64,000 nt of DNA from assembly GCF_900168015.1 (NCBI RefSeq), contig NZ_FUYR01000001.1, positions 1,300,943 through 1,364,942 on the forward strand, written 5' to 3'. A program made the translations under genes and the position numbers. The notes under the pieces are model-generated. The model saw nothing but the letters and a program-made list of their open reading frames with translations, had not been told where the DNA came from and did no database searches. Positions within the stretch are counted from its first letter, which is position 1. Every line of letters begins with the position of its first letter. This document shows, one piece after another, positions 1 through 64,000 of the stretch. This DNA comes from Daejeonella lutea. GTDB taxonomy: Bacteria; Bacteroidota; Bacteroidia; Sphingobacteriales; Sphingobacteriaceae.

Positions 1-34
1 TGTTTAAGTTGAGTTCGGCTTGATCTGTTGTCAT
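1..34 (-). CDS. Possible 5' end of a gene leaving the window
   Basis: An ATG at 34-32 on the minus strand opens a frame that starts MTTDQAELNLN and stays open to the window edge. Only eleven codons are visible, so no family can be named. Upstream the strand is A/T-rich with a T-run, which suits a promoter region. This may be chance. Confidence 0.25.
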   Translation of the reverse strand, partial: MTTDQAELNLN

Positions 35-100
35 GGTGAGTTGAGTTATAATTTTTTTTCAATTATAAGGATTGGGGTGGGAAAAGGGAGAAAGGGATGA

Positions 101-345
101 GGGAACGGTACGGAAGAAGTTGTTTGGAGGTTCAGGATTAAGCTGGGAAAGCGAATTGCGCTATTGCGAAAGCGACAAAATCTTGATCAAACTGAACTTG
201 CTGCAATTCTTAACGGAAAAGACAAACCGTTTATTAACCGTATGAAAAGCAAGGAGCAAATCCTACAGCTTTTCTGCTAATTCAAATTGCTGAGGCTTTA
301 TCTGTTTCGCTAGATGAACTTATCGATTTTTCAGAGTTAGATTGA
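101..345 (+). pseudogene. Frameshifted XRE-family HTH regulator remnant
   Basis: The first frame reads LGKRIALLRKRQNLDQTELA followed by an INRM stretch, the typical start of a Cro/C1-type HTH domain. After position 244 the frame ends quickly, but the next frame continues with EKQGANPTAF and then IQIAEALSVSLDELIDF, the usual end of such domains. One missing base near 244 explains the break. No ATG or GTG starts the open stretch, so the 5' end is also decayed or unclear. XRE proteins of this length usually act as small repressors next to mobile or restriction genes. Confidence 0.6.
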
Positions 346-455
346 AACCTGAAAAAATGCGCCCCTAGTTCTAATTCGGTAATAACTCACTGTACGTCAA
401 CGAAGATAATGAGTAACGAAACCAACCTTGAACACGCGTAGTATCACTTTTCTAT

Positions 456-641
456 TTATAACTCTGCTTTCAATCGCTGTACCTTTGCTAAAACGGATTC
501 AATACGCTGTATCTGAGCATTTTTAAAGGCATAGTCTGGATAGCCGCTTACATCACCAATAGGAGTATCTACAACTTTCCTCTTTAATTGAATTAAAGCA
601 TCTATAATTAACGGTAAATCGCCAACTTCCAGTTCTTCCAT
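456..641 (-). CDS. Small hypothetical protein, last gene of the GHKL/AAA/methylase operon
   Basis: A 61-residue, mostly helical, charged protein that I do not recognise. Its ATG overlaps the stop of the upstream AAA ATPase gene by one base (TAATG), so it is very likely translated by coupling and belongs to the same four-gene unit. The C-terminal half (about residues 40-61) could form an amphipathic helix. A role as accessory or regulatory subunit of the ATPase is inference from position only. Confidence 0.55.
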   Translation of the reverse strand: MEELEVGDLPLIIDALIQLKRKVVDTPIGDVSGYPDYAFKNAQIQRIESVLAKVQRLKAEL

Positions 642-1837
642 TAGTGCCTTTTGTAGTTAAAAAAGGATGGCCGTACTGCTGCTTTATTCTCTATTTGCGA
701 AACACCGACAGAATTCATAGAAACTTCATAAATCGAAAAATCTGTTGTCGAGCGTAAGTAAGGGCTATGGGTAGTAAATATTACCTGATCAACAACTTTG
801 CTGCCTATTAGCCGTCGGAATATCTGTAATAATTCTCTTTGTGATTGAGGAGATAAATTTAATTCTAACTCTTCAATCAATAGTATTTTGGCCTTGGTCT
901 CAAAAATTAGAGTTAATAAAAACAGTATTTGATGTATGCCAGTACCGAAGCTGCTAATAGGCAATCGATCCGACCCATTACTTAAATTTAATTCGATTTC
1001 ACCATTTACGTTAGAGTATGTAGGGTCGAAGTCTTTAAAAATTCTACCGGCTACTCCACGGAAGCTTTGATCTCGGACGAACTTCTTGAATTTTTCGTAT
1101 TTCTTGTAATTGATCGGATCCAACGACAACTTATAAAGCCAGTTTTTGAAGTTTTTCGTAGTGAGTATTAAGCTGTTTGTGTCAATCTCTTTGGAATAAT
1201 AGCGATCGTTGTCTAAAAACAGAACTTTATTATTGAGAATACTTATTAAGCTTTCAAAAGAGACAGAATCCTCATAAAGAGCATGGCCAGTAGCTCCATT
1301 ATTGAAATATCTTTTTTTGCTTCCGGTTATGTCAGCATATATTTCCAGACCATTAAGTTTCGCTTCTTTTAGTTCAAAAAGAGAAGTGTACGGATCTTTG
1401 AAATTTTTGATTTCCGCTTTGAATTCTATAGTTGAGACGTTTGAACCTGTAGGAAATTCTTTCAACAAAACTTCTAATTTCTCAAATCCCGAGTCTTCAA
1501 TTTCGTCATTCAATATCTCCACTTTAAAAAATATCTCTATTACTCGTGTCCTCTCATTTTTATGATAAATGAACGGTTGATCCATGATGACACCTTGCCA
1601 GAACCCACCAATAAACTGATCTCTTTGGGTAAGCGCCCCCTCCACAATAACAGGAGCCTCGCGGGATATTTTTCCGCTAAATACAATATCTATAAACTTA
1701 AGAATGTTAGACTTTCCACTATTATTTTCGCCATAAATCATGTTTATGGTTCTCAGGCCACTGGCAACGCCTGTAGGTGGGGCTTGATAGTTGCTAAAAC
1801 TTTTGAAATTAGCGATAGAAAATTCTGTTACTTTCAT
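641..1837 (-). CDS. AAA family ATPase (AAA_15/AAA_21-like)
   Basis: A 398-residue P-loop ATPase of the ABC/SMC-like group seen in many defence operons. It begins MKVTEFSIANFKSF, has a Walker A GENNSGKS at about residues 36-43, a signature-like SSFGTGIHQ, Walker B ILLIEELELNLSP and a switch region FTTHSPYL. The ATG at 1837 was chosen because it gives the family's usual N-terminus and lies 4 nt past the upstream stop; the longer frame from 1876 adds 13 residues inside the upstream gene. No TOPRIM or nuclease domain follows, unlike OLD proteins. It is probably the energy or sensor part of a system with the GHKL ATPase and adenine methylase upstream. Confidence 0.8.
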   Translation of the reverse strand: MKVTEFSIANFKSFSNYQAPPTGVASGLRTINMIYGENNSGKSNILKFIDIVFSGKISREAPVIVEGALTQRDQFIGGFWQGVIMDQPFIYHKNERTRVIEIFFKVEILNDEIEDSGFEKLEVLLKEFPTGSNVSTIEFKAEIKNFKDPYTSLFELKEAKLNGLEIYADITGSKKRYFNNGATGHALYEDSVSFESLISILNNKVLFLDNDRYYSKEIDTNSLILTTKNFKNWLYKLSLDPINYKKYEKFKKFVRDQSFRGVAGRIFKDFDPTYSNVNGEIELNLSNGSDRLPISSFGTGIHQILFLLTLIFETKAKILLIEELELNLSPQSQRELLQIFRRLIGSKVVDQVIFTTHSPYLRSTTDFSIYEVSMNSVGVSQIENKAAVRPSFFNYKRH

Positions 1838-1841
1838 AGGT

Positions 1842-3425
1842 TTATTTATAGTCAGAATAATACTCCAAGATCTCATTTATTAATAAAAGATACACATCTT
1901 CTGTAATTTTATTTTCCCGATGGTTAAACAACAGCATTAAATGCATCTTCACGAAGACATCAGTGAATTTTTTACTTGTAAACAAAGGATATGATGAGTT
2001 TATAATAATTGTATCGTCTTGTAATTTGCAGGCCGGAAATAAAGAGGTTTTGAAATCCCAGTGTTCAGACTTAACCAAATATTTTTTGTTTTTAATGATT
2101 ATATGCTTTTCCAGGCTACTAAGATTCTCAGATACGATAACTTCTTTATTTTCCTCGTTAATAACTACTCCTTTTGAATTATCACTTTCTGTCTTGAGAT
2201 CAAAGCCTTCTTCTTCAAGTTTTTGCAGTTTTTTTTGAATATTTACTGGGTTTAATAAACTTAAGTTGTTGACCCTGAATTCTTTACCTGTTTGTTTAAT
2301 TTCGCGAATAATATCAGCTTCATCTTCCAAGCGGTTTGAAAAGTAGTTCAGTCGCCTGCTTAGAAAATCTTTTAGCTCTTCATAATCGGTACTAAAGTTG
2401 AAATCATCCCTAGAAACCTTTATTAATTCATTCATTCCCTCAATAATATGAACCTCCCCGGTTAGCCAGTGGAACCTTGATCTTGTTGCGCCATGACTAG
2501 AGGAAAAGTTCTCTCTTTTATCCCCAACACCAACATTTAGGTTCCTAACTTTTAGATAGCGAGCTTCGTAAGGTTTGACACTTTTCCTTGACGTGAGAAT
2601 AGCGTATTTAAATTTGATTTTGCCAATTTGATTGTATGGTTCCTTGTGTGTTTCAAGAATCTCATTTCCATATACTTTTCGAAATAATTGTTCGCCGTTG
2701 ACATGAACTTCAAATGGGATGTTGCTATGAAGATCGAACATCGTATTGAAACGGTCGTCTTCAAACTTTATAGGCAAATCATCGGATAAAATCCACTGTA
2801 ATTTTCTAATAGCATCAAAATTGTCAACCGAACTATTGTCAACCCTATTCGTTTTTTGCTTTCTGGGATAAAAAAAAGATTTGGTGAGATCATTAAAGCC
2901 TGTAAGAGTGATTTTAGTGAAGCTTCGAGTACTTTGAGAAAAGTCCTGCACCCTACCTCCGTTAATCAAAATGCTACTGACATCAACAAATTTGCTTTGG
3001 TCTGAAAAATATTTAAAAAGCGGGATTGTAGCATGTAGTTTAGTACTTGTCCCGGCACGTTTAGATTCAATACTATAGTTTCTGAAAAACGGAAATACCG
3101 AAAGGAATCCAACTCCGAATTGTCCGATAATAGGTCTACCCAGTGGTGTAAGATTGTCTTCCTTACGCCTTGTTTTGCCAGCGATTCTCAGATAGAATTC
3201 AAAATCCTTATCACTCATACCTCTCCCAGTATCTTCGATAACGACTGTTTCAGTATCAAGATCGATGTCTATAGTTACAGATTTAGCATCTGCATCGTAA
3301 CTATTAGTTATAAGCTCCTTAAGAGCTCTTGGAAAATTCTGATAGGTTGACTGGCTGAGTACGCTAACGATATTTTTATCTACCGTAATACTTTTTGGCC
3401 AGATGTCATTATTTTCGTCCAACAT
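1842..3425 (-). CDS. GHKL (Hsp90/MutL/MORC-like) ATPase
   Basis: A 527-residue protein with a Bergerat-fold ATPase in its first 170 residues. The N-box is ALKELITNSYDADA, the G1 box is EDTGRGMS and the glycine-rich lid is GQFGVGFLSVF. The remaining about 350 residues resemble no catalytic domain I know; they include a beta-rich middle part and a helical, charged segment at about 370-420. The start overlaps the stop of the methylase gene (TAATG). Prokaryotic MORC/MutL-type GHKL proteins are known to occur in restriction-modification operons with adenine methylases, and this layout matches that pattern. A DNA-clamping or loop-trapping motor role is inferred; it is not a classical Hsp90 because the length and middle domain differ. 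Confidence 0.8.
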   Translation of the reverse strand: MLDENNDIWPKSITVDKNIVSVLSQSTYQNFPRALKELITNSYDADAKSVTIDIDLDTETVVIEDTGRGMSDKDFEFYLRIAGKTRRKEDNLTPLGRPIIGQFGVGFLSVFPFFRNYSIESKRAGTSTKLHATIPLFKYFSDQSKFVDVSSILINGGRVQDFSQSTRSFTKITLTGFNDLTKSFFYPRKQKTNRVDNSSVDNFDAIRKLQWILSDDLPIKFEDDRFNTMFDLHSNIPFEVHVNGEQLFRKVYGNEILETHKEPYNQIGKIKFKYAILTSRKSVKPYEARYLKVRNLNVGVGDKRENFSSSHGATRSRFHWLTGEVHIIEGMNELIKVSRDDFNFSTDYEELKDFLSRRLNYFSNRLEDEADIIREIKQTGKEFRVNNLSLLNPVNIQKKLQKLEEEGFDLKTESDNSKGVVINEENKEVIVSENLSSLEKHIIIKNKKYLVKSEHWDFKTSLFPACKLQDDTIIINSSYPLFTSKKFTDVFVKMHLMLLFNHRENKITEDVYLLLINEILEYYSDYK

Positions 3426-4489
3426 TAAACTCCGATAATTAAAACTTCTCGATTGTTTGCAGCATCACCATTTTGGTGATTTAAAGCGTATTTATAATGA
3501 ATACTTTCGGAAAAAACTTTTTTACCAAGTTTTTCAAACATTGCTACTATCTCTTCAATAGATGGCACCCCGCCCTCTTTGTACGAGACAACTACAATCG
3601 AATTCCTAAACTTATAAAGCAATTCTTCCATTTTTTCGGAAATGTTAGCCTTTGTAAGTTGATTTATATCGTTGTGATCATCCAGTCGTTTAATAAGAGT
3701 ATCTTGATTAATTAAGCCTTCCCATTCGGAATACTTAGACAACCCTTCTAAAAAGTGATAGCACTTATGGTAGTTTGAGGTTTCGTGTCCGCTTTTTAAA
3801 TTAAAATATGGCGGGTCTAGGTACACCAGGTCGTAACCATACTCATCAAGGTCTAATATATGACTATTTAGAGAGTTACACATCTTATTGTTTGAAAATA
3901 CCAAAGAGTTTGCTTCATCGGAAAACTGTTTAAATAATGAATCAAACGGTTTTTCCCAACTTGTTTTATTACCAAAATTTCGGACAACGTCATTTGTTCT
4001 TAAGGAAAGATTCTTTCTATGAAACAGGTTGAATGGACGCTTTATAAGGCAGGCTTGGAAAAGGGCATAGTATGCCAAAGCCTGTTTGTGTTGTTGATCC
4101 CCAAACAATTCCGTGATCCCCTCTGTTAGATTGTCGATCCATTGATTTTCATCGTCCAGGTAAAATATCCCTTGAAAGTTTCTTTCAACAATTTTTCTCT
4201 CCGAAATGTAGTTAGTTAGATTTACAAGGTCATTCTCGCTTAGTAGGTCATAATCATTTTCTATTAATCCTTTGCCAATAATATGATTGAACTTTAATAG
4301 ATCGTTATAAGTAACCGTTTTGCCTAGTTTCTTGAATAGATAGCTGACGGTACCAGTGCCGCCAAAGCCATCCAATACCGTTTCGTATTTTAAGTCTAAT
4401 CCGGTTAGGACCTGACTCATCCAGCGTATAATTTTCCTTTTGCTACCCTGATAGCGGGTAATTGGGTATTCTTTTAAATTTACTTCCAC
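3425..4489 (-). CDS. DNA adenine methyltransferase, D12 (Dam-like) class
   Basis: A 354-residue N6-adenine methylase of the D12 family. The N-terminus has the SAM motif TRYQGSKRKI, motif I is LDGFGGTGTVSYLFKKLG, and the catalytic motif IV DLVYLDPPYFN lies near residue 222. It transfers a methyl group from S-adenosylmethionine to adenine in double-stranded DNA. It is the first gene of a minus-strand operon followed by GHKL and AAA ATPases, and is divergent from an HsdR-N-like nuclease gene 98 bp away. This context suggests that it marks self DNA in a restriction-like system rather than acting as an orphan Dam. It is longer than E. coli Dam (278 residues), with inserts around 120-200. Confidence 0.88.
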   Translation of the reverse strand: MEVNLKEYPITRYQGSKRKIIRWMSQVLTGLDLKYETVLDGFGGTGTVSYLFKKLGKTVTYNDLLKFNHIIGKGLIENDYDLLSENDLVNLTNYISERKIVERNFQGIFYLDDENQWIDNLTEGITELFGDQQHKQALAYYALFQACLIKRPFNLFHRKNLSLRTNDVVRNFGNKTSWEKPFDSLFKQFSDEANSLVFSNNKMCNSLNSHILDLDEYGYDLVYLDPPYFNLKSGHETSNYHKCYHFLEGLSKYSEWEGLINQDTLIKRLDDHNDINQLTKANISEKMEELLYKFRNSIVVVSYKEGGVPSIEEIVAMFEKLGKKVFSESIHYKYALNHQNGDAANNREVLIIGV

Positions 4490-4587
4490 TTAAAAACAAA
4501 GATATCTATAATTTTTATATCACGTGTTAAAATCCGAAATTCAAACGTGCAAGCACCATTCCACCGGAAAATTCGAATCGATACTTT

Positions 4588-5472
4588 ATGAAAACACAAC
4601 CTATTTTTAACATCCTTGAGGGATTCGATTTCTCTAATCTGGACAACCCAGAATTTAAGGAGGATGCTGTGCGGGAGGAGTTAGTAGTTCCAATAATAAA
4701 AGGCTTAGGATATCGTATTAGTAAACCTAATCAAATAATTAGAAGTCGGAAGCTATTACACCCGTTTGTTTCGATAGGTTCAAAAAGGGAGAAAATTTAT
4801 ATAATTCCGGATTATCTTTTTGAAGTTAATGACCGACCTGCCTGGATCATGGATGCTAAAGGCCCTAGAGAAGCTCTTGTTAAATCAAAACATGTGGAAC
4901 AAGCGTACTCTTACGCTATGCACAATGAAATCCGTGTAAACTATTTCGCGCTTTGCAATGGATACGAATTTGTGTTATATGATGTTAGCAAGATTGAGCC
5001 GGTATTAAGATTCCCTTTACCAGCAATATCGTTGTATTGGGGAGATTTGCAACGAATATTAAGCCCTCAAACAATTTTTAACAATGCCCAGGCAAAACTG
5101 GCGAAAGATCTCGGATTGCATTTGAAACGATTGGGCTTTGACCAGTTTGAAAGTATGTTTTTCCCATCAGTACCTTTAACTAACATTGGACAGTTAGATC
5201 CTGATATGTACAGCACTTCAGGCGCCATCATCAATGATGGTGAACGATTTGTTGTTACCTTCGACTTTGATGCTCTTACATTTCAACAATTAAAAGGAAA
5301 AATACCAGATACTGCTTTCAACGACTTAAGTAAACGAGAGAACGGGCCTAGGAAGGCTGTTTCTTTTGCAAATGATGCTTTTGTGGTGCACATTGATTGC
5401 CGTGTGGGTAGTCAACTAGAAGAGAACACTGATGAAATTTTTCAGCCTCTAGTCGTAAATCGCTTTATTTAA
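4588..5472 (+). CDS. HsdR N-terminal-domain-like restriction nuclease
   Basis: A 294-residue protein whose first 150 residues match the type I restriction enzyme R N-terminal nuclease domain. It has the opening KEDAVREELVVPIIKGLGY, then a PD-(D/E)XK-like core IIPDYLFEV...AWIMDAKGP (catalytic D, D and K), then an HVEQAYSYAMHNEI helix. No helicase part is present, so it is a stand-alone nuclease module. The C-terminal half is unassigned. It is transcribed away from the methylase/GHKL/AAA operon and is the natural candidate for that system's cutting subunit, the missing ATP-driven motor being supplied by the neighbours. Confidence 0.72.
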   Translation: MKTQPIFNILEGFDFSNLDNPEFKEDAVREELVVPIIKGLGYRISKPNQIIRSRKLLHPFVSIGSKREKIYIIPDYLFEVNDRPAWIMDAKGPREALVKSKHVEQAYSYAMHNEIRVNYFALCNGYEFVLYDVSKIEPVLRFPLPAISLYWGDLQRILSPQTIFNNAQAKLAKDLGLHLKRLGFDQFESMFFPSVPLTNIGQLDPDMYSTSGAIINDGERFVVTFDFDALTFQQLKGKIPDTAFNDLSKRENGPRKAVSFANDAFVVHIDCRVGSQLEENTDEIFQPLVVNRFI

Positions 5473-5587
5473 ACGTGGTGAGCCCGAAAAAAAAACGCCT
5501 CAGCCGGCATTTGAAAGTTTTATAAGTATTTATGAGAATTGAATCCGGAAGTCCGGTTGGCTTATACCGCATTTAAATCACCTATTA

Positions 5588-7261
5588 GTGGCCACAGCAG
5601 TCCCAATTTTAAACTATAGTACATTTTATCCCAATTGGGAAATTCCTGCCAGGCCCCTTGACCTCGTAGGCGACTTTAACATTGAAGAGGTTATATTAAT
5701 GCTGGTTGCACTCAGAAATTCATTGGAGAGAAATCGATATGATTTGCAACATGACAACATGGTGAGTGCTTTGATTAGTGAGCTACCTACTGAAAAATCG
5801 ACAAGGTTGAGAAGTTTCCTATTTGGAAATCCTCAATTTACACTAATACATTCTGTGGTAATTTCTAAGGTTTTGGTTGACCTTTTCCGGCAATTATCTT
5901 CAAATAAACCCATACTTGATTTTGAAAAAGGCCATTATGAGGAAAGAATACTTGATCTCATTTTAATCTATAATGAACAACATTACGATAATATGTTGGG
6001 TGAAAGAGCGCAGGATAGTCACGAACTGGTCTGGGGGCTAATGATGATGCAGAACCTCAGTGGTGTAAACGAGATCCATTATGCCAGGACGGGACCGATC
6101 AAGCATCTAATATTTTTGCGATACCTGCGAACAACTGTTGGAAAGCATTTTATGCGGTTCGAGCAAAGTCTAAAAGACAGTACAGGAATGGGAAATATTA
6201 ACCAATTCTTGGCGATATTTCTAAGTATCTTTTCATTCTTGACTAAAAGAGATGTCCCGAACTCACTTCTACCCCAGATTGACCTAGAAGACCCAAACTA
6301 TTCCTACCTAAAATTAATGGGATTAGTATTAGACCGTGAAAGTGTAGAAACTGAAAATTTTGATGTAGGCACGCTTTTAACCCACCCTTTTTTTCAAACT
6401 TCGGATGGCAAAACATATATCCTAGATCATCGGGATTTTTCGCTTATGATTGAGCGGGTTTTTATGTACGTTCTATACCATAAAAGCAATATCTGTGAAT
6501 TATTGGCCATAACAAATTACAATGGTATGCTCGGGCATTTCGGACTGCATTACTATGAGCGATATCTTTTGAATGGACTTTTCACAACCATGGAAAGACC
6601 TGGGGTAAGAATGATTGCCTCCGATGATAATAACCTTTCGGATTTTACTTTAATCGTCAATGAGACTGACGTGTTCATTATTGAAGTCAAGGCGGTTTCG
6701 GTTCACTACCGGGTTTTTGATCAACAAGATTTAGTAGGCTTCAAGACATACCTCGATGATAATTTTAGTGGTAAAAAAGGGGTGCAACAACTTGTAAGAA
6801 ACATTTCTTACCTGACGAATGATCGTTTTAAGTTGTTGTCCCTAAAAAAGCCCTCGTCTAAGCTGAATGTTTTTCCAATAATAGTCTTTGTAGACCCGCA
6901 GGCAGGTGTCCACGGAGTTAATGATTACGTGTCGGGCATTGCAGAGGAGAAATTTGAAGCATTGAGACATAACTTTAAATCTATACGGCCATTGACAATG
7001 ATCAGTTGTGATTTCTTTCTAGAGAATATTGAACTTTTACAAAACGACAGAAGCCTGTTCAAACGTCTGATAATGAGTTATCATTCCGCTATTCAAAACA
7101 GAAAATTGAGTTACAAGAAGTTTCCATCAACTGAGAATTATGTGAAAGCAATGGTTGGCTTCGATCAATTGTCGATCGGGAAGGAAGGGATTTACAGAAG
7201 GGATCAAAAAGCAATATTTAAGAATCTTGTTACGATCTTTAAGCTGAAGGAAAAGGTTTAA
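5588..7261 (+). CDS. Large hypothetical protein with a PD-(D/E)XK-like motif
   Basis: A 557-residue protein that I cannot assign to a family. Around residues 345-375 it has DFTLIVNETDVFIIEVKAVS, a D-x(n)-ExK arrangement like the core of PD-(D/E)XK nucleases or NERD domains; the rest is mainly alpha-helical. The start taken is a GTG, because the frame is open upstream only to 5543 and the first ATG inside lies 37 codons further on. It follows the HsdR-N-like gene by 115 nt on the same strand and may belong to the same transcript. Defence-related nuclease activity is inference. Confidence 0.6.
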   Translation: MATAVPILNYSTFYPNWEIPARPLDLVGDFNIEEVILMLVALRNSLERNRYDLQHDNMVSALISELPTEKSTRLRSFLFGNPQFTLIHSVVISKVLVDLFRQLSSNKPILDFEKGHYEERILDLILIYNEQHYDNMLGERAQDSHELVWGLMMMQNLSGVNEIHYARTGPIKHLIFLRYLRTTVGKHFMRFEQSLKDSTGMGNINQFLAIFLSIFSFLTKRDVPNSLLPQIDLEDPNYSYLKLMGLVLDRESVETENFDVGTLLTHPFFQTSDGKTYILDHRDFSLMIERVFMYVLYHKSNICELLAITNYNGMLGHFGLHYYERYLLNGLFTTMERPGVRMIASDDNNLSDFTLIVNETDVFIIEVKAVSVHYRVFDQQDLVGFKTYLDDNFSGKKGVQQLVRNISYLTNDRFKLLSLKKPSSKLNVFPIIVFVDPQAGVHGVNDYVSGIAEEKFEALRHNFKSIRPLTMISCDFFLENIELLQNDRSLFKRLIMSYHSAIQNRKLSYKKFPSTENYVKAMVGFDQLSIGKEGIYRRDQKAIFKNLVTIFKLKEKV

Positions 7262-7296
7262 GTTCGGGAAGTTCCTGATCTATTAAAAGTTGCGTC

Positions 7297-8022
7297 TCAT
7301 TTTTTGATAAAAAAAGTTATAGTGTCCACTCCTTCTGTTCTGACCATCACAATTTTAGTATTCTTTAGATCGGTAAATACCAAATGATTCTCAGCTTTTC
7401 CTATGAACTTCAGGGTGTCGTTTGTTATGTGTGTGCTATCAGCAGATGATTTATTTTGATTTACTGAATATCTATATTTTATGTTCTGATATATTATTTC
7501 ACTACTGTACTTTCCGGAATAATAGGAAACAATAGGAATAAACACTATCAGATCAATAGCAAATCTTCTTAAACGTTCAGACATGAACTGGTCTCGTAGA
7601 AAGTTATTATTCACTAAAAAGATAGAAACGAAAATTGCGTCTAGCGCACCATAGATTATAAAGTTAGTCGGATCCTTCGTGGTGTTTGTGAGGTAAAATA
7701 AAAACAAAGCAACAAGCTTACCCGAAAAGTATAATATCAATAGAGTTAAATTGTTCGGTTTTTTCTCTACAGAAGCTTGTATCGAACCATCGGCAGAAGA
7801 GGGAAGAATCAGGTTCTGGACGGCCAGATTATATACTACGACCAGTAAGACTGAAAATATTGGATACACTGACGACTTTATAATATCTGAGATACTTATG
7901 AACGCAAGACCATTAACATCAAATTTATCCCAAAAGGTTACATGAAATAGTGCGCCACATATGGTTATGTAAGGCACGATATATATGTAATTAAGATTCT
8001 TTACCGAAAGTTGGTTGAGCAT
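7297..8022 (-). CDS. Hypothetical multi-span membrane protein
   Basis: A 241-residue protein with about five hydrophobic segments, at roughly residues 12-28, 45-70, 90-112, 120-137 and 155-170. A soluble C-terminal domain of about 65 residues follows, ending in short beta-like stretches (ENHLVFTDLKNTKIVMVRTEGVD). No motif of a known family is visible. It faces the 557-residue gene and is divergent from the interrupted membrane-protein gene 111 bp away. The tail resembles that of the neighbouring membrane protein (NYDPK..NNLVLFKIG) in style, so the two may be related in function, but this is a guess. Confidence 0.6.
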   Translation of the reverse strand: MLNQLSVKNLNYIYIVPYITICGALFHVTFWDKFDVNGLAFISISDIIKSSVYPIFSVLLVVVYNLAVQNLILPSSADGSIQASVEKKPNNLTLLILYFSGKLVALFLFYLTNTTKDPTNFIIYGALDAIFVSIFLVNNNFLRDQFMSERLRRFAIDLIVFIPIVSYYSGKYSSEIIYQNIKYRYSVNQNKSSADSTHITNDTLKFIGKAENHLVFTDLKNTKIVMVRTEGVDTITFFIKK

Positions 8023-8133
8023 AGTGATTTATTTACACGAGAATTTAATTTTTGATAAGTTAGTTATTCATATTTAAAACCGGATACAGTCAGAATTCAC
8101 CTGTCTAAAGTCTTCAAAATTTACAAGGCAACC

Positions 8134-8526
8134 ATGAAAGAGAAAAGAAAGTCTAAATCTACTGAGTCAATATTTACGGTCTCAATGATGATTTTTGTAA
8201 TACCTGCTTACGTCTACTTATGCTCATACTCGTATGAGAAAGGCATTTGTAGCTTCTATGGAATTCCGAGCGAGTTTATTCGACCAGATTTAACAAGCAA
8301 CTTGTATTACTCTATCTCACTATTTTTCAGTGTCTATTTAATTTACTACCTCCCACATCACCTTGCCTTTTTATCTATTGGCGAGAGACTTGCGATGAAG
8401 CCTGAGCTATATCCGTTTTTTCGTGCAAATCTTATTCTTTTCATAGCTTGTCTAGGTGTTGTATATACTGCAACTTATAATTTAGATTGGGTAGGCAGTT
8501 TGATAATGTTCCTAATAGCCCTTTAG
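8134..8526 (+). pseudogene. Membrane protein, N-terminal part, cut off by an IS110-family element
   Basis: The first 128 codons encode three likely membrane segments at about residues 15-35, 60-82 and 95-128. The reading frame is real only to 8518; the last residues and the stop belong to the inserted element. If the element and one ATAG copy are removed, this frame joins the downstream fragment without a shift and gives a 284-residue protein, the junction restoring a fourth hydrophobic stretch (FLIEIAVVINLLAFM). The gene probably formed a unit with the caspase-fold candidate 67 nt after its end. Confidence 0.8.
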
Positions 8527-8554
8527 GTTTGTGTCAGCAAATAATCACAGGTAA

Positions 8555-8774
8555 TTACAATTGTTATTATTGTAAGATTTTCTTTTTGCTTCTTTTTCTT
8601 TTGTTAATAAGCTGTGAATTTTGTGGAAAGGTTAACACTGACAGAGGAGCACTATCTCATAGCCAAAATTCAAGCTTTATTCCGCGATTTAGTCCTCTGT
8701 CAGTTGTTTAAACAAGCATCAAATAGAAATTAGAGTTTGCAGACTCATTAGTAAGGGTTTGATTGTGTTTAAAC
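8555..8774 (+). ncRNA. Putative IS110 bridge RNA
   Basis: Three stem-loops lie in order in the non-coding left end. The first is a 7-bp hairpin (8555-8561 with 8569-8575). The second is a perfect 12-bp stem (8637-8648 with 8693-8704) closing a 44-nt loop. The third is a stem of two blocks (GTTTAAAC 8706-8713 with 8767-8774; ATCAAA 8718-8723 with TTTGAT 8758-8763) closing a 34-nt loop. In the second loop CTCATAG (8656-8662) matches CTAATAG just left of the insertion at six of seven bases, and GCGATTT (8684-8690) is the exact complement of AAATCGC just right of it. The third loop has partial matches to the element's own ends. This is the order expected for target-binding and donor-binding loops. 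Confidence 0.72.
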
Positions 8775-8811
8775 GTCGTTAACCATTGTTTAACCATTCA
8801 AGGGCAAATTT

Positions 8812-9816
8812 ATGAATTACACTTTTTTTATCGGTATTGATGTGTCCAAAAACACACTTGACTTTGCAGTATCTGAAGGAAAGGAGCTGCTCTTACAAAC
8901 CACCATTTGTAATGAGCTTTCAGGAATCAGGGAGTTCTGGAACCAGCTGAAATCCATCAAGGCATTTCGCCTGGAGAAGACTATCTTCTGTTTGGAGCAT
9001 ACTGGTGTTTACAGTCAGCATATATTAAGCTTCCTGTATGGCAAAAAAGCAAATATATCCATGGAAGCATCTGTTCATATCAAACTGTCCGGTGGCTTAC
9101 AGCGAGGCAAGAATGACAGAATAGACGCTGTTAGAATAGCAGAGTACGCCTGCAAAAACAAGGAAACTCTTAAACTGTGGCATCCTAAAAGGGAAGTCAT
9201 CCAGCAACTTAAACATTTATCAGCTTTACGTTCCAGATTAATCAACGCAAGAAAACAATTGGCTGTAGCAATTAAAGAAATTGTGCCTTTTGAAAAAGCA
9301 GCTGCAGGAGAAATGAAGAAACTTTGCAAGCTGTCTCTAAAAGCATTAGATGCAGATATTAATCAGGTAGCCGAGAAACTGGATAGTGTGATTCAATCAG
9401 ATCCGGAGTTACAACGACTGTTTAAGGTTGTCACTTCTGTGGATGGTATCGGTAAGGTAACGGCAACAGAGATGATCATTACAACTAATGAATTCAAAGA
9501 CATTTCTGAACCTTCCAAGTTTGCTTGCTATTCTGGTGTAGCTCCATTTGAACATTCATCAGGAACCAGCTTGAGAGGCCGGCCCAGAGTGTCGCATAAG
9601 GCTAACAAAACGATGAAAAGTCTGCTGCACATGGCTGCCTTAACAGCGATTATTTATAATACTGATCTCAAAGCGTATTATCAAAGAAAGGTAGAAGAAA
9701 GGAAAAGCAAAATGTCAGTCATTAATGCTGTTAGAAACAAACTTATATGGCGAGTATTCGCATGTGTTAGAAATAATAAACTATATCAGAAAAATTGTGA
9801 AATAACACTTGCATAG
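8812..9816 (+). CDS. IS110-family transposase (DEDD recombinase)
   Basis: A 334-residue protein of the size usual for IS110. The N-terminal RuvC-like domain shows the acidic residues in FIGIDVSKNTLDFA, CLEHTGVYSQ and GKNDRIDAVRIAEYA. A coiled-coil linker (about 120-190) follows, then the Tnp-IS116/IS110/IS902 domain with VDGIGKVTATEMI and CYSGVAPFEHSSGTSLRG, where the catalytic serine is expected in HSSGTS. It should recombine target and donor DNA guided by the RNA encoded just upstream. The frame is intact, so the element may still be active. Confidence 0.95.
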   Translation: MNYTFFIGIDVSKNTLDFAVSEGKELLLQTTICNELSGIREFWNQLKSIKAFRLEKTIFCLEHTGVYSQHILSFLYGKKANISMEASVHIKLSGGLQRGKNDRIDAVRIAEYACKNKETLKLWHPKREVIQQLKHLSALRSRLINARKQLAVAIKEIVPFEKAAAGEMKKLCKLSLKALDADINQVAEKLDSVIQSDPELQRLFKVVTSVDGIGKVTATEMIITTNEFKDISEPSKFACYSGVAPFEHSSGTSLRGRPRVSHKANKTMKSLLHMAALTAIIYNTDLKAYYQRKVEERKSKMSVINAVRNKLIWRVFACVRNNKLYQKNCEITLA

Positions 9817-9819
9817 ACC

Positions 9820-10293
9820 ATAGAAATCGCAGTGGTCATTAACTTATTAGCATTCATGCAGTACTCATATATTAAGAAGGAGGTAGAAACTCGAGATTAT
9901 GATGATATTGCCCTCCATTGGAATAAGGATGTTAACGTTCCATTTCCTGTTTTGGATCTTCCTGACGTCTTGAATTTTAGATCTATTTTCACTGGAATAA
10001 CTGAGAGGCAAAAATATTTTATTATTATTTTAATCGGGCTAGTGAGCTTTAGCTATTTGCTAGGCAGACGAGAGGCTTATTCCAAAACAGTTTACGAAGT
10101 ATCAGTAGAGAGAAAAAACTTTATCCTTTTGAGAAAATACGGGGATGATCTAATTTTTAAGAATTATGATCCTAAAACAAAGAAATTGGGGAACAACTTA
10201 GTCCTTTTTAAGATAGGTAGCTCGGATGCTAACACATTTACAACTAGGCATGTAGGGCCGTTAAGTTATTTTTATAATATACGTCGAGAATGA
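9820..10293 (+). pseudogene. Membrane protein, C-terminal part, separated by the IS110-family element
   Basis: In the frame that continues the upstream fragment this reads IEIAVVINLLAFMQ, a hydrophobic stretch that completes the membrane segment cut by the insertion. A cytoplasmic loop, another membrane span (YFIIILIGLVSFSYLLG) and a soluble tail of about 75 residues follow. A GTG at 9832 could start an isolated fragment, but nothing suggests that it is used. No known domain was recognised in the tail. Confidence 0.75.
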
Positions 10294-10360
10294 ATAGATT
10301 CATTAGTCACGACAATGCCATCACGAATACCACTATTATCTCGGTCTTCAATCAACTATT

Positions 10361-10858
10361 ATGAGGAAAATAATTTTTAACTTCTTAGGTGATTCCGATT
10401 TGGACTTATCTTCATATGAATCCATCAAAGATTTGCTAATACCCTATGAAGTTATCAAATGTGATTCTACTGAAGTAATTTTTGAGACTCTTAATCAAGT
10501 TAACACGGACAACGAATCTTTAATGTTAACGTTTCTTGGACATGGCGCAAATGAAGATGGGCTTGTATCCTATCAGGTTGAAAATCGACTTCTATTATTA
10601 TTTGAGGATTTGCTTCCCGAGGTTAACACATTAAGGACGAATAACCCTGTTATATTAAATTTAGTAGCCAATTGCAATAGTTACAGATGTGAAGGCTATT
10701 TGTCGCCCGATAATAGAATTGATAACATCTGGGTGACGACGACCCATACCGATTCCATATCCCGCGCATTGGTAGCAATCCGTGCGGAAACTTTTGACTT
10801 TTTCTTAGAGGATCTTGAAGATGACAGTGAACGCGCTCGCTATAGGTTAATCAGCTAG
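10361..10858 (+). CDS. Small caspase-fold (clan CD) protease candidate
   Basis: A 165-residue protein with the layout of a caspase-like catalytic core. A hydrophobic strand ends in a histidine at LMLTFLGHGANEDG (H61), and a second strand ends in a cysteine at VILNLVANCNSYRC (C105). The His-Gly and x-x-Cys endings and the 44-residue spacing fit the caspase/CHAT superfamily; the protein is shorter than most and lacks an extra sensor domain. It follows the interrupted membrane-protein gene by 67 nt. Membrane protein plus caspase-like protease pairs are plausible abortive-infection modules. The family call rests on the two motifs alone. Confidence 0.5.
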   Translation: MRKIIFNFLGDSDLDLSSYESIKDLLIPYEVIKCDSTEVIFETLNQVNTDNESLMLTFLGHGANEDGLVSYQVENRLLLLFEDLLPEVNTLRTNNPVILNLVANCNSYRCEGYLSPDNRIDNIWVTTTHTDSISRALVAIRAETFDFFLEDLEDDSERARYRLIS

Positions 10859-10875
10859 ACTAAGTTCACCCCTTT

Positions 10876-11034
10876 TTATCGCACAAAGTCACGTTCATGA
10901 CCTCCATCATCTACTATTGGTAATGAGTAGCCAGAAGATATAGCAGAGCCTGGATAACGGTCAACCAGGAGCTCGCCACAGGGGTTTAAATATAATCCTT
11001 GCAAGAGATGACCCCTGGCATGTTCCCTTGTCCA
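10876..11034 (-). pseudogene. Short coding-like remnant between the caspase candidate and the OLD gene
   Basis: On the minus strand a frame stays open for about 50 codons and reads like protein: GLYLNPCGELLVDRYPG then SAISSGYSLPIVDDGG, ending in a TAA at 10878-10876. It has no ATG start (only an internal TTG) and lies alone in a 220-bp gap. It looks like the C-terminal end of a lost gene; I do not recognise the family. Confidence 0.3.
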
Positions 11035-11079
11035 GTATTATACCGTAGCGATGGCTGGTGAATTGTATGCTATAGATTC

Positions 11080-13083
11080 TTATGCAGGGAACGCGATTAA
11101 CAAGATTTCACTAGCTAAATTTTTTAACTCTTTGAATCCCTCAGTCTTCTGCCAACTGTCATAGTTGACCTCGTTTAAAAGGACTATAACATTATCTAAA
11201 TCCTTTTTTCGATACCCCTCAGGAAAATAGTTTTCTATGTCCCCTTGTATCAACAGGAAAACATTACTTTTTTTCTGTTCCAAAGCAAATTTCAACAACA
11301 ACGCTTCCTCCTCTGGTGTTAGCGACGGTTTCAATTTCGTCCTAAAGCTTTTGATATAATCAACGAAAAGCTTCAGCTCTTCAGTTGATCCTGAGAGGAT
11401 AGCCTCATCAAGGAGATCAATCAATTTTGGAGCGTCCTTGCTATCCGGATTTTTCATAGCAAATCTATCCACCTTACTTTTGTCAACCAGAAACAGCCCC
11501 TTGATTTCAGGAGTGCCGACCTGATTAATATAATCTAAGTCAGCAATAAAAAAGTGCGGTACTTTGAGTGAAGATAAAAATTCAGAATATTTTCCATGGT
11601 TATTTTTTCCTCCAATATCTACTATTTCAACGACTTGCAAAAGTTTCCTTTCATTCACGACTTCCAAAACAATTTTCTGAAAAACTATCCTGTCGGTCAC
11701 GCCTTCTACTAGTATAACAAGATCTGCAAAGAATATTTTCTCGTTGTTTGTACTATTTACGATATGAAGCAGGTCTTTTATTTTTAATGACGATTTATCT
11801 CGTAATAATAAGGCTTTGCTTGTTCCATCCTCCTTGAACAACCTCACTAAATGTTTTAAAGATCTTTCCTGAATAAAAATCGATGAATGGGTCGAAATTA
11901 TAAATTGGTTACCTGTTAACTTAGAAATCTCAAAAAACAAATCTAACAGGAGGTTCTGCCAACGAGGATGAAGATGCAACTCCGGTTCATCGATCATAAT
12001 CAGACCGTTTTTTATATTGAGGGCAAATATCCCAAATAAGTAATTTAAAATTTCTTTCTCTCCTGAACTAGCTTGTGATAGCAATAGCCTCTGGCCATCT
12101 TTCAATAAAGTTATTTCATAAATATTGCGATTGGGGTCCTTTAATTCTAACTTCCAGTCATAGCCCAATCTGTTAAGAAATTCAGTCATCAGCAGTACTT
12201 CATCGTCCTTTTTCCAGGCTTCATCAAATGCTGTCGACGCTGATTGGCTTTCATATCTGCGTCTTTTTGCAGCGAAATATATAGATGCAATGGAAATTAA
12301 AGATGTGTTGCTTTTCGAATTCCATGTGTGTACCTCTTGCAAGGCTTGATTAAATGATCGTTGAGACAAGTTTGCTTGCAAGCTCTCCGGTGATGACATT
12401 CCGCGGTAAGGACTAAAAAACAAAAAGTTTGGCTTTAGAGCGATGGAGTCATGATCTTTAAAAAGTATAAGGGCCATCTCAAAGAATTGCAGATAGTTCA
12501 GGATAATCTCCTCTTCGACTGACAATGCATGATCGTTTGCTACTCCTATTGGCGCTCCGGGAAAGGGATGCTGGTGGGTAGAATCACCTAGCAGCACATA
12601 ATCTTCGATAGTGTATGAAACGGAGGAACCTGCTTTTAAGTTATCTATATTCCAGCTCGATGTGTCATAAACGTGCGAGAAATGAGAAGAATTTTCAAAC
12701 TCATCTAGAATTTCAGTTACTAGAGGGGAATTATCCTTCAGTAATTGAATGTTTTTAAGATCGTCTTCACTTATAATAAATTTAAAAACGAGCTTCATCG
12801 GATCGCCCGGACGCTGGATATTTTTTTCAAGTTCAGTCCGAACTTGGTCGATGTTGTGATTTTGACTAATACTTTTGCGTCCAATTGCATTGCCGGGCAT
12901 GTTATCAGAAATGCTTGCCGGCTTTAGAAAGTAAGTCTTCAAACAAAGTGTTATAATATCCAGCAAATTGCTTTTGCCACTTCCATTTGGGCCAATTAAG
13001 ATATTGAAATCTGTATTGAAATCTAATTCTGTTTTGTCGCGAAAGCTTTTGACGTTTTCAATATAAAGGCTATTTAGTTTCAT
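11080..13083 (-). CDS. OLD-family ATPase with TOPRIM nuclease domain
   Basis: A 667-residue protein with an N-terminal ABC-type ATPase and a C-terminal TOPRIM domain, the arrangement of overcoming-lysogenization-defect (OLD) nucleases. Walker A is LIGPNGSGKSN near residue 32, the signature is SSGEKEILNYLFG, Walker B is LIMIDEPELHLHP and the switch is ISTHSSIF. The TOPRIM part has the glutamate in LVEGVTDR and the acidic pair in FIADLDY. No UvrD-like helicase gene is next to it, so it is not a Gabija pair. Its ATG overlaps by ATGA the stop of a frame that continues the upstream coiled-coil gene, which shows translational coupling with that gene. Confidence 0.85.
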   Translation of the reverse strand: MKLNSLYIENVKSFRDKTELDFNTDFNILIGPNGSGKSNLLDIITLCLKTYFLKPASISDNMPGNAIGRKSISQNHNIDQVRTELEKNIQRPGDPMKLVFKFIISEDDLKNIQLLKDNSPLVTEILDEFENSSHFSHVYDTSSWNIDNLKAGSSVSYTIEDYVLLGDSTHQHPFPGAPIGVANDHALSVEEEIILNYLQFFEMALILFKDHDSIALKPNFLFFSPYRGMSSPESLQANLSQRSFNQALQEVHTWNSKSNTSLISIASIYFAAKRRRYESQSASTAFDEAWKKDDEVLLMTEFLNRLGYDWKLELKDPNRNIYEITLLKDGQRLLLSQASSGEKEILNYLFGIFALNIKNGLIMIDEPELHLHPRWQNLLLDLFFEISKLTGNQFIISTHSSIFIQERSLKHLVRLFKEDGTSKALLLRDKSSLKIKDLLHIVNSTNNEKIFFADLVILVEGVTDRIVFQKIVLEVVNERKLLQVVEIVDIGGKNNHGKYSEFLSSLKVPHFFIADLDYINQVGTPEIKGLFLVDKSKVDRFAMKNPDSKDAPKLIDLLDEAILSGSTEELKLFVDYIKSFRTKLKPSLTPEEEALLLKFALEQKKSNVFLLIQGDIENYFPEGYRKKDLDNVIVLLNEVNYDSWQKTEGFKELKNLASEILLIAFPA

Positions 13084-13215
13084 TCAGTAATTTTTAAATA
13101 ATTTGTATGTTTGGTGCTATTGAAATTACTCGCCCCAACATCATCTTCTGTGAGAAATTGGATTGGAGGGTTGAGATTATCAGCTATTCGTTTAACGAGT
13201 ATTATCGGCTCGTCA
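13080..13215 (-). other. Frameshifted C-terminal tail of the coiled-coil gene, coupled to the OLD gene
   Basis: After the TGA at 13215-13213 the +1 frame is open for 44 more codons with protein-like content (DEPIILVKRIADNLNPPIQF and so on). It ends in a TGA that overlaps the ATG of the OLD gene as ATGA. This frame has no start codon of its own, so it is best read as the original C-terminus of the upstream gene, shifted by one base. The local sequence AGT TGA C resembles a slow stop context, so programmed +1 shifting cannot be ruled out, but a simple one-base indel explains it too. Confidence 0.6.
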
Positions 13216-14481
13216 ACTTACACTACTTGTTGCCGCCGTCACTGCTTTAGAAATAGTATCAGTCACTCTCTTTTCCATTTCAAATTGAAGCTTCGCCAAT
13301 TTCAATTTTACTCGGTAATCATCTGCTGAATACGGCTCCGAATAGATTTTCTGAAATCCTTCGAGAATAAACTCGAGGATTTGATTTGTTCTTTCCGGAG
13401 TATTGAATTTATCGTGGTTGGCTAAAAGTTCCAGGTGATGTTTAATGGACATAGCCAGGGTGGTTTTGAAAGTGTATTTATCATACAATGCCCTGGTTTG
13501 TGAATATTGTGTGGAACAGAAGTATAAATAGAATATAATTGGCGACGTGATTAAGAAGCGAATGTAAAAGTTTACATCAAACGTATGATTTTCCAGATCC
13601 CATTTGTATGCCCAAAGCTGCAGCACGAACATAGCCACGATAAAAATCAAAAGCACGAGTGACGTAATGAATATCCTTGACTCCCATTTGTTTAAAAGGA
13701 GTTTAAAATTAGCCCTTCCACGATCAAAATCACCGCTCATTCCTGTCTCGGCTGCCAGTCCATAAATCTCCCTTATATCTGCTAAAAGAGTTGTGCCTTC
13801 TGCCCTGTATTTTGAGATATCTTGTAGCGCAGCCTCAGAGCTTATCAACAGACCTGCAATTCTCTTCTCTCTTTCGTGGCTCTTTGATTGAAGGCTTTCA
13901 ATTTTCTCAACGGTTTTAGTAACCTCTTTTTCTACCGCCAGGATGTTTTTTTGCGAACTATCTACTTTTCCTTGATTTGTAGTAAGACTCTCCGATAACT
14001 TACGTAACCCCACGTCTATAGCATTCAATTCCTTACTTTTCCGCCTCAGTTCAATTGCGTAGTCTCGAACTTCCCCATATTGTTTCTTAGCAGCCTCCTG
14101 GAGGTTGAGAATCTCAGTTTTGGAACTAGTTGCAAATTTTACAACAGAACTTAGTCCTGTTGACTTATCTGTAATTTGATTAAATATTGGCAAGTATTTT
14201 TTGTCGTGAAATTCGTTAACCTGTTTTAGTATTCGCGTAACTGAGTCGCGGTCTTTACGAAATTTCTCGATAGTTCGATTAGTAGTGCCAATGAGCCTGG
14301 TAAGATTTTGATTTGATTCTTTGCCGGCATTATAGGTAGCCAAGTTTTCTTTTAAAAGCTCTCTTGATTTTACAACATTTTCTTCTGCGACTTGGGTAAT
14401 TCGTAAAATATCCTCAACCAGCCGTACTGCCTCGTCTCTCTTTTGCTTTATTGTATCTTTGGATGCCATCGTAAAAAACAA
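13213..14481 (-). CDS. Coiled-coil protein with two transmembrane segments
   Basis: A 422-residue protein. Residues 1-245 are highly charged and helical with long coiled-coil character. Two membrane spans follow at about 275-296 (FITSLVLLIFIVAMFVLQL) and 307-328 (FYIRFLITSPIIFYLYFC), then a helical cytoplasmic tail. It lies between a small-protein gene (gap 3 nt) and the OLD gene, so the three form one unit. The tail probably runs on in the +1 frame to 13080, which would give about 466 residues. A membrane-effector role activated by the OLD ATPase is a reasonable inference; no known family was recognised. Confidence 0.7.
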   Translation of the reverse strand: MFFTMASKDTIKQKRDEAVRLVEDILRITQVAEENVVKSRELLKENLATYNAGKESNQNLTRLIGTTNRTIEKFRKDRDSVTRILKQVNEFHDKKYLPIFNQITDKSTGLSSVVKFATSSKTEILNLQEAAKKQYGEVRDYAIELRRKSKELNAIDVGLRKLSESLTTNQGKVDSSQKNILAVEKEVTKTVEKIESLQSKSHEREKRIAGLLISSEAALQDISKYRAEGTTLLADIREIYGLAAETGMSGDFDRGRANFKLLLNKWESRIFITSLVLLIFIVAMFVLQLWAYKWDLENHTFDVNFYIRFLITSPIIFYLYFCSTQYSQTRALYDKYTFKTTLAMSIKHHLELLANHDKFNTPERTNQILEFILEGFQKIYSEPYSADDYRVKLKLAKLQFEMEKRVTDTISKAVTAATSSVS

Positions 14482-14484
14482 ATG

Positions 14485-14763
14485 TTATATCTTAAAATTT
14501 TGAGCAAGATCTTTCCTCCAGAAAGCGTGCGATTTACCTTTTTCTTTATGGTCCTTTAAGTAAGCTTCTAACCTTTGAAATGTCTTTTTGAGTTTCCAAT
14601 TATTAGCACTCATATACCTATTAATAAAATAAACCATCTCATAAGATTCGTTCCTGTTCAGCATAGTGCTGTCAGGTTTACCAGTTAGCCTCGGGTCATC
14701 GTCCGGCCAAGCTGTGTGTTTATAACCCGGATAAGCCAGGTCTTCTTTTGTAAAATTTGCCAT
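14485..14763 (-). CDS. Small hypothetical protein, first gene of the OLD operon
   Basis: A 92-residue soluble, charged protein without a recognised domain. It has a proline-rich N-terminal part (DLAYPGYKHTAWPDDDPR) and a helical C-terminal half with several aromatic residues. The start is an ATG, and the stop lies 3 nt before the start of the two-TM coiled-coil gene, so the genes are co-transcribed. Such small first genes in defence operons often encode sensors or antitoxin-like partners, but nothing in the sequence shows that here. Confidence 0.6.
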   Translation of the reverse strand: MANFTKEDLAYPGYKHTAWPDDDPRLTGKPDSTMLNRNESYEMVYFINRYMSANNWKLKKTFQRLEAYLKDHKEKGKSHAFWRKDLAQNFKI

Positions 14764-15190
14764 ATAGGATTTTATGTTGAGAAACTTGATATGAAGACAA
14801 ATGCTTCGTGATAGACCGAGGTCTAGCTAAAGACTAAGTTGAGCCGTGATTGGCTGAACATCTTACGGGAAGAGTATCCATATGTGAGAGTGTTAGTTAG
14901 ATGAATGTAACTAGAACAATTGAGCAAAGCAAAAAAAATAAATCTTATTTGATTGATTTACAGATATTTAATTGATTTAAGAAAAATTTTCATTCGACAA
15001 TTCCAGAGTTCGTATAGGTATTAAGCCATTTGTTCTATCTGAAAGCGTTGTTTGCGTAACTTGGGGTTTAGCTTCAAGATTGGAGGCTGAAGAAACCGTA
15101 TAAATGAAAAAAACAATTAAGTTTACTAGTGACATAAAAGCAATACACCCTTTGTCCGTTCGAGCGAAAGTTTAAACAACGAATCGACCT
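14764..15190. other. Intergenic region without a recognisable gene
   Basis: 427 bp separate the divergent OLD operon and the MG2-domain gene. The A/T-rich stretch around 14920-14990 could hold promoters. A 23-codon frame at 15103-15174 and an unstarted 35-codon frame before it are open, but neither has supporting features. No inverted repeats or remnants were recognised. Confidence 0.5.
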
Positions 15191-17011
15191 ATGAGAATTT
15201 CCATGTTATTTATTCTTGTTATTTTCTGCATAATTGGATCACCCAATTCCTTGTGGGGGATGGCGGAAATATCGGGAGATTTGGAATTTAATCTGGACAC
15301 CCTTCAATCGCCTAACCCGGTCGAAAAAATCCACGTTCATTTTGACCGCGCGCACTATTCAGCCGGCGATACCATGTGGTTCAAAAGCTATCTCGTACAG
15401 CGATCGAACCAATTGACAGAGAATAGCAGGGTTATGTATATCGACCTTATTAACTCAAGCGGTAAGACCATTCAGTCGACGAAAATCCCGGTCGAGGCAG
15501 GTTTAGGATGGGGACATATAGCTCTTGACGCGGGGCTTCCGGGCGGGGTTTACCGAATCCTTGCTTATACTAACTGGATGAAAAATTATGGCGAGGAAAG
15601 TTTTTTCACCAAGACGATTAATGTCAGCGATCTCACCGGCAAGCGAGTCGTAGTAACGAATAGGGTTTTGAATAGTGACAACAAGAAAAGCGCTAACGTA
15701 ACGGTACAGAATATTGATGGAAGCCCTCTTGCACAAACAACCGTTAAGTATACTATCACACTTAGGGATGGCAAATTAGTAAAAGGTGATTCGAGAACCG
15801 ATTCTCAAGGTAAGCTGCAAATTCCTCTAAACGACAATTCGGCTGATCTGGATCTGACTTTGGATATGGAAACTGGACCGGTAGTAAGGAATTTTCATTT
15901 ACCGGTGAATGATGATGTCTTTGATGCCCAATTTTTTCCCGAGGGTGGCGGCCTGGTAACAGGCCTAGCTAGCCGTATTGGTGTGAAAGTCACGGGCGCT
16001 GATGGTTTACCGAGGGAGGCTACCGGATATATTATCAACCAACAACAATCTCACATTGCTTCCTTCAATACCGAATTTGGCGGGATGGGTGTTTTTGGGC
16101 TTAATCCGCAGGCTGGGGAACAATACACAGCAGTCGTACAAACAAAAGGCAATCAGACCCAAAAATTCACTATTCCAGCTGCTGCTTCCAGCGGCTATGT
16201 GATGACAATTTCGTCAGACTCATTAAACTTCATTGCCCGAATTAAAAGCAGTCCGGACAAAGTTGGTTCAGCAGTAACTTTGCAAGTTAGTGCTGGCGGT
16301 AGGGAGATAATTAATATTCGCGAAAAGGCAGTATTACCCCAACTGGTTATCAGAATTCTCAAAGCTGAACTTCCGGCAGGGGTCAACAGAGTTACTTTGA
16401 TGGCTTCAGAATCTCTGCCGGTGGCTGAACGATTGATATTCGTGGATCAACTTAAAAGTCTGTCGGCCGCGCTGGGCGAGGATCGTGAGAGCTTCCCGAT
16501 TAAAAACGAGATTAAAAGCACCTTGAAAGCAAACGATGCGAGTGGCAAACCTGCGCTTGGCAGCTTTTCATTGGCAATAACGGACGAGGATCGTGTTATG
16601 CATCAGGAAGAGTCGGAAGTGACCATACTTTCAAACCTTTTGTTAACATCTGAGATAAAAGGAAACATCGAAAATCCCAACTATTATTTCATTAACGTGG
16701 ATGGTAATAAAAGGCGGGAGTTAGATAATTTACTACTGACACAAGGCTGGCGGAGATTTAACATGATAGCAAAGGCCATACCGGCACCTTATGAAGCTGA
16801 GAAAGGCTTACGCGTCAGCGGAAAAGTCCTCACACCCTTAAACTCCCCTGCCCCATCCTCTATAGTAAATCTGATTGTCGGTGATGGCTCACATGGAATT
16901 TTTACCAGTAAGACCAATGAGAAAGGTGGATTTGTATTTGACAGCCTTTATTTCGAAGGGCCGAATACTCTCAGACTAACAGCTTCGAATAATAGGGCAA
17001 ATCTAACGTAA
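15191..17011 (+). pseudogene. MG2-domain / TonB-plug surface protein, 5' part (frameshifted)
   Basis: A signal peptide (MRISMLFILVIFCIIGSPNS) is followed by an alpha-2-macroglobulin MG2-like domain (IHVHFDRAHYSAGDTMWFKSYL) and a carboxypeptidase-regulatory-like repeat near the end. Homologues in Bacteroidota continue without break into a TonB plug domain, encoded here by the next frame. The break lies in a GGG run at 16995-16997: adding one G turns the reading into GKSNVNIVPDTTSHQ and joins the next frame, giving about 870 residues. The gene is therefore either a recent pseudogene or carries a homopolymer sequencing error. Such proteins sit in the outer membrane or periplasm; their substrates are mostly unknown. 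Confidence 0.8.
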
Positions 17012-17016
17012 ACATA

Positions 17017-17802
17017 GTGCCTGACACAACAAGCCATCAACGCGTTTTTGCGCCCCAGGTACAAAAAGAATATGCATTACAGCAGATACCTGACAGCGCA
17101 ATATTAGCACTCACTGACGAAGCTGAAGTGAATCGCCTGCTTCGCGTTGCGCAGATCGAAAAGATGCAGTTACTGGATGAAGTGAAGGTTAGCGCCCAAA
17201 GAGTAAATGAAATTAACGACTCAAAAAACATCAATACGACACCTGCAATATATACCTTACCGGAAAAGCATTTTGAGCAATATTCCAATATGAGAGATGC
17301 CCTGGAATCAAAAATCCCGTCGCTGGTCTTTAACGGCAATTTGATGAAATTCCGGAATGATAGCATCTCGATATTCGTTGACGGTGTCCCCATGGACGCA
17401 GATTTTCGGGTACGGGATATCAATACAGCGGATGTTGCTGGCCTGGAGGTGCTCACAGGAGCCCAGTCTGCTCTTTATGGCCGAAAAGCTATACTGTTCG
17501 TAACGCTCAAAACCGGAATGACCAAGTCCTCAAGCTCAATGGGCCAGGCAAGCATTATGGTCAATGGATATAGCTTTAACCGCGAATTCTATTCACCGCG
17601 ATTTGACAAGCCTGTGCAAATCGAAGCGATTGATTACCGTAAAACCATTTACTGGAATCCTAATCTACTAACGCGCGAGGGACTTAGCCAGGAATTTAGT
17701 TTCTATACCGGAAATAAGCCAGGTCGGTACAGATTTGTAATAGAAGGGATAGATGAATTTGGGAATGTGTTTAGGAAGGTTTTTAGTCGGGAGATTCGGT
17801 GA
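17017..17802 (+). pseudogene. TonB-plug domain, 3' part of the same gene
   Basis: This 261-codon frame has no start of its own beyond a GTG. Its body is a TonB receptor plug domain: LDEVKVSAQRVNEI, then MRDALESKIPSLVFNG, FVDGVPMDADF and VAGLEVLTGAQSALYG. It matches the end of MG2/plug proteins and continues the preceding frame once one base is restored at 16995-16997. No beta-barrel follows, as is normal for this class, so it is not a transporter by itself. Confidence 0.8.
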
Positions 17803-17884
17803 TCGTGTGAAAGAACGTCCTAAACGGCATATTGAAAGATGCTATGGATAACTTTGCAGCGACAAAAAATCGATATGCAAGAAA

Positions 17885-17976
17885 ATAAGTTCCTAAACAC
17901 TCCCTGCTTGATAATTTCATTCGCTGCGAGCTGTCCGAGCCCGTTGGCGGATCCGATAATGAAATATTCTTGGCAT
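17885..17976 (-). pseudogene. Remnant of an SDR gene (first 30 codons)
   Basis: The minus strand starts ATGCCAAGAATATTT and, after a one-base shift, reads IIGSANGLGQLAANEIIKQG, the NAD-binding start of a short-chain dehydrogenase. It is nearly identical to the start of the intact SDR gene at 41117-41884, and the similarity extends into the upstream DNA (about 17976-18030). Only this 5' piece is left. It shows a past duplication of the SDR 5' region. Confidence 0.7.
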
Positions 17977-18138
17977 TTCACCACGATAAAGGTTTTGAAC
18001 TTATCCCTGCAATATATGCCCTATCCATTTTTTTAAAAATGGCTATTGCTTTTATATCATTATGTAAAAGATTGGAGGCAAATCCTGTTCTCTTACTCTT
18101 CTAACCCATGGGCATTAAACACCTCATTTGTATTGCAT

Positions 18139-18564
18139 TCAGGAAGTTTTGTTGAGTTTCATAATTGCAATAAAAGTCAGTGCAGATGCTACCAGACTAA
18201 ACGCCGCAGCGAAAGGGAAAAAGAAAATTAACTCGCAAACAGCCCAGAGCGACAGAATGGTAGTCGTTAAAATAAGCAGACTTTTCACGATATCCTTATT
18301 TTCCGGGGAAACGTTCGATGCAATCCACAAGATACCTGCGATCAGGAGCATGGCTAGTGCAGAAAGCAATCCATAGCCATCATAATAATCTCCGATGCTG
18401 TGGACGGCTCCCATAAATGGAAATTCGTTTTGCGTCATTTCTCTTATTACACGCTGCATCAACGGGTCTTCAGATTGTTTCCATGTTAAAGCGCCGAACA
18501 GGTGCCCAGCGTCGTGAAGCAGCATCACCAGGGATGCGGTTCGTAAAATTGCCTTCAAGGTCAT
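18139..18564 (-). CDS. Small hypothetical membrane protein
   Basis: A 141-residue protein with four hydrophobic segments, at about residues 8-28, 66-84, 95-112 and 115-134. A histidine-containing first part (LLHDAGHLFGAL) is notable. It lies 12 nt downstream of the VOC gene on the same strand and may be co-transcribed with it. I cannot assign a function; similar LIC-type four-TM proteins are widespread in Bacteroidota. Confidence 0.65.
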   Translation of the reverse strand: MTLKAILRTASLVMLLHDAGHLFGALTWKQSEDPLMQRVIREMTQNEFPFMGAVHSIGDYYDGYGLLSALAMLLIAGILWIASNVSPENKDIVKSLLILTTTILSLWAVCELIFFFPFAAAFSLVASALTFIAIMKLNKTS

Positions 18565-18576
18565 AATTTTTCTCTG

Positions 18577-18945
18577 TTATAAATGTTGCAACCCGATTTT
18601 ATTTCCCTCGCTATCAATGAGCATTCCAATGTAGCCTGCTTCCTTCCCCATAAAGGTTTTCGGCATCACAATTTCACCTCCCGCATCTTCAACATGCTTT
18701 AAAATGTTAGCCATATCCTTACCGCCATCCAGATATACCGTGACCCCATCATATGAGGGCTTGTAATACTCGCCTTCCACGAGAGCCCCGCAATTGAACT
18801 TATCCTCGGAAGGGAATAAAGCATATTTTACGCCCTCAATGTCCATGTCGTGAAATTCAAGGCTGCCAAAAATAGTGGAGTAGAAAGTTTTAGCTCTGTT
18901 AATGTTTGTTGCGGGTATTTCAACCCAATTGATTAAATGTTCCAT
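18577..18945 (-). CDS. VOC family protein (glyoxalase/bleomycin-resistance fold)
   Basis: A 122-residue single VOC domain made of two beta-alpha-beta-beta-beta halves. The first half is INWVEIPATNINRAKTFYSTIFG and the second starts VTVYLDGGKDMANILKHVEDAGG and ends in GNKIGLQHL. The metal-ligand positions of glyoxalase I are not clearly kept, so the substrate is unknown. It lies 66 nt downstream of an AraC-type regulator gene, which may control it. Confidence 0.85.
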   Translation of the reverse strand: MEHLINWVEIPATNINRAKTFYSTIFGSLEFHDMDIEGVKYALFPSEDKFNCGALVEGEYYKPSYDGVTVYLDGGKDMANILKHVEDAGGEIVMPKTFMGKEAGYIGMLIDSEGNKIGLQHL

Positions 18946-19011
18946 GTTCTTTCAGTTTATTAATCTAAGGTAGCTGGCGCTATTCTAGAATAATTGTAAG
19001 AATCGGAAGTT

Positions 19012-19833
19012 TCAATCTTTATAGAAAATTTGCCCGAACTCGTTATCGCTCTTTATGAATTTTACTGGCGAAAGGCCGGTGAAGCGCTTAAAGTCTTTTG
19101 TGAAATGAGCCTGATCATAGTAATACCTGTAGACATCCCTTTTGAAAAAATCTACATCGGGATTTTTCGCCCCAGCTTCATAGAAGTGCATAAATCGGGT
19201 TACCGAGCATAGGTTTTTAGGACTCAGACCAACCTTTTCAATAAATTTCTCATGGATCCAGCGACTGGTATAGCCGGTCTTTTTTTCTAATTCATTTACT
19301 GTAACCAAACCATTAGAATGTTCAATCTGGCGAAGACAATAATCAAGAACAAGATCGGGTTCAGATTTTGAAAGCAAGCTAAGCAGGTAAGTTTGAATGA
19401 TCTGGATTTTTTCGCTGATGGCTTCGGCATTCGTTATGCGCTCGTTTATTTCATGAGCTGTTTTCCCCAATACATCGGTCAGTTGAAAAATCTTATTTGT
19501 AAGTTCTACCTGCCGAACCTGGAACAGTCGATATGCCCCTATGGGAGAGAACTCGATGCCGATATTTCCGTGGGGCGCATCATGCTCGATATCGACAATG
19601 GCTGGGCTGTCGGCTATACCAATTAAGGTAATCGATGCTTCTTTAGAATGATGGTACCAGTCCTTGTATTTTCCCAGCAGTCCATTCCGGAATGGGATAA
19701 CAAGCTTTGCCATCCCATTCGGTACGATAAGTTTCATAGCTTCCTCAGGCAAGCGGCCGGTATTTTCAAAAACCCATATCTTAGCGATAAAAGCCCTTAA
19801 TTCGATTCGCGGTTGCACGAGTTCAAGTTTCAT
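19012..19833 (-). CDS. AraC family transcriptional regulator
   Basis: A 273-residue regulator with an N-terminal sensory domain of the DUF6597 type (VQPRIELRAFIAKIWVFE, then FSPIGAYRLF) and a C-terminal AraC/XylS DNA-binding domain (GYTSRWIHEKFIEKVGLSPK, AHFTKDFKRFTGLSPVKF). Both HTH motifs appear complete. It precedes the VOC and small membrane-protein genes in the same direction and is their likely regulator. Confidence 0.88.
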   Translation of the reverse strand: MKLELVQPRIELRAFIAKIWVFENTGRLPEEAMKLIVPNGMAKLVIPFRNGLLGKYKDWYHHSKEASITLIGIADSPAIVDIEHDAPHGNIGIEFSPIGAYRLFQVRQVELTNKIFQLTDVLGKTAHEINERITNAEAISEKIQIIQTYLLSLLSKSEPDLVLDYCLRQIEHSNGLVTVNELEKKTGYTSRWIHEKFIEKVGLSPKNLCSVTRFMHFYEAGAKNPDVDFFKRDVYRYYYDQAHFTKDFKRFTGLSPVKFIKSDNEFGQIFYKD

Positions 19834-19956
19834 TGCTGTCCTTTAACATATTAAGCATCTGATTGGAAGATCGCAATAATTCAATAAAAATCAAATGCCT
19901 GCCGTAAGCCGTGAGACTGAGACACGTTTAGCAATGAGGCGAAATAAATGGTGTGT

Positions 19957-20272
19957 TTTATTTCTTCTCCCGCTTAGGCACGTAATTATAATACGTATTA
20001 ATGCGTCCGATAAACTCCACTAATTTGGCCTGCATTTTTTCGATATCCTTCAGTCTGGCCATCACCTCTACCCGCGGATTGTGAATCTGATAATATCCAT
20101 TCTGAACGTCTGTATCAATAGCATAGGGAATAGCCATGAACTCTTCCGGCGTATACCACTTTTGCTCCCGCGATTGATATATTCAGTTTCCTTTCTGATA
20201 CGCGTCAGCAGCCAGCTTTCTTCTGCGGAGATAATCCAGGTCTCTGCCTTTAAGTTTTTGAACAATACCCAT
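19957..20272 (-). pseudogene. Nonsense-mutated copy of the small protein gene at 40392-40706
   Basis: The minus strand encodes MGIVQKLKGRDLDYLRRRKL and continues almost residue for residue like the intact paralog, down to VPKREKK and a TAA. At 20185-20183 the tryptophan codon TGG of the paralog is TGA, which stops translation after about 29 codons. No other frame break is present. The two loci share more than 300 bp of high identity, including the region just upstream of the ATG. Confidence 0.85.
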
Positions 20273-20433
20273 GATACAAACATAGGTAAATACTAATATT
20301 ATTAGCAAACTAATTGTTGAAATTATCCTAAGTCTTCCGGCTATTATATTAGATTGCATCGTCGAGCGTCCTAGTAATGAAAAGGATGCCAAGATTATAG
20401 AAGGTGCCTTTGCAGATTCATAATGTAAGTTAA

Positions 20434-20640
20434 ATGCGAATTCTTTTTATAGCTAACAATGTAAATGATGAAGACGTTTATAAGAACGTCTTATCAAATA
20501 TTGCAGAAAGAGATTCCGTCTACTTTGTGGACTCATACGATGATGCGGTTGACTTTATAAACAATAGGATCGTTAAGAGTCAAGAACAGTTGGATCTTAT
20601 CATTGTCAAACAGAGACGGTATTTTTCCCGAACTGAGTAG
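20434..20640 (+). pseudogene. Shedu-type gene, N-terminal fragment
   Basis: This frame encodes 68 residues beginning MRILFIANNVNDEDVYKNVL, a receiver-like alpha/beta start, and stops in a TAG. The reading continues in other frames: from 20614 as DGIFPELSSLKIYQ and from about 20650 as FINKDPTQTYS, which leads straight into the nuclease frame that follows. Two indels between 20610 and 20660 therefore split one gene of about 390 codons. Whether both parts are still made is open. Confidence 0.6.
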
Positions 20641-20681
20641 TTTGAAGATTTATCAATAAAGATCCTACGCAAACGTATTCA

Positions 20682-21608
20682 ATGCGGAATTTTAACCTAT
20701 ACAAGATTCCTGTTGTGCTACTACTTGATGAAAATGAGAGCAAAAGTTTTTATCAGAAACACCGTTATACAACTGTTCTCTCAGACGAGGGAGCGGAAAA
20801 GCTTGCTCTTCACACTGCTGAACTCGCCAGCAGTATTCGGAACTGGCGTCGGCAAGTTATTGATGAACTGGATAACCTGGGAATTGAGTTTAACTCAGGC
20901 TATATAGACTATTCGCTTTATTTCAATACACGGCGTGACACTATTCTCTCCACCGAAATATTGTCTCAGAATTTTCAGTTGTTTCCCAGAAAGCTGAGAT
21001 ACCACTGGCTTGGAAATAACACGCGCCAAATAGAAAGGGCAATTGACAAATTTATTGGAATGTTAAACCGCTCAGATTATCGTAAAAAGAAAGCTGAAGA
21101 ATTGCTTTATCATCGTTTTTTCGAAGATAACCCGGCATTTCTGGAACGGGACCGTTATTCCCGTACTTGGCATGAAGCAAAATTAAAGCTTGAAGACAGA
21201 AAGCATTACGATCCTGATTTTATGATGAAACCTAATTTCAATTATCAAACTGATCTTAGCTTAGTGGAAGTAAAATTACCAAATGAAGGTTTTGTCCAGA
21301 TTTCGAATTTTCACAAGACATTTTTAGCCAAGGTGTTTAAACATTTAAGTCAGGTTAATGATTACAAGGAATACCTGGAAGAATCATCAAATAATCCTTG
21401 CATCAACTCCAAGTTCGGATTTGTTCCTCGCAAGGTGGATTATAACATATTAATAGGACGGCAGCCTGATAAGGATGAAAACGAGCACTTCATTCAAAAG
21501 AACATTCGCAAGTTTAATCAGCATCACATCCACTTAATGACATATGATGAACTACTCGAATATCAAGTGAAATTTTTAAATCGGCAAAACCTGCTTAAAG
21601 TTAGTTAG
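20682..21608 (+). CDS. sduA: Shedu nuclease domain protein (DUF4263, SduA-like)
   Basis: A 308-residue protein whose C-terminal half matches the Shedu antiphage nuclease. A PD-(D/E)XK core reads DPDFMMKPNF...LSLVEVKLPNEG (about residues 180-205). The domain ends in a strand and helix typical of DUF4263, HIHLMTYDELLEYQVKFL. The N-terminal part (1-150) is helical and probably senses the phage signal. The ATG at 20682 lies inside the ancestral gene; the true start was probably 20434, before two frameshifts. It stands alone on the plus strand, as Shedu genes usually do. Confidence 0.72.
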   Translation: MRNFNLYKIPVVLLLDENESKSFYQKHRYTTVLSDEGAEKLALHTAELASSIRNWRRQVIDELDNLGIEFNSGYIDYSLYFNTRRDTILSTEILSQNFQLFPRKLRYHWLGNNTRQIERAIDKFIGMLNRSDYRKKKAEELLYHRFFEDNPAFLERDRYSRTWHEAKLKLEDRKHYDPDFMMKPNFNYQTDLSLVEVKLPNEGFVQISNFHKTFLAKVFKHLSQVNDYKEYLEESSNNPCINSKFGFVPRKVDYNILIGRQPDKDENEHFIQKNIRKFNQHHIHLMTYDELLEYQVKFLNRQNLLKVS

Positions 21609-21747
21609 CATCGACTTTTTAGATGCAATGTGCATTGAATAGGAATTGGAGTAGTCCTACCTGATCCCAAACAACAGAATTTTAGAGTCCCATTGGTGAC
21701 CATTATGTGCTTTTTGTGACTTAGATAACATCTCCAGGCTTCAAGGA

Positions 21748-23184
21748 TTATTTCTTGCCGTACTTCCTGAACGCAGCAATGAATTGATAAATAAAGAACC
21801 CTACAACGATTTTTCCTCCCCAATCAAAAAATGAAGACCATCCATTCAGTTCATTTTTATTTGTTAAAAAATCATTCTTGTGGGTCAAATCAACAAAACT
21901 GAAATAGTAACCAATCAGGTTCCAATCAATAGGATTACCGTTCAATAGTCTGCCGATGCTGAATAGGTACATTAAATACAAAGGAATTGAAAACCAACAA
22001 AAACCCCTGATTGCTTTTTTTATTGATAGCCCATGATCATTTGAAAAGCTATTAATCGACAATATTGCCCTATCCCAACCGGGTAGCCCTTGAATATTCT
22101 TTAAAGCTTCATGTGATATTGCATGCAGTTTGTGCGCTTCATATATATTACCAGTTTCTTCAAGCGCTATCTTCAATTGCAAAAACATCTCGTACTGTCT
22201 TTTTTCATAGTTCTTTGGCTTTTCTTCAGCATAATGAACATTTGGAATGTTCATGAATCTTGAAAAAGCATTATAATTATCAGGAAAATCGCATGATGTA
22301 AAGACCGCTTTCGAAAACCTGGTCCTAAAAAATGAAATGGCATTATAGCTTGCAAAAATAACCCGATCAAACTTTACAAAGTCAAGGTTGCTACTGTGAA
22401 TACCTATTTTTTTAGAGGTACCACCATCAACAGGCTCGATATCATAAAATGCTACCTCCCCTTTTGGCTCAAAATCACTGATATACCATTCGTCAATCGT
22501 GGTGTTTTCCACTAAGATTTTCCCGTTAGCCGAGCCTCGAAGCGAAAGCGATCTTAACGTCATATCGCTTATATGCGTTAACCTATCTTCTAATTCAGAA
22601 TCATAAGAAATGCTAAGTATGACGCTCAGCTCCCAGGGGTGTTTTTCGGGTTTAAAGTTTGAACTACAAATGATCTCTGTCGCCTTATCTATGGAATACC
22701 GTTGATTGCTTTCAAGGATATCCTTGATATCTGTAATGTAGTATTGAATAAATAAGCTTTTCCAATCTCCTTCATTAAAGTTCTCTTTTGTGAATTTTAT
22801 ATTTACTTTCTGTCCTCTGTTAATGTAAATACCACTAGTGGTTACACAATTATTGAAGGTGATATCTAATAGATTTTCTCCATCTATTCGCGCATTCACC
22901 ACACAACTAAAAAATGAAAAGGTAAGATTTTTCGATATGATCTTTTCAATTACGAGGTTGTCGATAATGCAATTGAAGAATGCCACGTGGACAGTACCAA
23001 ACACTATATCCTCGACATTGTCTATAGTAAGGTGATTGAATCTGCACCGTGAGTAATTCAGGGTAGTTGTGCCCTCCTTGAACCTTACCAGACGGAAGTC
23101 ATCGTTTTTGATCGGTAGTATAGCCTGCCCAGGCTCTATGCTACTAATGGTTTGATAAGGCGTTGCTTTTAAAATAGACGGCAT
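21748..23184 (-). CDS. Pentapeptide-repeat-like beta-helix protein with C-terminal two-TM domain
   Basis: A 478-residue protein. Residues 1-310 are made of short repeating strands rich in phenylalanine, asparagine and cysteine (SRCRFNHLTIDNVEDIVFG, FFNCIIDNLVIE), like a degenerate pentapeptide beta-helix. A helical linker (320-390) follows, then two membrane segments, at about 399-420 and 455-472, with YYFSFVDLTHK between them. The end GFFIYQFIAAFRKYGKK resembles the final helix of ion-channel-containing pentapeptide proteins. It is 6 nt downstream of the PLD-type nuclease gene, so the two form a pair. A pore-forming effector is a plausible inference. Confidence 0.6.
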   Translation of the reverse strand: MPSILKATPYQTISSIEPGQAILPIKNDDFRLVRFKEGTTTLNYSRCRFNHLTIDNVEDIVFGTVHVAFFNCIIDNLVIEKIISKNLTFSFFSCVVNARIDGENLLDITFNNCVTTSGIYINRGQKVNIKFTKENFNEGDWKSLFIQYYITDIKDILESNQRYSIDKATEIICSSNFKPEKHPWELSVILSISYDSELEDRLTHISDMTLRSLSLRGSANGKILVENTTIDEWYISDFEPKGEVAFYDIEPVDGGTSKKIGIHSSNLDFVKFDRVIFASYNAISFFRTRFSKAVFTSCDFPDNYNAFSRFMNIPNVHYAEEKPKNYEKRQYEMFLQLKIALEETGNIYEAHKLHAISHEALKNIQGLPGWDRAILSINSFSNDHGLSIKKAIRGFCWFSIPLYLMYLFSIGRLLNGNPIDWNLIGYYFSFVDLTHKNDFLTNKNELNGWSSFFDWGGKIVVGFFIYQFIAAFRKYGKK

Positions 23185-23190
23185 GAGTAT

Positions 23191-24387
23191 TTATTTAACC
23201 CCATATTTTCGGGATCCCTTTAAATCTTGATAGATCCCATTAAAAAAATGGTCGGCTTCAAGCATGTTTTTTAGCCCAAGCTTAACACTGATCTCTTTGA
23301 CTATATTCACATAGTGTTCATAATCACGCCCTTTGAACCTTTGTGAATGGTTTTTCAAATCCACACTGCCCTCTTCTATCAGGACCGTGATGGGGTTCCT
23401 GTTTATGTTCGCATAGTTTTTATAATCATAAGTCATCATGATTTCTCCAATGAAATTTGGGCCCACACCATTAATTTTCTTTTCAATCGCTCTTGCGTTT
23501 GAATACACGAGAGCTGCCGGTTGTCCAATATCATTTTTAATCGATCTTATCAATTGTTGAAACTTAGACTGCTGTTTAAAGATTTTGGTTTTATGCCGGA
23601 ACATGCCGTTAGAATACCAGAAGCCGCGCGTTCCCTTCTTTCCAACAAGATCATTGACAAGATCACTAAACTTCTTAGATGAATGTTTGCTTTCTATAAT
23701 TTCATCAAGCACTTTCCTGGCAACGCCATAATGCTTCATTTTCTCCGCAAATTCCTTGCGAAGTTTTTTATGATCCAACTTGTCAAATTTTGATCGCAAC
23801 TTTTCCAAGTTATAGAATGGGTTGCTATCGACATCCGGATATGGTTCAATTTTTTCGTTTAGAGGTTTCTGGCGCTTATAATAGGTTTTGTAAATGGAGA
23901 TGATTCGATCGTTAAGCAATTCAGCATTACTTGGAGCAATAAAATTATCAAACTCCGTTTGTGCTTCCTGCCAAATTTTTTCGGAAACATTACAGGTGTA
24001 ATATAAAGAGCATTCGTTGTTTTTTGACAGCCCTCCAGCTGTAAGGTTTGTCGAACCTATAATGATATGTCCAATCTTTTTATGCCTGATTAAATACATT
24101 TTGGGGTGAAACGTAGTTTTTGAAGACAAACTATTTAGATATCCAAATACATTACTCGACGATGATTTCTCTAGCAAAACCTCCAGAGCTGCAGGATCAG
24201 TTATGCCAAAATTAGGGCCTGTAATAATCCTGAATCTGGTTTTTGTCTGAAAATACGGAAGAAGGACTTTTAATCCCTCGACTTTTAGAAAAGCAACCGC
24301 GATTGAAACATCGTCTGCATCTTTCAACAGTTCATTTAGTAGTGACAGGTGTGAAGGCTGCCGATCATTTGTAATAATTTTTAGCAT
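23191..24387 (-). CDS. Phospholipase D-superfamily nuclease-like protein
   Basis: A 398-residue protein with an N-terminal PLD-like domain. Motif FHPKMYLIRHKKIGHIIIGS then TNLT (about residues 92-116) gives the H-x-K and following Asn/Ser of the HKD signature; the aspartate is replaced in this copy by I/G. The preceding strand order (DDVSIAVAFLKVEGL, RFRIITGPNFG) is typical for PLD-type restriction nucleases. Only one HKD motif is present, so the active enzyme would be a dimer. The C-terminal 250 residues are helical and unassigned. It forms a two-gene unit with the pentapeptide-like membrane protein. Confidence 0.7.
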   Translation of the reverse strand: MLKIITNDRQPSHLSLLNELLKDADDVSIAVAFLKVEGLKVLLPYFQTKTRFRIITGPNFGITDPAALEVLLEKSSSSNVFGYLNSLSSKTTFHPKMYLIRHKKIGHIIIGSTNLTAGGLSKNNECSLYYTCNVSEKIWQEAQTEFDNFIAPSNAELLNDRIISIYKTYYKRQKPLNEKIEPYPDVDSNPFYNLEKLRSKFDKLDHKKLRKEFAEKMKHYGVARKVLDEIIESKHSSKKFSDLVNDLVGKKGTRGFWYSNGMFRHKTKIFKQQSKFQQLIRSIKNDIGQPAALVYSNARAIEKKINGVGPNFIGEIMMTYDYKNYANINRNPITVLIEEGSVDLKNHSQRFKGRDYEHYVNIVKEISVKLGLKNMLEADHFFNGIYQDLKGSRKYGVK

Positions 24388-24632
24388 ATTATGGATATGA
24401 TGATGTAGCTCGATCCGGTAAACTAATATTTAAATATAAAAAAGTAAAGCTGACAGAGCTTTTTTGATTTGGCTGTTCTGTGCGAACGGTCTTTCCGCTC
24501 GTAGACCTCGGCACACTGATTGCGAAGGGATTTAACCCTTAAACAGTTCCTGGGAGCATTTTTTAAGCCAATTACTTACGAAACAGGTAGCTTGCCACAT
24601 AAAGGCGAATGAATGGAAGCACTATTTCCTTT

Positions 24633-26015
24633 TCAACTTATATACGGCATGGGAATACCTAACTTATAAACTCCCTTATAGGCAGTAAGCAATTGCTTTT
24701 CTATCATAGGTTTTGCAAAGGAATAATGAGAGTCTAAAGCCGCGTCTTCTTTGGTGGGATAAACAATTAAGCAGTCAATATTTTCATTACCATTTCGTTT
24801 CAACTCATCATAAACCTTAGTTAGTCGGGCATAACCAGCGACCTGCCGAATATCCTGATGGATATGACTTGAACGATATCGCATTTTGTATTTGGCATCT
24901 ACCACCATCTGACTTTCCTTTTTAGTTATTAGGAAATCTAACGCATTGCCATAAGTCGAGAACTGGCATTTAATCTCGTTGTAATTGAATGCAGTCAACA
25001 AGTGGTGATAAACATACAGCTCAAATAATTTGGGCATGTCTATCCAAAAAGGCGGTGTTTTTATCTGTTTACTGCTTGCAGTATTACTGATGTTATAGGA
25101 AAATCGCTTTAAGATATATTGACCAATTTTTATGGCATCTTTGTATTCTTTAAAAAAGGGGTTTTGTTTGATGTTTTTTAGGGTGCTAGCTTCAGCTTCT
25201 TCACCTACTAATTCAAATGCTGGTTTGCAATAGCTAATAAGTTGCCCTAAGCTTTTTTGATTACCGGCAAAAAAAGCAGCGTTTTGGTGGACGTAATTGC
25301 TACAATAGTAAAGTACTTTTTTCAAGAAACGATTTTCCAGATGGTCTATTCCGAATTGCTGGTATTCGCAAATGGTTTTGGTAATCCGATTTTTTAGAAT
25401 ATTTTGTTTAATGTTGGCACCCACTAAAATTTTCCCTTTCATCCGGTTATTTAAATTTTCCTGAACATTATAATACGATTTCTTTAAACCTTTTCTAACG
25501 ATGTGCTTTAAGATATTTAGATATTGAACCACTAAGAATGGAGTTAAAACGTCATCTTCCTGATTAATTTCTATTTGCGGTGATTCCCAATCAATCAAAA
25601 CCAGATTATTGGTTTCCCTTACAATAACAGGATGCTGAAACGCATCCATCAAAAGCTTAAGGTAATTTAGCTGCTTGAAATCATTATCTTCATCGAATTC
25701 CTCGAGATTTGATTCATTTTCCTCGCCCGGTAAAACATTCTCTTCTTTTCCTAATTCATTCTCAAACCTCTCGAGGATCTTGGTGTTTAACTTTGGATTG
25801 ACCTGAATAGATCGCTTTCCCTTAATCAACCAATCAACGCCCACATAATAATCAGCTTTTAAAAACAAGGAATTATTCTCTATTCTACTGTGGAAACAAT
25901 TATTTCCGCCTCTTTTTGTCGGGAATATTGTGGCTTTTATTAAAGAATAGCGCTCGGCATCAGCTACTTCAAACTGAATAATCTGTTCAGAATGTTCTGT
26001 TAAAATAATTCCCAT
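24633..26015 (-). CDS. mcrC: McrC, nuclease subunit of an McrBC restriction system
   Basis: A 460-residue McrC-family protein. The N-terminal domain binds McrB; the C-terminal half holds the PD-(D/E)XK nuclease with LDFLITKKESQMVVDAKYKMR (catalytic D, D and K near residues 352-370) and a YARLTKVYDEL helix after it. McrBC cuts DNA that carries modified cytosine between two recognition sites. The gene starts 9 nt after mcrB and is the last gene of a run that begins with hsdR. Confidence 0.92.
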   Translation of the reverse strand: MGIILTEHSEQIIQFEVADAERYSLIKATIFPTKRGGNNCFHSRIENNSLFLKADYYVGVDWLIKGKRSIQVNPKLNTKILERFENELGKEENVLPGEENESNLEEFDEDNDFKQLNYLKLLMDAFQHPVIVRETNNLVLIDWESPQIEINQEDDVLTPFLVVQYLNILKHIVRKGLKKSYYNVQENLNNRMKGKILVGANIKQNILKNRITKTICEYQQFGIDHLENRFLKKVLYYCSNYVHQNAAFFAGNQKSLGQLISYCKPAFELVGEEAEASTLKNIKQNPFFKEYKDAIKIGQYILKRFSYNISNTASSKQIKTPPFWIDMPKLFELYVYHHLLTAFNYNEIKCQFSTYGNALDFLITKKESQMVVDAKYKMRYRSSHIHQDIRQVAGYARLTKVYDELKRNGNENIDCLIVYPTKEDAALDSHYSFAKPMIEKQLLTAYKGVYKLGIPMPYIS

Positions 26016-26024
26016 TGTGGTTTA

Positions 26025-28196
26025 CTAAACCGAATGTGCTTTTTCGATCTCATCAATTTTGGCAATGGCCTTTTCATTAAGAACGCCATCCTTAACATAT
26101 TCTCTAAGAATTGGGATAATCTCGTATTTAACTCTGATACCGAAATCTTTTGGTACAAGCTCTCCAGTCCCCTTAACTTTCTTCTGAATAAAATAAGAAT
26201 GCCCTAACCATACATCTTTGGCTTCAAATTCCGGCGACAAATAGTCAGCCCTTATTAAAGGTAAAGACTTATCGCCCAGGTATTCATCGTGGTTTTTGAT
26301 AAACAATTCTGCAACTTGCTTAAATAAATCAGGAAAAAAGATCATCTCGTCCGTATCCTCTAGCTTTTCTGGAAGTATATCTACAAAAGCAAATCGCCGA
26401 CGTACCGCATAATCGATATGGCCCACGCTTCTGTCAGCGGTATTCATGGTACCAATAATATATAAGTTGGATGGGAGCACTAGGGAATTTTCATTTTCTA
26501 CTTCATACATACTCTCTACTTTATCACCCCGATATTCCAAGGCGTAAATCAACTCCCCAAGCACAGAGGATAGATTCGCTCTATTTATTTCGTCGATTAT
26601 AAGCACATAGTTTTTAAGTGGCTGTTTATCTTGTGTTTGATTGAAATTATGCTTCTCAAAAAACAATCTTAAAAGGGCCAAATAATAAGTAAACCTATAA
26701 TGTGCATGAACAGATAGTTCCTTTGGAATTCTGTTGTCATCAATCTGGAGTGTTCCGTTTAATACCGCAGCCAAAAGGATTTTGAAATCTTTGAAATTTA
26801 TTCTGGACGGAACACTCCAATCTTTTGCATATCTGAAACAATTCGGCTCAACGTCAAAAACCGTAATATTATTTGACAATGTAATTGGTTGATTTTCTAC
26901 ATGTATTCTAATTTCTTCCTTAAAATCCTCAAAATTTGAATCAACCCATAGACTTTTCTGAACTTTTGAATTATCGGTTTTACTAAGTTCTAAATTATTG
27001 AAGGCTTCATCGGCAAACTTTCCTAAGATTTTATTTACATTTTTATATTCAATTCGTTCACCTTTAGTTTCAGCTACGATACCTCTTACAAAATCTTCAT
27101 AAGTATACGACGGATGAAATTGAATTAATCTAAATTGAGGTGAATCCTCTATTTTTGTGCGATCTTCTTGTTGTTTAATATAAATGTATTTTGCGATGGC
27201 AGCACTGTATGAATCATTGCCCTTAGTAATTGCTCCTTCCTTATCCCAAACCTGATCATTGTAAGCTGTAATTATCTCGTTATATAAGGGGACATAACTA
27301 TTTTTAGATGAGGCTATAATGCTAATTCCTGAACTTCCGACTTTTTCAACTTCATATTCGATACGATCTTTGGCGCTTGGAAATTTAAGACCAGGTACCA
27401 TATAATTCTTTATAATTTCCTTTGTTAGAGTGAACGGAGGCATTTCATCGAGTAAAATGTCTTGCGCAATCATTTTAGCTAACCTAGTTTTACCCGTTCC
27501 AGGAGGTCCTTGCAAAATGATTTGTTTTTTGTATTTCAGTAAATTCAAAGTCTCTTTTAAAATCATACTTTTTGATGCTGGTATCGCTTTAATTTCATGT
27601 TCGTTCTCTAGATACTCCTTTACCTGCCAAGGTAAGGTGATTAAATCAATTGGGTTTGCACTTCCCGAACTAGTTTTAAAAAGATTACATATTTCAACAC
27701 TGTCTTTAAACCAGTTATATTGATAACGAGGAAGTTTGTTATCATCTTCTTTTATTAAGCTATGATACAAGTTTCTTAGATCTTCTTCTTTTACAATCGT
27801 ACACAACAGATTTGGTTGCAGGCCTGCAATCATTCTATAAGTTGCAGCTCTCCTATCTTGATTTGTATATTTTCTAATCTCTTTTTTTAATAATTCATAT
27901 TCAACAAATAATGGAACATCCTGGCTTTTTGCGATTCTTTCAATATGTGGTGCTATAGTATCCCAATTTTTTTTTATTTCATCCCTTTCTGATTTCGTGA
28001 AATAGCCCTGTTTGAGTGAAGAAACACATTGACCGTTCGACTTTTCAAAATATTCAAAAAAAGCCTCCTTATCCCACTTATCCCATGCTTGACCTGTACT
28101 TGCTTCCTTTATAAACATTGGAACAAACTTCTTGTAAGAGTTCAACCATCCATCCCAGACCTGAATGTTATTTATAATTTTTTTAAGCGATTCCAT
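26025..28196 (-). CDS. mcrB: McrB, GTPase/AAA+ motor of an McrBC restriction system
   Basis: A 723-residue protein with an AAA+ motor of the McrB type. Walker A is LQGPPGTGKTRLAK near residue 230, followed by an insert; Walker B and the McrB signature read VLIIDEINRANLSSVLGELI, then YIIGTMNTADRSVGHIDYAV and RRRFAFVDI. McrB uses GTP to translocate. The first 200 residues, where McrB carries its DNA-recognition domain, do not look like the E. coli DUF3578 domain, so the target modification may differ. Its start overlaps the end of the HEPN-candidate gene by 14 nt. Confidence 0.92.
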   Translation of the reverse strand: MESLKKIINNIQVWDGWLNSYKKFVPMFIKEASTGQAWDKWDKEAFFEYFEKSNGQCVSSLKQGYFTKSERDEIKKNWDTIAPHIERIAKSQDVPLFVEYELLKKEIRKYTNQDRRAATYRMIAGLQPNLLCTIVKEEDLRNLYHSLIKEDDNKLPRYQYNWFKDSVEICNLFKTSSGSANPIDLITLPWQVKEYLENEHEIKAIPASKSMILKETLNLLKYKKQIILQGPPGTGKTRLAKMIAQDILLDEMPPFTLTKEIIKNYMVPGLKFPSAKDRIEYEVEKVGSSGISIIASSKNSYVPLYNEIITAYNDQVWDKEGAITKGNDSYSAAIAKYIYIKQQEDRTKIEDSPQFRLIQFHPSYTYEDFVRGIVAETKGERIEYKNVNKILGKFADEAFNNLELSKTDNSKVQKSLWVDSNFEDFKEEIRIHVENQPITLSNNITVFDVEPNCFRYAKDWSVPSRINFKDFKILLAAVLNGTLQIDDNRIPKELSVHAHYRFTYYLALLRLFFEKHNFNQTQDKQPLKNYVLIIDEINRANLSSVLGELIYALEYRGDKVESMYEVENENSLVLPSNLYIIGTMNTADRSVGHIDYAVRRRFAFVDILPEKLEDTDEMIFFPDLFKQVAELFIKNHDEYLGDKSLPLIRADYLSPEFEAKDVWLGHSYFIQKKVKGTGELVPKDFGIRVKYEIIPILREYVKDGVLNEKAIAKIDEIEKAHSV

Positions 28197-28899
28197 TCCC
28201 CACCTCCTTAATCATCGCCAGTTTCCCTTCCAATACTTCTATCAGGTTCACCAAATTATCTATTTCTCCAACTATATATTTGTTATGCGATAAGAGCAAT
28301 TCAGGGAATGCTAATAAATCTATTTGATTTTCACCTTCGTAAGCTTCTCGGAAAAAATCCTGCATAATCAAAGAATTATTGTGAGTAAACTCATTTCTAT
28401 TTAATTTATCCAATTCTAGTTTTACGTCTTTTATCCAAACGTAATATTGATTTTGTAACAATTCAGGGTAATCAATAAAAAGTTGGTCAACAACTGCCTG
28501 GAAATATACACGCTTAAGGTCTTTCGGATTTTTTAAATATGTGTTTAAAACTAAACCTACCCTGTTCCAATACGCATAGATACTATGGATAGTAGATTCA
28601 ATCATAAAGGTATATCTGTGATTATAGATATTTGGTCGTCCTCTTTTGTGACTTATTTTTTCTCTAAGTAAAAAGCAATTCGCTAAACCGAAATGCAATT
28701 GGCTACTCAAGCCTTGTATTTCATAAAGAAAGTGATACCGGTGTTCATCAAATAGTTTAGGAAAAAAACTGGAATTTGCTAACCGAGGCCAATAATCTTT
28801 TTCATCATAAAAATTTTGAGTTGATATTAAGTTTCTGATACCATATTGCTCAGAGACCGATGAGATTGCATCGTCACGACTGTCGTAGAATTCTTCCAT
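28183..28899 (-). CDS. HEPN-domain candidate (Cthe_2314-like)
   Basis: A 238-residue all-helical protein. Near its C-terminus RNEFTH (R-x4-H) fits the HEPN ribonuclease signature R-x(4-6)-H, placed after a long helix (IKDVKLELDKLN) as in HEPN folds; a helix with YRHTFMIESTIHSIYAYWNR-like character precedes it. The ATG at 28899 was preferred over a TTG at 28908. It lies inside the hsd-mcrBC run, with its end overlapping mcrB, so it is co-expressed with both restriction systems. HEPN proteins are often RNases in defence. The family call is moderate. Confidence 0.5.
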   Translation of the reverse strand: MEEFYDSRDDAISSVSEQYGIRNLISTQNFYDEKDYWPRLANSSFFPKLFDEHRYHFLYEIQGLSSQLHFGLANCFLLREKISHKRGRPNIYNHRYTFMIESTIHSIYAYWNRVGLVLNTYLKNPKDLKRVYFQAVVDQLFIDYPELLQNQYYVWIKDVKLELDKLNRNEFTHNNSLIMQDFFREAYEGENQIDLLAFPELLLSHNKYIVGEIDNLVNLIEVLEGKLAMIKEVGNGIA

Positions 28900-28904
28900 A
28901 ATCC

Positions 28905-29213
28905 TCAATCTACATTTGTCAACAAACCCAAATACAACAACAAGCCCAACGCTGGAGAATGCGTCCGAGGAACATAGGGGTTGAAATTCGCTGTTTGAAA
29001 ATCATTCAGTTCCAAATAAGCTTGATGTACGCCTTTTAGGTCCATTTTCCATTGCTCTCCCGAAGACTTGCGAACAAAGTTCATTGTTGAGTCATCGATG
29101 CTTATCACATCATAAAACTCACCTGTTAAGCTTTTGAAGCTGGTTGCCGATTCAGCTAAATTGTAGAAGTCTTGATAAGAAATTACAGGTTGTGTTTTTT
29201 TATATTTCATCAT
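28905..29213 (-). CDS. Small hypothetical protein between hsdS and the HEPN candidate
   Basis: About 102 residues starting at one of three closely spaced ATGs (29222, 29213 or 29210), all inside or next to the end of hsdS. The sequence (SYQDFYNLAESATSF, EFYDVISIDDSTMNFVRKSSGEQWKMDL) suggests a small alpha/beta protein. It ends 5 nt before the start of the HEPN candidate, so it could be its partner or antitoxin. No known domain was recognised. Confidence 0.6.
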   Translation of the reverse strand: MMKYKKTQPVISYQDFYNLAESATSFKSLTGEFYDVISIDDSTMNFVRKSSGEQWKMDLKGVHQAYLELNDFQTANFNPYVPRTHSPALGLLLYLGLLTNVD

Positions 29214-30597
29214 TACAGACATTATACGATACAGGATCTTCCGCAACCATCCCCAATTCCCTCACAACTTCTTCATCCGCCCCAGCAACCTTAACTTGCC
29301 CATTCATTAACATGGGCAATAACCAATCTCTTAAGGAGGCTAATTGTTGGTTTTGTTTTAAATTAGATTGTTTCTTATTTTCTAATGATTGAACATAACT
29401 ATAGTAATTTTCTGCAATATCTTTAGCTGGTTTCACAATACGATATGTATCCATAAAAGAGTCGTAAAGGAAATTTTTGATACCACTTGTTTTACCTTCA
29501 AAACTGAAAAAAACATTAGCATTGTAAAGCCTTTTCCATTCTTGTAGAAAATTGAACACGTATTTTTCGTCTTTCAAAGAAATGGCTTTGCAAAAATTTG
29601 AACAAATAACATTTGATTCAAATCTCTCAAATGTAGCTTCTGTCAATAGGGCAATTCTGCCGGTAGATTGTACTGGACTACCACCAGAAATCTCAATTAT
29701 AAAATCGTTTGGTCGTAAAGTTTTTGACAAATTACTTTTAAGGATATATCTTTCAGGTGCTTTTACTTCTCCTTTACCATTCAAGCCGTTAATATCAGCA
29801 CCGCGAACACAATAAACACGCTCAGTGTAATTTCCTTCAATTTCTTCTCTCCCCCAATCTCCGGTTTTTGTTTTTGCTACCCAATCATTAAATACTGAAA
29901 CCTCCCAACCCTTCGGTATATCCCTCTTCAAAACCTCGTTATAAATCATTTCGCCACCAGATGATTTATAAGGTTTGTTATCTACATCGGGGAAATCAAA
30001 CTGAACAAACCAATAATCATAAAGCGTTTTGGCCATGGCCTCTAACTCGGCATTTATTTTACTGTTTAGCTCTATTTTATCGTCTAATGCGGAGAGAACG
30101 GATGCGATTTTTTGTTGGGAAAGTAAATCTCGTTTTTTTACTTTGATGTTCTCAAAGGCTGTATCAAATAGCAAATTTTTTATTCCTGATGTTTTACTTT
30201 CAAAATTGAAGAATATGTTTGAATTGTAAATGTTCTTTAGTAAGTAATAATAATATTTTGAGTTTTGGTCGACTTTAATCCTTAAACCCCTGCAAAAATT
30301 TGAACAAATTAAACGCTTGTCGTCGTTAGATATAAAAGCAACACGACCAGTTGACTGACTAGGACTTCCTCCCGATATTTCAATAACTAAATCACCGTTC
30401 CTCAATAAACCTTTTAATTTACTTTCATGAATGAATCTCTTTGGCAATTTATGATATACACCTAAGTTAACATCGTTGATATCTGCACCTCTAATGCAAT
30501 AAACCAGATTATTATTATATAATATTTCTTCCGGCTTACCCCAATCTCCAGATATTTGTTCATCAATGAACGACTTTAAATTCATTTCGCTAGCCAT
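29200..30597 (-). CDS. hsdS: Type I restriction-modification specificity subunit HsdS
   Basis: A 465-residue S subunit with two target recognition domains separated by a conserved helix (KIELNSKINAELEAMAKTLY, near 175-200). Unusually, both domains are very alike. The first has VYCIRGADIND, IEISGGSPSQSTGR and SKTSGIKNLLFD; the second has VYCVRGADING, IEISGGSPVQSTGR and GKTSGIKNFLYD. Each starts with DWG plus a short acidic loop. HsdS binds two HsdM copies and sets the DNA sequence for the R-M complex. The similar domains predict two similar half-sites. The start overlaps the end of hsdM by 8 nt. Confidence 0.95.
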   Translation of the reverse strand: MASEMNLKSFIDEQISGDWGKPEEILYNNNLVYCIRGADINDVNLGVYHKLPKRFIHESKLKGLLRNGDLVIEISGGSPSQSTGRVAFISNDDKRLICSNFCRGLRIKVDQNSKYYYYLLKNIYNSNIFFNFESKTSGIKNLLFDTAFENIKVKKRDLLSQQKIASVLSALDDKIELNSKINAELEAMAKTLYDYWFVQFDFPDVDNKPYKSSGGEMIYNEVLKRDIPKGWEVSVFNDWVAKTKTGDWGREEIEGNYTERVYCVRGADINGLNGKGEVKAPERYILKSNLSKTLRPNDFIIEISGGSPVQSTGRIALLTEATFERFESNVICSNFCKAISLKDEKYVFNFLQEWKRLYNANVFFSFEGKTSGIKNFLYDSFMDTYRIVKPAKDIAENYYSYVQSLENKKQSNLKQNQQLASLRDWLLPMLMNGQVKVAGADEEVVRELGMVAEDPVSYNVCNDEI

Positions 30598-32206
30598 ATC
30601 TCAACCCTTTCAATTGCTTCTGAATTTCAACATCCAAAGCATTTCCCTCATCAAAAAGAGCGCTCAATCCATTCTCAAAACCCTCCATCTTCTCTTTAAA
30701 CTCCACCGCGGTAATATCTACATAATCAATCTTCACCTCAAAGTACTGCCCGGCCGAGAAAGAATAGTTTCTCGCTTTAATTTCTTCAACTGAAACTACC
30801 ACGCTAAAATTATCCTCCGCTACTTTCTGATTCATCGCATCAATAATTCGTTGCTCTTCTAGGGGACTTAGTACGGTTCGTTGGTTTTTGCCTTCTTTAA
30901 TGGTATCGCCCAGTTTACTGGCATCAACTAACACGATATGCTCGGCATCGGCCCGGTTATCTAAAAATAACACGCTTACATTGGTACCGGTACTGGCAAA
31001 AATATTACTGGGCATACTTACCACACCGCGTAGCAGTTTACGCTCGACCATGGCTTCGCGTATTTTACGTTCAATGCCGCTTTGAGCAGTAATAAAACCG
31101 GTGGGTACTACAATCGCCCCTTTACCTTTTGCACTTAAGCTGTACATAATATGCTGGATAAATAGCAGATAAATGGACATGCTCTCTTTTTTGGCTTTCG
31201 GGATATTGGGTATGCCGGCAAAGAATCGGGTTTTGTTAATGTCCTTATCAAGAGCAACACTAAAATCAGAAAAATCGAGCTTAAAGGGTGGGTTGGAGAC
31301 GATATAATCAAATTTATCTTCCCGGTAATAAGGTTCTAAAATTGTATTGCTCTTAATAATATGCGGAATGCTATGGCTTAAATTATTCAGCACCAAATTT
31401 AAGCGCAACATATTGCTGGATTTTTGCGAGATATCTTCACTGTAAATACTGCAATTATCTTCACCAATGGCATGAGCGATATTCATAAGCAGAGTTCCCG
31501 AACCGGCACTGGGGTCATAAACTTTTACACCTTTTGGCTTATCGTTTACCATGATCGAAGCCATAATCCGAGCAACGGCATGGGGCGTATAGTATTCGGC
31601 ATATTTACCGCCGCTATCGGTATTGTAATCTTTAATCAGGTATTCAAAAATGGTGGCAAAGAAATCGTATTTCTCGCCAAACATTCCTTCAAAACTAAAC
31701 TCAAATAACTTACTAATGAGAGCCTTGCAAAAAGCATCACGCTGAGAAGAATCGCTGATAAACTGACTCAGCTCATCAAACATTTTATCTTTTGCGCCAC
31801 TTGCTGATTTTACAGAATAAATCTCTGCATTGTTGATGCTGATTTCTCGTAATGTATCATCAAACAGCTTAGCAAAATCGCTGCTGTTTTGCTTATTGTG
31901 TAAATAAGTAATGGTTTGATGCGGATATAATTGTGGCGTATTGGCATTAATAAAAGCTAAAAGAAAGTTGTATTGTTCGTCGTCCAGCGCTTCTAATGCT
32001 TCCTGAAAGTTATCTGCCTGTGCTAATTTAAATTGTTCGATGGTTTTGGCTTCGTAGGCAAACTTATCGTTCATAAACTTATACAGAAATACCTGTGTAA
32101 TAATTTTGAACTCATTGCCATCATTACCTAATCCATAATTGGCACAAACGCTTTTTAAGCTATCAATCAGCTGTTTGGTTTTATTGATAAAAGTTAAATC
32201 GGTCAT
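30590..32206 (-). CDS. hsdM: Type I restriction-modification methylase subunit HsdM
   Basis: A 538-residue N6-adenine methylase. It has the HsdM N-terminal helical domain (FINKTKQLIDSLKSVCANYG), the SAM-binding motif VYDPSAGSGTLLMNIAHA near residue 220 and catalytic motif IV IVSNPPFKLDF near 303. It methylates the recognition site set by HsdS and forms the M2S core. It starts 5 nt after hsdR. Confidence 0.96.
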   Translation of the reverse strand: MTDLTFINKTKQLIDSLKSVCANYGLGNDGNEFKIITQVFLYKFMNDKFAYEAKTIEQFKLAQADNFQEALEALDDEQYNFLLAFINANTPQLYPHQTITYLHNKQNSSDFAKLFDDTLREISINNAEIYSVKSASGAKDKMFDELSQFISDSSQRDAFCKALISKLFEFSFEGMFGEKYDFFATIFEYLIKDYNTDSGGKYAEYYTPHAVARIMASIMVNDKPKGVKVYDPSAGSGTLLMNIAHAIGEDNCSIYSEDISQKSSNMLRLNLVLNNLSHSIPHIIKSNTILEPYYREDKFDYIVSNPPFKLDFSDFSVALDKDINKTRFFAGIPNIPKAKKESMSIYLLFIQHIMYSLSAKGKGAIVVPTGFITAQSGIERKIREAMVERKLLRGVVSMPSNIFASTGTNVSVLFLDNRADAEHIVLVDASKLGDTIKEGKNQRTVLSPLEEQRIIDAMNQKVAEDNFSVVVSVEEIKARNYSFSAGQYFEVKIDYVDITAVEFKEKMEGFENGLSALFDEGNALDVEIQKQLKGLRYG

Positions 32207-32211
32207 TTATT

Positions 32212-35200
32212 TTATAAGTAACTGTTATACTCATGCAAGTATTCGCCTGCAATAAGGGTGTTGATGCTTTTTGTGGTATGATAATCTAATTTGATGCTCT
32301 GGTTCTTTACAAACTCATTAGCGACTAAATTAAGCAGATACCGGTTAAAAAAAGCTTCGTTATCTAAGATGTTCTTATTATTGATTAATTGTTCGTCTGT
32401 TTGGTACTTTACATTCATTAAAGCCTGGTGCAACTGAATTTCTTTGGCGGAAATCCCCTTGTTTTCTACCAAACGTTTGTGCAATCGGGCGTATTTTTCG
32501 TCCTGTTCGTATTTCGCTTTGAGCAGGTTATTTTTCCGGTTCAGCTCTGTAACCCTATCATATATCGATTGCAGGAGCAGGATATTATCCCGCATATCCT
32601 CCTGATCCACCTCTCCCAGGTTTTTCTTTTTAAAGATACGTTCCAACTCCTCCCTTAATGACACAAATTCAGGGTCTTTTTGGTCGAAGTTAAAAAGAAG
32701 GGCTTCTCGGGTACGTTTCAGTTGTCCGCGGAGTTGATCAGCTAGAATCAATTCTTCTTCAGATACTTTGGTAAACAAGAATATCACATCTTCCAAAGCC
32801 GCATTTAATAAATTGCTGGTCTCGGCATCGCTGTTGATACTATCAATTAGGTTCAGCTTATCCAGTTGTGCCTGTGCTACATTTAAGAGTTGGTTCAGCT
32901 TGAAGAAGTCTAATTTGTCTAACTGCTCATCCAGACCTTTTAAGCGGATAATATTTTTGAGTTCTTTGGCATTGCTCAATACTTTGATCAGCTCCAGTAA
33001 TTCCTTCTTCTCCTTAATCTGGCTTACCTGCTGACTAAATATTTCGGCATTAATGGCATCGTAATGGAAAAGCTTCTCTTTAATTTCATGAATTTCGGCA
33101 TCAATTTCTTCTGCCGATTTGAAGAGATTGGTATAGTTGAGCATTTCATCGCCCAGCTCTCCCTGCAGTTCTTTAAAATAATTATCGTTGGTGTCTCTAA
33201 AAGCACTGGTGATATCGGCAAAATCAACCACATAGCCGTATTTGTATTTTTTATAGGGCCGGTTTACACGGGTTAAAGTTTGTAATAGATTATGGTCTTT
33301 TACCACACGTGCTAAGTATAACTTCTTTAAACGTTTGGCATCAAAACCTGTTAATAACATATTGAAAACGAACAAGATATCAATGTCTCCAGCTTTAAAA
33401 GCTTTGACCTGTTCTTTACGATCATCTTTAGAATTGGTATCGTGTAAAATCAGTGCTCCTTTAAGTACTTGATTCTCCTTACCATACTTTTCTGAAGGTT
33501 CTGCAGTCATCCCTAAAGATTGAACTTCCTGTACCCCGTACAGTTCGTCGAAATAGTCGAACAGGGTTTTGGCCTGCTCGCTGGTATCGCAAACCACCAT
33601 GCCGCCAAGGCTATTATCACTTTCGGTTTTTCTAAACTGAATGAGATCCTTTACAATATAATCCAGCATGGGTCGCACAAACTTGGGATGTGCAAAGACT
33701 TTGCTCTTCGGAATATCACCCTGTACTAATTTAATTTGATCCAGCACCTCCTTCATCTGCATTTTATAGGTGGTATCGATCCCTTCGCGAATCAAACGCA
33801 GGGTATAGCCATCGGCGATGGACATATTGTAATAATACTTGTGAATATAATTGCCAAATAGAACCTTGCTATCAAAGTCTTTGGCTACCTCGCGTAATAA
33901 AGGGGTCCCGGTAAGGGCAATCTTTATAGCGCTTTCATCTGAACGTAGCAGATTAACCAATGCCGTTCCTTTCGGATTATAACCCCGGTGTGCTTCGTCC
34001 ACGAAATAAATCCGCTGGATATTGATATCGTAAGCTAAATCTTTTATCGCAACGGTTTCCTCGGTAAACTTTTGGATGTTAACTACCGAAATTTCGCGAT
34101 CACCCGAGCTATTGTGGACAACACTTACTTTTTTAATGTCTTCTAGAAATTCTGTCCGTGAATTTACCCGGTTGACCACTAACCCTCTATTAGCAAACTC
34201 TGTACTGGCCTGATTCGCCAAATCAATTCGGTCTACGATAAAGTAGAACTTGGCTATGACATTACGCTTTTGGAAATAGTCGGTTAAAAACTTTACGTTA
34301 TAATAGGCCAAAGCCGTTTTGCCGCTGCCCTGTGTATGCCAGATAATTCCTTTTTTTACACCTTCATTCAATTTACGCTCAATGGCCTTTGTGGCAAACA
34401 ATTGCGGGTAACGCATGATATGCTTAAGCGTAACAATCTTACCCTTTATTTCTTCATCCACATAAGTGAGTGCATATTTCAGGATGAAGGCGAGCCTATC
34501 TTTGCTCAATAATGAAGTTAGGATGGTATTGGTTGGGGTATTATAATGTTTATTGGTAATAAACTCCGGCGAATGCTTAATGGCTGTGATGTTGTTGTCC
34601 TTTAAAATAAGATTTTCTTGCTCATCGCTTTCAGACGCCAGCAAATGTGTGAGGTTTAGATTTTCTTCTTCTCTAAAATAGTTGAATTGCAAATCAGAAT
34701 AGGCCGATGTGGCATAATAAGCACCTTGCAACGGCTCTATTACCCCATCTTCATAAGGCATGTTATTAGAAAACAACATCATCTGGGTGATGTTGGCAAA
34801 ACGCTTAAACTTTTTGTTTTTATAGCGGTCGTTAATTCGTTTACGCTCTGCTAAAACGCCATCTTTATTATTAGGTTTCTTTACCTCAATAAATACCAGG
34901 GGCATTCCGTTTATTAACACGGTAATATCAGGTCTGAATTCTTCTTCTCCGTTTTTACAGGTTAATTCTGTAGTGACATGAAAGCTGTTCACGTTGAAAT
35001 TTTCGAAATCTATCAGCTTGATTCCTGAAGTTGCGGTAAGTCTTTTATAAAACTCTTTACCTAAATCATCAAAATCGAGTTTTAAAGTAAGCTCGTCTAA
35101 TAATCGGCCAATCTCTTCTATTTCAATGCCTTTATTAATTCTACTGATGCTCTGCTTAAATAATTCTGGAAAAATATTACTTTCTTCTTGCCGAAGCTGT

Positions 35201-35286
35201 TCTTTTCTAGGAATATAAGTATAACCCAATCGAACCAAATGTAGTAAAGCCGGGATTTTAACACGGGAGTCTTCATTAAATGCCAT
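32212..35286 (-). CDS. hsdR: Type I restriction endonuclease subunit HsdR
   Basis: A 1024-residue motor and nuclease subunit. The N-terminal PD-(D/E)XK nuclease reads FRPDITVLINGMPLVFIEVKKPN (about 117-139). The SF2 motor follows, with Walker A IIWHTQGSGKTALAYYNVKFL near 313-333, DEAH box IYFVDEAHRGYNP near 425, motif III ALTGTPLL, and motif VI TLTRVNRPYKKYKYGYVVDF near 660. A helical C-terminal domain contacts the methylase core. It is the first gene of the run hsdR-hsdM-hsdS-small gene-HEPN candidate-mcrB-mcrC. Confidence 0.96.
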   Translation of the reverse strand: MAFNEDSRVKIPALLHLVRLGYTYIPRKEQLRQEESNIFPELFKQSISRINKGIEIEEIGRLLDELTLKLDFDDLGKEFYKRLTATSGIKLIDFENFNVNSFHVTTELTCKNGEEEFRPDITVLINGMPLVFIEVKKPNNKDGVLAERKRINDRYKNKKFKRFANITQMMLFSNNMPYEDGVIEPLQGAYYATSAYSDLQFNYFREEENLNLTHLLASESDEQENLILKDNNITAIKHSPEFITNKHYNTPTNTILTSLLSKDRLAFILKYALTYVDEEIKGKIVTLKHIMRYPQLFATKAIERKLNEGVKKGIIWHTQGSGKTALAYYNVKFLTDYFQKRNVIAKFYFIVDRIDLANQASTEFANRGLVVNRVNSRTEFLEDIKKVSVVHNSSGDREISVVNIQKFTEETVAIKDLAYDINIQRIYFVDEAHRGYNPKGTALVNLLRSDESAIKIALTGTPLLREVAKDFDSKVLFGNYIHKYYYNMSIADGYTLRLIREGIDTTYKMQMKEVLDQIKLVQGDIPKSKVFAHPKFVRPMLDYIVKDLIQFRKTESDNSLGGMVVCDTSEQAKTLFDYFDELYGVQEVQSLGMTAEPSEKYGKENQVLKGALILHDTNSKDDRKEQVKAFKAGDIDILFVFNMLLTGFDAKRLKKLYLARVVKDHNLLQTLTRVNRPYKKYKYGYVVDFADITSAFRDTNDNYFKELQGELGDEMLNYTNLFKSAEEIDAEIHEIKEKLFHYDAINAEIFSQQVSQIKEKKELLELIKVLSNAKELKNIIRLKGLDEQLDKLDFFKLNQLLNVAQAQLDKLNLIDSINSDAETSNLLNAALEDVIFLFTKVSEEELILADQLRGQLKRTREALLFNFDQKDPEFVSLREELERIFKKKNLGEVDQEDMRDNILLLQSIYDRVTELNRKNNLLKAKYEQDEKYARLHKRLVENKGISAKEIQLHQALMNVKYQTDEQLINNKNILDNEAFFNRYLLNLVANEFVKNQSIKLDYHTTKSINTLIAGEYLHEYNSYL

Positions 35287-35484
35287 TACAAAATCCCCTT
35301 ATATTTTCGCTAAGATTTTTTTTAACTGTTCGATTATGACAGTTTTGAAGATTTCGGGAAGTTTGATTAGACATTTAAATAGAAGTTAACTATGCTGGTT
35401 ACAGCCTTAAATGTATATTTTTCTTTTGGACTTTGATAATCTGAACTCGGAAAGTAGTGCATCCCAGTAGCATCAAATAAATAT

Positions 35485-36927
35485 TTAAATGTTCAGCAGT
35501 ACGCTTAAATGCTTTTCGTTTTGGACGATAGCTTTAAGTTGATCCCGGCCAATAATAATAACCCCTAAATCATAAATATTTTCAATCGGGATATTTGCAT
35601 TAGTTACAAGTACCCGGTAATCTGCTTCTATATTAACTACAGTATTGACAATCTTTTCCGCTTGGGAACGGTTCAGCTTGCGGTTTTTTAATAATTTCAA
35701 TTCAAATACATAAAATTGATCTTCGAAAAAAGCGACAAAATCCGCCCGTCCTTGAGAGTTCGCGACTTCGGTCATAATCTGAAAATTATTTTGAGCAAGT
35801 ACATATGTCCAGTATTTCATGAAAGAAATTTCGGTCATCGCGTCGATGTCTGTAATGGTTGTCTGCATCTGGTAATTTGAAATTAGGGGTACAATTACAT
35901 CGTTAGAAAATCGCTGAATATTCTTAATCTCAATTACAAGTATCCCGTCTTTAAATCTCATGTAATGATTGTTATCTCTTTCTTCCTCAAGATCTTCCTT
36001 ATGATCTTCAAAAGTTAAAAATCCCTGGTAAGAAATGAGATTTTCATCCACGCCGACGAAAAGGTATTGCCCACTAATAATTTCACTAAATTTTCCTAAA
36101 TACTCATTATCTTTAAAATTAACATGGCTGTAGTCGTCCCTAATCTTAAAAAACATCTGATCTTTTTGTAATTGTTCACGTTTCGAGATAGTCGAGATGA
36201 TTCTCTTGCGCATCTTTGAATAATATCTACTAAACTCACTATGTCCTAAAAAACTGAACACGGAAGCATAATGTCCTGCCCGCAGGATCTGCCGTTGCAA
36301 TTCGACGTTCATATTCGGTTCATTAACGGGTGGATCAACAAATTTCGTGCTACTTGGAGCATGTTCACGGATGACAGTTAACGACGCGACCCTGATGTCT
36401 GCCACTCGAGTTCCTTTCTGACGAACAGCATTTAACCGTTGCCGCTCCGAAGTAGTGTCGCTGGATGCTCCCTTGCTCTCTACTACTAGCAAGTCATTCC
36501 CTTTTGTCTGACATTGCCAGTCAGGTCGTTTGTCATGTGAATAGATCCGTTGAATAGTGGAATCTTTAATATGAAAAAGGTTTGCGGCAATAATAACAGA
36601 TAAGCCAACACCAAAATCTTCGGACAGTGTTTTTAAAATTTCACTTCCTAAAGTTATCTGCACATTAGAAATCCGAACCTTAAAATCTCCTCCTGCTGTA
36701 TCGACCGCTTCCAATAAATCGGATTTATCTGTGAATTTTTGCCTGCGTGATGGAGCAAACCGACGTGTTTGAATTGTACCTATAGTGTAAATCAACTTAA
36801 ATAAATTGACCGTAATCGGGCGAGTTAGGGACAACTTATCGGGACATTTCAAAAATGGTAACAGTAACGGATCTATTTCTACATTAACACGAAGGTTGCG
36901 AAATGGCGCTAAAAGTGCACTAATCAT
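35485..36927 (-). CDS. Hypothetical protein with two PD-(D/E)XK-like motifs
   Basis: A 480-residue protein that I do not recognise as a whole. Two separate nuclease-like cores are visible. The first is RPDWQCQTKGNDLLVVESKG (about residues 129-148). The second is GRADFVAFFEDQFYVFELKL (about 408-427), followed by a helix with RSQAEKIVNTVV as in Mrr-like and related nucleases. The first 100 residues are basic (QTRRFAPSRRQKF). It lies 198 bp upstream of hsdR on the same strand but is probably a separate transcription unit. A defence nuclease with one catalytic and one structural domain is likely, but this is inferred. Confidence 0.6.
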   Translation of the reverse strand: MISALLAPFRNLRVNVEIDPLLLPFLKCPDKLSLTRPITVNLFKLIYTIGTIQTRRFAPSRRQKFTDKSDLLEAVDTAGGDFKVRISNVQITLGSEILKTLSEDFGVGLSVIIAANLFHIKDSTIQRIYSHDKRPDWQCQTKGNDLLVVESKGASSDTTSERQRLNAVRQKGTRVADIRVASLTVIREHAPSSTKFVDPPVNEPNMNVELQRQILRAGHYASVFSFLGHSEFSRYYSKMRKRIISTISKREQLQKDQMFFKIRDDYSHVNFKDNEYLGKFSEIISGQYLFVGVDENLISYQGFLTFEDHKEDLEEERDNNHYMRFKDGILVIEIKNIQRFSNDVIVPLISNYQMQTTITDIDAMTEISFMKYWTYVLAQNNFQIMTEVANSQGRADFVAFFEDQFYVFELKLLKNRKLNRSQAEKIVNTVVNIEADYRVLVTNANIPIENIYDLGVIIIGRDQLKAIVQNEKHLSVLLNI

Positions 36928-37071
36928 CTGGACGTAAAATTTTTCATTAAATTATGTTATTTGTAAACCTTGAAATCCATAAGTTTTCAGTCTCAGAAGA
37001 TTAGCACCGTTTTACAAAGCTCTTAGAACTAAAAACTAGTTCAAGTTCAAAACTGAAACTTAGTTGATATA

Positions 37072-37320
37072 CTACCGTACAAAATCGAATTGGGCGTTGA
37101 ATTCCTTTTCCGAAATCTGATTTGTTCGAAAATCAAATATTCCCTTCAAGATTACTATTCGATCTTTCAATAAATAAAAGTCTGTCTCATCCTTCGGATA
37201 CCTAAATATCCTAGGATGATTGTTAATAAATCTCTCATTCTTTGATATTTCCATCCTAAGATCCAATATCGAAAGGTTCATATGAAAGTCTAATACATCT
37301 TTTTCTAATTTAATCATCAC
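37072..37320 (-). CDS. Small hypothetical protein paired with the TIGR04141-like gene
   Basis: An 82-residue charged, mainly helical protein (FHMNLSILDLRMEISKNERF, DFYLLKDRIVILKGIFDF). Its ATG directly follows the stop of the 542-residue gene (0 nt gap), so the two are translated together. No domain was recognised. Confidence 0.6.
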   Translation of the reverse strand: MMIKLEKDVLDFHMNLSILDLRMEISKNERFINNHPRIFRYPKDETDFYLLKDRIVILKGIFDFRTNQISEKEFNAQFDFVR

Positions 37321-38949
37321 TCAGGGTGTTTTAGGGCCTAGAAGTAAGTCCTCAACCATATTTATCTTTTTGACACGAACATTATATCCCCAGTTTGATA
37401 ATTCCTCCGCCGATAATCTGAAATTGAGTAAACTAAAGAAAGGCAGACTATTTACAAAGCTCCTTTCCTTTTTATCGATGATAGCAAAAGTGATAGTGTA
37501 TTCATGCCTTTTGAAATCATTTCTATTAATGGGAATCAAATTTCGGTCTACACCCAAGCTTCCAATTTTCTTTCTCGCATTTCTTCTAAATGACTCGTCC
37601 TTCATTAACAAATTAGAGGAAATCCTTCCTTGGGAAAACAAATGACTTAATGAAGATGAGCCTTTATAAAACTTCACATGAACCAATTCTTTACTCTGAG
37701 TGAAAACATCACAAAGCTCAATTTCAGATCTTATCAAATCGGTTCTAATAAGCTTTCTATCAAGCAAATGGTAATCTGCATTGGATTCACTAAGGCGAAC
37801 ATTAAACACCTCTTCAGTCCAACCGGATTCACAATCAATAAAATTCAGTTCAGACTCCAAAAATGTTTCCGCAAATGATTTTATTTCGGCAACATAATCT
37901 TTATTGATTCTATACCAGTTTCCACCCATGAAAACGAATAAAAACCCATTATAGGTGGTTTCGTAGTTTATACACCGCCATATGGGCATATTCTCGCGGA
38001 CTTCTGAGTTCGAGTATTTGAAATAGATTCTGAAATTTTGGAAATGCTCCCAGTCTTCAGTTATTTCACGTTCACTAACCTCATAGAAAGTTTCAATATT
38101 AAAATCCTGATAAAGGCTTCCTTTTGGGGTGAAGCTCACACCTTCAAAAACCTCCCATTCAATGAATGCATTAGGTGTTAAAACAATTTTATCTGAATCC
38201 TTCGCTTTTAGATCCTTAAGCAACTCTACTTGTAGCGCATCGATAACAAGCGGATCCTTCGCCTGTTTAAGATTGTCTATCCAACCAAATTTAGCCTTGT
38301 ACTTTAGGCTTGCAGCAGATTCGTTAATCTTTTCAATAATAGAAATTATATCAGCAAATTCTATACTTGGGTTTATTGAAATTCCTTCGCTTCCTGTAAC
38401 ATTTGGGCCTAACACCATTTTGTCCGCGTCAGTTCCGCCTGTAACTCCTTTCAGTAGATCTCTGACGGGATCGACATTGAAATTTTCCTGTTTTCCTTTC
38501 GCGCTAGATTGAGTTTTAGTCATCACCCCCAAATTATCTAGATTTGCCCGATCTAAACTCCTTAAACTATCGGAATTGATCATGTTTAGTGCGGTTTTCA
38601 GGGCCACATCCCTATCAATCACGTCATCTTTCAGCATTGATTTACCGTACCCAAATGGAATAGCGAAAATTCTCGCTTCAAAACTGATCAATATAAGGGC
38701 CCGATTAGAAGTATTGGAAAAGTCTGGAAGTGTTTGATCTATTCCCTCTTGAAGCAACTCTAGCCAATGTGGGACGCTTGTCTTCTCGTCTCCCAAACAT
38801 ATTATTCCGTCAATTTCTAAATCCTCCTTTATTTCGAATATGTACTTTGGTTTATATTTCAGCGCGTCCTCGAAATTTTCAACCGACTCCTTTAGTAAGT
38901 AAATACTGAGATTATATATCTTTTTATCATCGTTGTTAATTTCTGTCAT
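37321..38949 (-). CDS. TIGR04141 / DUF6119 sporadically distributed protein
   Basis: A 542-residue protein with the start typical of the TIGR04141/DUF6119 family (IYNLSIYLLKESVENFEDAL), followed by VPHWLELLQEGI, RALILISFEARIFAIPFGYG and the late motif VHVKFYKGSSSLSHLFSQGRISS. Members are found scattered in genomic islands close to restriction systems; their biochemical role is not known to me. It forms a pair with the 82-residue gene. There is no obvious nuclease or ATPase signature. Confidence 0.72.
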   Translation of the reverse strand: MTEINNDDKKIYNLSIYLLKESVENFEDALKYKPKYIFEIKEDLEIDGIICLGDEKTSVPHWLELLQEGIDQTLPDFSNTSNRALILISFEARIFAIPFGYGKSMLKDDVIDRDVALKTALNMINSDSLRSLDRANLDNLGVMTKTQSSAKGKQENFNVDPVRDLLKGVTGGTDADKMVLGPNVTGSEGISINPSIEFADIISIIEKINESAASLKYKAKFGWIDNLKQAKDPLVIDALQVELLKDLKAKDSDKIVLTPNAFIEWEVFEGVSFTPKGSLYQDFNIETFYEVSEREITEDWEHFQNFRIYFKYSNSEVRENMPIWRCINYETTYNGFLFVFMGGNWYRINKDYVAEIKSFAETFLESELNFIDCESGWTEEVFNVRLSESNADYHLLDRKLIRTDLIRSEIELCDVFTQSKELVHVKFYKGSSSLSHLFSQGRISSNLLMKDESFRRNARKKIGSLGVDRNLIPINRNDFKRHEYTITFAIIDKKERSFVNSLPFFSLLNFRLSAEELSNWGYNVRVKKINMVEDLLLGPKTP

Positions 38950-38958
38950 TTCGGTTGA

Positions 38959-39144
38959 AATTTAATCTATAAGTCAAGTGGTGATATTAACTTATCGGCA
39001 TACAGCACCCGAATACTACTTGAATCAACCGAGTTAGATGTTCGCGAATTAGCCAGCAAAGATTTCTTTGGCAATAAAGGATTACTGATATTCAGATCCC
39101 TGAAATATTGGACCGTTAAATTTTTCAAACGTGAGAGCGTTTAG
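38959..39144 (+). pseudogene. Unstarted coding-like remnant
   Basis: A plus-strand frame is open for 61 codons and reads like protein (YSTRILLESTELDVRELASK, FFGNKGLLIFRSLKYW), ending in a TAG. It has no ATG, GTG or TTG near its beginning and follows a stop. It looks like the 3' end of a gene lost at the border of the defence block. The family is unknown. The rest of the gap to 39482 shows only a terminator-like hairpin. Confidence 0.3.
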
Positions 39145-39444
39145 GTTTAATAAACTTAAATGAAAGAAACCGTTAATACAAATAAAAATACCGATTACTC
39201 AATTGGTTATGAGTAAGTTAATAATATAATACGGGAGTTGGTATAGGCTTAAATTGGTGTTTATATATATAAAAATGGTGTTGGTGTAAAGATGAAAATG
39301 TATTATTTTCTTCTGGCTTATCCTATTTGCCTATAGCAAGCCCTTTGTATTTCACAGATACTTTGTATCCTGACTTCCGCGCCTTGAGCAGACTACAAGT
39401 AAGTCTTCATTCAAACCTTTCAGAGTTCGACCTTCAAACGAATT

Positions 39445-39475
39445 AAGGCACTGTCTTAAAAGACAGCGCCTTTTT
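39445..39475. terminator. Hairpin terminator with T-run
   Basis: The arms AAGGCACTGTCT and AGACAGCGCCTT pair with one A-C mismatch around a 4-nt loop, followed on the plus strand by TTTTT. It lies 8 bp past the end of the minus-strand outer-membrane protein gene, where it could also end that transcript. Confidence 0.65.
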
Positions 39476-39482
39476 AAATGAA

Positions 39483-40268
39483 TTACTGGTTACGCCCTTC
39501 CTTCCTAACGGGAAAAGTATAGCCGAACTGCAGCCCCAAGAAACTTCCATTATCGTGGTAATCCGCTGTTTGGGTTCCATTAGCGTAAGCCGCAGAAAAA
39601 CTCCCGGTATACAAGGTTTCGTTAGAAAAATTAGAAACTATCCCGACGAGTAACTCACTGCTATTGGGCAGCACTCTCGCCAACCGGAATGTCGCGTTAT
39701 AAGTCTTCATTACTTGTCTTGGCCCACTGCTTGGCGATCTAACCACGAAACGGGATACTGGCAGTCTCCCATAGCCGGCATCATTATACGATCGATTGTA
39801 TGAAACCGAATATGAGTACTGCCTGTAAAAATTCATCCCGGCTGAAAGAGAAGCCTGCCATTTATTATGTCTTTTAAATGTATAGCCAAGCTTTGCCGGT
39901 ACAAAAGTGAGAGGTACACTATATTGAGCAAGCCGGCCTTCAAAATCATCCCATTCCTCAGACGTAAGGAAAAATTCTTGCGGCAAATGGTATTTTCCCC
40001 CAGCCGGAAGTATTTGCATACCAACGCCTAATGTTCCTGTTATACCTTTAAATTGCAAAGAATATTCAAAAGCGGCAGTAGCTCCGGGGATCGTATTTCT
40101 ACTTACAGAACCGGTTGTGATTTCACCAACATTTCTTCCGGTACCATACAATCCGGCTCCTACAACGGAGAACCTATGTGAGAGGCGGTTTGGGGTAGCA
40201 GACTGCGACAAAACAGGTGCAGAGTATAGCAGTAATAGGATAAAAGGAAAGATTATCGTTCTCATCAA
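39483..40268 (-). CDS. Outer-membrane beta-barrel protein
   Basis: A 261-residue protein with a signal peptide (IIFPFILLLLYSAPVLSQS) and alternating amphipathic strands up to a C-terminal GSFLGLQFGYTFPVRK. No enzymatic motif is visible. The pattern and the end are close to the protein encoded at 63021-63851 (GSYIALQFGFSFVRK), so the two are paralogs. Function unknown; probably a porin-like or structural surface protein. Confidence 0.75.
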   Translation of the reverse strand: MMRTIIFPFILLLLYSAPVLSQSATPNRLSHRFSVVGAGLYGTGRNVGEITTGSVSRNTIPGATAAFEYSLQFKGITGTLGVGMQILPAGGKYHLPQEFFLTSEEWDDFEGRLAQYSVPLTFVPAKLGYTFKRHNKWQASLSAGMNFYRQYSYSVSYNRSYNDAGYGRLPVSRFVVRSPSSGPRQVMKTYNATFRLARVLPNSSELLVGIVSNFSNETLYTGSFSAAYANGTQTADYHDNGSFLGLQFGYTFPVRKEGRNQ

Positions 40269-40391
40269 TATCTGTACAAAACTAGCGAATAATTATGTCC
40301 ATTTATTGTATGGGTCGAAGACAATCCTGTATAAAAATACTGCTATCATCTTTTAACAATAGCAGTAAATGAATCGAAATTAAGGGTGCAA

Positions 40392-40706
40392 TTACTTCTT
40401 CTCCCGCTTAGGCACGTAATTATAATACGTATTTATGCGTCCAATGAACTCCACCAATTTGGCCTGCATTTTTTCGATATCCTTCAGTCTGGCCATCACC
40501 TCTACCCGGGGATTATGGATCTGATAATATCCATTCTGAACATCCGCGTCAATAGCATAAGGAATTGCCATGAACTCTTCCGGTGTATACCACTTTTGCT
40601 CCCGCGATTGATATATCCAGTATCCTTTCTGATACGCGTCAGCAGCCAGCTTTCTTCTGCGGAGATAATCCAGGTCTTTGCCTTTAAGTTTTTGAACGGT
40701 GCTCAT
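40392..40706 (-). CDS. Small hypothetical protein, intact paralog of the pseudogene at 19957-20272
   Basis: A 104-residue soluble protein starting MSTVQKLKGKDLDYLRRRKL; a TTG start 12 codons earlier would add a hydrophobic stretch but seems less likely. It has an aromatic middle part (YWIYQSREQKWYTPEEFMAI) and a coiled-coil end (EVMARLKDIEKMQAKLVEFI). The paralog differs at few positions but has a stop at a tryptophan codon. No domain was recognised. Confidence 0.65.
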   Translation of the reverse strand: MSTVQKLKGKDLDYLRRRKLAADAYQKGYWIYQSREQKWYTPEEFMAIPYAIDADVQNGYYQIHNPRVEVMARLKDIEKMQAKLVEFIGRINTYYNYVPKREKK

Positions 40707-40848
40707 GATACAAACATAAGTAAATACTAATAATATTAGCAAATTAAATTTGTTAGGACGTCCTTTCCCGGTAAATCAACAGGTAAAACTATCTCGCTCA
40801 TTTTTAGATAAACGAATTGAATTTTGGTGTTCTAAAATCGAGTGCAGA

Positions 40849-41079
40849 TTAGCCTGAGTCATCAATAAAAAAATCGGACAATTGCACGCCTAAGGCCCTG
40901 GCTAGTAGACGCATTGTGTTCACCCTGATATTGATTTCGCCATTCTCCATTCTGCGTAATCGTGCAATACTTATGGTACTTTTCCTGGACATTTCGTGCA
41001 GGCTTAAGGCTTTCTCAAGCCTGAGCTTTTGCAATTGATTACCGAAAGTCTTTAAGATTTTGTCAAAGGGTTCGTTCAT
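40849..41079 (-). CDS. XRE family transcriptional regulator
   Basis: A 76-residue Cro/C1-type HTH protein: FGNQLQKLRLEKALSLHEMS, then IARLRRMENGEINIRVNTM and ARALGVQLSDFF. It consists of the DNA-binding domain alone and probably acts as a dimeric repressor. It lies 37 bp downstream of the SDR gene on the same strand. Confidence 0.85.
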   Translation of the reverse strand: MNEPFDKILKTFGNQLQKLRLEKALSLHEMSRKSTISIARLRRMENGEINIRVNTMRLLARALGVQLSDFFIDDSG

Positions 41080-41116
41080 ATTGAGTGATTTGGTTTGGTC
41101 AAGATCGGAACAAGCT

Positions 41117-41884
41117 TCAAGCTTTGGAGAACCTATTTGTGTTAATTCTGATAGTTCGGAAACACCACCCCGTCATTTCCTCACACAGATCCAGGAACCT
41201 CTCCTGCAGTAAAACATCATCCGCTTCCGGATTGTGCGATTGAACCTTCTGATGAAAAAAATAACGGCCGCTAACTTTCGCATCTATATCATCGCTTGCA
41301 GCCAGCCAGGTTTGCGTAGCATAACCCTTTTCCAGATTGTCCGGCGCGCCGCGGCCTCCCATTTTAGTAGGCACCCATCCCGGATCTACGGCATTGGCAT
41401 ACACATCCGGCCATTTCCGTGCAGTCGCCAGGCAAAGCATCAATACGTGTAACTTGGAATCTGAATAGTTGATACGACCGATGTCAGTCTTGAAGAACTC
41501 AAGCTTTGCATGCCCGTGTAAATGCATCCCTGAACTCAGGTAGATCAGTCTTATCGGTTTGTTTATAAGGCAGGTCAAAATATATGGTGCCAGCACGTTG
41601 ACCGCAAAGACGTCCTTTGCAGGAGCCTGGTAAAGACCCGCATTATGAATCACAGCATCAAATAACCCCAGGCTGTTTACTTCCTGAGCGAGTTTTTTTG
41701 TTTCGTTGAGATCGGTGAGATCAGCTGTTAATACAGCTTCCGCTCCGGGGCAACTTCTTAGGGCATCCCGACCACGTTCCGCATTCCGGGCATGTAAAAC
41801 AACCTGGTGTCCCTGTTTTATAAGTGCATTCGCTGCGAGCTGTCCGAGACCGTCGGCGGAGCCGGTAATGAATATTCTTGGCAT
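41117..41884 (-). CDS. Short-chain dehydrogenase/reductase
   Basis: A 255-residue SDR. The cofactor motif is ITGSADGLGQLAANAL (TGxxxGxG), followed by HNAGLY, a catalytic serine in LIYLSSGMH and the YxxxK motif in INYSDSKLHVLML. The start at 41884 gives the usual SDR N-terminus MPRIFITG; the frame extends upstream to 41938, but that part lies in the shared control region. The gene is divergent from fic. Two partial copies of its 5' region occur in the window (17.9 kb and 44.1 kb). The substrate is unknown. Confidence 0.88.
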   Translation of the reverse strand: MPRIFITGSADGLGQLAANALIKQGHQVVLHARNAERGRDALRSCPGAEAVLTADLTDLNETKKLAQEVNSLGLFDAVIHNAGLYQAPAKDVFAVNVLAPYILTCLINKPIRLIYLSSGMHLHGHAKLEFFKTDIGRINYSDSKLHVLMLCLATARKWPDVYANAVDPGWVPTKMGGRGAPDNLEKGYATQTWLAASDDIDAKVSGRYFFHQKVQSHNPEADDVLLQERFLDLCEEMTGWCFRTIRINTNRFSKA

Positions 41885-41980
41885 AGGAACAAAGGTAAAG
41901 GTCTTGATCTTATCCCTGCAAGATATGGCCCTATCCAATTTTTGAAATCGCTAATGATATTAAATCTTAAGCAAGTCCCA

Positions 41981-42009
41981 TGAGCCGAATAAATAATACA
42001 ATCGGCTCA
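41981..42009. promoter_or_regulatory. Inverted repeat, distal operator of fic
   Basis: Arms TGAGCCGA (41981-41988) and TCGGCTCA (42002-42009) form a perfect 8-bp inverted repeat with a 13-nt A/T-rich spacer. The same arms and spacing occur 44 bp downstream and again at 44179-44207. The 21-bp arm-to-arm distance places both half-sites on one DNA face, as for a dimeric regulator. Confidence 0.7.
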
Positions 42010-42018
42010 CAAATTCAC

Positions 42019-42026
42019 TATATTTG
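42019..42026 (+). promoter_or_regulatory. Bacteroidota-type -7 promoter element of fic
   Basis: TATATTTG matches the TAnnTTTG consensus of the Bacteroidota primary sigma factor and ends 26 bp before the fic start codon. Its last two bases belong to the proximal operator arm, so an operator-bound protein should block it. A clear -33 TTG element was not found. Confidence 0.5.
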
Positions 42027-42053
42027 AGCCGAATAAAATTATTAATCGGCTCA
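42025..42053. promoter_or_regulatory. Inverted repeat, proximal operator of fic
   Basis: The arms TGAGCCGA (42025-42032) and TCGGCTCA (42046-42053) are identical to those of the distal copy, with the same 13-nt spacer. The right arm runs into the ATG of fic. A protein bound here would cover the transcription and translation start. Confidence 0.7.
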
Positions 42054-43171
42054 TGACCTATAATTGGGAACAAGAAACCTGGCCTGACTTTACGTACGAC
42101 CTCGCAGAGATAGAACAGAAATTGTATCTGTTTTCGGAGAAGACAGGAACGGTAAGCGGCGTGTTAAAGTCGCTTCCGGAGGATACACAGTTGTCGGCAA
42201 TTATCGATACAATGGTAGCCGAAGCGATCAAGACTTCTGCGATCGAAGGTGAATTCCTGGACCGGAATGATGTGGTGTCTTCCATCAGGAACAATCTGGG
42301 CCTGAATGAGCATCCTGATCCGGTGCCGGACAAAAGAGCAAAAGGGATCGGGCAATTAATGGTTGATGTTCGGAATACATTTTCAATCCCTTTGGATCAG
42401 GAAACATTATTCTCATGGCACCGAATGCTCTTAGGAAATGACCGGAGGATTAATGCCGGACAATGGAGAGCTTCTGCGGAGCCAATGCAGGTTGTCTCGG
42501 GTACGTATGGAAAAGAGCAGATCCATTTTGAAGCTCCCCCTTCCGATCGCGTTCCGAAAGAAATGGAGCGGTTTATCAATTGGTTTAATGAAACGACTCC
42601 CGGTGGAAAGTATCAGATCATCCAGGCACCCGTACGGTCAGCTATTGCACACCTGTATTTTGAAACTATCCACCCCTTTGAAGATGGCAATGGCAGGATT
42701 GGCAGGGCTATTTCTGAAAAGGCGATCTCTCAGGGAATAGGCCGTCCCGCTTTGCTTGCACTTTCCAAAATAATCGAGGCAAACAAAGCGGCATATTATG
42801 AAGCATTGAAAACCGCCCAGCGGTCGAACGAGATCACAGCATGGATCGCCTGGTTTGTAGAAATGGTTATCGCTGCGCAAACTGACGCAGAGCAACAAAT
42901 TGAATTTGCATTGAGAAAGACAAAGTTTTTCGACAAGTTCAAAGATCACTTATCTGAAAGGCAGCTTAAAGTTATACGGAGGATGCTTGAAGAAGGGCCG
43001 GAAGGTTTTCAAGGTGGAATGAATGCTAGAAAATACGGTTCCATTACTCAGGTATCGAAAGCAACGGCGACCAGAGACTTACAAGATTTGGTTGAACAAG
43101 GTATTTTCGTTGCCGTAGCGGGTATGAGTGGCAGAAGTACGTCGTATGAAATTTACTTAGGCAGGCTCTAA
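42053..43171 (+). CDS. Fic family AMP-transferase-like protein, class II, with winged-helix domain
   Basis: A 372-residue protein. The N-terminal DUF4172-like domain carries the inhibitory motif TSAIEGE (S/T-xxx-E-G), near residue 62, which keeps class II Fic enzymes inactive. The catalytic motif HPFEDGNGRIGR, near residue 205, is complete. The C-terminal 80 residues form a winged helix (SERQLKVIRRMLEEGPEG, ITQVSKATATRDLQDLVEQG). Such enzymes AMPylate proteins, and the DNA-binding tail suggests autoregulation through the inverted repeats at the start of the gene. It is divergent from the SDR gene. Confidence 0.92.
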   Translation: MTYNWEQETWPDFTYDLAEIEQKLYLFSEKTGTVSGVLKSLPEDTQLSAIIDTMVAEAIKTSAIEGEFLDRNDVVSSIRNNLGLNEHPDPVPDKRAKGIGQLMVDVRNTFSIPLDQETLFSWHRMLLGNDRRINAGQWRASAEPMQVVSGTYGKEQIHFEAPPSDRVPKEMERFINWFNETTPGGKYQIIQAPVRSAIAHLYFETIHPFEDGNGRIGRAISEKAISQGIGRPALLALSKIIEANKAAYYEALKTAQRSNEITAWIAWFVEMVIAAQTDAEQQIEFALRKTKFFDKFKDHLSERQLKVIRRMLEEGPEGFQGGMNARKYGSITQVSKATATRDLQDLVEQGIFVAVAGMSGRSTSYEIYLGRL

Positions 43172-43204
43172 TTACAAGGAATTGGCTTTATAACTTTGCG
43201 CTCT

Positions 43205-43355
43205 CTGCGCCTGCCGGCAGGCAGGTTTAAACCTTGTCGGAAATCCGAATTTGAATCTCCGCCCAGTATCCGAATTTGAATCTCCGCCCAGCAATCTTTG
43301 CGCCCTTTGCGTAAAACTTTGCGCTCTTTGCGCCTGCCTGCCGGCAGGCAGGGTT
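43205..43355. repeat. Cluster of CCTGCCGGCAGG palindromes and a 25-bp tandem repeat
   Basis: CTGCCGGCAG (43211-43220) and a perfect 20-bp palindrome CCTGCCTGCCGGCAGGCAGG (43333-43352) flank two tandem copies of a unit starting ATCCGAATTTGAATCTCC (43243-43266 and 43268-43291). Both palindromes follow a TTTGCGCTCTTTGCGCC-like sequence. This looks like a REP-type intergenic repeat cluster behind fic and has no coding signal. Confidence 0.7.
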
Positions 43356-43425
43356 AATCCTTGTCGGAAATCCAACATCGGAAATCCGGTCATCCCTCCT
43401 CCTTCATCCCTCATGCCTCCGAGCC

Positions 43426-44058
43426 CTAATCCGAAAACGATACCCAGCCAGCATATCGAAGTTCAGAATATTCTCCGATACGTGTGGCGGATTTGAACGT
43501 CATCCAGCAATTGATTTCTCCTGCCCGATCCACCGCTGCACAATTTACTGCAAATGATCCCGCACCCCGTGGTATCCCTCGTTGAGCCCAGACCCACACC
43601 TGACCATCGAAAAAATCAGCGAACAGTATTACCAGCTCATCATCTTCACTTTCGCCTGCTCCTGGCTTCGGATCCCATTGAATCTCCATGAATTTATCTA
43701 CCCCCATCGTCATATTGTAGACATCGGAAACCGGCCACTTGCCGGTGGCCAGGATCAAATCAGACAGAGAAACCTGCTGGCCTGGATAGGTATCGATCAC
43801 TTTTCCGTCTACGGCAGTCCTCAAAAGCTTGTGAGTACTTCTGGATCTGGCTGCTGTGAGTTTTGATAGTTTAACAAGCATTTCCCTGATCCGGATGAGC
43901 AGTTCTTTTGCCAGCTGTCTGTTTTCAAAGGCTTCGAGTTTAGTTAGGGGCCACTCCGGATCGTCTGGCAAATACCGCACTATGAGATTAGCTCGGGCGG
44001 AAAGGCTGTACATAGCCTGCCGGCCGCGGTTGCTTGGCTTGTCGGGGTGATTCAGCAT
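43426..44058 (-). CDS. Hypothetical protein, possibly DUF6266-like
   Basis: A 210-residue protein. The start (DKPSNRGRQAMYSLSARANL) is followed by a helical part, and the C-terminal half is beta-rich with many tryptophans (GQVWVWAQRGIPRGAGSFAV, INCWMTFKSATRIGEYSELR, YAGWVSF). It resembles in style DUF6266 proteins of Sphingobacteriaceae, but I am not sure. It has no signal peptide. Its upstream region is a copy of the SDR/fic control region. Confidence 0.55.
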   Translation of the reverse strand: MLNHPDKPSNRGRQAMYSLSARANLIVRYLPDDPEWPLTKLEAFENRQLAKELLIRIREMLVKLSKLTAARSRSTHKLLRTAVDGKVIDTYPGQQVSLSDLILATGKWPVSDVYNMTMGVDKFMEIQWDPKPGAGESEDDELVILFADFFDGQVWVWAQRGIPRGAGSFAVNCAAVDRAGEINCWMTFKSATRIGEYSELRYAGWVSFSD

Positions 44059-44088
44059 AATAAAATTTATGAGATCCGTGGAATATTG

Positions 44089-44213
44089 ACAAAGGTAAAG
44101 GTCTTGATCCTATCCGTGCAAGATATGCCCTACCCAATATTTGAAATGGCTAATGATATTAAATCTTAAGCAAGTCCATGAGCCGAATAAATAATATAAT
44201 CGGCTCATAAATT
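44089..44213. repeat. Duplicate of the SDR-fic control region, with a third operator copy
   Basis: About 124 bp match 41890-42013 with few differences, including the sequence AAAGGTAAAGGTCTTGATC, the block TAATGATATTAAATCTTAAG and the inverted repeat TGAGCCGA (44179-44186) / TCGGCTCA (44200-44207) with its 13-nt spacer. No fic or SDR coding sequence follows. It lies just upstream of the minus-strand gene at 43426-44058, which may thereby come under the same control. Confidence 0.8.
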
Positions 44214-44648
44214 TCAGAGTGCACATAGAAATACAAAAACCGAAAAGAGCATTTAACTTCCGACCTCGCCCCGTAAACACAACTAACTCTTTATTAAGGC
44301 TTCAGAATTTGCCTTAAATATCTTAAAAATTCCTCCACGCTCTTTCTAACTATTTCTTCACCTCGCATAGCTTTTGGTTGATTAGACTATCGAATATTGC
44401 TGTTTGTCTAATCGATAAAAAAATTCGAACTACTTTGTTAGTTTCGAAGTTAAATGCCAGCCGGTTCACTATCAGCCGGCAGCAGGTCTTACGATGACAA
44501 CTATTAAAAAAAAGTACAGAGCTGGCGGGTGACGTAGTTGACAGGCAAGCGGTCTTAGAAATGGAGTTTAGCGGTCAATTCACCCCCTGCAAAGGTTTAT
44601 ATTTAGAAAATTACAACTATCATCGGGACAACGAGTAAATGCTTTGAT
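44214..44648. other. Intergenic region without a recognisable gene
   Basis: About 430 bp upstream of the amidase gene. Only short frames are present on either strand. A weak hairpin GCCGG/CCGGC lies near 44460. Nothing else was recognised. Confidence 0.5.
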
Positions 44649-45458
44649 ATGAAAAAACTTAAACTAAACATTTCGGTACTATTTATCATCCTCTTCCACT
44701 TGTCCTGTACGAACGAAGTCGATCGGGCCAATTACAAGCACAAAAAAGTAGTGCAGGATCATGTTAAGTATCTTTTTGAACATGCAAGTGAACGTAAAAA
44801 TGTTTTAAATATTGAGTTTATGGGAACGATTAACCTCAACTTAAGAAAACCTAATTACATCATCCTTCACCACACGGGAGAAAAAGAAATAAACGAGGCT
44901 TTAAAATACTTGTTAACCAGCAAGCGCGAAGTAAGTGCTCATTATGTTGTAAAGAAAAACGGTGAGATTGTACAAATGGGGAGTGACTATTTACGACTGT
45001 GGCATGCCGGAGAAAGCAGGTGGGGCTCAATCACTGATATGAATTCATGCTCGCTCGGCGTTGAGCTTGACAACGATGGTGAAGAAGACTTCCCTCCCAA
45101 ACAAGTTGCTGCTTTGATAGACTTGTTGAATTTTATTACCCAAAAATATAACATACCCTCTTACAATATCCTGGCACACTCCGATATAACTTATCGCAAA
45201 TACGACCCTCACACAAAGTTTCCCTGGGCTCATCTTGCCAGCAAAGGCCTTGGTCTGTGGTACGATCCGACACTTAAAGAGGTCAGCGCTGACTTCAATT
45301 CCAAATTGCATTTGAAAGCAATTGGATATGACACCCGCGACCTAAACGGTGCAATCGTAGCATTCAAAAGGCATTTTATCCCCTCCAATGATTCGACTCG
45401 GTTATCTCCATACGAAAAATCTATTTTATCAAACCTTGCAACTAAATCCACTAATTAG
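44649..45458 (+). CDS. N-acetylmuramoyl-L-alanine amidase (Amidase_2/PGRP) lipoprotein
   Basis: A 269-residue protein with a lipoprotein signal (ISVLFIILFHLSCTNE, lipid cysteine near residue 20). The amidase_2 zinc-ligand motifs are YIILHHTGEKE (His 74/75) and ILAHSDITYRKYDPHTKFPW, where the second histidine and the D/H of DPHTKFPW are expected ligands. Between them lie YVVKKNGEIVQMG and SCSLGVELDN, also typical. It cleaves the amide bond between muramic acid and the stem peptide in the periplasm. It precedes the peptide operon but is separated from it by the HTH gene. Confidence 0.88.
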   Translation: MKKLKLNISVLFIILFHLSCTNEVDRANYKHKKVVQDHVKYLFEHASERKNVLNIEFMGTINLNLRKPNYIILHHTGEKEINEALKYLLTSKREVSAHYVVKKNGEIVQMGSDYLRLWHAGESRWGSITDMNSCSLGVELDNDGEEDFPPKQVAALIDLLNFITQKYNIPSYNILAHSDITYRKYDPHTKFPWAHLASKGLGLWYDPTLKEVSADFNSKLHLKAIGYDTRDLNGAIVAFKRHFIPSNDSTRLSPYEKSILSNLATKSTN

Positions 45459-45745
45459 TTTCGATAATCAGGCGCTCGGTTTTTACACCAAGCTGTGGAT
45501 TCCGTAGATGAAGTATATCCTAATATACACCAACAACAATATTGTCAACACATAACTATCTTTAAATCAGAAGTTTATGTGAAATTTTTTTTGGACGATC
45601 GGAAAATTCTAGATAGATTCAATCCGTATTACCACGCCAACTGATGTGGAACCTTATTCCAGATTACTACAAATGCCGCTCTCAACCTGGTTTTTGGATA
45701 TCCTACAAAACACTTGGCGATGGTAAATTATTAATTGAGACGACT

Positions 45746-45997
45746 ATGTTTACAAGCTTCATTGAGCGGTTAGAACGGATGGACTATTGCATTAGGACAA
45801 AATCGACCGGCTCATCACACCAATTTGCCAGAAAAATTGGGATCTCCCTACGTTCACTTCATGATTACCTTAACCTTCTAAAAGGCCTTGGTGCGCCCAT
45901 CTCGTACTGCAAGCAACGTAACTGCTATTACTATCGGGAAAACGGCAATTTTTGCTTTAAATTTTCGAAAAAGGATTCCTCTGAGCCCTTGGAATAA
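45746..45997 (+). CDS. Small HTH protein upstream of the peptide genes
   Basis: An 83-residue protein from the ATG at 45746, which follows an open but unlikely extension to 45644. It has FIERLERMDYCIRTKSTGSS, then a helix-turn-helix RKIGISLRSLHDYLNLLKGL and a short beta wing (APISYCKQRNCYYY). This resembles small winged-helix regulators found next to secreted peptide genes in Bacteroidota. It is 100 bp upstream of the first peptide gene on the same strand and is a candidate regulator. Confidence 0.6.
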   Translation: MFTSFIERLERMDYCIRTKSTGSSHQFARKIGISLRSLHDYLNLLKGLGAPISYCKQRNCYYYRENGNFCFKFSKKDSSEPLE

Positions 45998-46097
45998 TTT
46001 TTTGAAAAAAAAACAGAGTGCAGTGTAATTGCATTTTCGGGGTCTAAGTTTGGTCAACATCTAGATGATTTATTCAATAATTAAAAACGAAAAAAGT

Positions 46098-46280
46098 ATG
46101 AAAAGAAAATTAAAGATCCTTTCATTGGCACTTTTGCTAAGCATCGGCAGTATCGGTGTGTATGCAACTTGTACTGAAAGTGCTACTGACAATCCAGGTA
46201 AATGCAACGGTGGAGGTTGTGAAAGAACAAACGAAACCGGAACAGCTTGTAACGGTAATACTTGTGCAGGATGCACCTGA
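46098..46280 (+). CDS. Secreted six-cysteine peptide 1
   Basis: A 60-residue precursor with a Sec signal peptide (KILSLALLLSIGSIGVYA) and a probable signal peptidase I site after VYA. The mature part of about 37 residues starts TCTESATDNPGKC and has six cysteines. Together with the next gene it forms a paralog pair that shares the pattern YAxC, GKC, TNExGxAC and GN. The ATG at 46098 was chosen over one 11 codons upstream because it starts directly before the signal peptide. It is close in kind to the NVEALA-type small secreted peptides of Bacteroidota, but lacks the NVEALA motif itself. Confidence 0.78.
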   Translation: MKRKLKILSLALLLSIGSIGVYATCTESATDNPGKCNGGGCERTNETGTACNGNTCAGCT

Positions 46281-46324
46281 TTATTTCGCAAGAATTCTAG
46301 TAATTAAACTTTAAATCAAAAACC

Positions 46325-46498
46325 ATGAAAAAAATCAAAAGAGCAATTCTTTTTGCTGTACTACTCACAGGAGCTGGCACTACACTTTATGCAAATTGTT
46401 TAGAATGCAGTACTGTTGAGAACAAGGGTAAATGTTCATCACAATGGTGCGCATCCACAAATGAAGTGGGTGAAGCCTGTTGCGGAAACCCTATCTAG
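46325..46498 (+). CDS. Secreted six-cysteine peptide 2
   Basis: A 57-residue precursor, below usual gene-calling limits. The signal peptide AILFAVLLTGAGTTLYA ends in LYA. The mature peptide of about 34 residues starts NCLECSTVENKGKC and continues SSQWCASTNEVGEACC, with six cysteines. It is a clear paralog of the preceding peptide (shared GKC, C-xx-TNE-x-G-x-AC, GN). An even cysteine count and Sec export suggest disulfide bonds in the periplasm or outside. It lies 44 nt after peptide 1 and is followed by a strong hairpin. Confidence 0.82.
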   Translation: MKKIKRAILFAVLLTGAGTTLYANCLECSTVENKGKCSSQWCASTNEVGEACCGNPI

Positions 46499-46512
46499 TT
46501 TTTTTTTTGCGT

Positions 46513-46536
46513 AAGTGCATGTTTATACATGCACTT
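46513..46536 (+). terminator. Attenuator-like hairpin after the peptide genes
   Basis: Perfect 10-bp stem AAGTGCATGT / ACATGCACTT with a TTAT loop, followed by ATTT. It lies between peptide 2 and the DUF4221 gene. Its short T-run makes partial termination or 3'-end protection of the peptide mRNA likely, giving more peptide than downstream protein. Confidence 0.7.
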
Positions 46537-46560
46537 ATTTACTCAACTACCTAATCGTTT

Positions 46561-47754
46561 ATGAAAAATATCTCTTTAGCAAGTACCTTGTACTTGCTCA
46601 TATTTTTAATCTCCTGCAAAGAAAAAGTAGCTGTTAAAAGCAGCGATCCATATTACAATAAAAAAAATTCTTTGGAATATAAAGACAGTGTTACGCTGCA
46701 GGCCAACGGGAGCGTATCGTTCCCTTTGTCTGCCAACGTGCCCCTATTGTCTAAGTCTATTCATTTTTTCACTGATGAGTCAGGCAGATATTACACCAGC
46801 CTGAGTCTATTCGACGAACAACTAAACATTTATAATTACGACAGCCGTAAACTTGTTAAATCGGTGAAACTGGCTCATGAGGGAATAAACGGTGTGGGTA
46901 AAGCCGAGTACCTGAATCATTATATGAAAAGTATCGATACCATTTATATCAATAACGAATGGTTTTGTCGCTTTTACATCGTAAACGATTCGGCTAAAGT
47001 TATTGGAAAAGTTGAATTCCCGGAGCCTGGATCAGGCAAATTTCTAACCGGGCCTACTGCGAAACCATCTCGAGAAATGAAACGAGTTGGCAATACACTA
47101 TATGTAACCGGAAACTTAACTGATCTAAACATACCAGATCATACTTCGGTTAAAAATGTGCTCACTGTTGATATGACTAATTTCCAACCTGGCCGGGTTT
47201 TTCCGCGAACGGAACTGTTTAACAAGGGCTCCTGGGGCGCATCATCTTACGAGTTGTTCAATACCTATAATGACAACACTAAAATGTTTATTTACGGATA
47301 TGGGGGTGACCCTTTTTTATATGAAACAGACCACTCAGGTTCACCTAAAAAGCATTATATCGGGAGTAAATATTTTGAGAAAGTTATTCCGTTTTCCGAA
47401 GAAAAAGTAGCCAATGACAAAGTTGACCTAAAGATGTTTGAGAAACATGATATGGTCACACCCCAGTATGGTAAGATCTTGTTCGACAAATACAGAAACA
47501 TGTACTATCGATTTGCCTATTTACCATTAACTGATGAAGAGTATCAAGATCCCAATAAGCGTTTTAGGAAGGAATCTGTAATAATTGCTGATTCCAACTT
47601 TCGAAAAATAGGTGAGATTGTTTTACCATATAAAACCTACAATACAAATATGTTTTTCATAGCGAACGAAGGACTACATCTCGCTAAAATTCCAGAATTA
47701 CAAGGTAATGGTGACAGTATTAAATATGATATATTAAAAATTGCTAAAAAATGA
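46561..47754 (+). CDS. DUF4221-type lipoprotein (beta-propeller-like)
   Basis: A 397-residue lipoprotein (STLYLLIFLISCKEK) with the repeated strand pattern of DUF4221/6-bladed propeller proteins: FTDESGRYYTSLSLFDEQLN, GINGVGKAEYL, FIYGYGGDPFLYETD and YGKILFDKYRNMYYRFAYLP. Such proteins in Bacteroidota often sit next to small secreted peptide genes. Its stop overlaps the start of the CxxC lipoprotein gene (ATGA). It is likely located in the periplasm or on the outer membrane; its ligand is unknown. Confidence 0.75.
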   Translation: MKNISLASTLYLLIFLISCKEKVAVKSSDPYYNKKNSLEYKDSVTLQANGSVSFPLSANVPLLSKSIHFFTDESGRYYTSLSLFDEQLNIYNYDSRKLVKSVKLAHEGINGVGKAEYLNHYMKSIDTIYINNEWFCRFYIVNDSAKVIGKVEFPEPGSGKFLTGPTAKPSREMKRVGNTLYVTGNLTDLNIPDHTSVKNVLTVDMTNFQPGRVFPRTELFNKGSWGASSYELFNTYNDNTKMFIYGYGGDPFLYETDHSGSPKKHYIGSKYFEKVIPFSEEKVANDKVDLKMFEKHDMVTPQYGKILFDKYRNMYYRFAYLPLTDEEYQDPNKRFRKESVIIADSNFRKIGEIVLPYKTYNTNMFFIANEGLHLAKIPELQGNGDSIKYDILKIAKK

Positions 47755-48191
47755 GAAAGATATTTTATTTTATTCTCCTTCTTGCAGCATGCAAAGGGGA
47801 GCCAAATCCAAGATTCAAAAGTGTCGACGACGGTCTAAAAAAAACACTTAGTACTGCCCAGTTAAGTAACACTAAAAATATCATCCTTATTCCGAGGGCA
47901 GGTTGCGGAGGATGTATTGACAATGCAATTGGCTATTTAAAACCCAGAATTGACAGTCTTCAGCAAGTTGAAATAATCTTTACAGGCATATCCGATAAAA
48001 AACTTTTGAAACTTATTGTCGGCGAAGACTTTCTTAAAAAGAAAAATGTTCACATCGATTCCCTAAACCACTTCCTGGAGCTAAAAGCCATGTCTGTTTA
48101 CCCTCAAATAGTTAGTTTAGAGGAAGGTAACGTGTCTGATATTAAGGAACTAGATGTGGAGTCGAATGATATGAGAAAGCTGTTAAATTGA
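47751..48191 (+). CDS. CxxC lipoprotein, thioredoxin-like
   Basis: A 146-residue lipoprotein (IFYFILLLAACKGE). After the strand NIILIPRAGCGGCIDNAIGY comes a CGGC motif at the position of the thioredoxin CxxC, and a later cis-proline-like SVYPQIVSLEE. This fits a reduced thioredoxin fold that could make or break disulfides in the cysteine-rich peptides encoded upstream. It overlaps the DUF4221 gene by 4 nt and is 7 nt from the next gene. Confidence 0.7.
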   Translation: MRKIFYFILLLAACKGEPNPRFKSVDDGLKKTLSTAQLSNTKNIILIPRAGCGGCIDNAIGYLKPRIDSLQQVEIIFTGISDKKLLKLIVGEDFLKKKNVHIDSLNHFLELKAMSVYPQIVSLEEGNVSDIKELDVESNDMRKLLN

Positions 48192-48198
48192 AGAAAAC

Positions 48199-49959
48199 AT
48201 GTTTCCCGTTATTGGAATTCTAGTCGTTTTTTTTTCTTCGTTGTTTTTTAAAGCTTCTACCAACTTTTTCCTGGATGAAAAAGAATCGTTCTTCTTCCTG
48301 ATCCTCATATATGCAATATATGGGCTGGCGAATCTTATAACGTTCAATAAAAGCAGCTCTGACAAAATCTCGTTGACTTGGATTGATATGACGGCGATAG
48401 CGGTGTTATTTACAACACTCCTATCGATACTCTCATCAAAGCATGTGTCAGTCTATAATGAAGCTCTATTACTATTTATTTCCATTAGTCTCGTTTATAT
48501 ATTCACACGAGGAGCCGATTATGGAAAGAACAGCTCAAGAGTTTTAGTATGGGGCCTTGCTTCGACTTATATATTCCAAATCACTTGTGCTTATATTAAC
48601 TGGTCCGGAAATAACTTTTTGATTGATGACGGGATGGGCGTTGTCGGTTTGTTTTATAACTCCGGGCCATTTAGCATTTTCACTATAGCGCTACTCCCAT
48701 TCCCCATCTATATACTCAATGAGCAAAAGTCGCGATATTTAAAATATTTGGGTATAGGGACACTATTCACCGTAACTTTTTGCGTAATCCTGTTGACTCA
48801 GTCCCGGACATCAATTGTTTGTTTAGTAGCGGTTGGACTATACATGCTGATAAGTATAAATTCAAAAGCAAAATCTCTAATAACAAAAAGGTGGGTTATC
48901 CTGTCTACTGTAACCATTGTTATATTAGGTATTACATCTCTTACCTTTTTAAAATTGGACTCCTCAATAGGGAGGCTGCTAATCTGGAAGGTTAGCATTA
49001 TAAATTTCCTTGCAAACCCTATACTTGGGTATGGGTATGGATCTTTCGCTAAACTCTATCCAACCTGGCAAGCAACCTACTTTCAACAATACCCGGATGA
49101 TATTGGCCATTTTAAGGTTGTCGCAGACGTCTCTTATGTTGCCTTTAACGAATTTCTACAAATACTTTTGGAATCCGGGATACTAGGCATCATTAGTTGG
49201 TGCTACTTTTTTTTCTCAATATTCAGAACGAATACAAATGGCGACAACTCAAATCATAAGCTGCTTACAGCAATCAGAGGATCGGTACTTGCGATTATAA
49301 CCTCCGGATTTTTTTCATATCCCCTACATACTGCGCCAATTATGGTTCTGCTTGCAATCAATTCAGGGTTGGTTTCAGCTTTTCAATCCAAAGGTTTTGT
49401 CTTTTCATTTCCAAGAGCTTTCCAACATCTTACGAAAGTCGTAGTAGTTGCTGGGTGTTTATTCATGACCACGTATTTAGGCAGATATTACCTGGAAATT
49501 TTAGATTGGCATACGGTAAAGTTGAAAGCTTTACAGAGTGATAGCGGTGTATTAAAACAATATGAGTCGCTATATTCACACTTAAAAACCAATAGCGTTT
49601 TTTTATCTAACTATGGAGAAACACTTTATTATTATCAAAATTACTCCAAAGCGGTGGTAATTTTCAATGAATCGCAGGCTAATTATATTACTGAAAAAAA
49701 CTGTGTACTGCTGGGACAGGCATATCTAAAACTTAAATTATACGGTCAGGCTCAACGAACATTTGGTAATTTAAGTTCCATGCTTCCGAACAGATTCGTT
49801 CCACGTCATCAACTGATGAAAATTGCCTTGTTGAAAAATGACACATTACAAGCTAAAATCATAGCAAAACAGATAATTAACATGCCTGTAAAAATCCCAT
49901 CTGAAACTGTAAGCGGGATTAAAATGGAAATGAAAGAATTTTTAAAAAATAACAGATAG
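48199..49959 (+). CDS. O-antigen ligase/Wzy-like membrane protein with TPR tail
   Basis: A 586-residue protein with about eleven membrane spans over residues 1-435. A Wzy_C-like loop reads QSRTSIVCLVAVGLY, GRLLIWKVSIINFLANPILG, YGYGSFAKLYP and AFNEFLQILLESGILG. A C-terminal periplasmic TPR region of about 140 residues (NYGETLYYYQNYSKAVVIFN, YLKLKLYGQAQRTFGNLSSM) follows. In glycan pathways such proteins polymerise or ligate oligosaccharides; in peptide operons of Bacteroidota they recur and may glycosylate or export. It abuts the next gene without gap. Confidence 0.82.
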   Translation: MFPVIGILVVFFSSLFFKASTNFFLDEKESFFFLILIYAIYGLANLITFNKSSSDKISLTWIDMTAIAVLFTTLLSILSSKHVSVYNEALLLFISISLVYIFTRGADYGKNSSRVLVWGLASTYIFQITCAYINWSGNNFLIDDGMGVVGLFYNSGPFSIFTIALLPFPIYILNEQKSRYLKYLGIGTLFTVTFCVILLTQSRTSIVCLVAVGLYMLISINSKAKSLITKRWVILSTVTIVILGITSLTFLKLDSSIGRLLIWKVSIINFLANPILGYGYGSFAKLYPTWQATYFQQYPDDIGHFKVVADVSYVAFNEFLQILLESGILGIISWCYFFFSIFRTNTNGDNSNHKLLTAIRGSVLAIITSGFFSYPLHTAPIMVLLAINSGLVSAFQSKGFVFSFPRAFQHLTKVVVVAGCLFMTTYLGRYYLEILDWHTVKLKALQSDSGVLKQYESLYSHLKTNSVFLSNYGETLYYYQNYSKAVVIFNESQANYITEKNCVLLGQAYLKLKLYGQAQRTFGNLSSMLPNRFVPRHQLMKIALLKNDTLQAKIIAKQIINMPVKIPSETVSGIKMEMKEFLKNNR

Positions 49960-52716
49960 ATGAGATATTCAATAGTTTTTTTAGTGTTTTTCCTGAGAAT
50001 ATATTCCACATCGGCTCAGGATGTGCAAGGTGTTATTGTCGATGGGGAAACAAAAAAACCTTTATCTTACTCTACAGTAGCAGTATATCATGCTCAAGAC
50101 ACTTCGCTAATTTCATTTAAGATCAGCGACGACAATGGTAATTTTAAATTTAGTGGATTACCGTCGAACGTACAGTTAAGATTACTTGTGACAAAAACCG
50201 GGTTCTCTATTTTTAGAAAAGAATTCAAAGTTGACGGTAAAGTGCCTTTACATCTTGGTTCGATTGAGATGATTCTGCAACCTCTAAATTTAAACGAGGT
50301 CATTGTTACTGCCGAAATACCGCCACTAATAATCCGCAAAGACACGCTGGAATTTAATGCTTCGTCATTCAAAACCCTTCCGGCCGCATTGGTGGAGGAT
50401 TTACTTATGAAACTCCCCGGTGTGCAAGTTGATGTGAACGGAAATATTACCGTAAATGGTAAAAAGGTCAACAGGATTCTGGTTGATGGTAAGGAGTTTT
50501 TTGGTGGAGATTATAAAGTTGCTACTCGGAATTTACCAGCTGATATGATTGACAAAGTTAAAGTTACGAAAGACTCCGAAGTGCTTGAAAGGAACCCGGA
50601 TATTCCGGATAGCAGAGTACCACAAGTAATTAACCTGACTTTGAAAAAAGGAATTAAAAAAGGATTATTTGGGAAAATATATGGTGGCGGAGGGGTGCTC
50701 TCTAAATATGAGGGTGGCGGTATCCTTAATATTTTCCGCGATACGACACAGATAAGCGTTCTCGGGTATACCAACAACTTGAATCGCCCGGGCTTTGGCT
50801 TTGCAGATATAAACCGGATCGGAGGCTTTGACAGAAGTGGCTACGATATGGTTACGTCATATAACGATGGGGGGTTTTCTCTGGATGATCTGTCGTTCGG
50901 GGGAACCGGGGAAGGGCGGCAAAAGTCGACTGGTGCAGGAGTAAATTTTAATACCATACTATCAAAAAAACTTGCAATCAATTCCCAATATTTTTATGCA
51001 AGTGTAAAATCAGACATACAACAGCTAATAAATACAGATCAGACGACCAAAGATGGGCAGCTACGTACTAGCTCCAGCAGCGATAAAACTAATTTGAATT
51101 CCACACATCGGCTGGGTGGTAGACTCAAGTGGCAGTTAGATTCACTCACAAGTGTCGATTTTAAGCCGAGCTTTGCGTTTAAAAGCCTGCAAAATAATCA
51201 GTCGACAACTCTGAACACGTTTAGAAATTTCACGACTGCTATTAACTCCAGCGGCAACGAACAGGATTTAGACGATGATGATTTAACGTTTAGCGCACAA
51301 TTGTTCATTAACAAGCTGTTCAAGAAACCTGGGCGGGTGGTTTCTATCAATACCAGTTACGGTTATAACTCAGGGGGATTCGATCAATTTAACGCAGCCA
51401 ACAATACTTTTGCGGGGCAACTGCCGACAAAACTTGACCAACTTAGGGATAATGACAGACAAAGCTATTCTCTCCGAAATACCCTTCTTTATACGGAACC
51501 AATTTCAAAAACTGTCAGTACAACAACACGGTTGTTTAACGACTATTTTGGTTTTAATGATGCTGTCGACACATGGGAGTATGATCCGATAAGCGGAGAA
51601 TACATTTTTAAAATTAGCTCCTTATCTGAAAAGCTGACCCGGATAGGATATAGAAATAGATTAACAAATACAGTCAAGTTTAAGGGCAAAAACTTTATAA
51701 TAACCCCCGGATTACAATTAACATCAATAATTCTGAAGAACTCGTTTCTGAAATCTATGCCGATTAATCAGAATTTTTTCTATTTCAACCCTAGTTTATA
51801 CGGATCTTACAAAACACTTGAAGTTGCATATTCGACAAGTGTCCTGGAGCCCCAGATACTGGATTTGCAACCAGTAAGTGATAACACAAACCCCCTTTTT
51901 ATCATCACGGGAAATCCCAACTTGAAGCCTACATTAAACCATTCGTTCAGTGCTTATCACGGTAAATATTTACAAAAGATCACACTAAATTATTCCTTGT
52001 CACTTTCCCATAATGTTGAACAGAACTCCATCATCCGTGACAGAACTATTTCAAACGAGGGCATACAAACTGTACGTCCCGTTAATACCAACGGGGTGCA
52101 ATCATGGTACGGCCAGTATAGCTTTTTTAAACATTTCACTTTCGGAAAAAATAAAATCTCAATCGGTAATAATTTATCCGTCCGTAATCGGGATACCTAT
52201 GTCATACTTAATAGTGAAAAGAGCAAAGTCAGAATTGGCGAGATTAACCCTAATTTGCAACTTCGGATTAACTTACGCGACCTACTTGAGTTAAACCAAA
52301 CAATTGGATTTACAAATCAAAATAGTAAATATCAATCCCCAGATATAAACGACATCAGGCTCAACAGAAAAGATTGGAAAAGCGATTTTATACTACGATA
52401 CCCAAAAAATATTGTTTGGGAATCTTCCGTTACTTTCCGCTATAATTCGGATGTACCCCCAGGATTTCAAAAAACCTCATCCAGACTAAATGGCGCGGTA
52501 GGATATTCTTTCATGAAAAACCGCGCATTGATGAAATTATCTGTGTACGATCTACTGGATCAGAATATAAATACAGTGCGTACGATCCGGGAAAACTTAA
52601 TTGAGGATCGACAAAGCTCAGTGTTGAATAGATATACTCTGTTAACTTTCACCTATAACATTAGAGATTTTGGCACAAAAAAAGGCGGCTTAAACCAATT
52701 AATACAGACGTTTTAA
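49960..52716 (+). CDS. Outer-membrane beta-barrel protein with CarboxypepD_reg and plug-like domains
   Basis: A 918-residue protein: signal peptide (VFLVFFLRIYSTSAQ), carboxypeptidase regulatory-like domain (VQGVIVDGETKKPLSYSTVA, about 20-105), TonB-plug-like domain (LPAALVEDLLMKLPGVQVD, NGKKVNRILVDGKEFFGGDY, about 120-235) and an OMP_b-brl_3 beta-barrel to the end. No TonB box is obvious. It is likely an outer-membrane exporter or importer for the operon's peptide or its glycan. It lies in the middle of a tight operon. Confidence 0.88.
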   Translation: MRYSIVFLVFFLRIYSTSAQDVQGVIVDGETKKPLSYSTVAVYHAQDTSLISFKISDDNGNFKFSGLPSNVQLRLLVTKTGFSIFRKEFKVDGKVPLHLGSIEMILQPLNLNEVIVTAEIPPLIIRKDTLEFNASSFKTLPAALVEDLLMKLPGVQVDVNGNITVNGKKVNRILVDGKEFFGGDYKVATRNLPADMIDKVKVTKDSEVLERNPDIPDSRVPQVINLTLKKGIKKGLFGKIYGGGGVLSKYEGGGILNIFRDTTQISVLGYTNNLNRPGFGFADINRIGGFDRSGYDMVTSYNDGGFSLDDLSFGGTGEGRQKSTGAGVNFNTILSKKLAINSQYFYASVKSDIQQLINTDQTTKDGQLRTSSSSDKTNLNSTHRLGGRLKWQLDSLTSVDFKPSFAFKSLQNNQSTTLNTFRNFTTAINSSGNEQDLDDDDLTFSAQLFINKLFKKPGRVVSINTSYGYNSGGFDQFNAANNTFAGQLPTKLDQLRDNDRQSYSLRNTLLYTEPISKTVSTTTRLFNDYFGFNDAVDTWEYDPISGEYIFKISSLSEKLTRIGYRNRLTNTVKFKGKNFIITPGLQLTSIILKNSFLKSMPINQNFFYFNPSLYGSYKTLEVAYSTSVLEPQILDLQPVSDNTNPLFIITGNPNLKPTLNHSFSAYHGKYLQKITLNYSLSLSHNVEQNSIIRDRTISNEGIQTVRPVNTNGVQSWYGQYSFFKHFTFGKNKISIGNNLSVRNRDTYVILNSEKSKVRIGEINPNLQLRINLRDLLELNQTIGFTNQNSKYQSPDINDIRLNRKDWKSDFILRYPKNIVWESSVTFRYNSDVPPGFQKTSSRLNGAVGYSFMKNRALMKLSVYDLLDQNINTVRTIRENLIEDRQSSVLNRYTLLTFTYNIRDFGTKKGGLNQLIQTF

Positions 52717-52726
52717 AAGAAAAACT

Positions 52727-54373
52727 TTGATCCTTAAAAAGTTTATCCCAATTGCTGCTACTGTTTCAGCTTCGATTATATTTTTGTTTGTTTTTATAAG
52801 AACAACAACTTGCAGCCATCCGATTTCAATAATTTCCCCGGCATTCGAAATAGAGCCCAAATTTGTCCTTGCATCAAATGGTGATGTTGTTTTTAGCGCA
52901 GTTGATCAAGGGACATACTCGATATATAAATATACCAGTTCAGGCTTGAAAAAAGAAGATCACCGAGATGGGTATTTAAGTCCATTTTTAATTGATAACA
53001 AAGTATATGGCCTAATTGACAAGAATGGAGATCAGAATTATACAACAGACCATGGTATCATAAAAAAACTAATTGGAGGGCGGTTTATCACATACCTCCA
53101 TGTATTTCCAGGTACTGATGAAGTAGTAGTTCAGCTAAACAATGATAATACAGTCTACCTTCTGGATTTATCTAATGAAACAAAAACAGCCATTTTTTAC
53201 GGTGTTCAAAAAGTCCACAATATTTTGAAACTTAATACTAATTCCTTCATAATAAACTACGATGGGTATTTGTCCCATTACGATCTTAAAACAAAATCCG
53301 AGCGACTTATTGCTAAAAATGTAAATGGTGATAGTATGAATGCATTCATAACTGATGACTTATTTTTGTATTACGCTAACCAGGGCAACGAGAATCACTA
53401 TAAAATTTTTGAGGTTAATCTTAAGGTAAATCCTTTAGAAAGCCGGGTAATGCACAAGAAGGAAGGATACGATGTTCGTATGCCAAAACGAAGGGGGGAT
53501 CTTTTATATTTTTTAGAACTGGTTAACAGCGAATACTTACTTTCTGAGATGAATCTGCGAGACAAAACAGTTAAGCGGATTACAAGTAAGGGCGTGATAT
53601 ATATGTATGAGTTTGGAGCAAAAAATAATATAATTCTATCTTATTCAGACTTTGAAAACCCCAAATGTATTGCAGATTATAACAGAGACAATGAAAAATT
53701 TTCCATAAAAACGGGATCGAGACGGCAACTTTCTTTTACCCATAGAGCAATAAAAAATAAAGACGGATCTAATGCATATTTGATTAAAGCCAAAGACAAG
53801 AGTTACAAAGGCGTAATACTATACTTTCATCCTGGCCTGCATAGCGACTTCTCTCCCCGCTGGGATCCAGTGATTGTTAATCTTATTATGAACGGTTATA
53901 TAATTCTCGCACCAAATTATCCAATGTCTTCCGGCTATGGGCAAACATTTTATCAGTCTGACTTACAAGCTGCAGTAAATGATATTAACCACTGGAAAGA
54001 ATACGTAAAAGCAAACCTCTCGGGCTATCCTCTGTACTACCTTTCATCAAGTTCAGGAAATATATTAATGGAGAAATCTTTGAAAGAAAATGGGAAGGAT
54101 GTTACCGCTTTTTCCTCTCTATTTGGTATAGCGTCCGATGAATTGAAATTTACTGATAAACGTGGTTTATACGTCCTCGGGCAGAATGACCCGATTATTG
54201 ACATTGAAAGTCGTAAACACACGATTTTGGCCCAAAACAATGATAACAAAATTATAAGCTACGAAAATGAAGGTCATTGGATTCGTCATCAGGAAAACAA
54301 TAGCGATCTTATTAGAAATATTCTCACCTTTTATTGTGATGAGAAGCCGTTATTTTCCTCTCATGACGAATAA
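52727..54373 (+). CDS. S9/prolyl-oligopeptidase-like serine peptidase
   Basis: A 548-residue protein with an N-terminal anchor or signal (IPIAATVSASIIFLFVFI), a beta-propeller part (about 40-330) and a C-terminal alpha/beta-hydrolase domain. The catalytic serine is in YYLSSSSGNILMEK (about 438), the acid in LGQNDPIIDIESR (about 488) and the histidine in NEGHWIRHQ (about 515). The nucleophile elbow is SSSGN instead of the usual GxSxG, so activity is not certain. It could process the secreted peptides. It is the last gene of the operon. Confidence 0.75.
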   Translation: MILKKFIPIAATVSASIIFLFVFIRTTTCSHPISIISPAFEIEPKFVLASNGDVVFSAVDQGTYSIYKYTSSGLKKEDHRDGYLSPFLIDNKVYGLIDKNGDQNYTTDHGIIKKLIGGRFITYLHVFPGTDEVVVQLNNDNTVYLLDLSNETKTAIFYGVQKVHNILKLNTNSFIINYDGYLSHYDLKTKSERLIAKNVNGDSMNAFITDDLFLYYANQGNENHYKIFEVNLKVNPLESRVMHKKEGYDVRMPKRRGDLLYFLELVNSEYLLSEMNLRDKTVKRITSKGVIYMYEFGAKNNIILSYSDFENPKCIADYNRDNEKFSIKTGSRRQLSFTHRAIKNKDGSNAYLIKAKDKSYKGVILYFHPGLHSDFSPRWDPVIVNLIMNGYIILAPNYPMSSGYGQTFYQSDLQAAVNDINHWKEYVKANLSGYPLYYLSSSSGNILMEKSLKENGKDVTAFSSLFGIASDELKFTDKRGLYVLGQNDPIIDIESRKHTILAQNNDNKIISYENEGHWIRHQENNSDLIRNILTFYCDEKPLFSSHDE

Positions 54374-54527
54374 AGTACTTAGTTTGCTAATACATTACTA
54401 GTGAGTAGATCCGGGTGTACTTAGGTGAAAGTTTTTACCGAGATTTAGTTAATGATTTTAACTGAAAACCAAATAGCTCTGATCTCTAGACCAAATCCGG
54501 TTTTAAATTCGATAAATTGAAAGTATA

Positions 54528-54555
54528 ATAAATGCCCCTATCAAGGGGCATTTAT
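54528..54555 (-). terminator. Strong hairpin terminator of the lanthipeptide precursor gene
   Basis: Perfect 12-bp stem ATAAATGCCCCT / AGGGGCATTTAT with a 4-nt loop, starting 4 bp after the precursor stop codon on the minus strand. The flanks are A/T-rich in both directions, so it can also stop plus-strand transcripts from the peptidase operon 155 bp away. Confidence 0.8.
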
Positions 54556-54559
54556 ACCG

Positions 54560-54700
54560 CTAGCACCCTAATGAAACTGTATTGGTGATAGTCGTAGGAT
54601 CAACTGTTCCTCCACTACAAAGTAAATTTGCTGAACGCTTTTTGAATTTGAACACAATTTTGGACTTGATAAACCCACGGGTTTTGAGGTTGTTTTTCAT
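54560..54700 (-). CDS. Class I lanthipeptide precursor peptide candidate
   Basis: A 46-residue peptide, too short for usual gene finding. The leader (MKNNLKTRGFIKSKIVFKFK) is lysine-rich with the K/F-x-K-S/T-x-I pattern common in Bacteroidota class I lanthipeptides. A double glycine in LLCSGG (residues 30-31) is followed by the core TVDPTTITNTVSLGC, which has five Thr, one Ser and a C-terminal Cys; another Cys and Ser precede the GG. A strong terminator starts 4 bp after the stop. It is divergent from the LytS-type kinase gene, and a LanB gene lies on the same strand behind the regulators. The call rests on composition and context. Confidence 0.75.
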   Translation of the reverse strand: MKNNLKTRGFIKSKIVFKFKKRSANLLCSGGTVDPTTITNTVSLGC

Positions 54701-54818
54701 AACTTCTTTATTTTGTTTTTCAAAAAGTTATTGGTCCCGCCTATTAGTAAAAAATTTATTACACCAATCTGGTTTTGCCGTATCCAAACATGTATATTGC
54801 CGTGATTTCAGGTTAATA
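54701..54818. promoter_or_regulatory. Shared control region of precursor and kinase genes
   Basis: 118 A/T-rich bp separate the divergent starts of the lanthipeptide precursor (minus) and the histidine kinase (plus). LytTR regulators bind direct repeats upstream of their targets, so this is the expected site for the adjacent regulator. I could not identify the repeats with confidence. Confidence 0.4.
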
Positions 54819-55889
54819 ATGGAGAGTAAGCGGATTGCTTTTTGGCCGGTATTTTACAAGCATTTATTGTGTTGGAGCATCTTTATTGCCTATGAACTGA
54901 CTTACATTTTTGTAATGACAGGCAGCATTCAGAACGTTGATGGATTAACTGTCAATTATGTTCTAAACATTTCCCTTTTCTATTTTAATGCTTATATCAT
55001 ATTGGACTATTTCGGGGAAAGACTAAAAATCTCGTGGCTTTTAATCGGGGGTATAGTTCTTCTTGAGATATTTGTATTCGTTTTGATCAAATACCCTCTC
55101 AATTTATTGATCATTGGTGACCGCATCCGTCTGAATACAAGTGTAGAATACCGCGCTTATGCGATGAGTAACATACTGAGGTCGTTTTATTACGTCCTCT
55201 TTAGTACAGCGTATTGGTTTTCAATCATCACCGTACAGCGTAACAAGAAAATCATTGAACTTGAAAGCCTGCGGCTTGTCCAGGAAAATGATAAGATAAG
55301 GTTGCAGAAAGACTTGTTATCTGCACGAAATGCCTATCTCCAATCACAGGTAAACCCCCACTTTCTTTTCAATACATTGAATTTCATGTACAATTCGTCG
55401 ATGAAGGTGTCCGAAAAGCTGTCGACTTCCATACTTACCCTTTCTGACATCATGAGGTATGCCTTAACCCGGATAGATGAGGATCAAAAGGTGCTGCTAA
55501 GAAATGAGATTGAACATATCAAAAACTTCATTGATCTTAACCAGGTTAGGTTTGATCAGCAGCTTTCTATCGACTTTCGGGTTAATGGACGTGTTGGCGA
55601 CAGCCGGATAATACCGCTTTCATTGATTACTATTGTCGAGAATATGTTCAAATACGGCGATTTGCTCGATCCTGAATACCCGGCATCACTAGTGATAACA
55701 TTGCACGAAAATGAACTGGAGGTAGAGGCTTCAAACAAAAAGAGGGCGGGTCGAATAGTGCCCGGGCATGGTACTGGATTAAAAAATTTGCGGGAACGCC
55801 TGGACATATATTATGCGGATGCGTATGGGCTGGAAATAGAAGACACAGATACTCAATATAAACTCAAATTAACAGTTATTCTAACCTGA
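54819..55889 (+). CDS. LytS-type sensor histidine kinase
   Basis: A 356-residue kinase from the ATG at 54819. Four hydrophobic segments (about 10-135) form a membrane sensor, followed by a coiled coil (IIELESLRLVQENDKIRLQK) and the His_kinase domain with the H-box VNPHFLFNTLNFMYNSS (His near residue 184). The ATP-binding part has an N-box IVENMFKYG and glycine motif GHGTGLKNLRERL. The longer frame from 54582 covers the divergent peptide gene and is rejected. It is 4 nt upstream of its LytTR partner. Confidence 0.9.
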   Translation: MESKRIAFWPVFYKHLLCWSIFIAYELTYIFVMTGSIQNVDGLTVNYVLNISLFYFNAYIILDYFGERLKISWLLIGGIVLLEIFVFVLIKYPLNLLIIGDRIRLNTSVEYRAYAMSNILRSFYYVLFSTAYWFSIITVQRNKKIIELESLRLVQENDKIRLQKDLLSARNAYLQSQVNPHFLFNTLNFMYNSSMKVSEKLSTSILTLSDIMRYALTRIDEDQKVLLRNEIEHIKNFIDLNQVRFDQQLSIDFRVNGRVGDSRIIPLSLITIVENMFKYGDLLDPEYPASLVITLHENELEVEASNKKRAGRIVPGHGTGLKNLRERLDIYYADAYGLEIEDTDTQYKLKLTVILT

Positions 55890-55893
55890 CCCT

Positions 55894-56610
55894 ATGATAA
55901 CGTGCTATATAGTTGACGACGAAAGTCATGCGATTGAAACCCTCACAGCTTACGTTGAAAAAGTCCCCGGCTTAGTCCTTATCGGATCTGCCACAAATCC
56001 GCTGGTCGCACTTGAAGAAATTACAAAATCTGTACACCCTGATATTACCTTCCTGGATGTCGATATGCCCCAACTTTCAGGGATAGAGCTGGCCGGTCTT
56101 ATAAATGATCGGACAAAGGTTATTTTTACCACTGCCTTTTCAGATTATGCAGTGGCAGCATTTGAGAAAAATGCCAGTGACTATATGCTGAAACCGGTCT
56201 CCTTTGAACGCTTCCTTTCGTCGATTAAAAAGGTGACGGATAATCTGCCGGCCAGCAAAGCAAATGCAGCGGATGATCATTTTTATATTAAATCGAATAT
56301 AAAAGGGAAAGTAATTAAACTGGCCTTTAACGATATTGTACATGTCGAATCTATCAAAAACTACCTCTCGATCTACACGGGCGACAATAAATATGTTACC
56401 TATCTGACCATGAAAGAACTAGAAAAGGTTTTACCTGAAAATCTATTTCTACGAGTTCACAAGTCTTTCATCGTTAATAAAAACTATATCAAGGCGATTG
56501 ACGGCGCTTCTATTCAATTATCAAACAATACAAAAATACCTGTAGGGCAAACCTACAAGGACATTTTGCAGAATTATATTTCTGAAAAGCTTATTGCCTC
56601 TTCACGTTAA
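55894..56610 (+). CDS. LytTR family response regulator
   Basis: A 238-residue regulator with an N-terminal receiver domain (ITCYIVDDESHAIETLTAYV, phosphate acceptor Asp in ITFLDVDMPQLSG near 55, conserved KP in YMLKPVSFERF) and a C-terminal LytTR DNA-binding domain (IVHVESIKNYLSIYTGDNKY, FLRVHKSFIVNKNYI). It is the partner of the LytS-type kinase and the likely activator of the precursor and/or lanB genes. Its 3' end overlaps the convergent lanB gene by 20 bp. Confidence 0.94.
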   Translation: MITCYIVDDESHAIETLTAYVEKVPGLVLIGSATNPLVALEEITKSVHPDITFLDVDMPQLSGIELAGLINDRTKVIFTTAFSDYAVAAFEKNASDYMLKPVSFERFLSSIKKVTDNLPASKANAADDHFYIKSNIKGKVIKLAFNDIVHVESIKNYLSIYTGDNKYVTYLTMKELEKVLPENLFLRVHKSFIVNKNYIKAIDGASIQLSNNTKIPVGQTYKDILQNYISEKLIASSR

Positions 56611-59560
56611 ATCTTGCTTTAACTGACATGTAATGACGTAAGCAGAGATAGTATATTACCATTTCATTTTTTCGCTGCTCGGTATTAAAGAGTCTGTTCA
56701 TATGCATATGAAAGATATCCAGGGCAAGCTGATCCTGTATTAGAATTGCATGCCCCCGGACCTGCTCATAAAGGAGCTCTAGCTCCATCTTGAATTGGTT
56801 CAAAGCCCTTTTTTCCTTCCCGACCGTAGGATTGTTATTAAAAGCCATGTTCACATGCCTCTGGAATACCCGATATTTCTTATTTAGGTCGGCACGCAAG
56901 GTCTTTTCATCACCATTTTCGGCCATCAGACTTTTCGAAGCTGCCTCCAGCAGGGTTATCCGGCGATCGAGGTCCATTTTAAAGGCATTAAAGATCTCCC
57001 GTAGTCCGATCACCCCGAATTCAATTAGCATCTCTGCATCGGGTTGTCTTGACAGGCGTTCGGCAATAAGCAGGCTGCTAGCCTGGAAGACTTTCTCAAC
57101 CTGACCGATCGTTTTTACGCCATAACGTTCAATTTCAGGCTTATAAGAATCAATCTGCATATTACTGATCACCGTGGAAATACCCAGTGGTCGCAGGATT
57201 GTATTAAACTGTTCCGAAACGTTCTTGACAAATTCCAGTTTCCCTAGTATGCGCACACGCAAATGGTGATCCGGATCATTATACCGGATAAAGAACCATT
57301 TATGAATATCTGCAGCGTTCCTTTTTATAAATGGATAAATTTTTCGGGATATGATGTGATTAGTCGCCTGGTCGCTGCAATAGATTTTAAGATAGATCCA
57401 CTTACTGCCAGGAAAAAAAACACGATCCTGTGTTGACTTAAGAGGTTTTGAGGCTGCAAGCCCTGCGTAAACCTTTTGAGGATTTGTCAGGCAGGCAATA
57501 TACTGGCTGATATGGATCTCATTTTCACCATCTTTTATACCTGCATCCGAATTAGACGGCATGAAAAATTCTTTAAATGTTACCTTATCTCTTTTCTTAA
57601 TATCTCTTAGCAGGAGTTGAATGCTTTCGGTAGATTGGAGATCAAAAACCAGCTGCTTGTCGCCCTCACTTAGAGCGAAGTAACGGGGGAAAGACCGCTC
57701 CAAAGCTATTTTTATAAAAGATTGCCCGTCTGTTAAACGGGAAAGTTCGGCATCTGTAAAGATCCAGGTCGCCTGTGAAAGAATTGTGTCCTTGTATTCA
57801 ATTCGGGGATAATAACTTAGCCCGGGAATGACCTCTTCGGGATTTAATGTCAGGCTTTTACCCACCGTCTGATGCTGAAGATCGCTGAGAAACCTGAAAA
57901 CAGGAAGCTCACTTCGGCCATGGTTGTATGCCGAGCTCATCCTTGGTATAACCCGCTTATTTAATCTCGAGGATCGCAGGATCAATTCATTTCCCCTAAC
58001 AGAAATCATTAGCTCATCGAGACGAATTACATGAGCGGAATCCAGGGTTGAATTCACCATCACGGGTATTTCATAGTCGCATACATGCCCCCGAACATTG
58101 ATATTCGCCGCATGCTCATCAGTAAAATAGGCTATCTCTGCAAAAATGACACTGTCATTTGCTTCCTGCTCTATCTTATTGATCTGCTTCGCTTCCTTTA
58201 ATATCTTTTCGTCGAAAGCAGTGAACCTTCCAATCAGGCTTGTTGCACCAGCCCCGCCTGCAGCTTCAATAAATACCTTGTCGTCATGTATCCTGAACAT
58301 GACAGATATCCCGGAAGCAAATGCCGTGGTGTTCTCTGGAAGTTTTCTTAAATCGTCATCGGTAATAATGATAGTCGGGTCATTTCTTGGTTTCGTCATT
58401 TTGGTGACGAGCATACTCTGCACGGCCCCCCAGGTGATGCGATCCGGGCCGGGTGGTTTATTAAAATTAATGTCGCCAAGCAATTCTTCTTCTCCAGAGT
58501 TGCCTTCCAGTCCTGCATACGATATCCCAATCTCAGGATCAAGGGCAGACATCAACGGGATTTCCTGTTTTTCGAATTTCTCAGAAAAACGAATTCTGAA
58601 CTTGCTAAGAAAGCTGGATTCATTATTGTCATGCAATCGGTATAAACAAGCGATTGCATCAAGCAGCTTAACCTGGAAACTCTCGTTTAGAGTACCGTTA
58701 ACCGAACGCGTATAATTTACATAAAACCTGTCTGTCGTTTTGATATCGCCGAGCGCGGATTTAAGCGTGTCCGCTGCTTTATAAAAGCAATCGGTATGTG
58801 GGGCGTTTAGTAATCTTAGTGAATTGACAATATCCCTGATTCGTAAATTCCCAGTCTGGGTGCTAATTCGCCCGAGGTATTTCTCCCCGGTCACATTTGG
58901 TAGCGTGCTACTCAGTATAAGCTCTTCTGCGGTAAACTCCAGCAAGATCTCATCAGGTTCATCTTCAGGAAATTTTCGCAAAAAAAAATCCCGCAATTCT
59001 GAAAGGCTTGTCCCATACCGCGTAAGTGTTTTAAGCTCCTTCAGCAATTTATTGTACCCTACGGCAGCTATTCCATAAGAGCCGGAATCCTTGCTAGTCT
59101 GCGGTAAAGTTTTTAAATACCTTAATTCCTTACCTACCCGGTAACTGCTTGCGTTAAAATGGAAGGGTTCTACAAGTTCCTCTCCGAAACATTCATCGAT
59201 AATCTCTTTAGCTAGCTTAAAATCAAGATCGATGTGCTCGGTGTTTTTGCCAGTAAAAGTCAGCGGCTCGGGTTCATTTCCCCAGGCGATTGAGGAGAAC
59301 GAAGAAAACAACCCGAACGGTGTCGCCCGATAGCACATCCGGTTATAATATTTCAGCAGACTATCGCGGGCACCTGGCTTAATCAGTTTCGGGTCGAAGT
59401 TCTGGAGTTTTACTTGATGGTAGAGATCCGGGCTTGCAAAATATAAAGCCCTCCTGAAGGACTCGTTCCTTAGAAAATGGAAATCGTAAGCATTTTTGAA
59501 ATCAGGAACAGGTAAGGCAGGGCAACGTACAAACAGAACGGGTGAAAAAACATAAGGCAG
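56591..59560 (-). CDS. lanB: Class I lantibiotic dehydratase LanB, full length
   Basis: A 989-residue protein from the ATG at 59560 (a TTG at 59695 would add 45 residues). The N-terminal glutamylation domain has FLRNESFRRALYFASPDLYH, a CYRATPFGLFSSFSSIAWG motif and SAYNHGRSELPVFRFL further on. The C-terminal elimination (SpaB_C) domain reads SKWIYLKIYC, WFFIRYNDPDHHLRVRIL and the end LCLRHYMSVKARF. It uses glutamyl-tRNA to dehydrate Ser/Thr in a precursor peptide. No LanC or exporter is near. It faces the kinase/regulator pair, and the precursor candidate is 1.9 kb downstream on the same strand. Confidence 0.93.
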   Translation of the reverse strand: MPYVFSPVLFVRCPALPVPDFKNAYDFHFLRNESFRRALYFASPDLYHQVKLQNFDPKLIKPGARDSLLKYYNRMCYRATPFGLFSSFSSIAWGNEPEPLTFTGKNTEHIDLDFKLAKEIIDECFGEELVEPFHFNASSYRVGKELRYLKTLPQTSKDSGSYGIAAVGYNKLLKELKTLTRYGTSLSELRDFFLRKFPEDEPDEILLEFTAEELILSSTLPNVTGEKYLGRISTQTGNLRIRDIVNSLRLLNAPHTDCFYKAADTLKSALGDIKTTDRFYVNYTRSVNGTLNESFQVKLLDAIACLYRLHDNNESSFLSKFRIRFSEKFEKQEIPLMSALDPEIGISYAGLEGNSGEEELLGDINFNKPPGPDRITWGAVQSMLVTKMTKPRNDPTIIITDDDLRKLPENTTAFASGISVMFRIHDDKVFIEAAGGAGATSLIGRFTAFDEKILKEAKQINKIEQEANDSVIFAEIAYFTDEHAANINVRGHVCDYEIPVMVNSTLDSAHVIRLDELMISVRGNELILRSSRLNKRVIPRMSSAYNHGRSELPVFRFLSDLQHQTVGKSLTLNPEEVIPGLSYYPRIEYKDTILSQATWIFTDAELSRLTDGQSFIKIALERSFPRYFALSEGDKQLVFDLQSTESIQLLLRDIKKRDKVTFKEFFMPSNSDAGIKDGENEIHISQYIACLTNPQKVYAGLAASKPLKSTQDRVFFPGSKWIYLKIYCSDQATNHIISRKIYPFIKRNAADIHKWFFIRYNDPDHHLRVRILGKLEFVKNVSEQFNTILRPLGISTVISNMQIDSYKPEIERYGVKTIGQVEKVFQASSLLIAERLSRQPDAEMLIEFGVIGLREIFNAFKMDLDRRITLLEAASKSLMAENGDEKTLRADLNKKYRVFQRHVNMAFNNNPTVGKEKRALNQFKMELELLYEQVRGHAILIQDQLALDIFHMHMNRLFNTEQRKNEMVIYYLCLRHYMSVKARFNVKRQ

Positions 59561-59899
59561 CATTTTTCTAAGATAACCATTGGTGGTTTGATTATAAACT
59601 TGAATGGTGAATAGGTGTTTTTGGTCTACTGGATTTGTAATTTCATTAATGTGCCGTTTTCCGGTGTTAGTTTCTGGGATTACTTTTATAGACAATCGCT
59701 ACGTTCCTATATAGAAAAGCTTTGTTCGTGTAATAAACTTCTGCTCAACGAGTGTACTGACTATCTTTTGATGAAATCCAGAAAGGGGAGCCGAACAGTC
59801 GGCCCTGCATCTACCTAAAAATGCTAATGGAATATTCACTAATCAATTCACTGGCCCGCCGAAACTGCGAGCCGGTGTTTGATTTACAAGCCGGGTCAT

Positions 59900-60337
59900 A
59901 TGAACACTTATATATTTCTGATTGATGATGATCCGATCCAACTGCGACTTGGTGAATTTCTGATCGGTAAGCATCAGCCCCTAACTAAATGCACTTCATT
60001 CACAAATGCCTCTGTTGCCATAGAATACCTTAGCGAATTCTACCTTGAAATCGAATACCTCCCCGACCTGATATTGTTGGATCTTGATATGCCCCAGCTT
60101 AGTGGTTGGGGTTTCTTGCACCTTTTCAGCAGATTAAAACCCTACATCAAAAAGGACATAGCGGTGGTGATCATTTCATCATCTGCTGATCATAAAGCAA
60201 AGACCTCACTTAAGCGATATAATTTTGTGAAGGGAGCTTTTCTGAAGCCGTTGACAGCTGACTTTGTAATTACGCTCGGAAATTTTCAGCGGCTCAATGT
60301 CCGAACCAACGATTCTAAAAAAAGAAGATTCATGTAA
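59900..60337 (+). CDS. Response regulator receiver protein
   Basis: A 145-residue single receiver domain: YIFLIDDDPIQLRLGEFLIG with the acidic cluster, phosphate-acceptor Asp in LILLDLDMPQLSGW near 61, the VVIISSSAD strand and the lysine in GAFLKPLTADF. There is no output domain. The ATG at 59900 fits the family start better than a TTG at 59879. It may receive phosphate from the PAS kinase encoded downstream. Confidence 0.88.
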   Translation: MNTYIFLIDDDPIQLRLGEFLIGKHQPLTKCTSFTNASVAIEYLSEFYLEIEYLPDLILLDLDMPQLSGWGFLHLFSRLKPYIKKDIAVVIISSSADHKAKTSLKRYNFVKGAFLKPLTADFVITLGNFQRLNVRTNDSKKRRFM

Positions 60338-60419
60338 TTAGCAGCACCTTCTCCAATGGGGTTATAAGGTTTTTCCTACGTGAATTTCGGACTTGATTCC
60401 CGATCAGCCTCAACCACAT

Positions 60420-60640
60420 TCATTTACTCGCTGCCCACATCGGATCCTGCTTTAAAACCGCTGCATGTACTACGCCATCTTCAAAATGCGCCCCCGCAGA
60501 TAACCATTACTCTTTAAAACTTCATTGACAATTTCTCCACCTGTAAAGCGAAATGTTTTCTTGAACGGTTGCACCCACTCCTGTTTGGTTTTATAAGGTT
60601 TTACCTGCTCATGGTTAAAATCGGCGCTCCTGATTGCACT
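60420..60640 (-). pseudogene. tag: Remnant of a DNA-3-methyladenine glycosylase I gene (tag)
   Basis: The minus strand reads WVQPFKKTFRFTGGEIVNEV then LKSNGYL, and after a one-base shift GAHFEDGVVHAAVLKQDPMW and a TGA at 60422-60420. FRFTGGEIVNE and GYL(P)GAH are the end of Tag-type glycosylases, which remove 3-methyladenine from DNA. The first two thirds of the gene are missing. It fills most of the gap between the receiver gene and the PAS kinase gene. Confidence 0.7.
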
Positions 60641-60718
60641 GAAGCCCTATTAAATCTATTAAAGTTTGCCGATCATTCTTATTTCTAAAACGCTGGACTA
60701 TTTTATGTAACTTACTTA

Positions 60719-62041
60719 ATGACCGAGGCCACTTATAAGCAGTTGTTCTATAATAGTCCCGTCCCGATGTACGTCTTCGACGCCGAGACGTTTGACTTCT
60801 ATTCGGTTAATGAAGCTGCACTTCAACAATACGGCTATACACAAGCCGAATTCCTTCAGTTGAAGGCTACGGATATCAGGCCGCAGGAGGAGGTCGCCTC
60901 TTTTTATCATGCGACCAAAGGCGCTCCCGAGAGGTACATTGATTTTGGAAGGTGGCGGCATTTAAAAAAGACCGGCGAGATATTCAATGTCCAGGTTTAC
61001 GCGCATACTACCGAGTTTGAAGGAAAAAAAGTGCGGGTGGTTTTAGCCATCAATATCGAGGACACAGTGAGAACGGAATCGGATATAGCCAATATCCTGG
61101 AAAGTATCACCGATGGATTCTATGCGCTGAACAGGAATTGGGAGGTCACTTACTTTAATAAAACCGCTGAGAGGGTCCTGGGCTGCACGCGAAAAGAAAT
61201 TATAGGTAAAAATCTTTGGGAATTCTTTCCTGAGTCAAAAAATGGCCGGTTCTACACCGAATATTCCCGGGCAATGAACGAGGGCATTAGCGTACATTTT
61301 GAGGAATGCTATGCCCCGCTTGGCGTATGGGGTTCTATGCATGTTTATCCGACACGGGATGGCATAGCAGTTTATTTTGTAGACATCACCGAGCAGAAAA
61401 AGATCCAGGAAAAGATCCTGCGAGATGAAGAGAACCTTCGTGCGATCATCAACAATACGTCCGACCTGATCTGGTCGATAGGCCTTGATTATGAATTCAT
61501 TTCGGCAAATAATGCGTTCTGGGAGCGCCTGGAGCAAAAGACCGGGCGGAAGGTATCACAACTCATTGAAGGAGATTTCGAGAGGGAAACAATGGAGGAG
61601 TTCAGCGAATACTATAACCGCTGCTTTGCAGGCGAGGCTTTCAAGATCATCCGTGAGGATAAAATGGAAGGGCGGATCATATTCGAGGAAATCAGCTTCA
61701 ATCCAATTCTCGACAAAAATCGCCAGGTTGTTGGTGTCAGCACCTTTGCTCGTGATATCACAAAACAGCACCTCTATACCCAAATGATCGAAAAACAGAA
61801 CGAGCAGCTCAGAAAGATTGCCTGGATCCAATCGCACGAATTGAGAGCACCCGTGGCAAACATTCTTGGCCTTTTACCGCTCTTCGACCGTACAAACTTG
61901 ACCAACCCCGACGACCTGGAATTTTTCTCACTGATGGAGAAAGCAGCAACAAAGATGGATGAAATTGTAAAGAAGATTACGGATGAGACGATAACGGTTG
62001 AGGATTATTGGAAGGATTCAAATGTTAAGGGTTATTGGTGA
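60719..62041 (+). CDS. PAS-domain histidine-kinase-like protein without ATPase domain
   Basis: A 440-residue protein with three PAS domains (about 5-115, 120-230 and 240-355; for example VYFVDITEQKKIQEKI and VGVSTFARDITKQHL). A HisKA-like dimerisation part with H-box IQSHELRAPVANILGL (His near 378) follows. The sequence ends 60 residues later, so no HATPase_c domain is present. Proteins of this design are frequent in Mucilaginibacter-like bacteria and may act as phosphotransfer or scaffold units. The truncation may be natural. Confidence 0.85.
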   Translation: MTEATYKQLFYNSPVPMYVFDAETFDFYSVNEAALQQYGYTQAEFLQLKATDIRPQEEVASFYHATKGAPERYIDFGRWRHLKKTGEIFNVQVYAHTTEFEGKKVRVVLAINIEDTVRTESDIANILESITDGFYALNRNWEVTYFNKTAERVLGCTRKEIIGKNLWEFFPESKNGRFYTEYSRAMNEGISVHFEECYAPLGVWGSMHVYPTRDGIAVYFVDITEQKKIQEKILRDEENLRAIINNTSDLIWSIGLDYEFISANNAFWERLEQKTGRKVSQLIEGDFERETMEEFSEYYNRCFAGEAFKIIREDKMEGRIIFEEISFNPILDKNRQVVGVSTFARDITKQHLYTQMIEKQNEQLRKIAWIQSHELRAPVANILGLLPLFDRTNLTNPDDLEFFSLMEKAATKMDEIVKKITDETITVEDYWKDSNVKGYW

Positions 62042-62275
62042 TTGGGTACATGGATGATCGGTGGCCAGTATGTATACGGTAAAGTTTGCAGGGCGTGATC
62101 ACAATTCCTTCATATTGATCTATCGAATACTCATATTCATCTATTCAAAAACCGTTTGTATCCCTGACCAGGCATTTGCTTGCAGTGTTAGCGTATTTAT
62201 TATTGTACATTTTTAGTTCATCAATTTGGATTTTATGATGTAACTGAACAACACTAAACCTGAAAAACAAATCTT

Positions 62276-62734
62276 ATGAAAAACATTAACAAATTATTTA
62301 TCCTGGTGTGCTGTCTGGCAGGCCTGGGATGTGACAAGGATCAAAAGCTTGTTTCGGAAATTGCAGGGGAATACAAAGTTGAAAGCATTATTAATTATGA
62401 TAATGGCCAGTCAACGAATTTAACCATCACTGCCGGAACCATTTTTTTCGACGACTGTACCATGAAGGATGGAGTTGGAGGGAATTGCACAGGCTGGTAT
62501 GATGTAAATGGATCCGGCCGTGTTAACTTCCAGTATTATACCCGCAAAGAGGGCGGTTCAAAAACAATCCGGATTTCTAACCCTATGCCAGTGAAGGAAC
62601 CACAAATTATTGGTTATTATAAATTCGATAAAGACGCCAGCTTTACGCTTCTGAATGGCATTGAAGGATCAACTGATGCTGCCAACGGCGTGTCGTACTC
62701 AGATTATTCAGTTATCAAATTATCGAAAAAATAA
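62276..62734 (+). CDS. Hypothetical lipoprotein
   Basis: A 152-residue lipoprotein (KLFILVCCLAGLGCDKD) with a lipocalin-like beta-sheet pattern (EIAGEYKVESIINYDNGQS, RVNFQYYTRKEGGSKTIRIS, YYKFDKDASFTLLNGIEG). Such proteins of Bacteroidota are exported to the periplasm; a function is not known. It stands alone between the kinase gene and the outer-membrane protein gene. Confidence 0.75.
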   Translation: MKNINKLFILVCCLAGLGCDKDQKLVSEIAGEYKVESIINYDNGQSTNLTITAGTIFFDDCTMKDGVGGNCTGWYDVNGSGRVNFQYYTRKEGGSKTIRISNPMPVKEPQIIGYYKFDKDASFTLLNGIEGSTDAANGVSYSDYSVIKLSKK

Positions 62735-62760
62735 TTCTTCATGGATTTATGGCTGTTTCA

Positions 62761-62828
62761 GGACCGATCACGCTCAACTCGAATATCCTGGGTAGGCGAG
62801 CCTCGCAGGATCTGCATCAGATCGGTCC
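62761..62828. other. Nested inverted repeats behind the lipoprotein gene
   Basis: Outer arms GGACCGATC (62761-62769) and GATCGGTCC (62820-62828) enclose inner arms ATCCTG (62785-62790) and CAGGAT (62806-62811), and a central GCGAG-C-CTCGC palindrome. The element starts 27 bp after the lipoprotein stop. It could be a structured RNA end, a terminator without T-run or a REP-type repeat. Confidence 0.6.
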
Positions 62829-63020
62829 CTGCCCGGATCGCCACTTATTGCTATTCGCTGCGTTTAGTCCGCCGAGTTCAAACCTCAGACCTCTAACCTC
62901 CTTTGCCAGCTGTAACTTCAACGAAGGATGGAGACTCCAGTCCTCCAACCCTCTCCATCAAATAATTTCCGATTTTCCTATTAAATGTATACATTCCCGT
63001 TACATTCTACCCGATTGTAC

Positions 63021-63851
63021 ATGCGAAACATCCAATCCGCAGCGATAAAGACATCGCTCATTGTCCTTCTCCTGGCGAACATCGGTTATGCCAGCGCGCA
63101 GGACAGCCTGCTCTTAGCCCGACAGGCAGCACATAAAAGCCGGGAATATATTTCCTTTGACGCGCAGCCCTTGTTTAGAACCGGGACGACAATCGTCCGG
63201 GCCACAGACAGGGATGTGATGAAGAAATTAAATACTCCCGGCTTTGCTGTCGGGGTAGATTATCAAAGGGTAAGCCTGAGCGGATTAACCTTCGCCGGAG
63301 GAATACACTTTCGCATGATTCCGGTTGCGTACAAGTTCGACGTGAATTACAACGAATTGGCCTCCGGCGGACCCTCTACTTCAAATTTCGGGTCGAAAAA
63401 TTCGAATTTAATCAATGGCCACTTCTACTTTCCGATCCAGGCCGGCTATGCCTTTAGCAAGAAGATCGGTAATTGGGCACCATCAGTTCTGGGAGGCGTT
63501 AGCATAAGCAGCGTGCAAAGTTCACATCTGAGCAGCGGATCGTACTATTGGGATAACGCAAATGTTAGGCACCCGGTACAAGAAATTTCCGTCTATTATA
63601 GCGAACTCCATCCCTGGTTAACGTATACCCTGAATGCCAGGGCATCAAAAACATTACGGAGGGGTAATCAGATCTTCTTTGGGTTCAATTTTAACTATTC
63701 GCCGGTAATATATAATCAGGGGGATTACGCCTATTACCCAGAGAGCGGACAACAAACTGGCACTTTCAGCGATACCGGCAGCTATATCGCTTTGCAGTTT
63801 GGATTCTCCTTCGTGAGAAAATATCAGGAACCTCAACCATACAGACGATGA
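63021..63851 (+). CDS. Outer-membrane beta-barrel protein
   Basis: A 276-residue protein from the ATG at 63021, chosen because it places a signal peptide (AAIKTSLIVLLLANIGYASA) at the start; an ATG 12 codons earlier is less suitable. Amphipathic strands run to the end GSYIALQFGFSFVRK, which matches the end of the protein at 39483-40268. It overlaps the next gene by ATGA. Confidence 0.75.
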   Translation: MRNIQSAAIKTSLIVLLLANIGYASAQDSLLLARQAAHKSREYISFDAQPLFRTGTTIVRATDRDVMKKLNTPGFAVGVDYQRVSLSGLTFAGGIHFRMIPVAYKFDVNYNELASGGPSTSNFGSKNSNLINGHFYFPIQAGYAFSKKIGNWAPSVLGGVSISSVQSSHLSSGSYYWDNANVRHPVQEISVYYSELHPWLTYTLNARASKTLRRGNQIFFGFNFNYSPVIYNQGDYAYYPESGQQTGTFSDTGSYIALQFGFSFVRKYQEPQPYRR

Positions 63852-64000
63852 GCAAGCTTAAGATTTTAACGCTGGTCCTGATACTGTTAACAGCCCAGCT
63901 GGTTCGTGGCCAGAAATCCCTGGAGTTTCGATTTACACCCAAGATAAGTCAGAAGCCCGAAATTGAAAACCCTTCGCCGGCAAGGATCACCGCTCCTACG
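63848..64000 (+). CDS. Exported protein, 5' part only
   Basis: The ATG overlaps the stop of the outer-membrane protein gene (ATGA). The first 51 codons encode a signal peptide (KILTLVLILLTAQLVRG) and then QKSLEFRFTPKISQKPEIEN. The gene runs off the window, so the product cannot be named; co-expression with the outer-membrane protein is likely. Confidence 0.7.
   Translation, partial: MSKLKILTLVLILLTAQLVRGQKSLEFRFTPKISQKPEIENPSPARITAPT

Follow-up and report, generated by a model that had tools for sequence, protein, structure and literature searches.

Organization of the locus

The window, as we call the whole stretch of 64,000 nucleotides of the Daejeonella lutea genome analyzed here, harbours a locus with a short precursor peptide gene, divergent from the genes of a sensor kinase and a LytTR-family regulator, and with a gene for a full-length LanB dehydratase (Table 1). 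This layout, including the terminator of the 46-residue frame, had been described in a first-pass annotation and was recovered in all its elements. Inspection of the locus also bore out that it holds neither a LanC nor a transporter gene, and neither an exporter, a protease nor a signal peptide is encoded there. The kinase ORF as listed opens at a TTG (54582), but its homologues begin at ATG 54819, so that the precursor and kinase genes do not overlap. In the case of the LanB, the true start is probably ATG 59563, though the ORF extends to a TTG at 59695.

Table 1. Features of the peptide locus, in coordinates of the window
Feature	Position	Strand	Characteristics
Precursor peptide gene, 46 aa, MKNNLKTRGFIKSKIVFKFKKRSANLLCSGGTVDPTTITNTVSLGC	54560..54700	-	ORF listing, orthologues, purifying selection
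Precursor leader			about residues 1-24; Lys-rich, IVFKFKK beta-motif
Precursor core			about residues 25-46; CSGGTVDPTTITNTVSLGC region
Intrinsic terminator of the precursor gene	54528..54555	-	perfect 12-bp stem ATAAATGCCCCT/AGGGGCATTTAT; folding z = -3.6
Conserved promoter box TTGGTGTAATAA, candidate LytTR operator	54756..54767	-	predicted binding
LytS-type sensor histidine kinase, 356 aa	54819..55889	+	PF06580 (E 2.4e-21) and ATPase domain
LytTR-family response regulator, 238 aa	55894..56610	+	PF04397, PF00072
Full-length LanB dehydratase, 990 aa	56591..59563	-	glutamylation and elimination domains; PF04738 and PF14028; conserved catalytic residues

The precursor peptide

Orthologues of the precursor occupy the same position in two congeneric genomes (55-57% identity), and the comparison with them yields far more synonymous than non-synonymous change (pS 0.55 vs pN 0.07); on this comparative evidence, the short ORF is real and under purifying selection. 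None of the curated models of Pfam and NCBIfam, including lant_leader_L1a/NF038153, gave a convincing match to it. Its relatives combine a leader rich in Lys with a Thr-rich core built around '(T)DPTxTTxT', which is usually Cys-free: among 57 family members, the cores contain on average 0.16 Cys and 7.2 Thr, and 45 members show no Cys whatever. The window peptide carries two (Cys28 and Cys46), the terminal one missing from its two nearest orthologues. A GG appears in 10 of the 57 members, at varying places, and is mostly absent outside the genus of the window. The double glycine and terminal Cys highlighted by the first-pass annotation do exist in the window peptide but are not conserved across the family and are lineage quirks.

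In four tandem arrays of precursors, the codon differences among cores are predominantly silent (90 silent and 0 changed, 56 and 0, 87 and 8, 111 and 10), while the leaders of the same arrays drift (38 and 69, 22 and 42, 44 and 78, 62 and 78), which indicates that the amino-acid sequence of the core is what is kept. A further array, L225, is an exception with a variable core (66 silent vs 55 changed).

A LanB family without LanC

The window LanB matches PF04738 (E 1.1e-84) and PF14028 (E 9.5e-59), as a class I enzyme does, and its residues aligned to NisB R14, Y80, R83, R87, T89, R784, R786, E823, R826 and H961 are invariant among 18 homologues, several of them being important in NisB (PMC4341554). 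In a tree, the 46 LanBs of this type form a LanC-free clade (SH-aLRT 100) with no LanC in its triad loci, and their genes are usually convergent with the regulator gene. A search for stand-alone LanC (PF05147), suggested along with the first-pass annotation, gave no match in the window's genome, which is 99.98% complete, and 17 of the 24 related genomes carrying the triad also lack LanC. The companion search for a C39 peptidase did find one C39 peptidase-ABC transporter, although not locally but about 550 kb from the locus. Export through GG/C39 was rejected as a general route, as the GG is not conserved and a local C39 transporter is absent.

Distribution of the module

LanB loci were gathered through an alignment-based scan of genome contigs (80 loci), a single-sequence LanB scan of genome contigs having found nothing. 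As for the precursor, a first HMM of 3 sequences gave almost only extra matches at chance level, while a model of 42 sequences worked and matched 144 of 401 genomes. An HMM-detected precursor is present in 48 of 52 LanB-type triads; the remaining four correspond to the window itself (overlap filter), to L127 and L170, with a visible candidate, and to one triad at a contig end. A kinase and a LytTR regulator adjoin the precursor in all 20 regions inspected, 16 of them outside the training set, and five of these regions show no LanB beside the precursor, their genomes having a LanB elsewhere.

Altogether, about one in three of the Sphingobacteriaceae genomes sampled carries the module of precursor, LanB and kinase/LytTR. 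A phylum-wide scan with the precursor gave strong matches only in the window's own family, and LanB-anchored loci place the module in Pontibacter and Niastella as well. Among 46 loci, only LanB, kinase and LytTR genes recur, with no recurring immunity gene, exporter or protease; SusD-like genes lie near 17 of these loci and SusC-like genes near 16. The short frame, whose lack of conservation next to other LanB genes would have spoken against the initial proposal, is conserved there, and precursor, LanB and two regulators make up a genuine minimal peptide system, maintained in related genomes. No published account of a module of LanB, LytTR and Cys-free peptide was found in the open-licence literature.

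Co-diversification of core and kinase membrane domain

The kinase has four N-terminal transmembrane helices and no extracellular domain, exposing merely short loops outside the membrane, and a structure search returned kinase domains only among the matches listed, with none for the sensor part. The conserved box begins 67 bp ahead of the precursor ATG. It is a candidate LytTR operator and is over-represented upstream of precursors, where 20 of 43 boxes lie vs 0.16 expected by length.

Partial Mantel tests link the core to the kinase membrane domain (r 0.17-0.20, p 0.001-0.002) and not to LanB, a small effect in a kind of test that shared ancestry can inflate, whereas the leader follows LanB (r 0.21-0.26, p 0.001) and not significantly the membrane domain. 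Among only 15 independent close pairs, the core correlates with the membrane domain (rho 0.80, p 0.0004) and not significantly with LanB (0.23), while the leader again correlates with LanB (0.77, p 0.002). One partial test of the leader with the membrane domain also reached p 0.044. The sister loci L083 and L086 offer an example: identity is 96% in the regulator, 93% in the kinase core, 90% in LanB and 83% in the leader, but drops to 56% in the membrane domain and to 43% in the core. The loci L090 and L091 follow the same pattern, and both pairs together keep at least 86% identity in LanB, kinase core and regulator, with 43-47% in the core and 56% in the membrane domain. A core that tracks the membrane domain and a leader that tracks LanB form, at the level of sequence, the pattern typical of a signal paired with its receptor.

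A dehydrated peptide as a probable signal

The idea of a signal rather than an antibiotic, already put forward with the first-pass annotation, is the best reading, given that the core co-varies with the membrane domain of the kinase. The module probably encodes a cysteine-free peptide pheromone, dehydrated by LanB and sensed by the neighbouring kinase, in a logic similar to that of agr. The basic, aromatic leader (K..K...[FY]xF) would be bound by LanB, which would dehydrate several Thr/Ser of the core, by glutamylation followed by elimination, to Dhb/Dha. Because LanC is absent and Cys usually absent too, the product would be a linear, Dhb-rich peptide with no thioether rings. Upon loss of the leader and export through machinery encoded elsewhere, the adjacent kinase would use its membrane domain to sense the core and would phosphorylate the LytTR regulator. 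This factor would then act at the conserved box upstream of the precursor, leading to autoinduction, and would probably have further target genes. Core-receptor pairs would differ from lineage to lineage, resembling the agr groups.

LanB enzymes are best known from antimicrobials, which favours a bacteriocin-like dehydrated peptide with killing as its main role and a nisin-like self-induction through the kinase. Nisin itself is sensed by NisK-NisR (PMC8895600), and tandem amplification of the precursors would increase the dose. Such a role is nonetheless unlikely, in view of the lack of recurring immunity, export or protease genes, the five precursors beside kinase and regulator without LanB, and a core that follows a receptor membrane domain, something that a pure toxin does not need. 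The initial label of lanthipeptide fares worse. A ring between a Cys of the window peptide and a dehydrated Thr, closed by a LanC encoded elsewhere or spontaneously, would agree with its two Cys and a full-length LanB, but the lack of LanC in this genome and in 17 of 24 related ones, the absence of the terminal Cys from the nearest orthologues and the mostly Cys-free family make a true lanthipeptide very improbable. In the window's own peptide, given its two Cys, a spontaneous thioether is possible. As a family identity, class I lanthipeptide was rejected, with no LanC, no conserved Cys and no convincing match to a curated leader model.

An unexported peptide could also provide local feedback within the cell, with the kinase or LanB as its target, instead of serving communication between cells, a reading in line with a locus without signal peptide, conserved GG or exporter and with a kinase that shows so little outside the membrane. 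It seems quite unlikely, however, since lineage-specific core-receptor pairs and homogenised array cores are more easily explained by specificity among neighbouring cells, and a leader-core precursor together with a RiPP enzyme usually implies export.

Relation to known systems

A dehydrated pheromone would have its closest counterparts in the agr, Com and Fsr systems of Firmicutes, which share with this module a polytopic membrane kinase lacking a large extracellular domain, a LytTR response regulator, a precursor beside the kinase, and a signal that co-diversifies with the receptor membrane domain while the kinase core is conserved. A precursor beside kinase/LytTR and core-receptor co-diversification are both found here, whereas no dedicated processing or export protein recurs in the 46 loci. 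The module belongs to Gram-negative Bacteroidota, a LanB dehydratase replaces AgrB or the C39 transporter, and the kinase is a PF06580 protein with 4 helices. Nisin autoinduction (NisA-NisB-NisC-NisK/R) also relies on two-component sensing and on a full-length LanB whose substrate is a leader-core precursor, as proposed here, but our module lacks LanC, LanT, LanP and immunity genes, its core is usually Cys-free, and its regulator is of the LytTR type instead of the OmpR type.

Class I lanthipeptides of Bacteroidota, such as the pinensins and PedA of Pedobacter lusitanus, with the leader motif LxLxKx5L (PMC7268733), have in common with the module the phylum, a related LanB and a leader rich in Lys that contains a hydrophobic x hydrophobic x K motif. 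They differ in having LanC, often C39 and GG, and Cys in the core; their LanBs fall in a separate clade, and their leader model NF038153 has no match here. Cores able to lack Cys, together with a lanthipeptide-type enzyme, are also known from the cyanotins, LanM-associated precursors without Cys (PMC7268733), although these are cyanobacterial and depend on a class II LanM, not LanB, with no kinase-LytTR module reported.

The module is absent from protein-family libraries, and surveys of lanthipeptides anchored on LanC and requiring Cys (PMC7268733) exclude such modules by construction. On balance, we lean slightly towards a wider proposal: stand-alone LanBs may give rise to widespread quorum-sensing pheromones of Bacteroidota, linear, Cys-free and rich in dehydrobutyrine, with agr-like lineage-specific receptor pairs, some of the modules being receivers from which the enzyme has been lost in cis. 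To our knowledge, there is no established peptide quorum-sensing system in this phylum. If the proposal is true, the LanB dehydratase would gain a signalling role without rings, and natural, near-identical loci that differ only in core and receptor domain would make specificity directly testable.

The precursor gene and its family

The locus at 54.5-59.6 kb of the window consists of a terminator, a 46-aa ORF, a histidine kinase, a LytTR regulator and LanB, in that order.

Features of the window locus and of its second copy (L013, in locus coordinates)
Feature	Position	Strand	Remark
Terminator	54528-54555	-	12-bp perfect stem; folding z = -3.6
Precursor ORF, 46 aa	54560-54700	-
TTGGTGTAATAA box	54756-54767		upstream of precursor
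Histidine kinase	54819-55889	+	divergent from 46-aa ORF
LytTR response regulator	55894-56610	+
LanB	56591-59563	-	convergent with LytTR gene; 3′ overlap 20 bp
Further TTGGTGTAATAA copies (exact or one-mismatch)	45480-45491	-
	59725-59736	+
L013 precursor	4648-4794
L013 kinase	4888-5964
L013 LytTR	5966-6709
L013 LanB	8684-11476

Judged from sequence comparison, the short ORF is a genuine gene. A protein search of the genus returned orthologues (E ~1e-8) at the same position in exactly the two congeners with an orthologous LanB, with pS of 0.55 and pN of 0.069 between the two congeneric genomes. The alignment of the three genus precursors keeps CSGGTVD and the Thr run throughout, whereas the terminal Cys described in the first-pass annotation is present in the window peptide but absent from both orthologues. 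In one congener (Daejeonella sp. C8_concoct.bin.119, metagenome-assembled; locus L015 / L103) an intact precursor lies beside a LanB (2142-5174) broken by two in-frame TAG stops, either a pseudogene or an assembly error.

This kinase-LytTR pair recurs at nearly all loci of LanB relatives, together with a short, divergently oriented ORF, Lys-rich and then Thr-rich. The short frame of the first-pass annotation is indeed conserved next to other LanB genes, with an HMM-detected precursor in 48 of the 52 LanB-type triads (LanB, kinase and LytTR; a few are one locus entered from two collections). The other four are the window, which an overlap filter removed, L127 and L170, where a candidate is visible, and L100, which is truncated at the end of its contig. 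The family consensus is MKxxxxKxxxxKxxxx[FY]xF ... (T)DPTTxTxTxxT, and the cores of 57 members hold on average 7.2 Thr and 2.2 Ser against 0.16 Cys. Cys is absent from 45 of these members, and GG is present in 10. No Pfam or NCBIfam model matched the precursor convincingly. The window's genome contains the complete module twice: the other copy (L013, G000:C10:1281000-1300900), divergent in sequence, lies ~68 kb from the first and has two unrelated genes separating LytTR from LanB and a Cys-free core of its own, DSTIVITTTVT.

A probable peptide signal and its receptor

The precursor is more closely linked with the kinase than with LanB. Among 20 regions drawn from the stronger matches of a model search of 401 genomes (16 outside the training set), kinase and LytTR adjoin the precursor in all 20, and 15 regions also contain LanB. 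The remaining five (L217, L224, L226, L227 and L228) have no LanB nearby, although each genome has one elsewhere, and could be receiver modules or modules served in trans; genome G014 has a lone LanB on another contig (L019). The confidently predicted structure of the window kinase (pLDDT 86) joins four membrane helices to the kinase with no outside domain, and its PDB matches, among those listed, are kinase domains only.

Tandem arrays of 5-6 precursor genes occur in several species; in Pedobacter-like genomes (L210-L213, L225) they lie between kinase and LytTR. Cores vary between species, yet are nearly invariant in amino acids within four arrays, where silent/changed codon differences, summed over pairs of copies within an array, are 90/0, 56/0, 87/8 and 111/10 in the core and 38/69, 22/42, 44/78 and 62/78 in the leader; the fifth array, L225, is less strict (core 66/55). 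This near invariance despite many silent differences means that core constancy within a locus is due to selection and not to recent copying.

In partial correlations over 50 loci that control for the other proteins, core distance tracks the four-helix N-terminal membrane domain of the kinase (partial r 0.17-0.20, p 0.001-0.002) and not LanB. Leader distance, by contrast, tracks LanB (partial r 0.21-0.26, p 0.001), and its correlation with the membrane domain falls short of significance; the outcome is robust to the leader/core cut. In 15 close pairs, no locus being used twice, rho is 0.80 for core and membrane domain (p 0.0004), 0.23 for core and LanB (n.s.) and 0.77 for leader and LanB (p 0.002). 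The sister pairs L083/L086 and L090/L091 share 96/94% identity in regulators, 93/89% in kinase cores, 90/86% in LanBs and 83/88% in leaders, but only 56/56% in membrane domains and 43/47% in precursor cores. This resembles the agr groups, which diverge in such manner in signal core and receptor membrane domain. Kinase linkage, core constancy in arrays, the double dissociation and the four-helix kinase favour the reading of the precursor product as a signal.

LanB without LanC

The first-pass annotation had classed the locus as a lanthipeptide system lacking LanC. The absence holds for the window, as for all 52 LanB-type triads (0/52 with LanC in the locus); the class does not, LanC being found neither in the window's genome (4.03 Mb, 99.98% complete) nor in 17 of the 24 relatives' genomes that carry the module. 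A tree of 92 LanBs places the window enzyme in a 46-member clade (SH-aLRT 100) of 44 LanC-free triads and two members with regulators apart, on the opposite side from LanC-associated LanBs.

Counting from the TTG start, glutamylation-side residues R57, Y116, R119, R123 and T125 correspond to NisB R14, Y80, R83, R87 and T89, and elimination-side residues R813, R815, E854, R857 and H996 to R784, R786, E823, R826 and H961. Nine of these equivalences come from the alignment, while R57 is matched to R14 by an N-terminal motif of NisB. All ten are invariant in 18 homologues. Several are important in NisB (PMC4341554). Judging by these residues LanB looks active and, with no LanC, dehydration of the precursor without ring closure is therefore likely.

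Five Hymenobacter loci (L120, L121, L130, L138, L149) combine kinase, LytTR and a LanB of the other clade with LanC-like proteins that gave no match to a WCxG/CHG zinc-motif pattern. Short, mostly Cys-free ORFs lie near the kinase in these loci, which are perhaps a second LanB-dependent signal family.

Promoter box, export and distribution

Many loci have a TTGGTGTAATAA box, a candidate LytTR operator, upstream of the precursor, at a distance from the ATG of mostly 58-71 bp. Allowing at most one mismatch over 57 loci, 20 of the 43 matches lie upstream of a precursor, on its strand and no more than 140 bp away, where 0.16 would be expected by length. Mucilaginibacter loci also show by eye a GTTGGTATA half-site ~21 bp upstream of the box, which suggests a direct-repeat layout as in LytTR operators. 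Of the further window copies, one is upstream of a response regulator gene at 59879, and exact or one-mismatch copies at L086:2951 and L084:12643 also precede other genes; the downstream genes are candidate regulon members.

The proposed pathway would comprise dehydration of the precursor, leader cleavage, export, sensing of the peptide and autoinduction. No recurrent exporter or protease was found near 46 LanB loci. The sole C39 peptidase-ABC transporter of the window's genome (L014, G000:C10:1914136-1914525), ~550 kb from the locus, is a possible trans-acting exporter, though only of members that carry a GG. Assigned by eye, a SusC-like receptor and SusD-like lipoprotein occur near 16-17 of the 46 loci (L013, L018, L019, L092-L094, L101, L102, L107, L115 and others) and a TlpA-like protein near 12, possibly reflecting peptide import or, since such genes are common, chance.

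The precursor model matches 144 of 401 genomes of Sphingobacteriaceae, the window's family; Pontibacter and Niastella, reached via LanB, also have module loci, and a phylum-wide sample of 396 genomes gave strong precursor matches in the window's family alone. The survey of Walker et al. was LanC-anchored and threw out Cys-less cores (PMC7268733), so that a LanC-free, mostly Cys-free family would go undetected there, and a Bacteroidales RiPP survey reported zero LanB (PMC10352776). No description of a module of LanB, LytTR and Cys-free peptide was found in the open-licence literature, and earlier mention elsewhere is possible. Triads L093-L099, L115, L116, L127 and L141 are flanked by genes that, judged by eye, resemble those of conjugative elements (RteC-like and TraG-like), which suggests carriage of the module on integrative elements.
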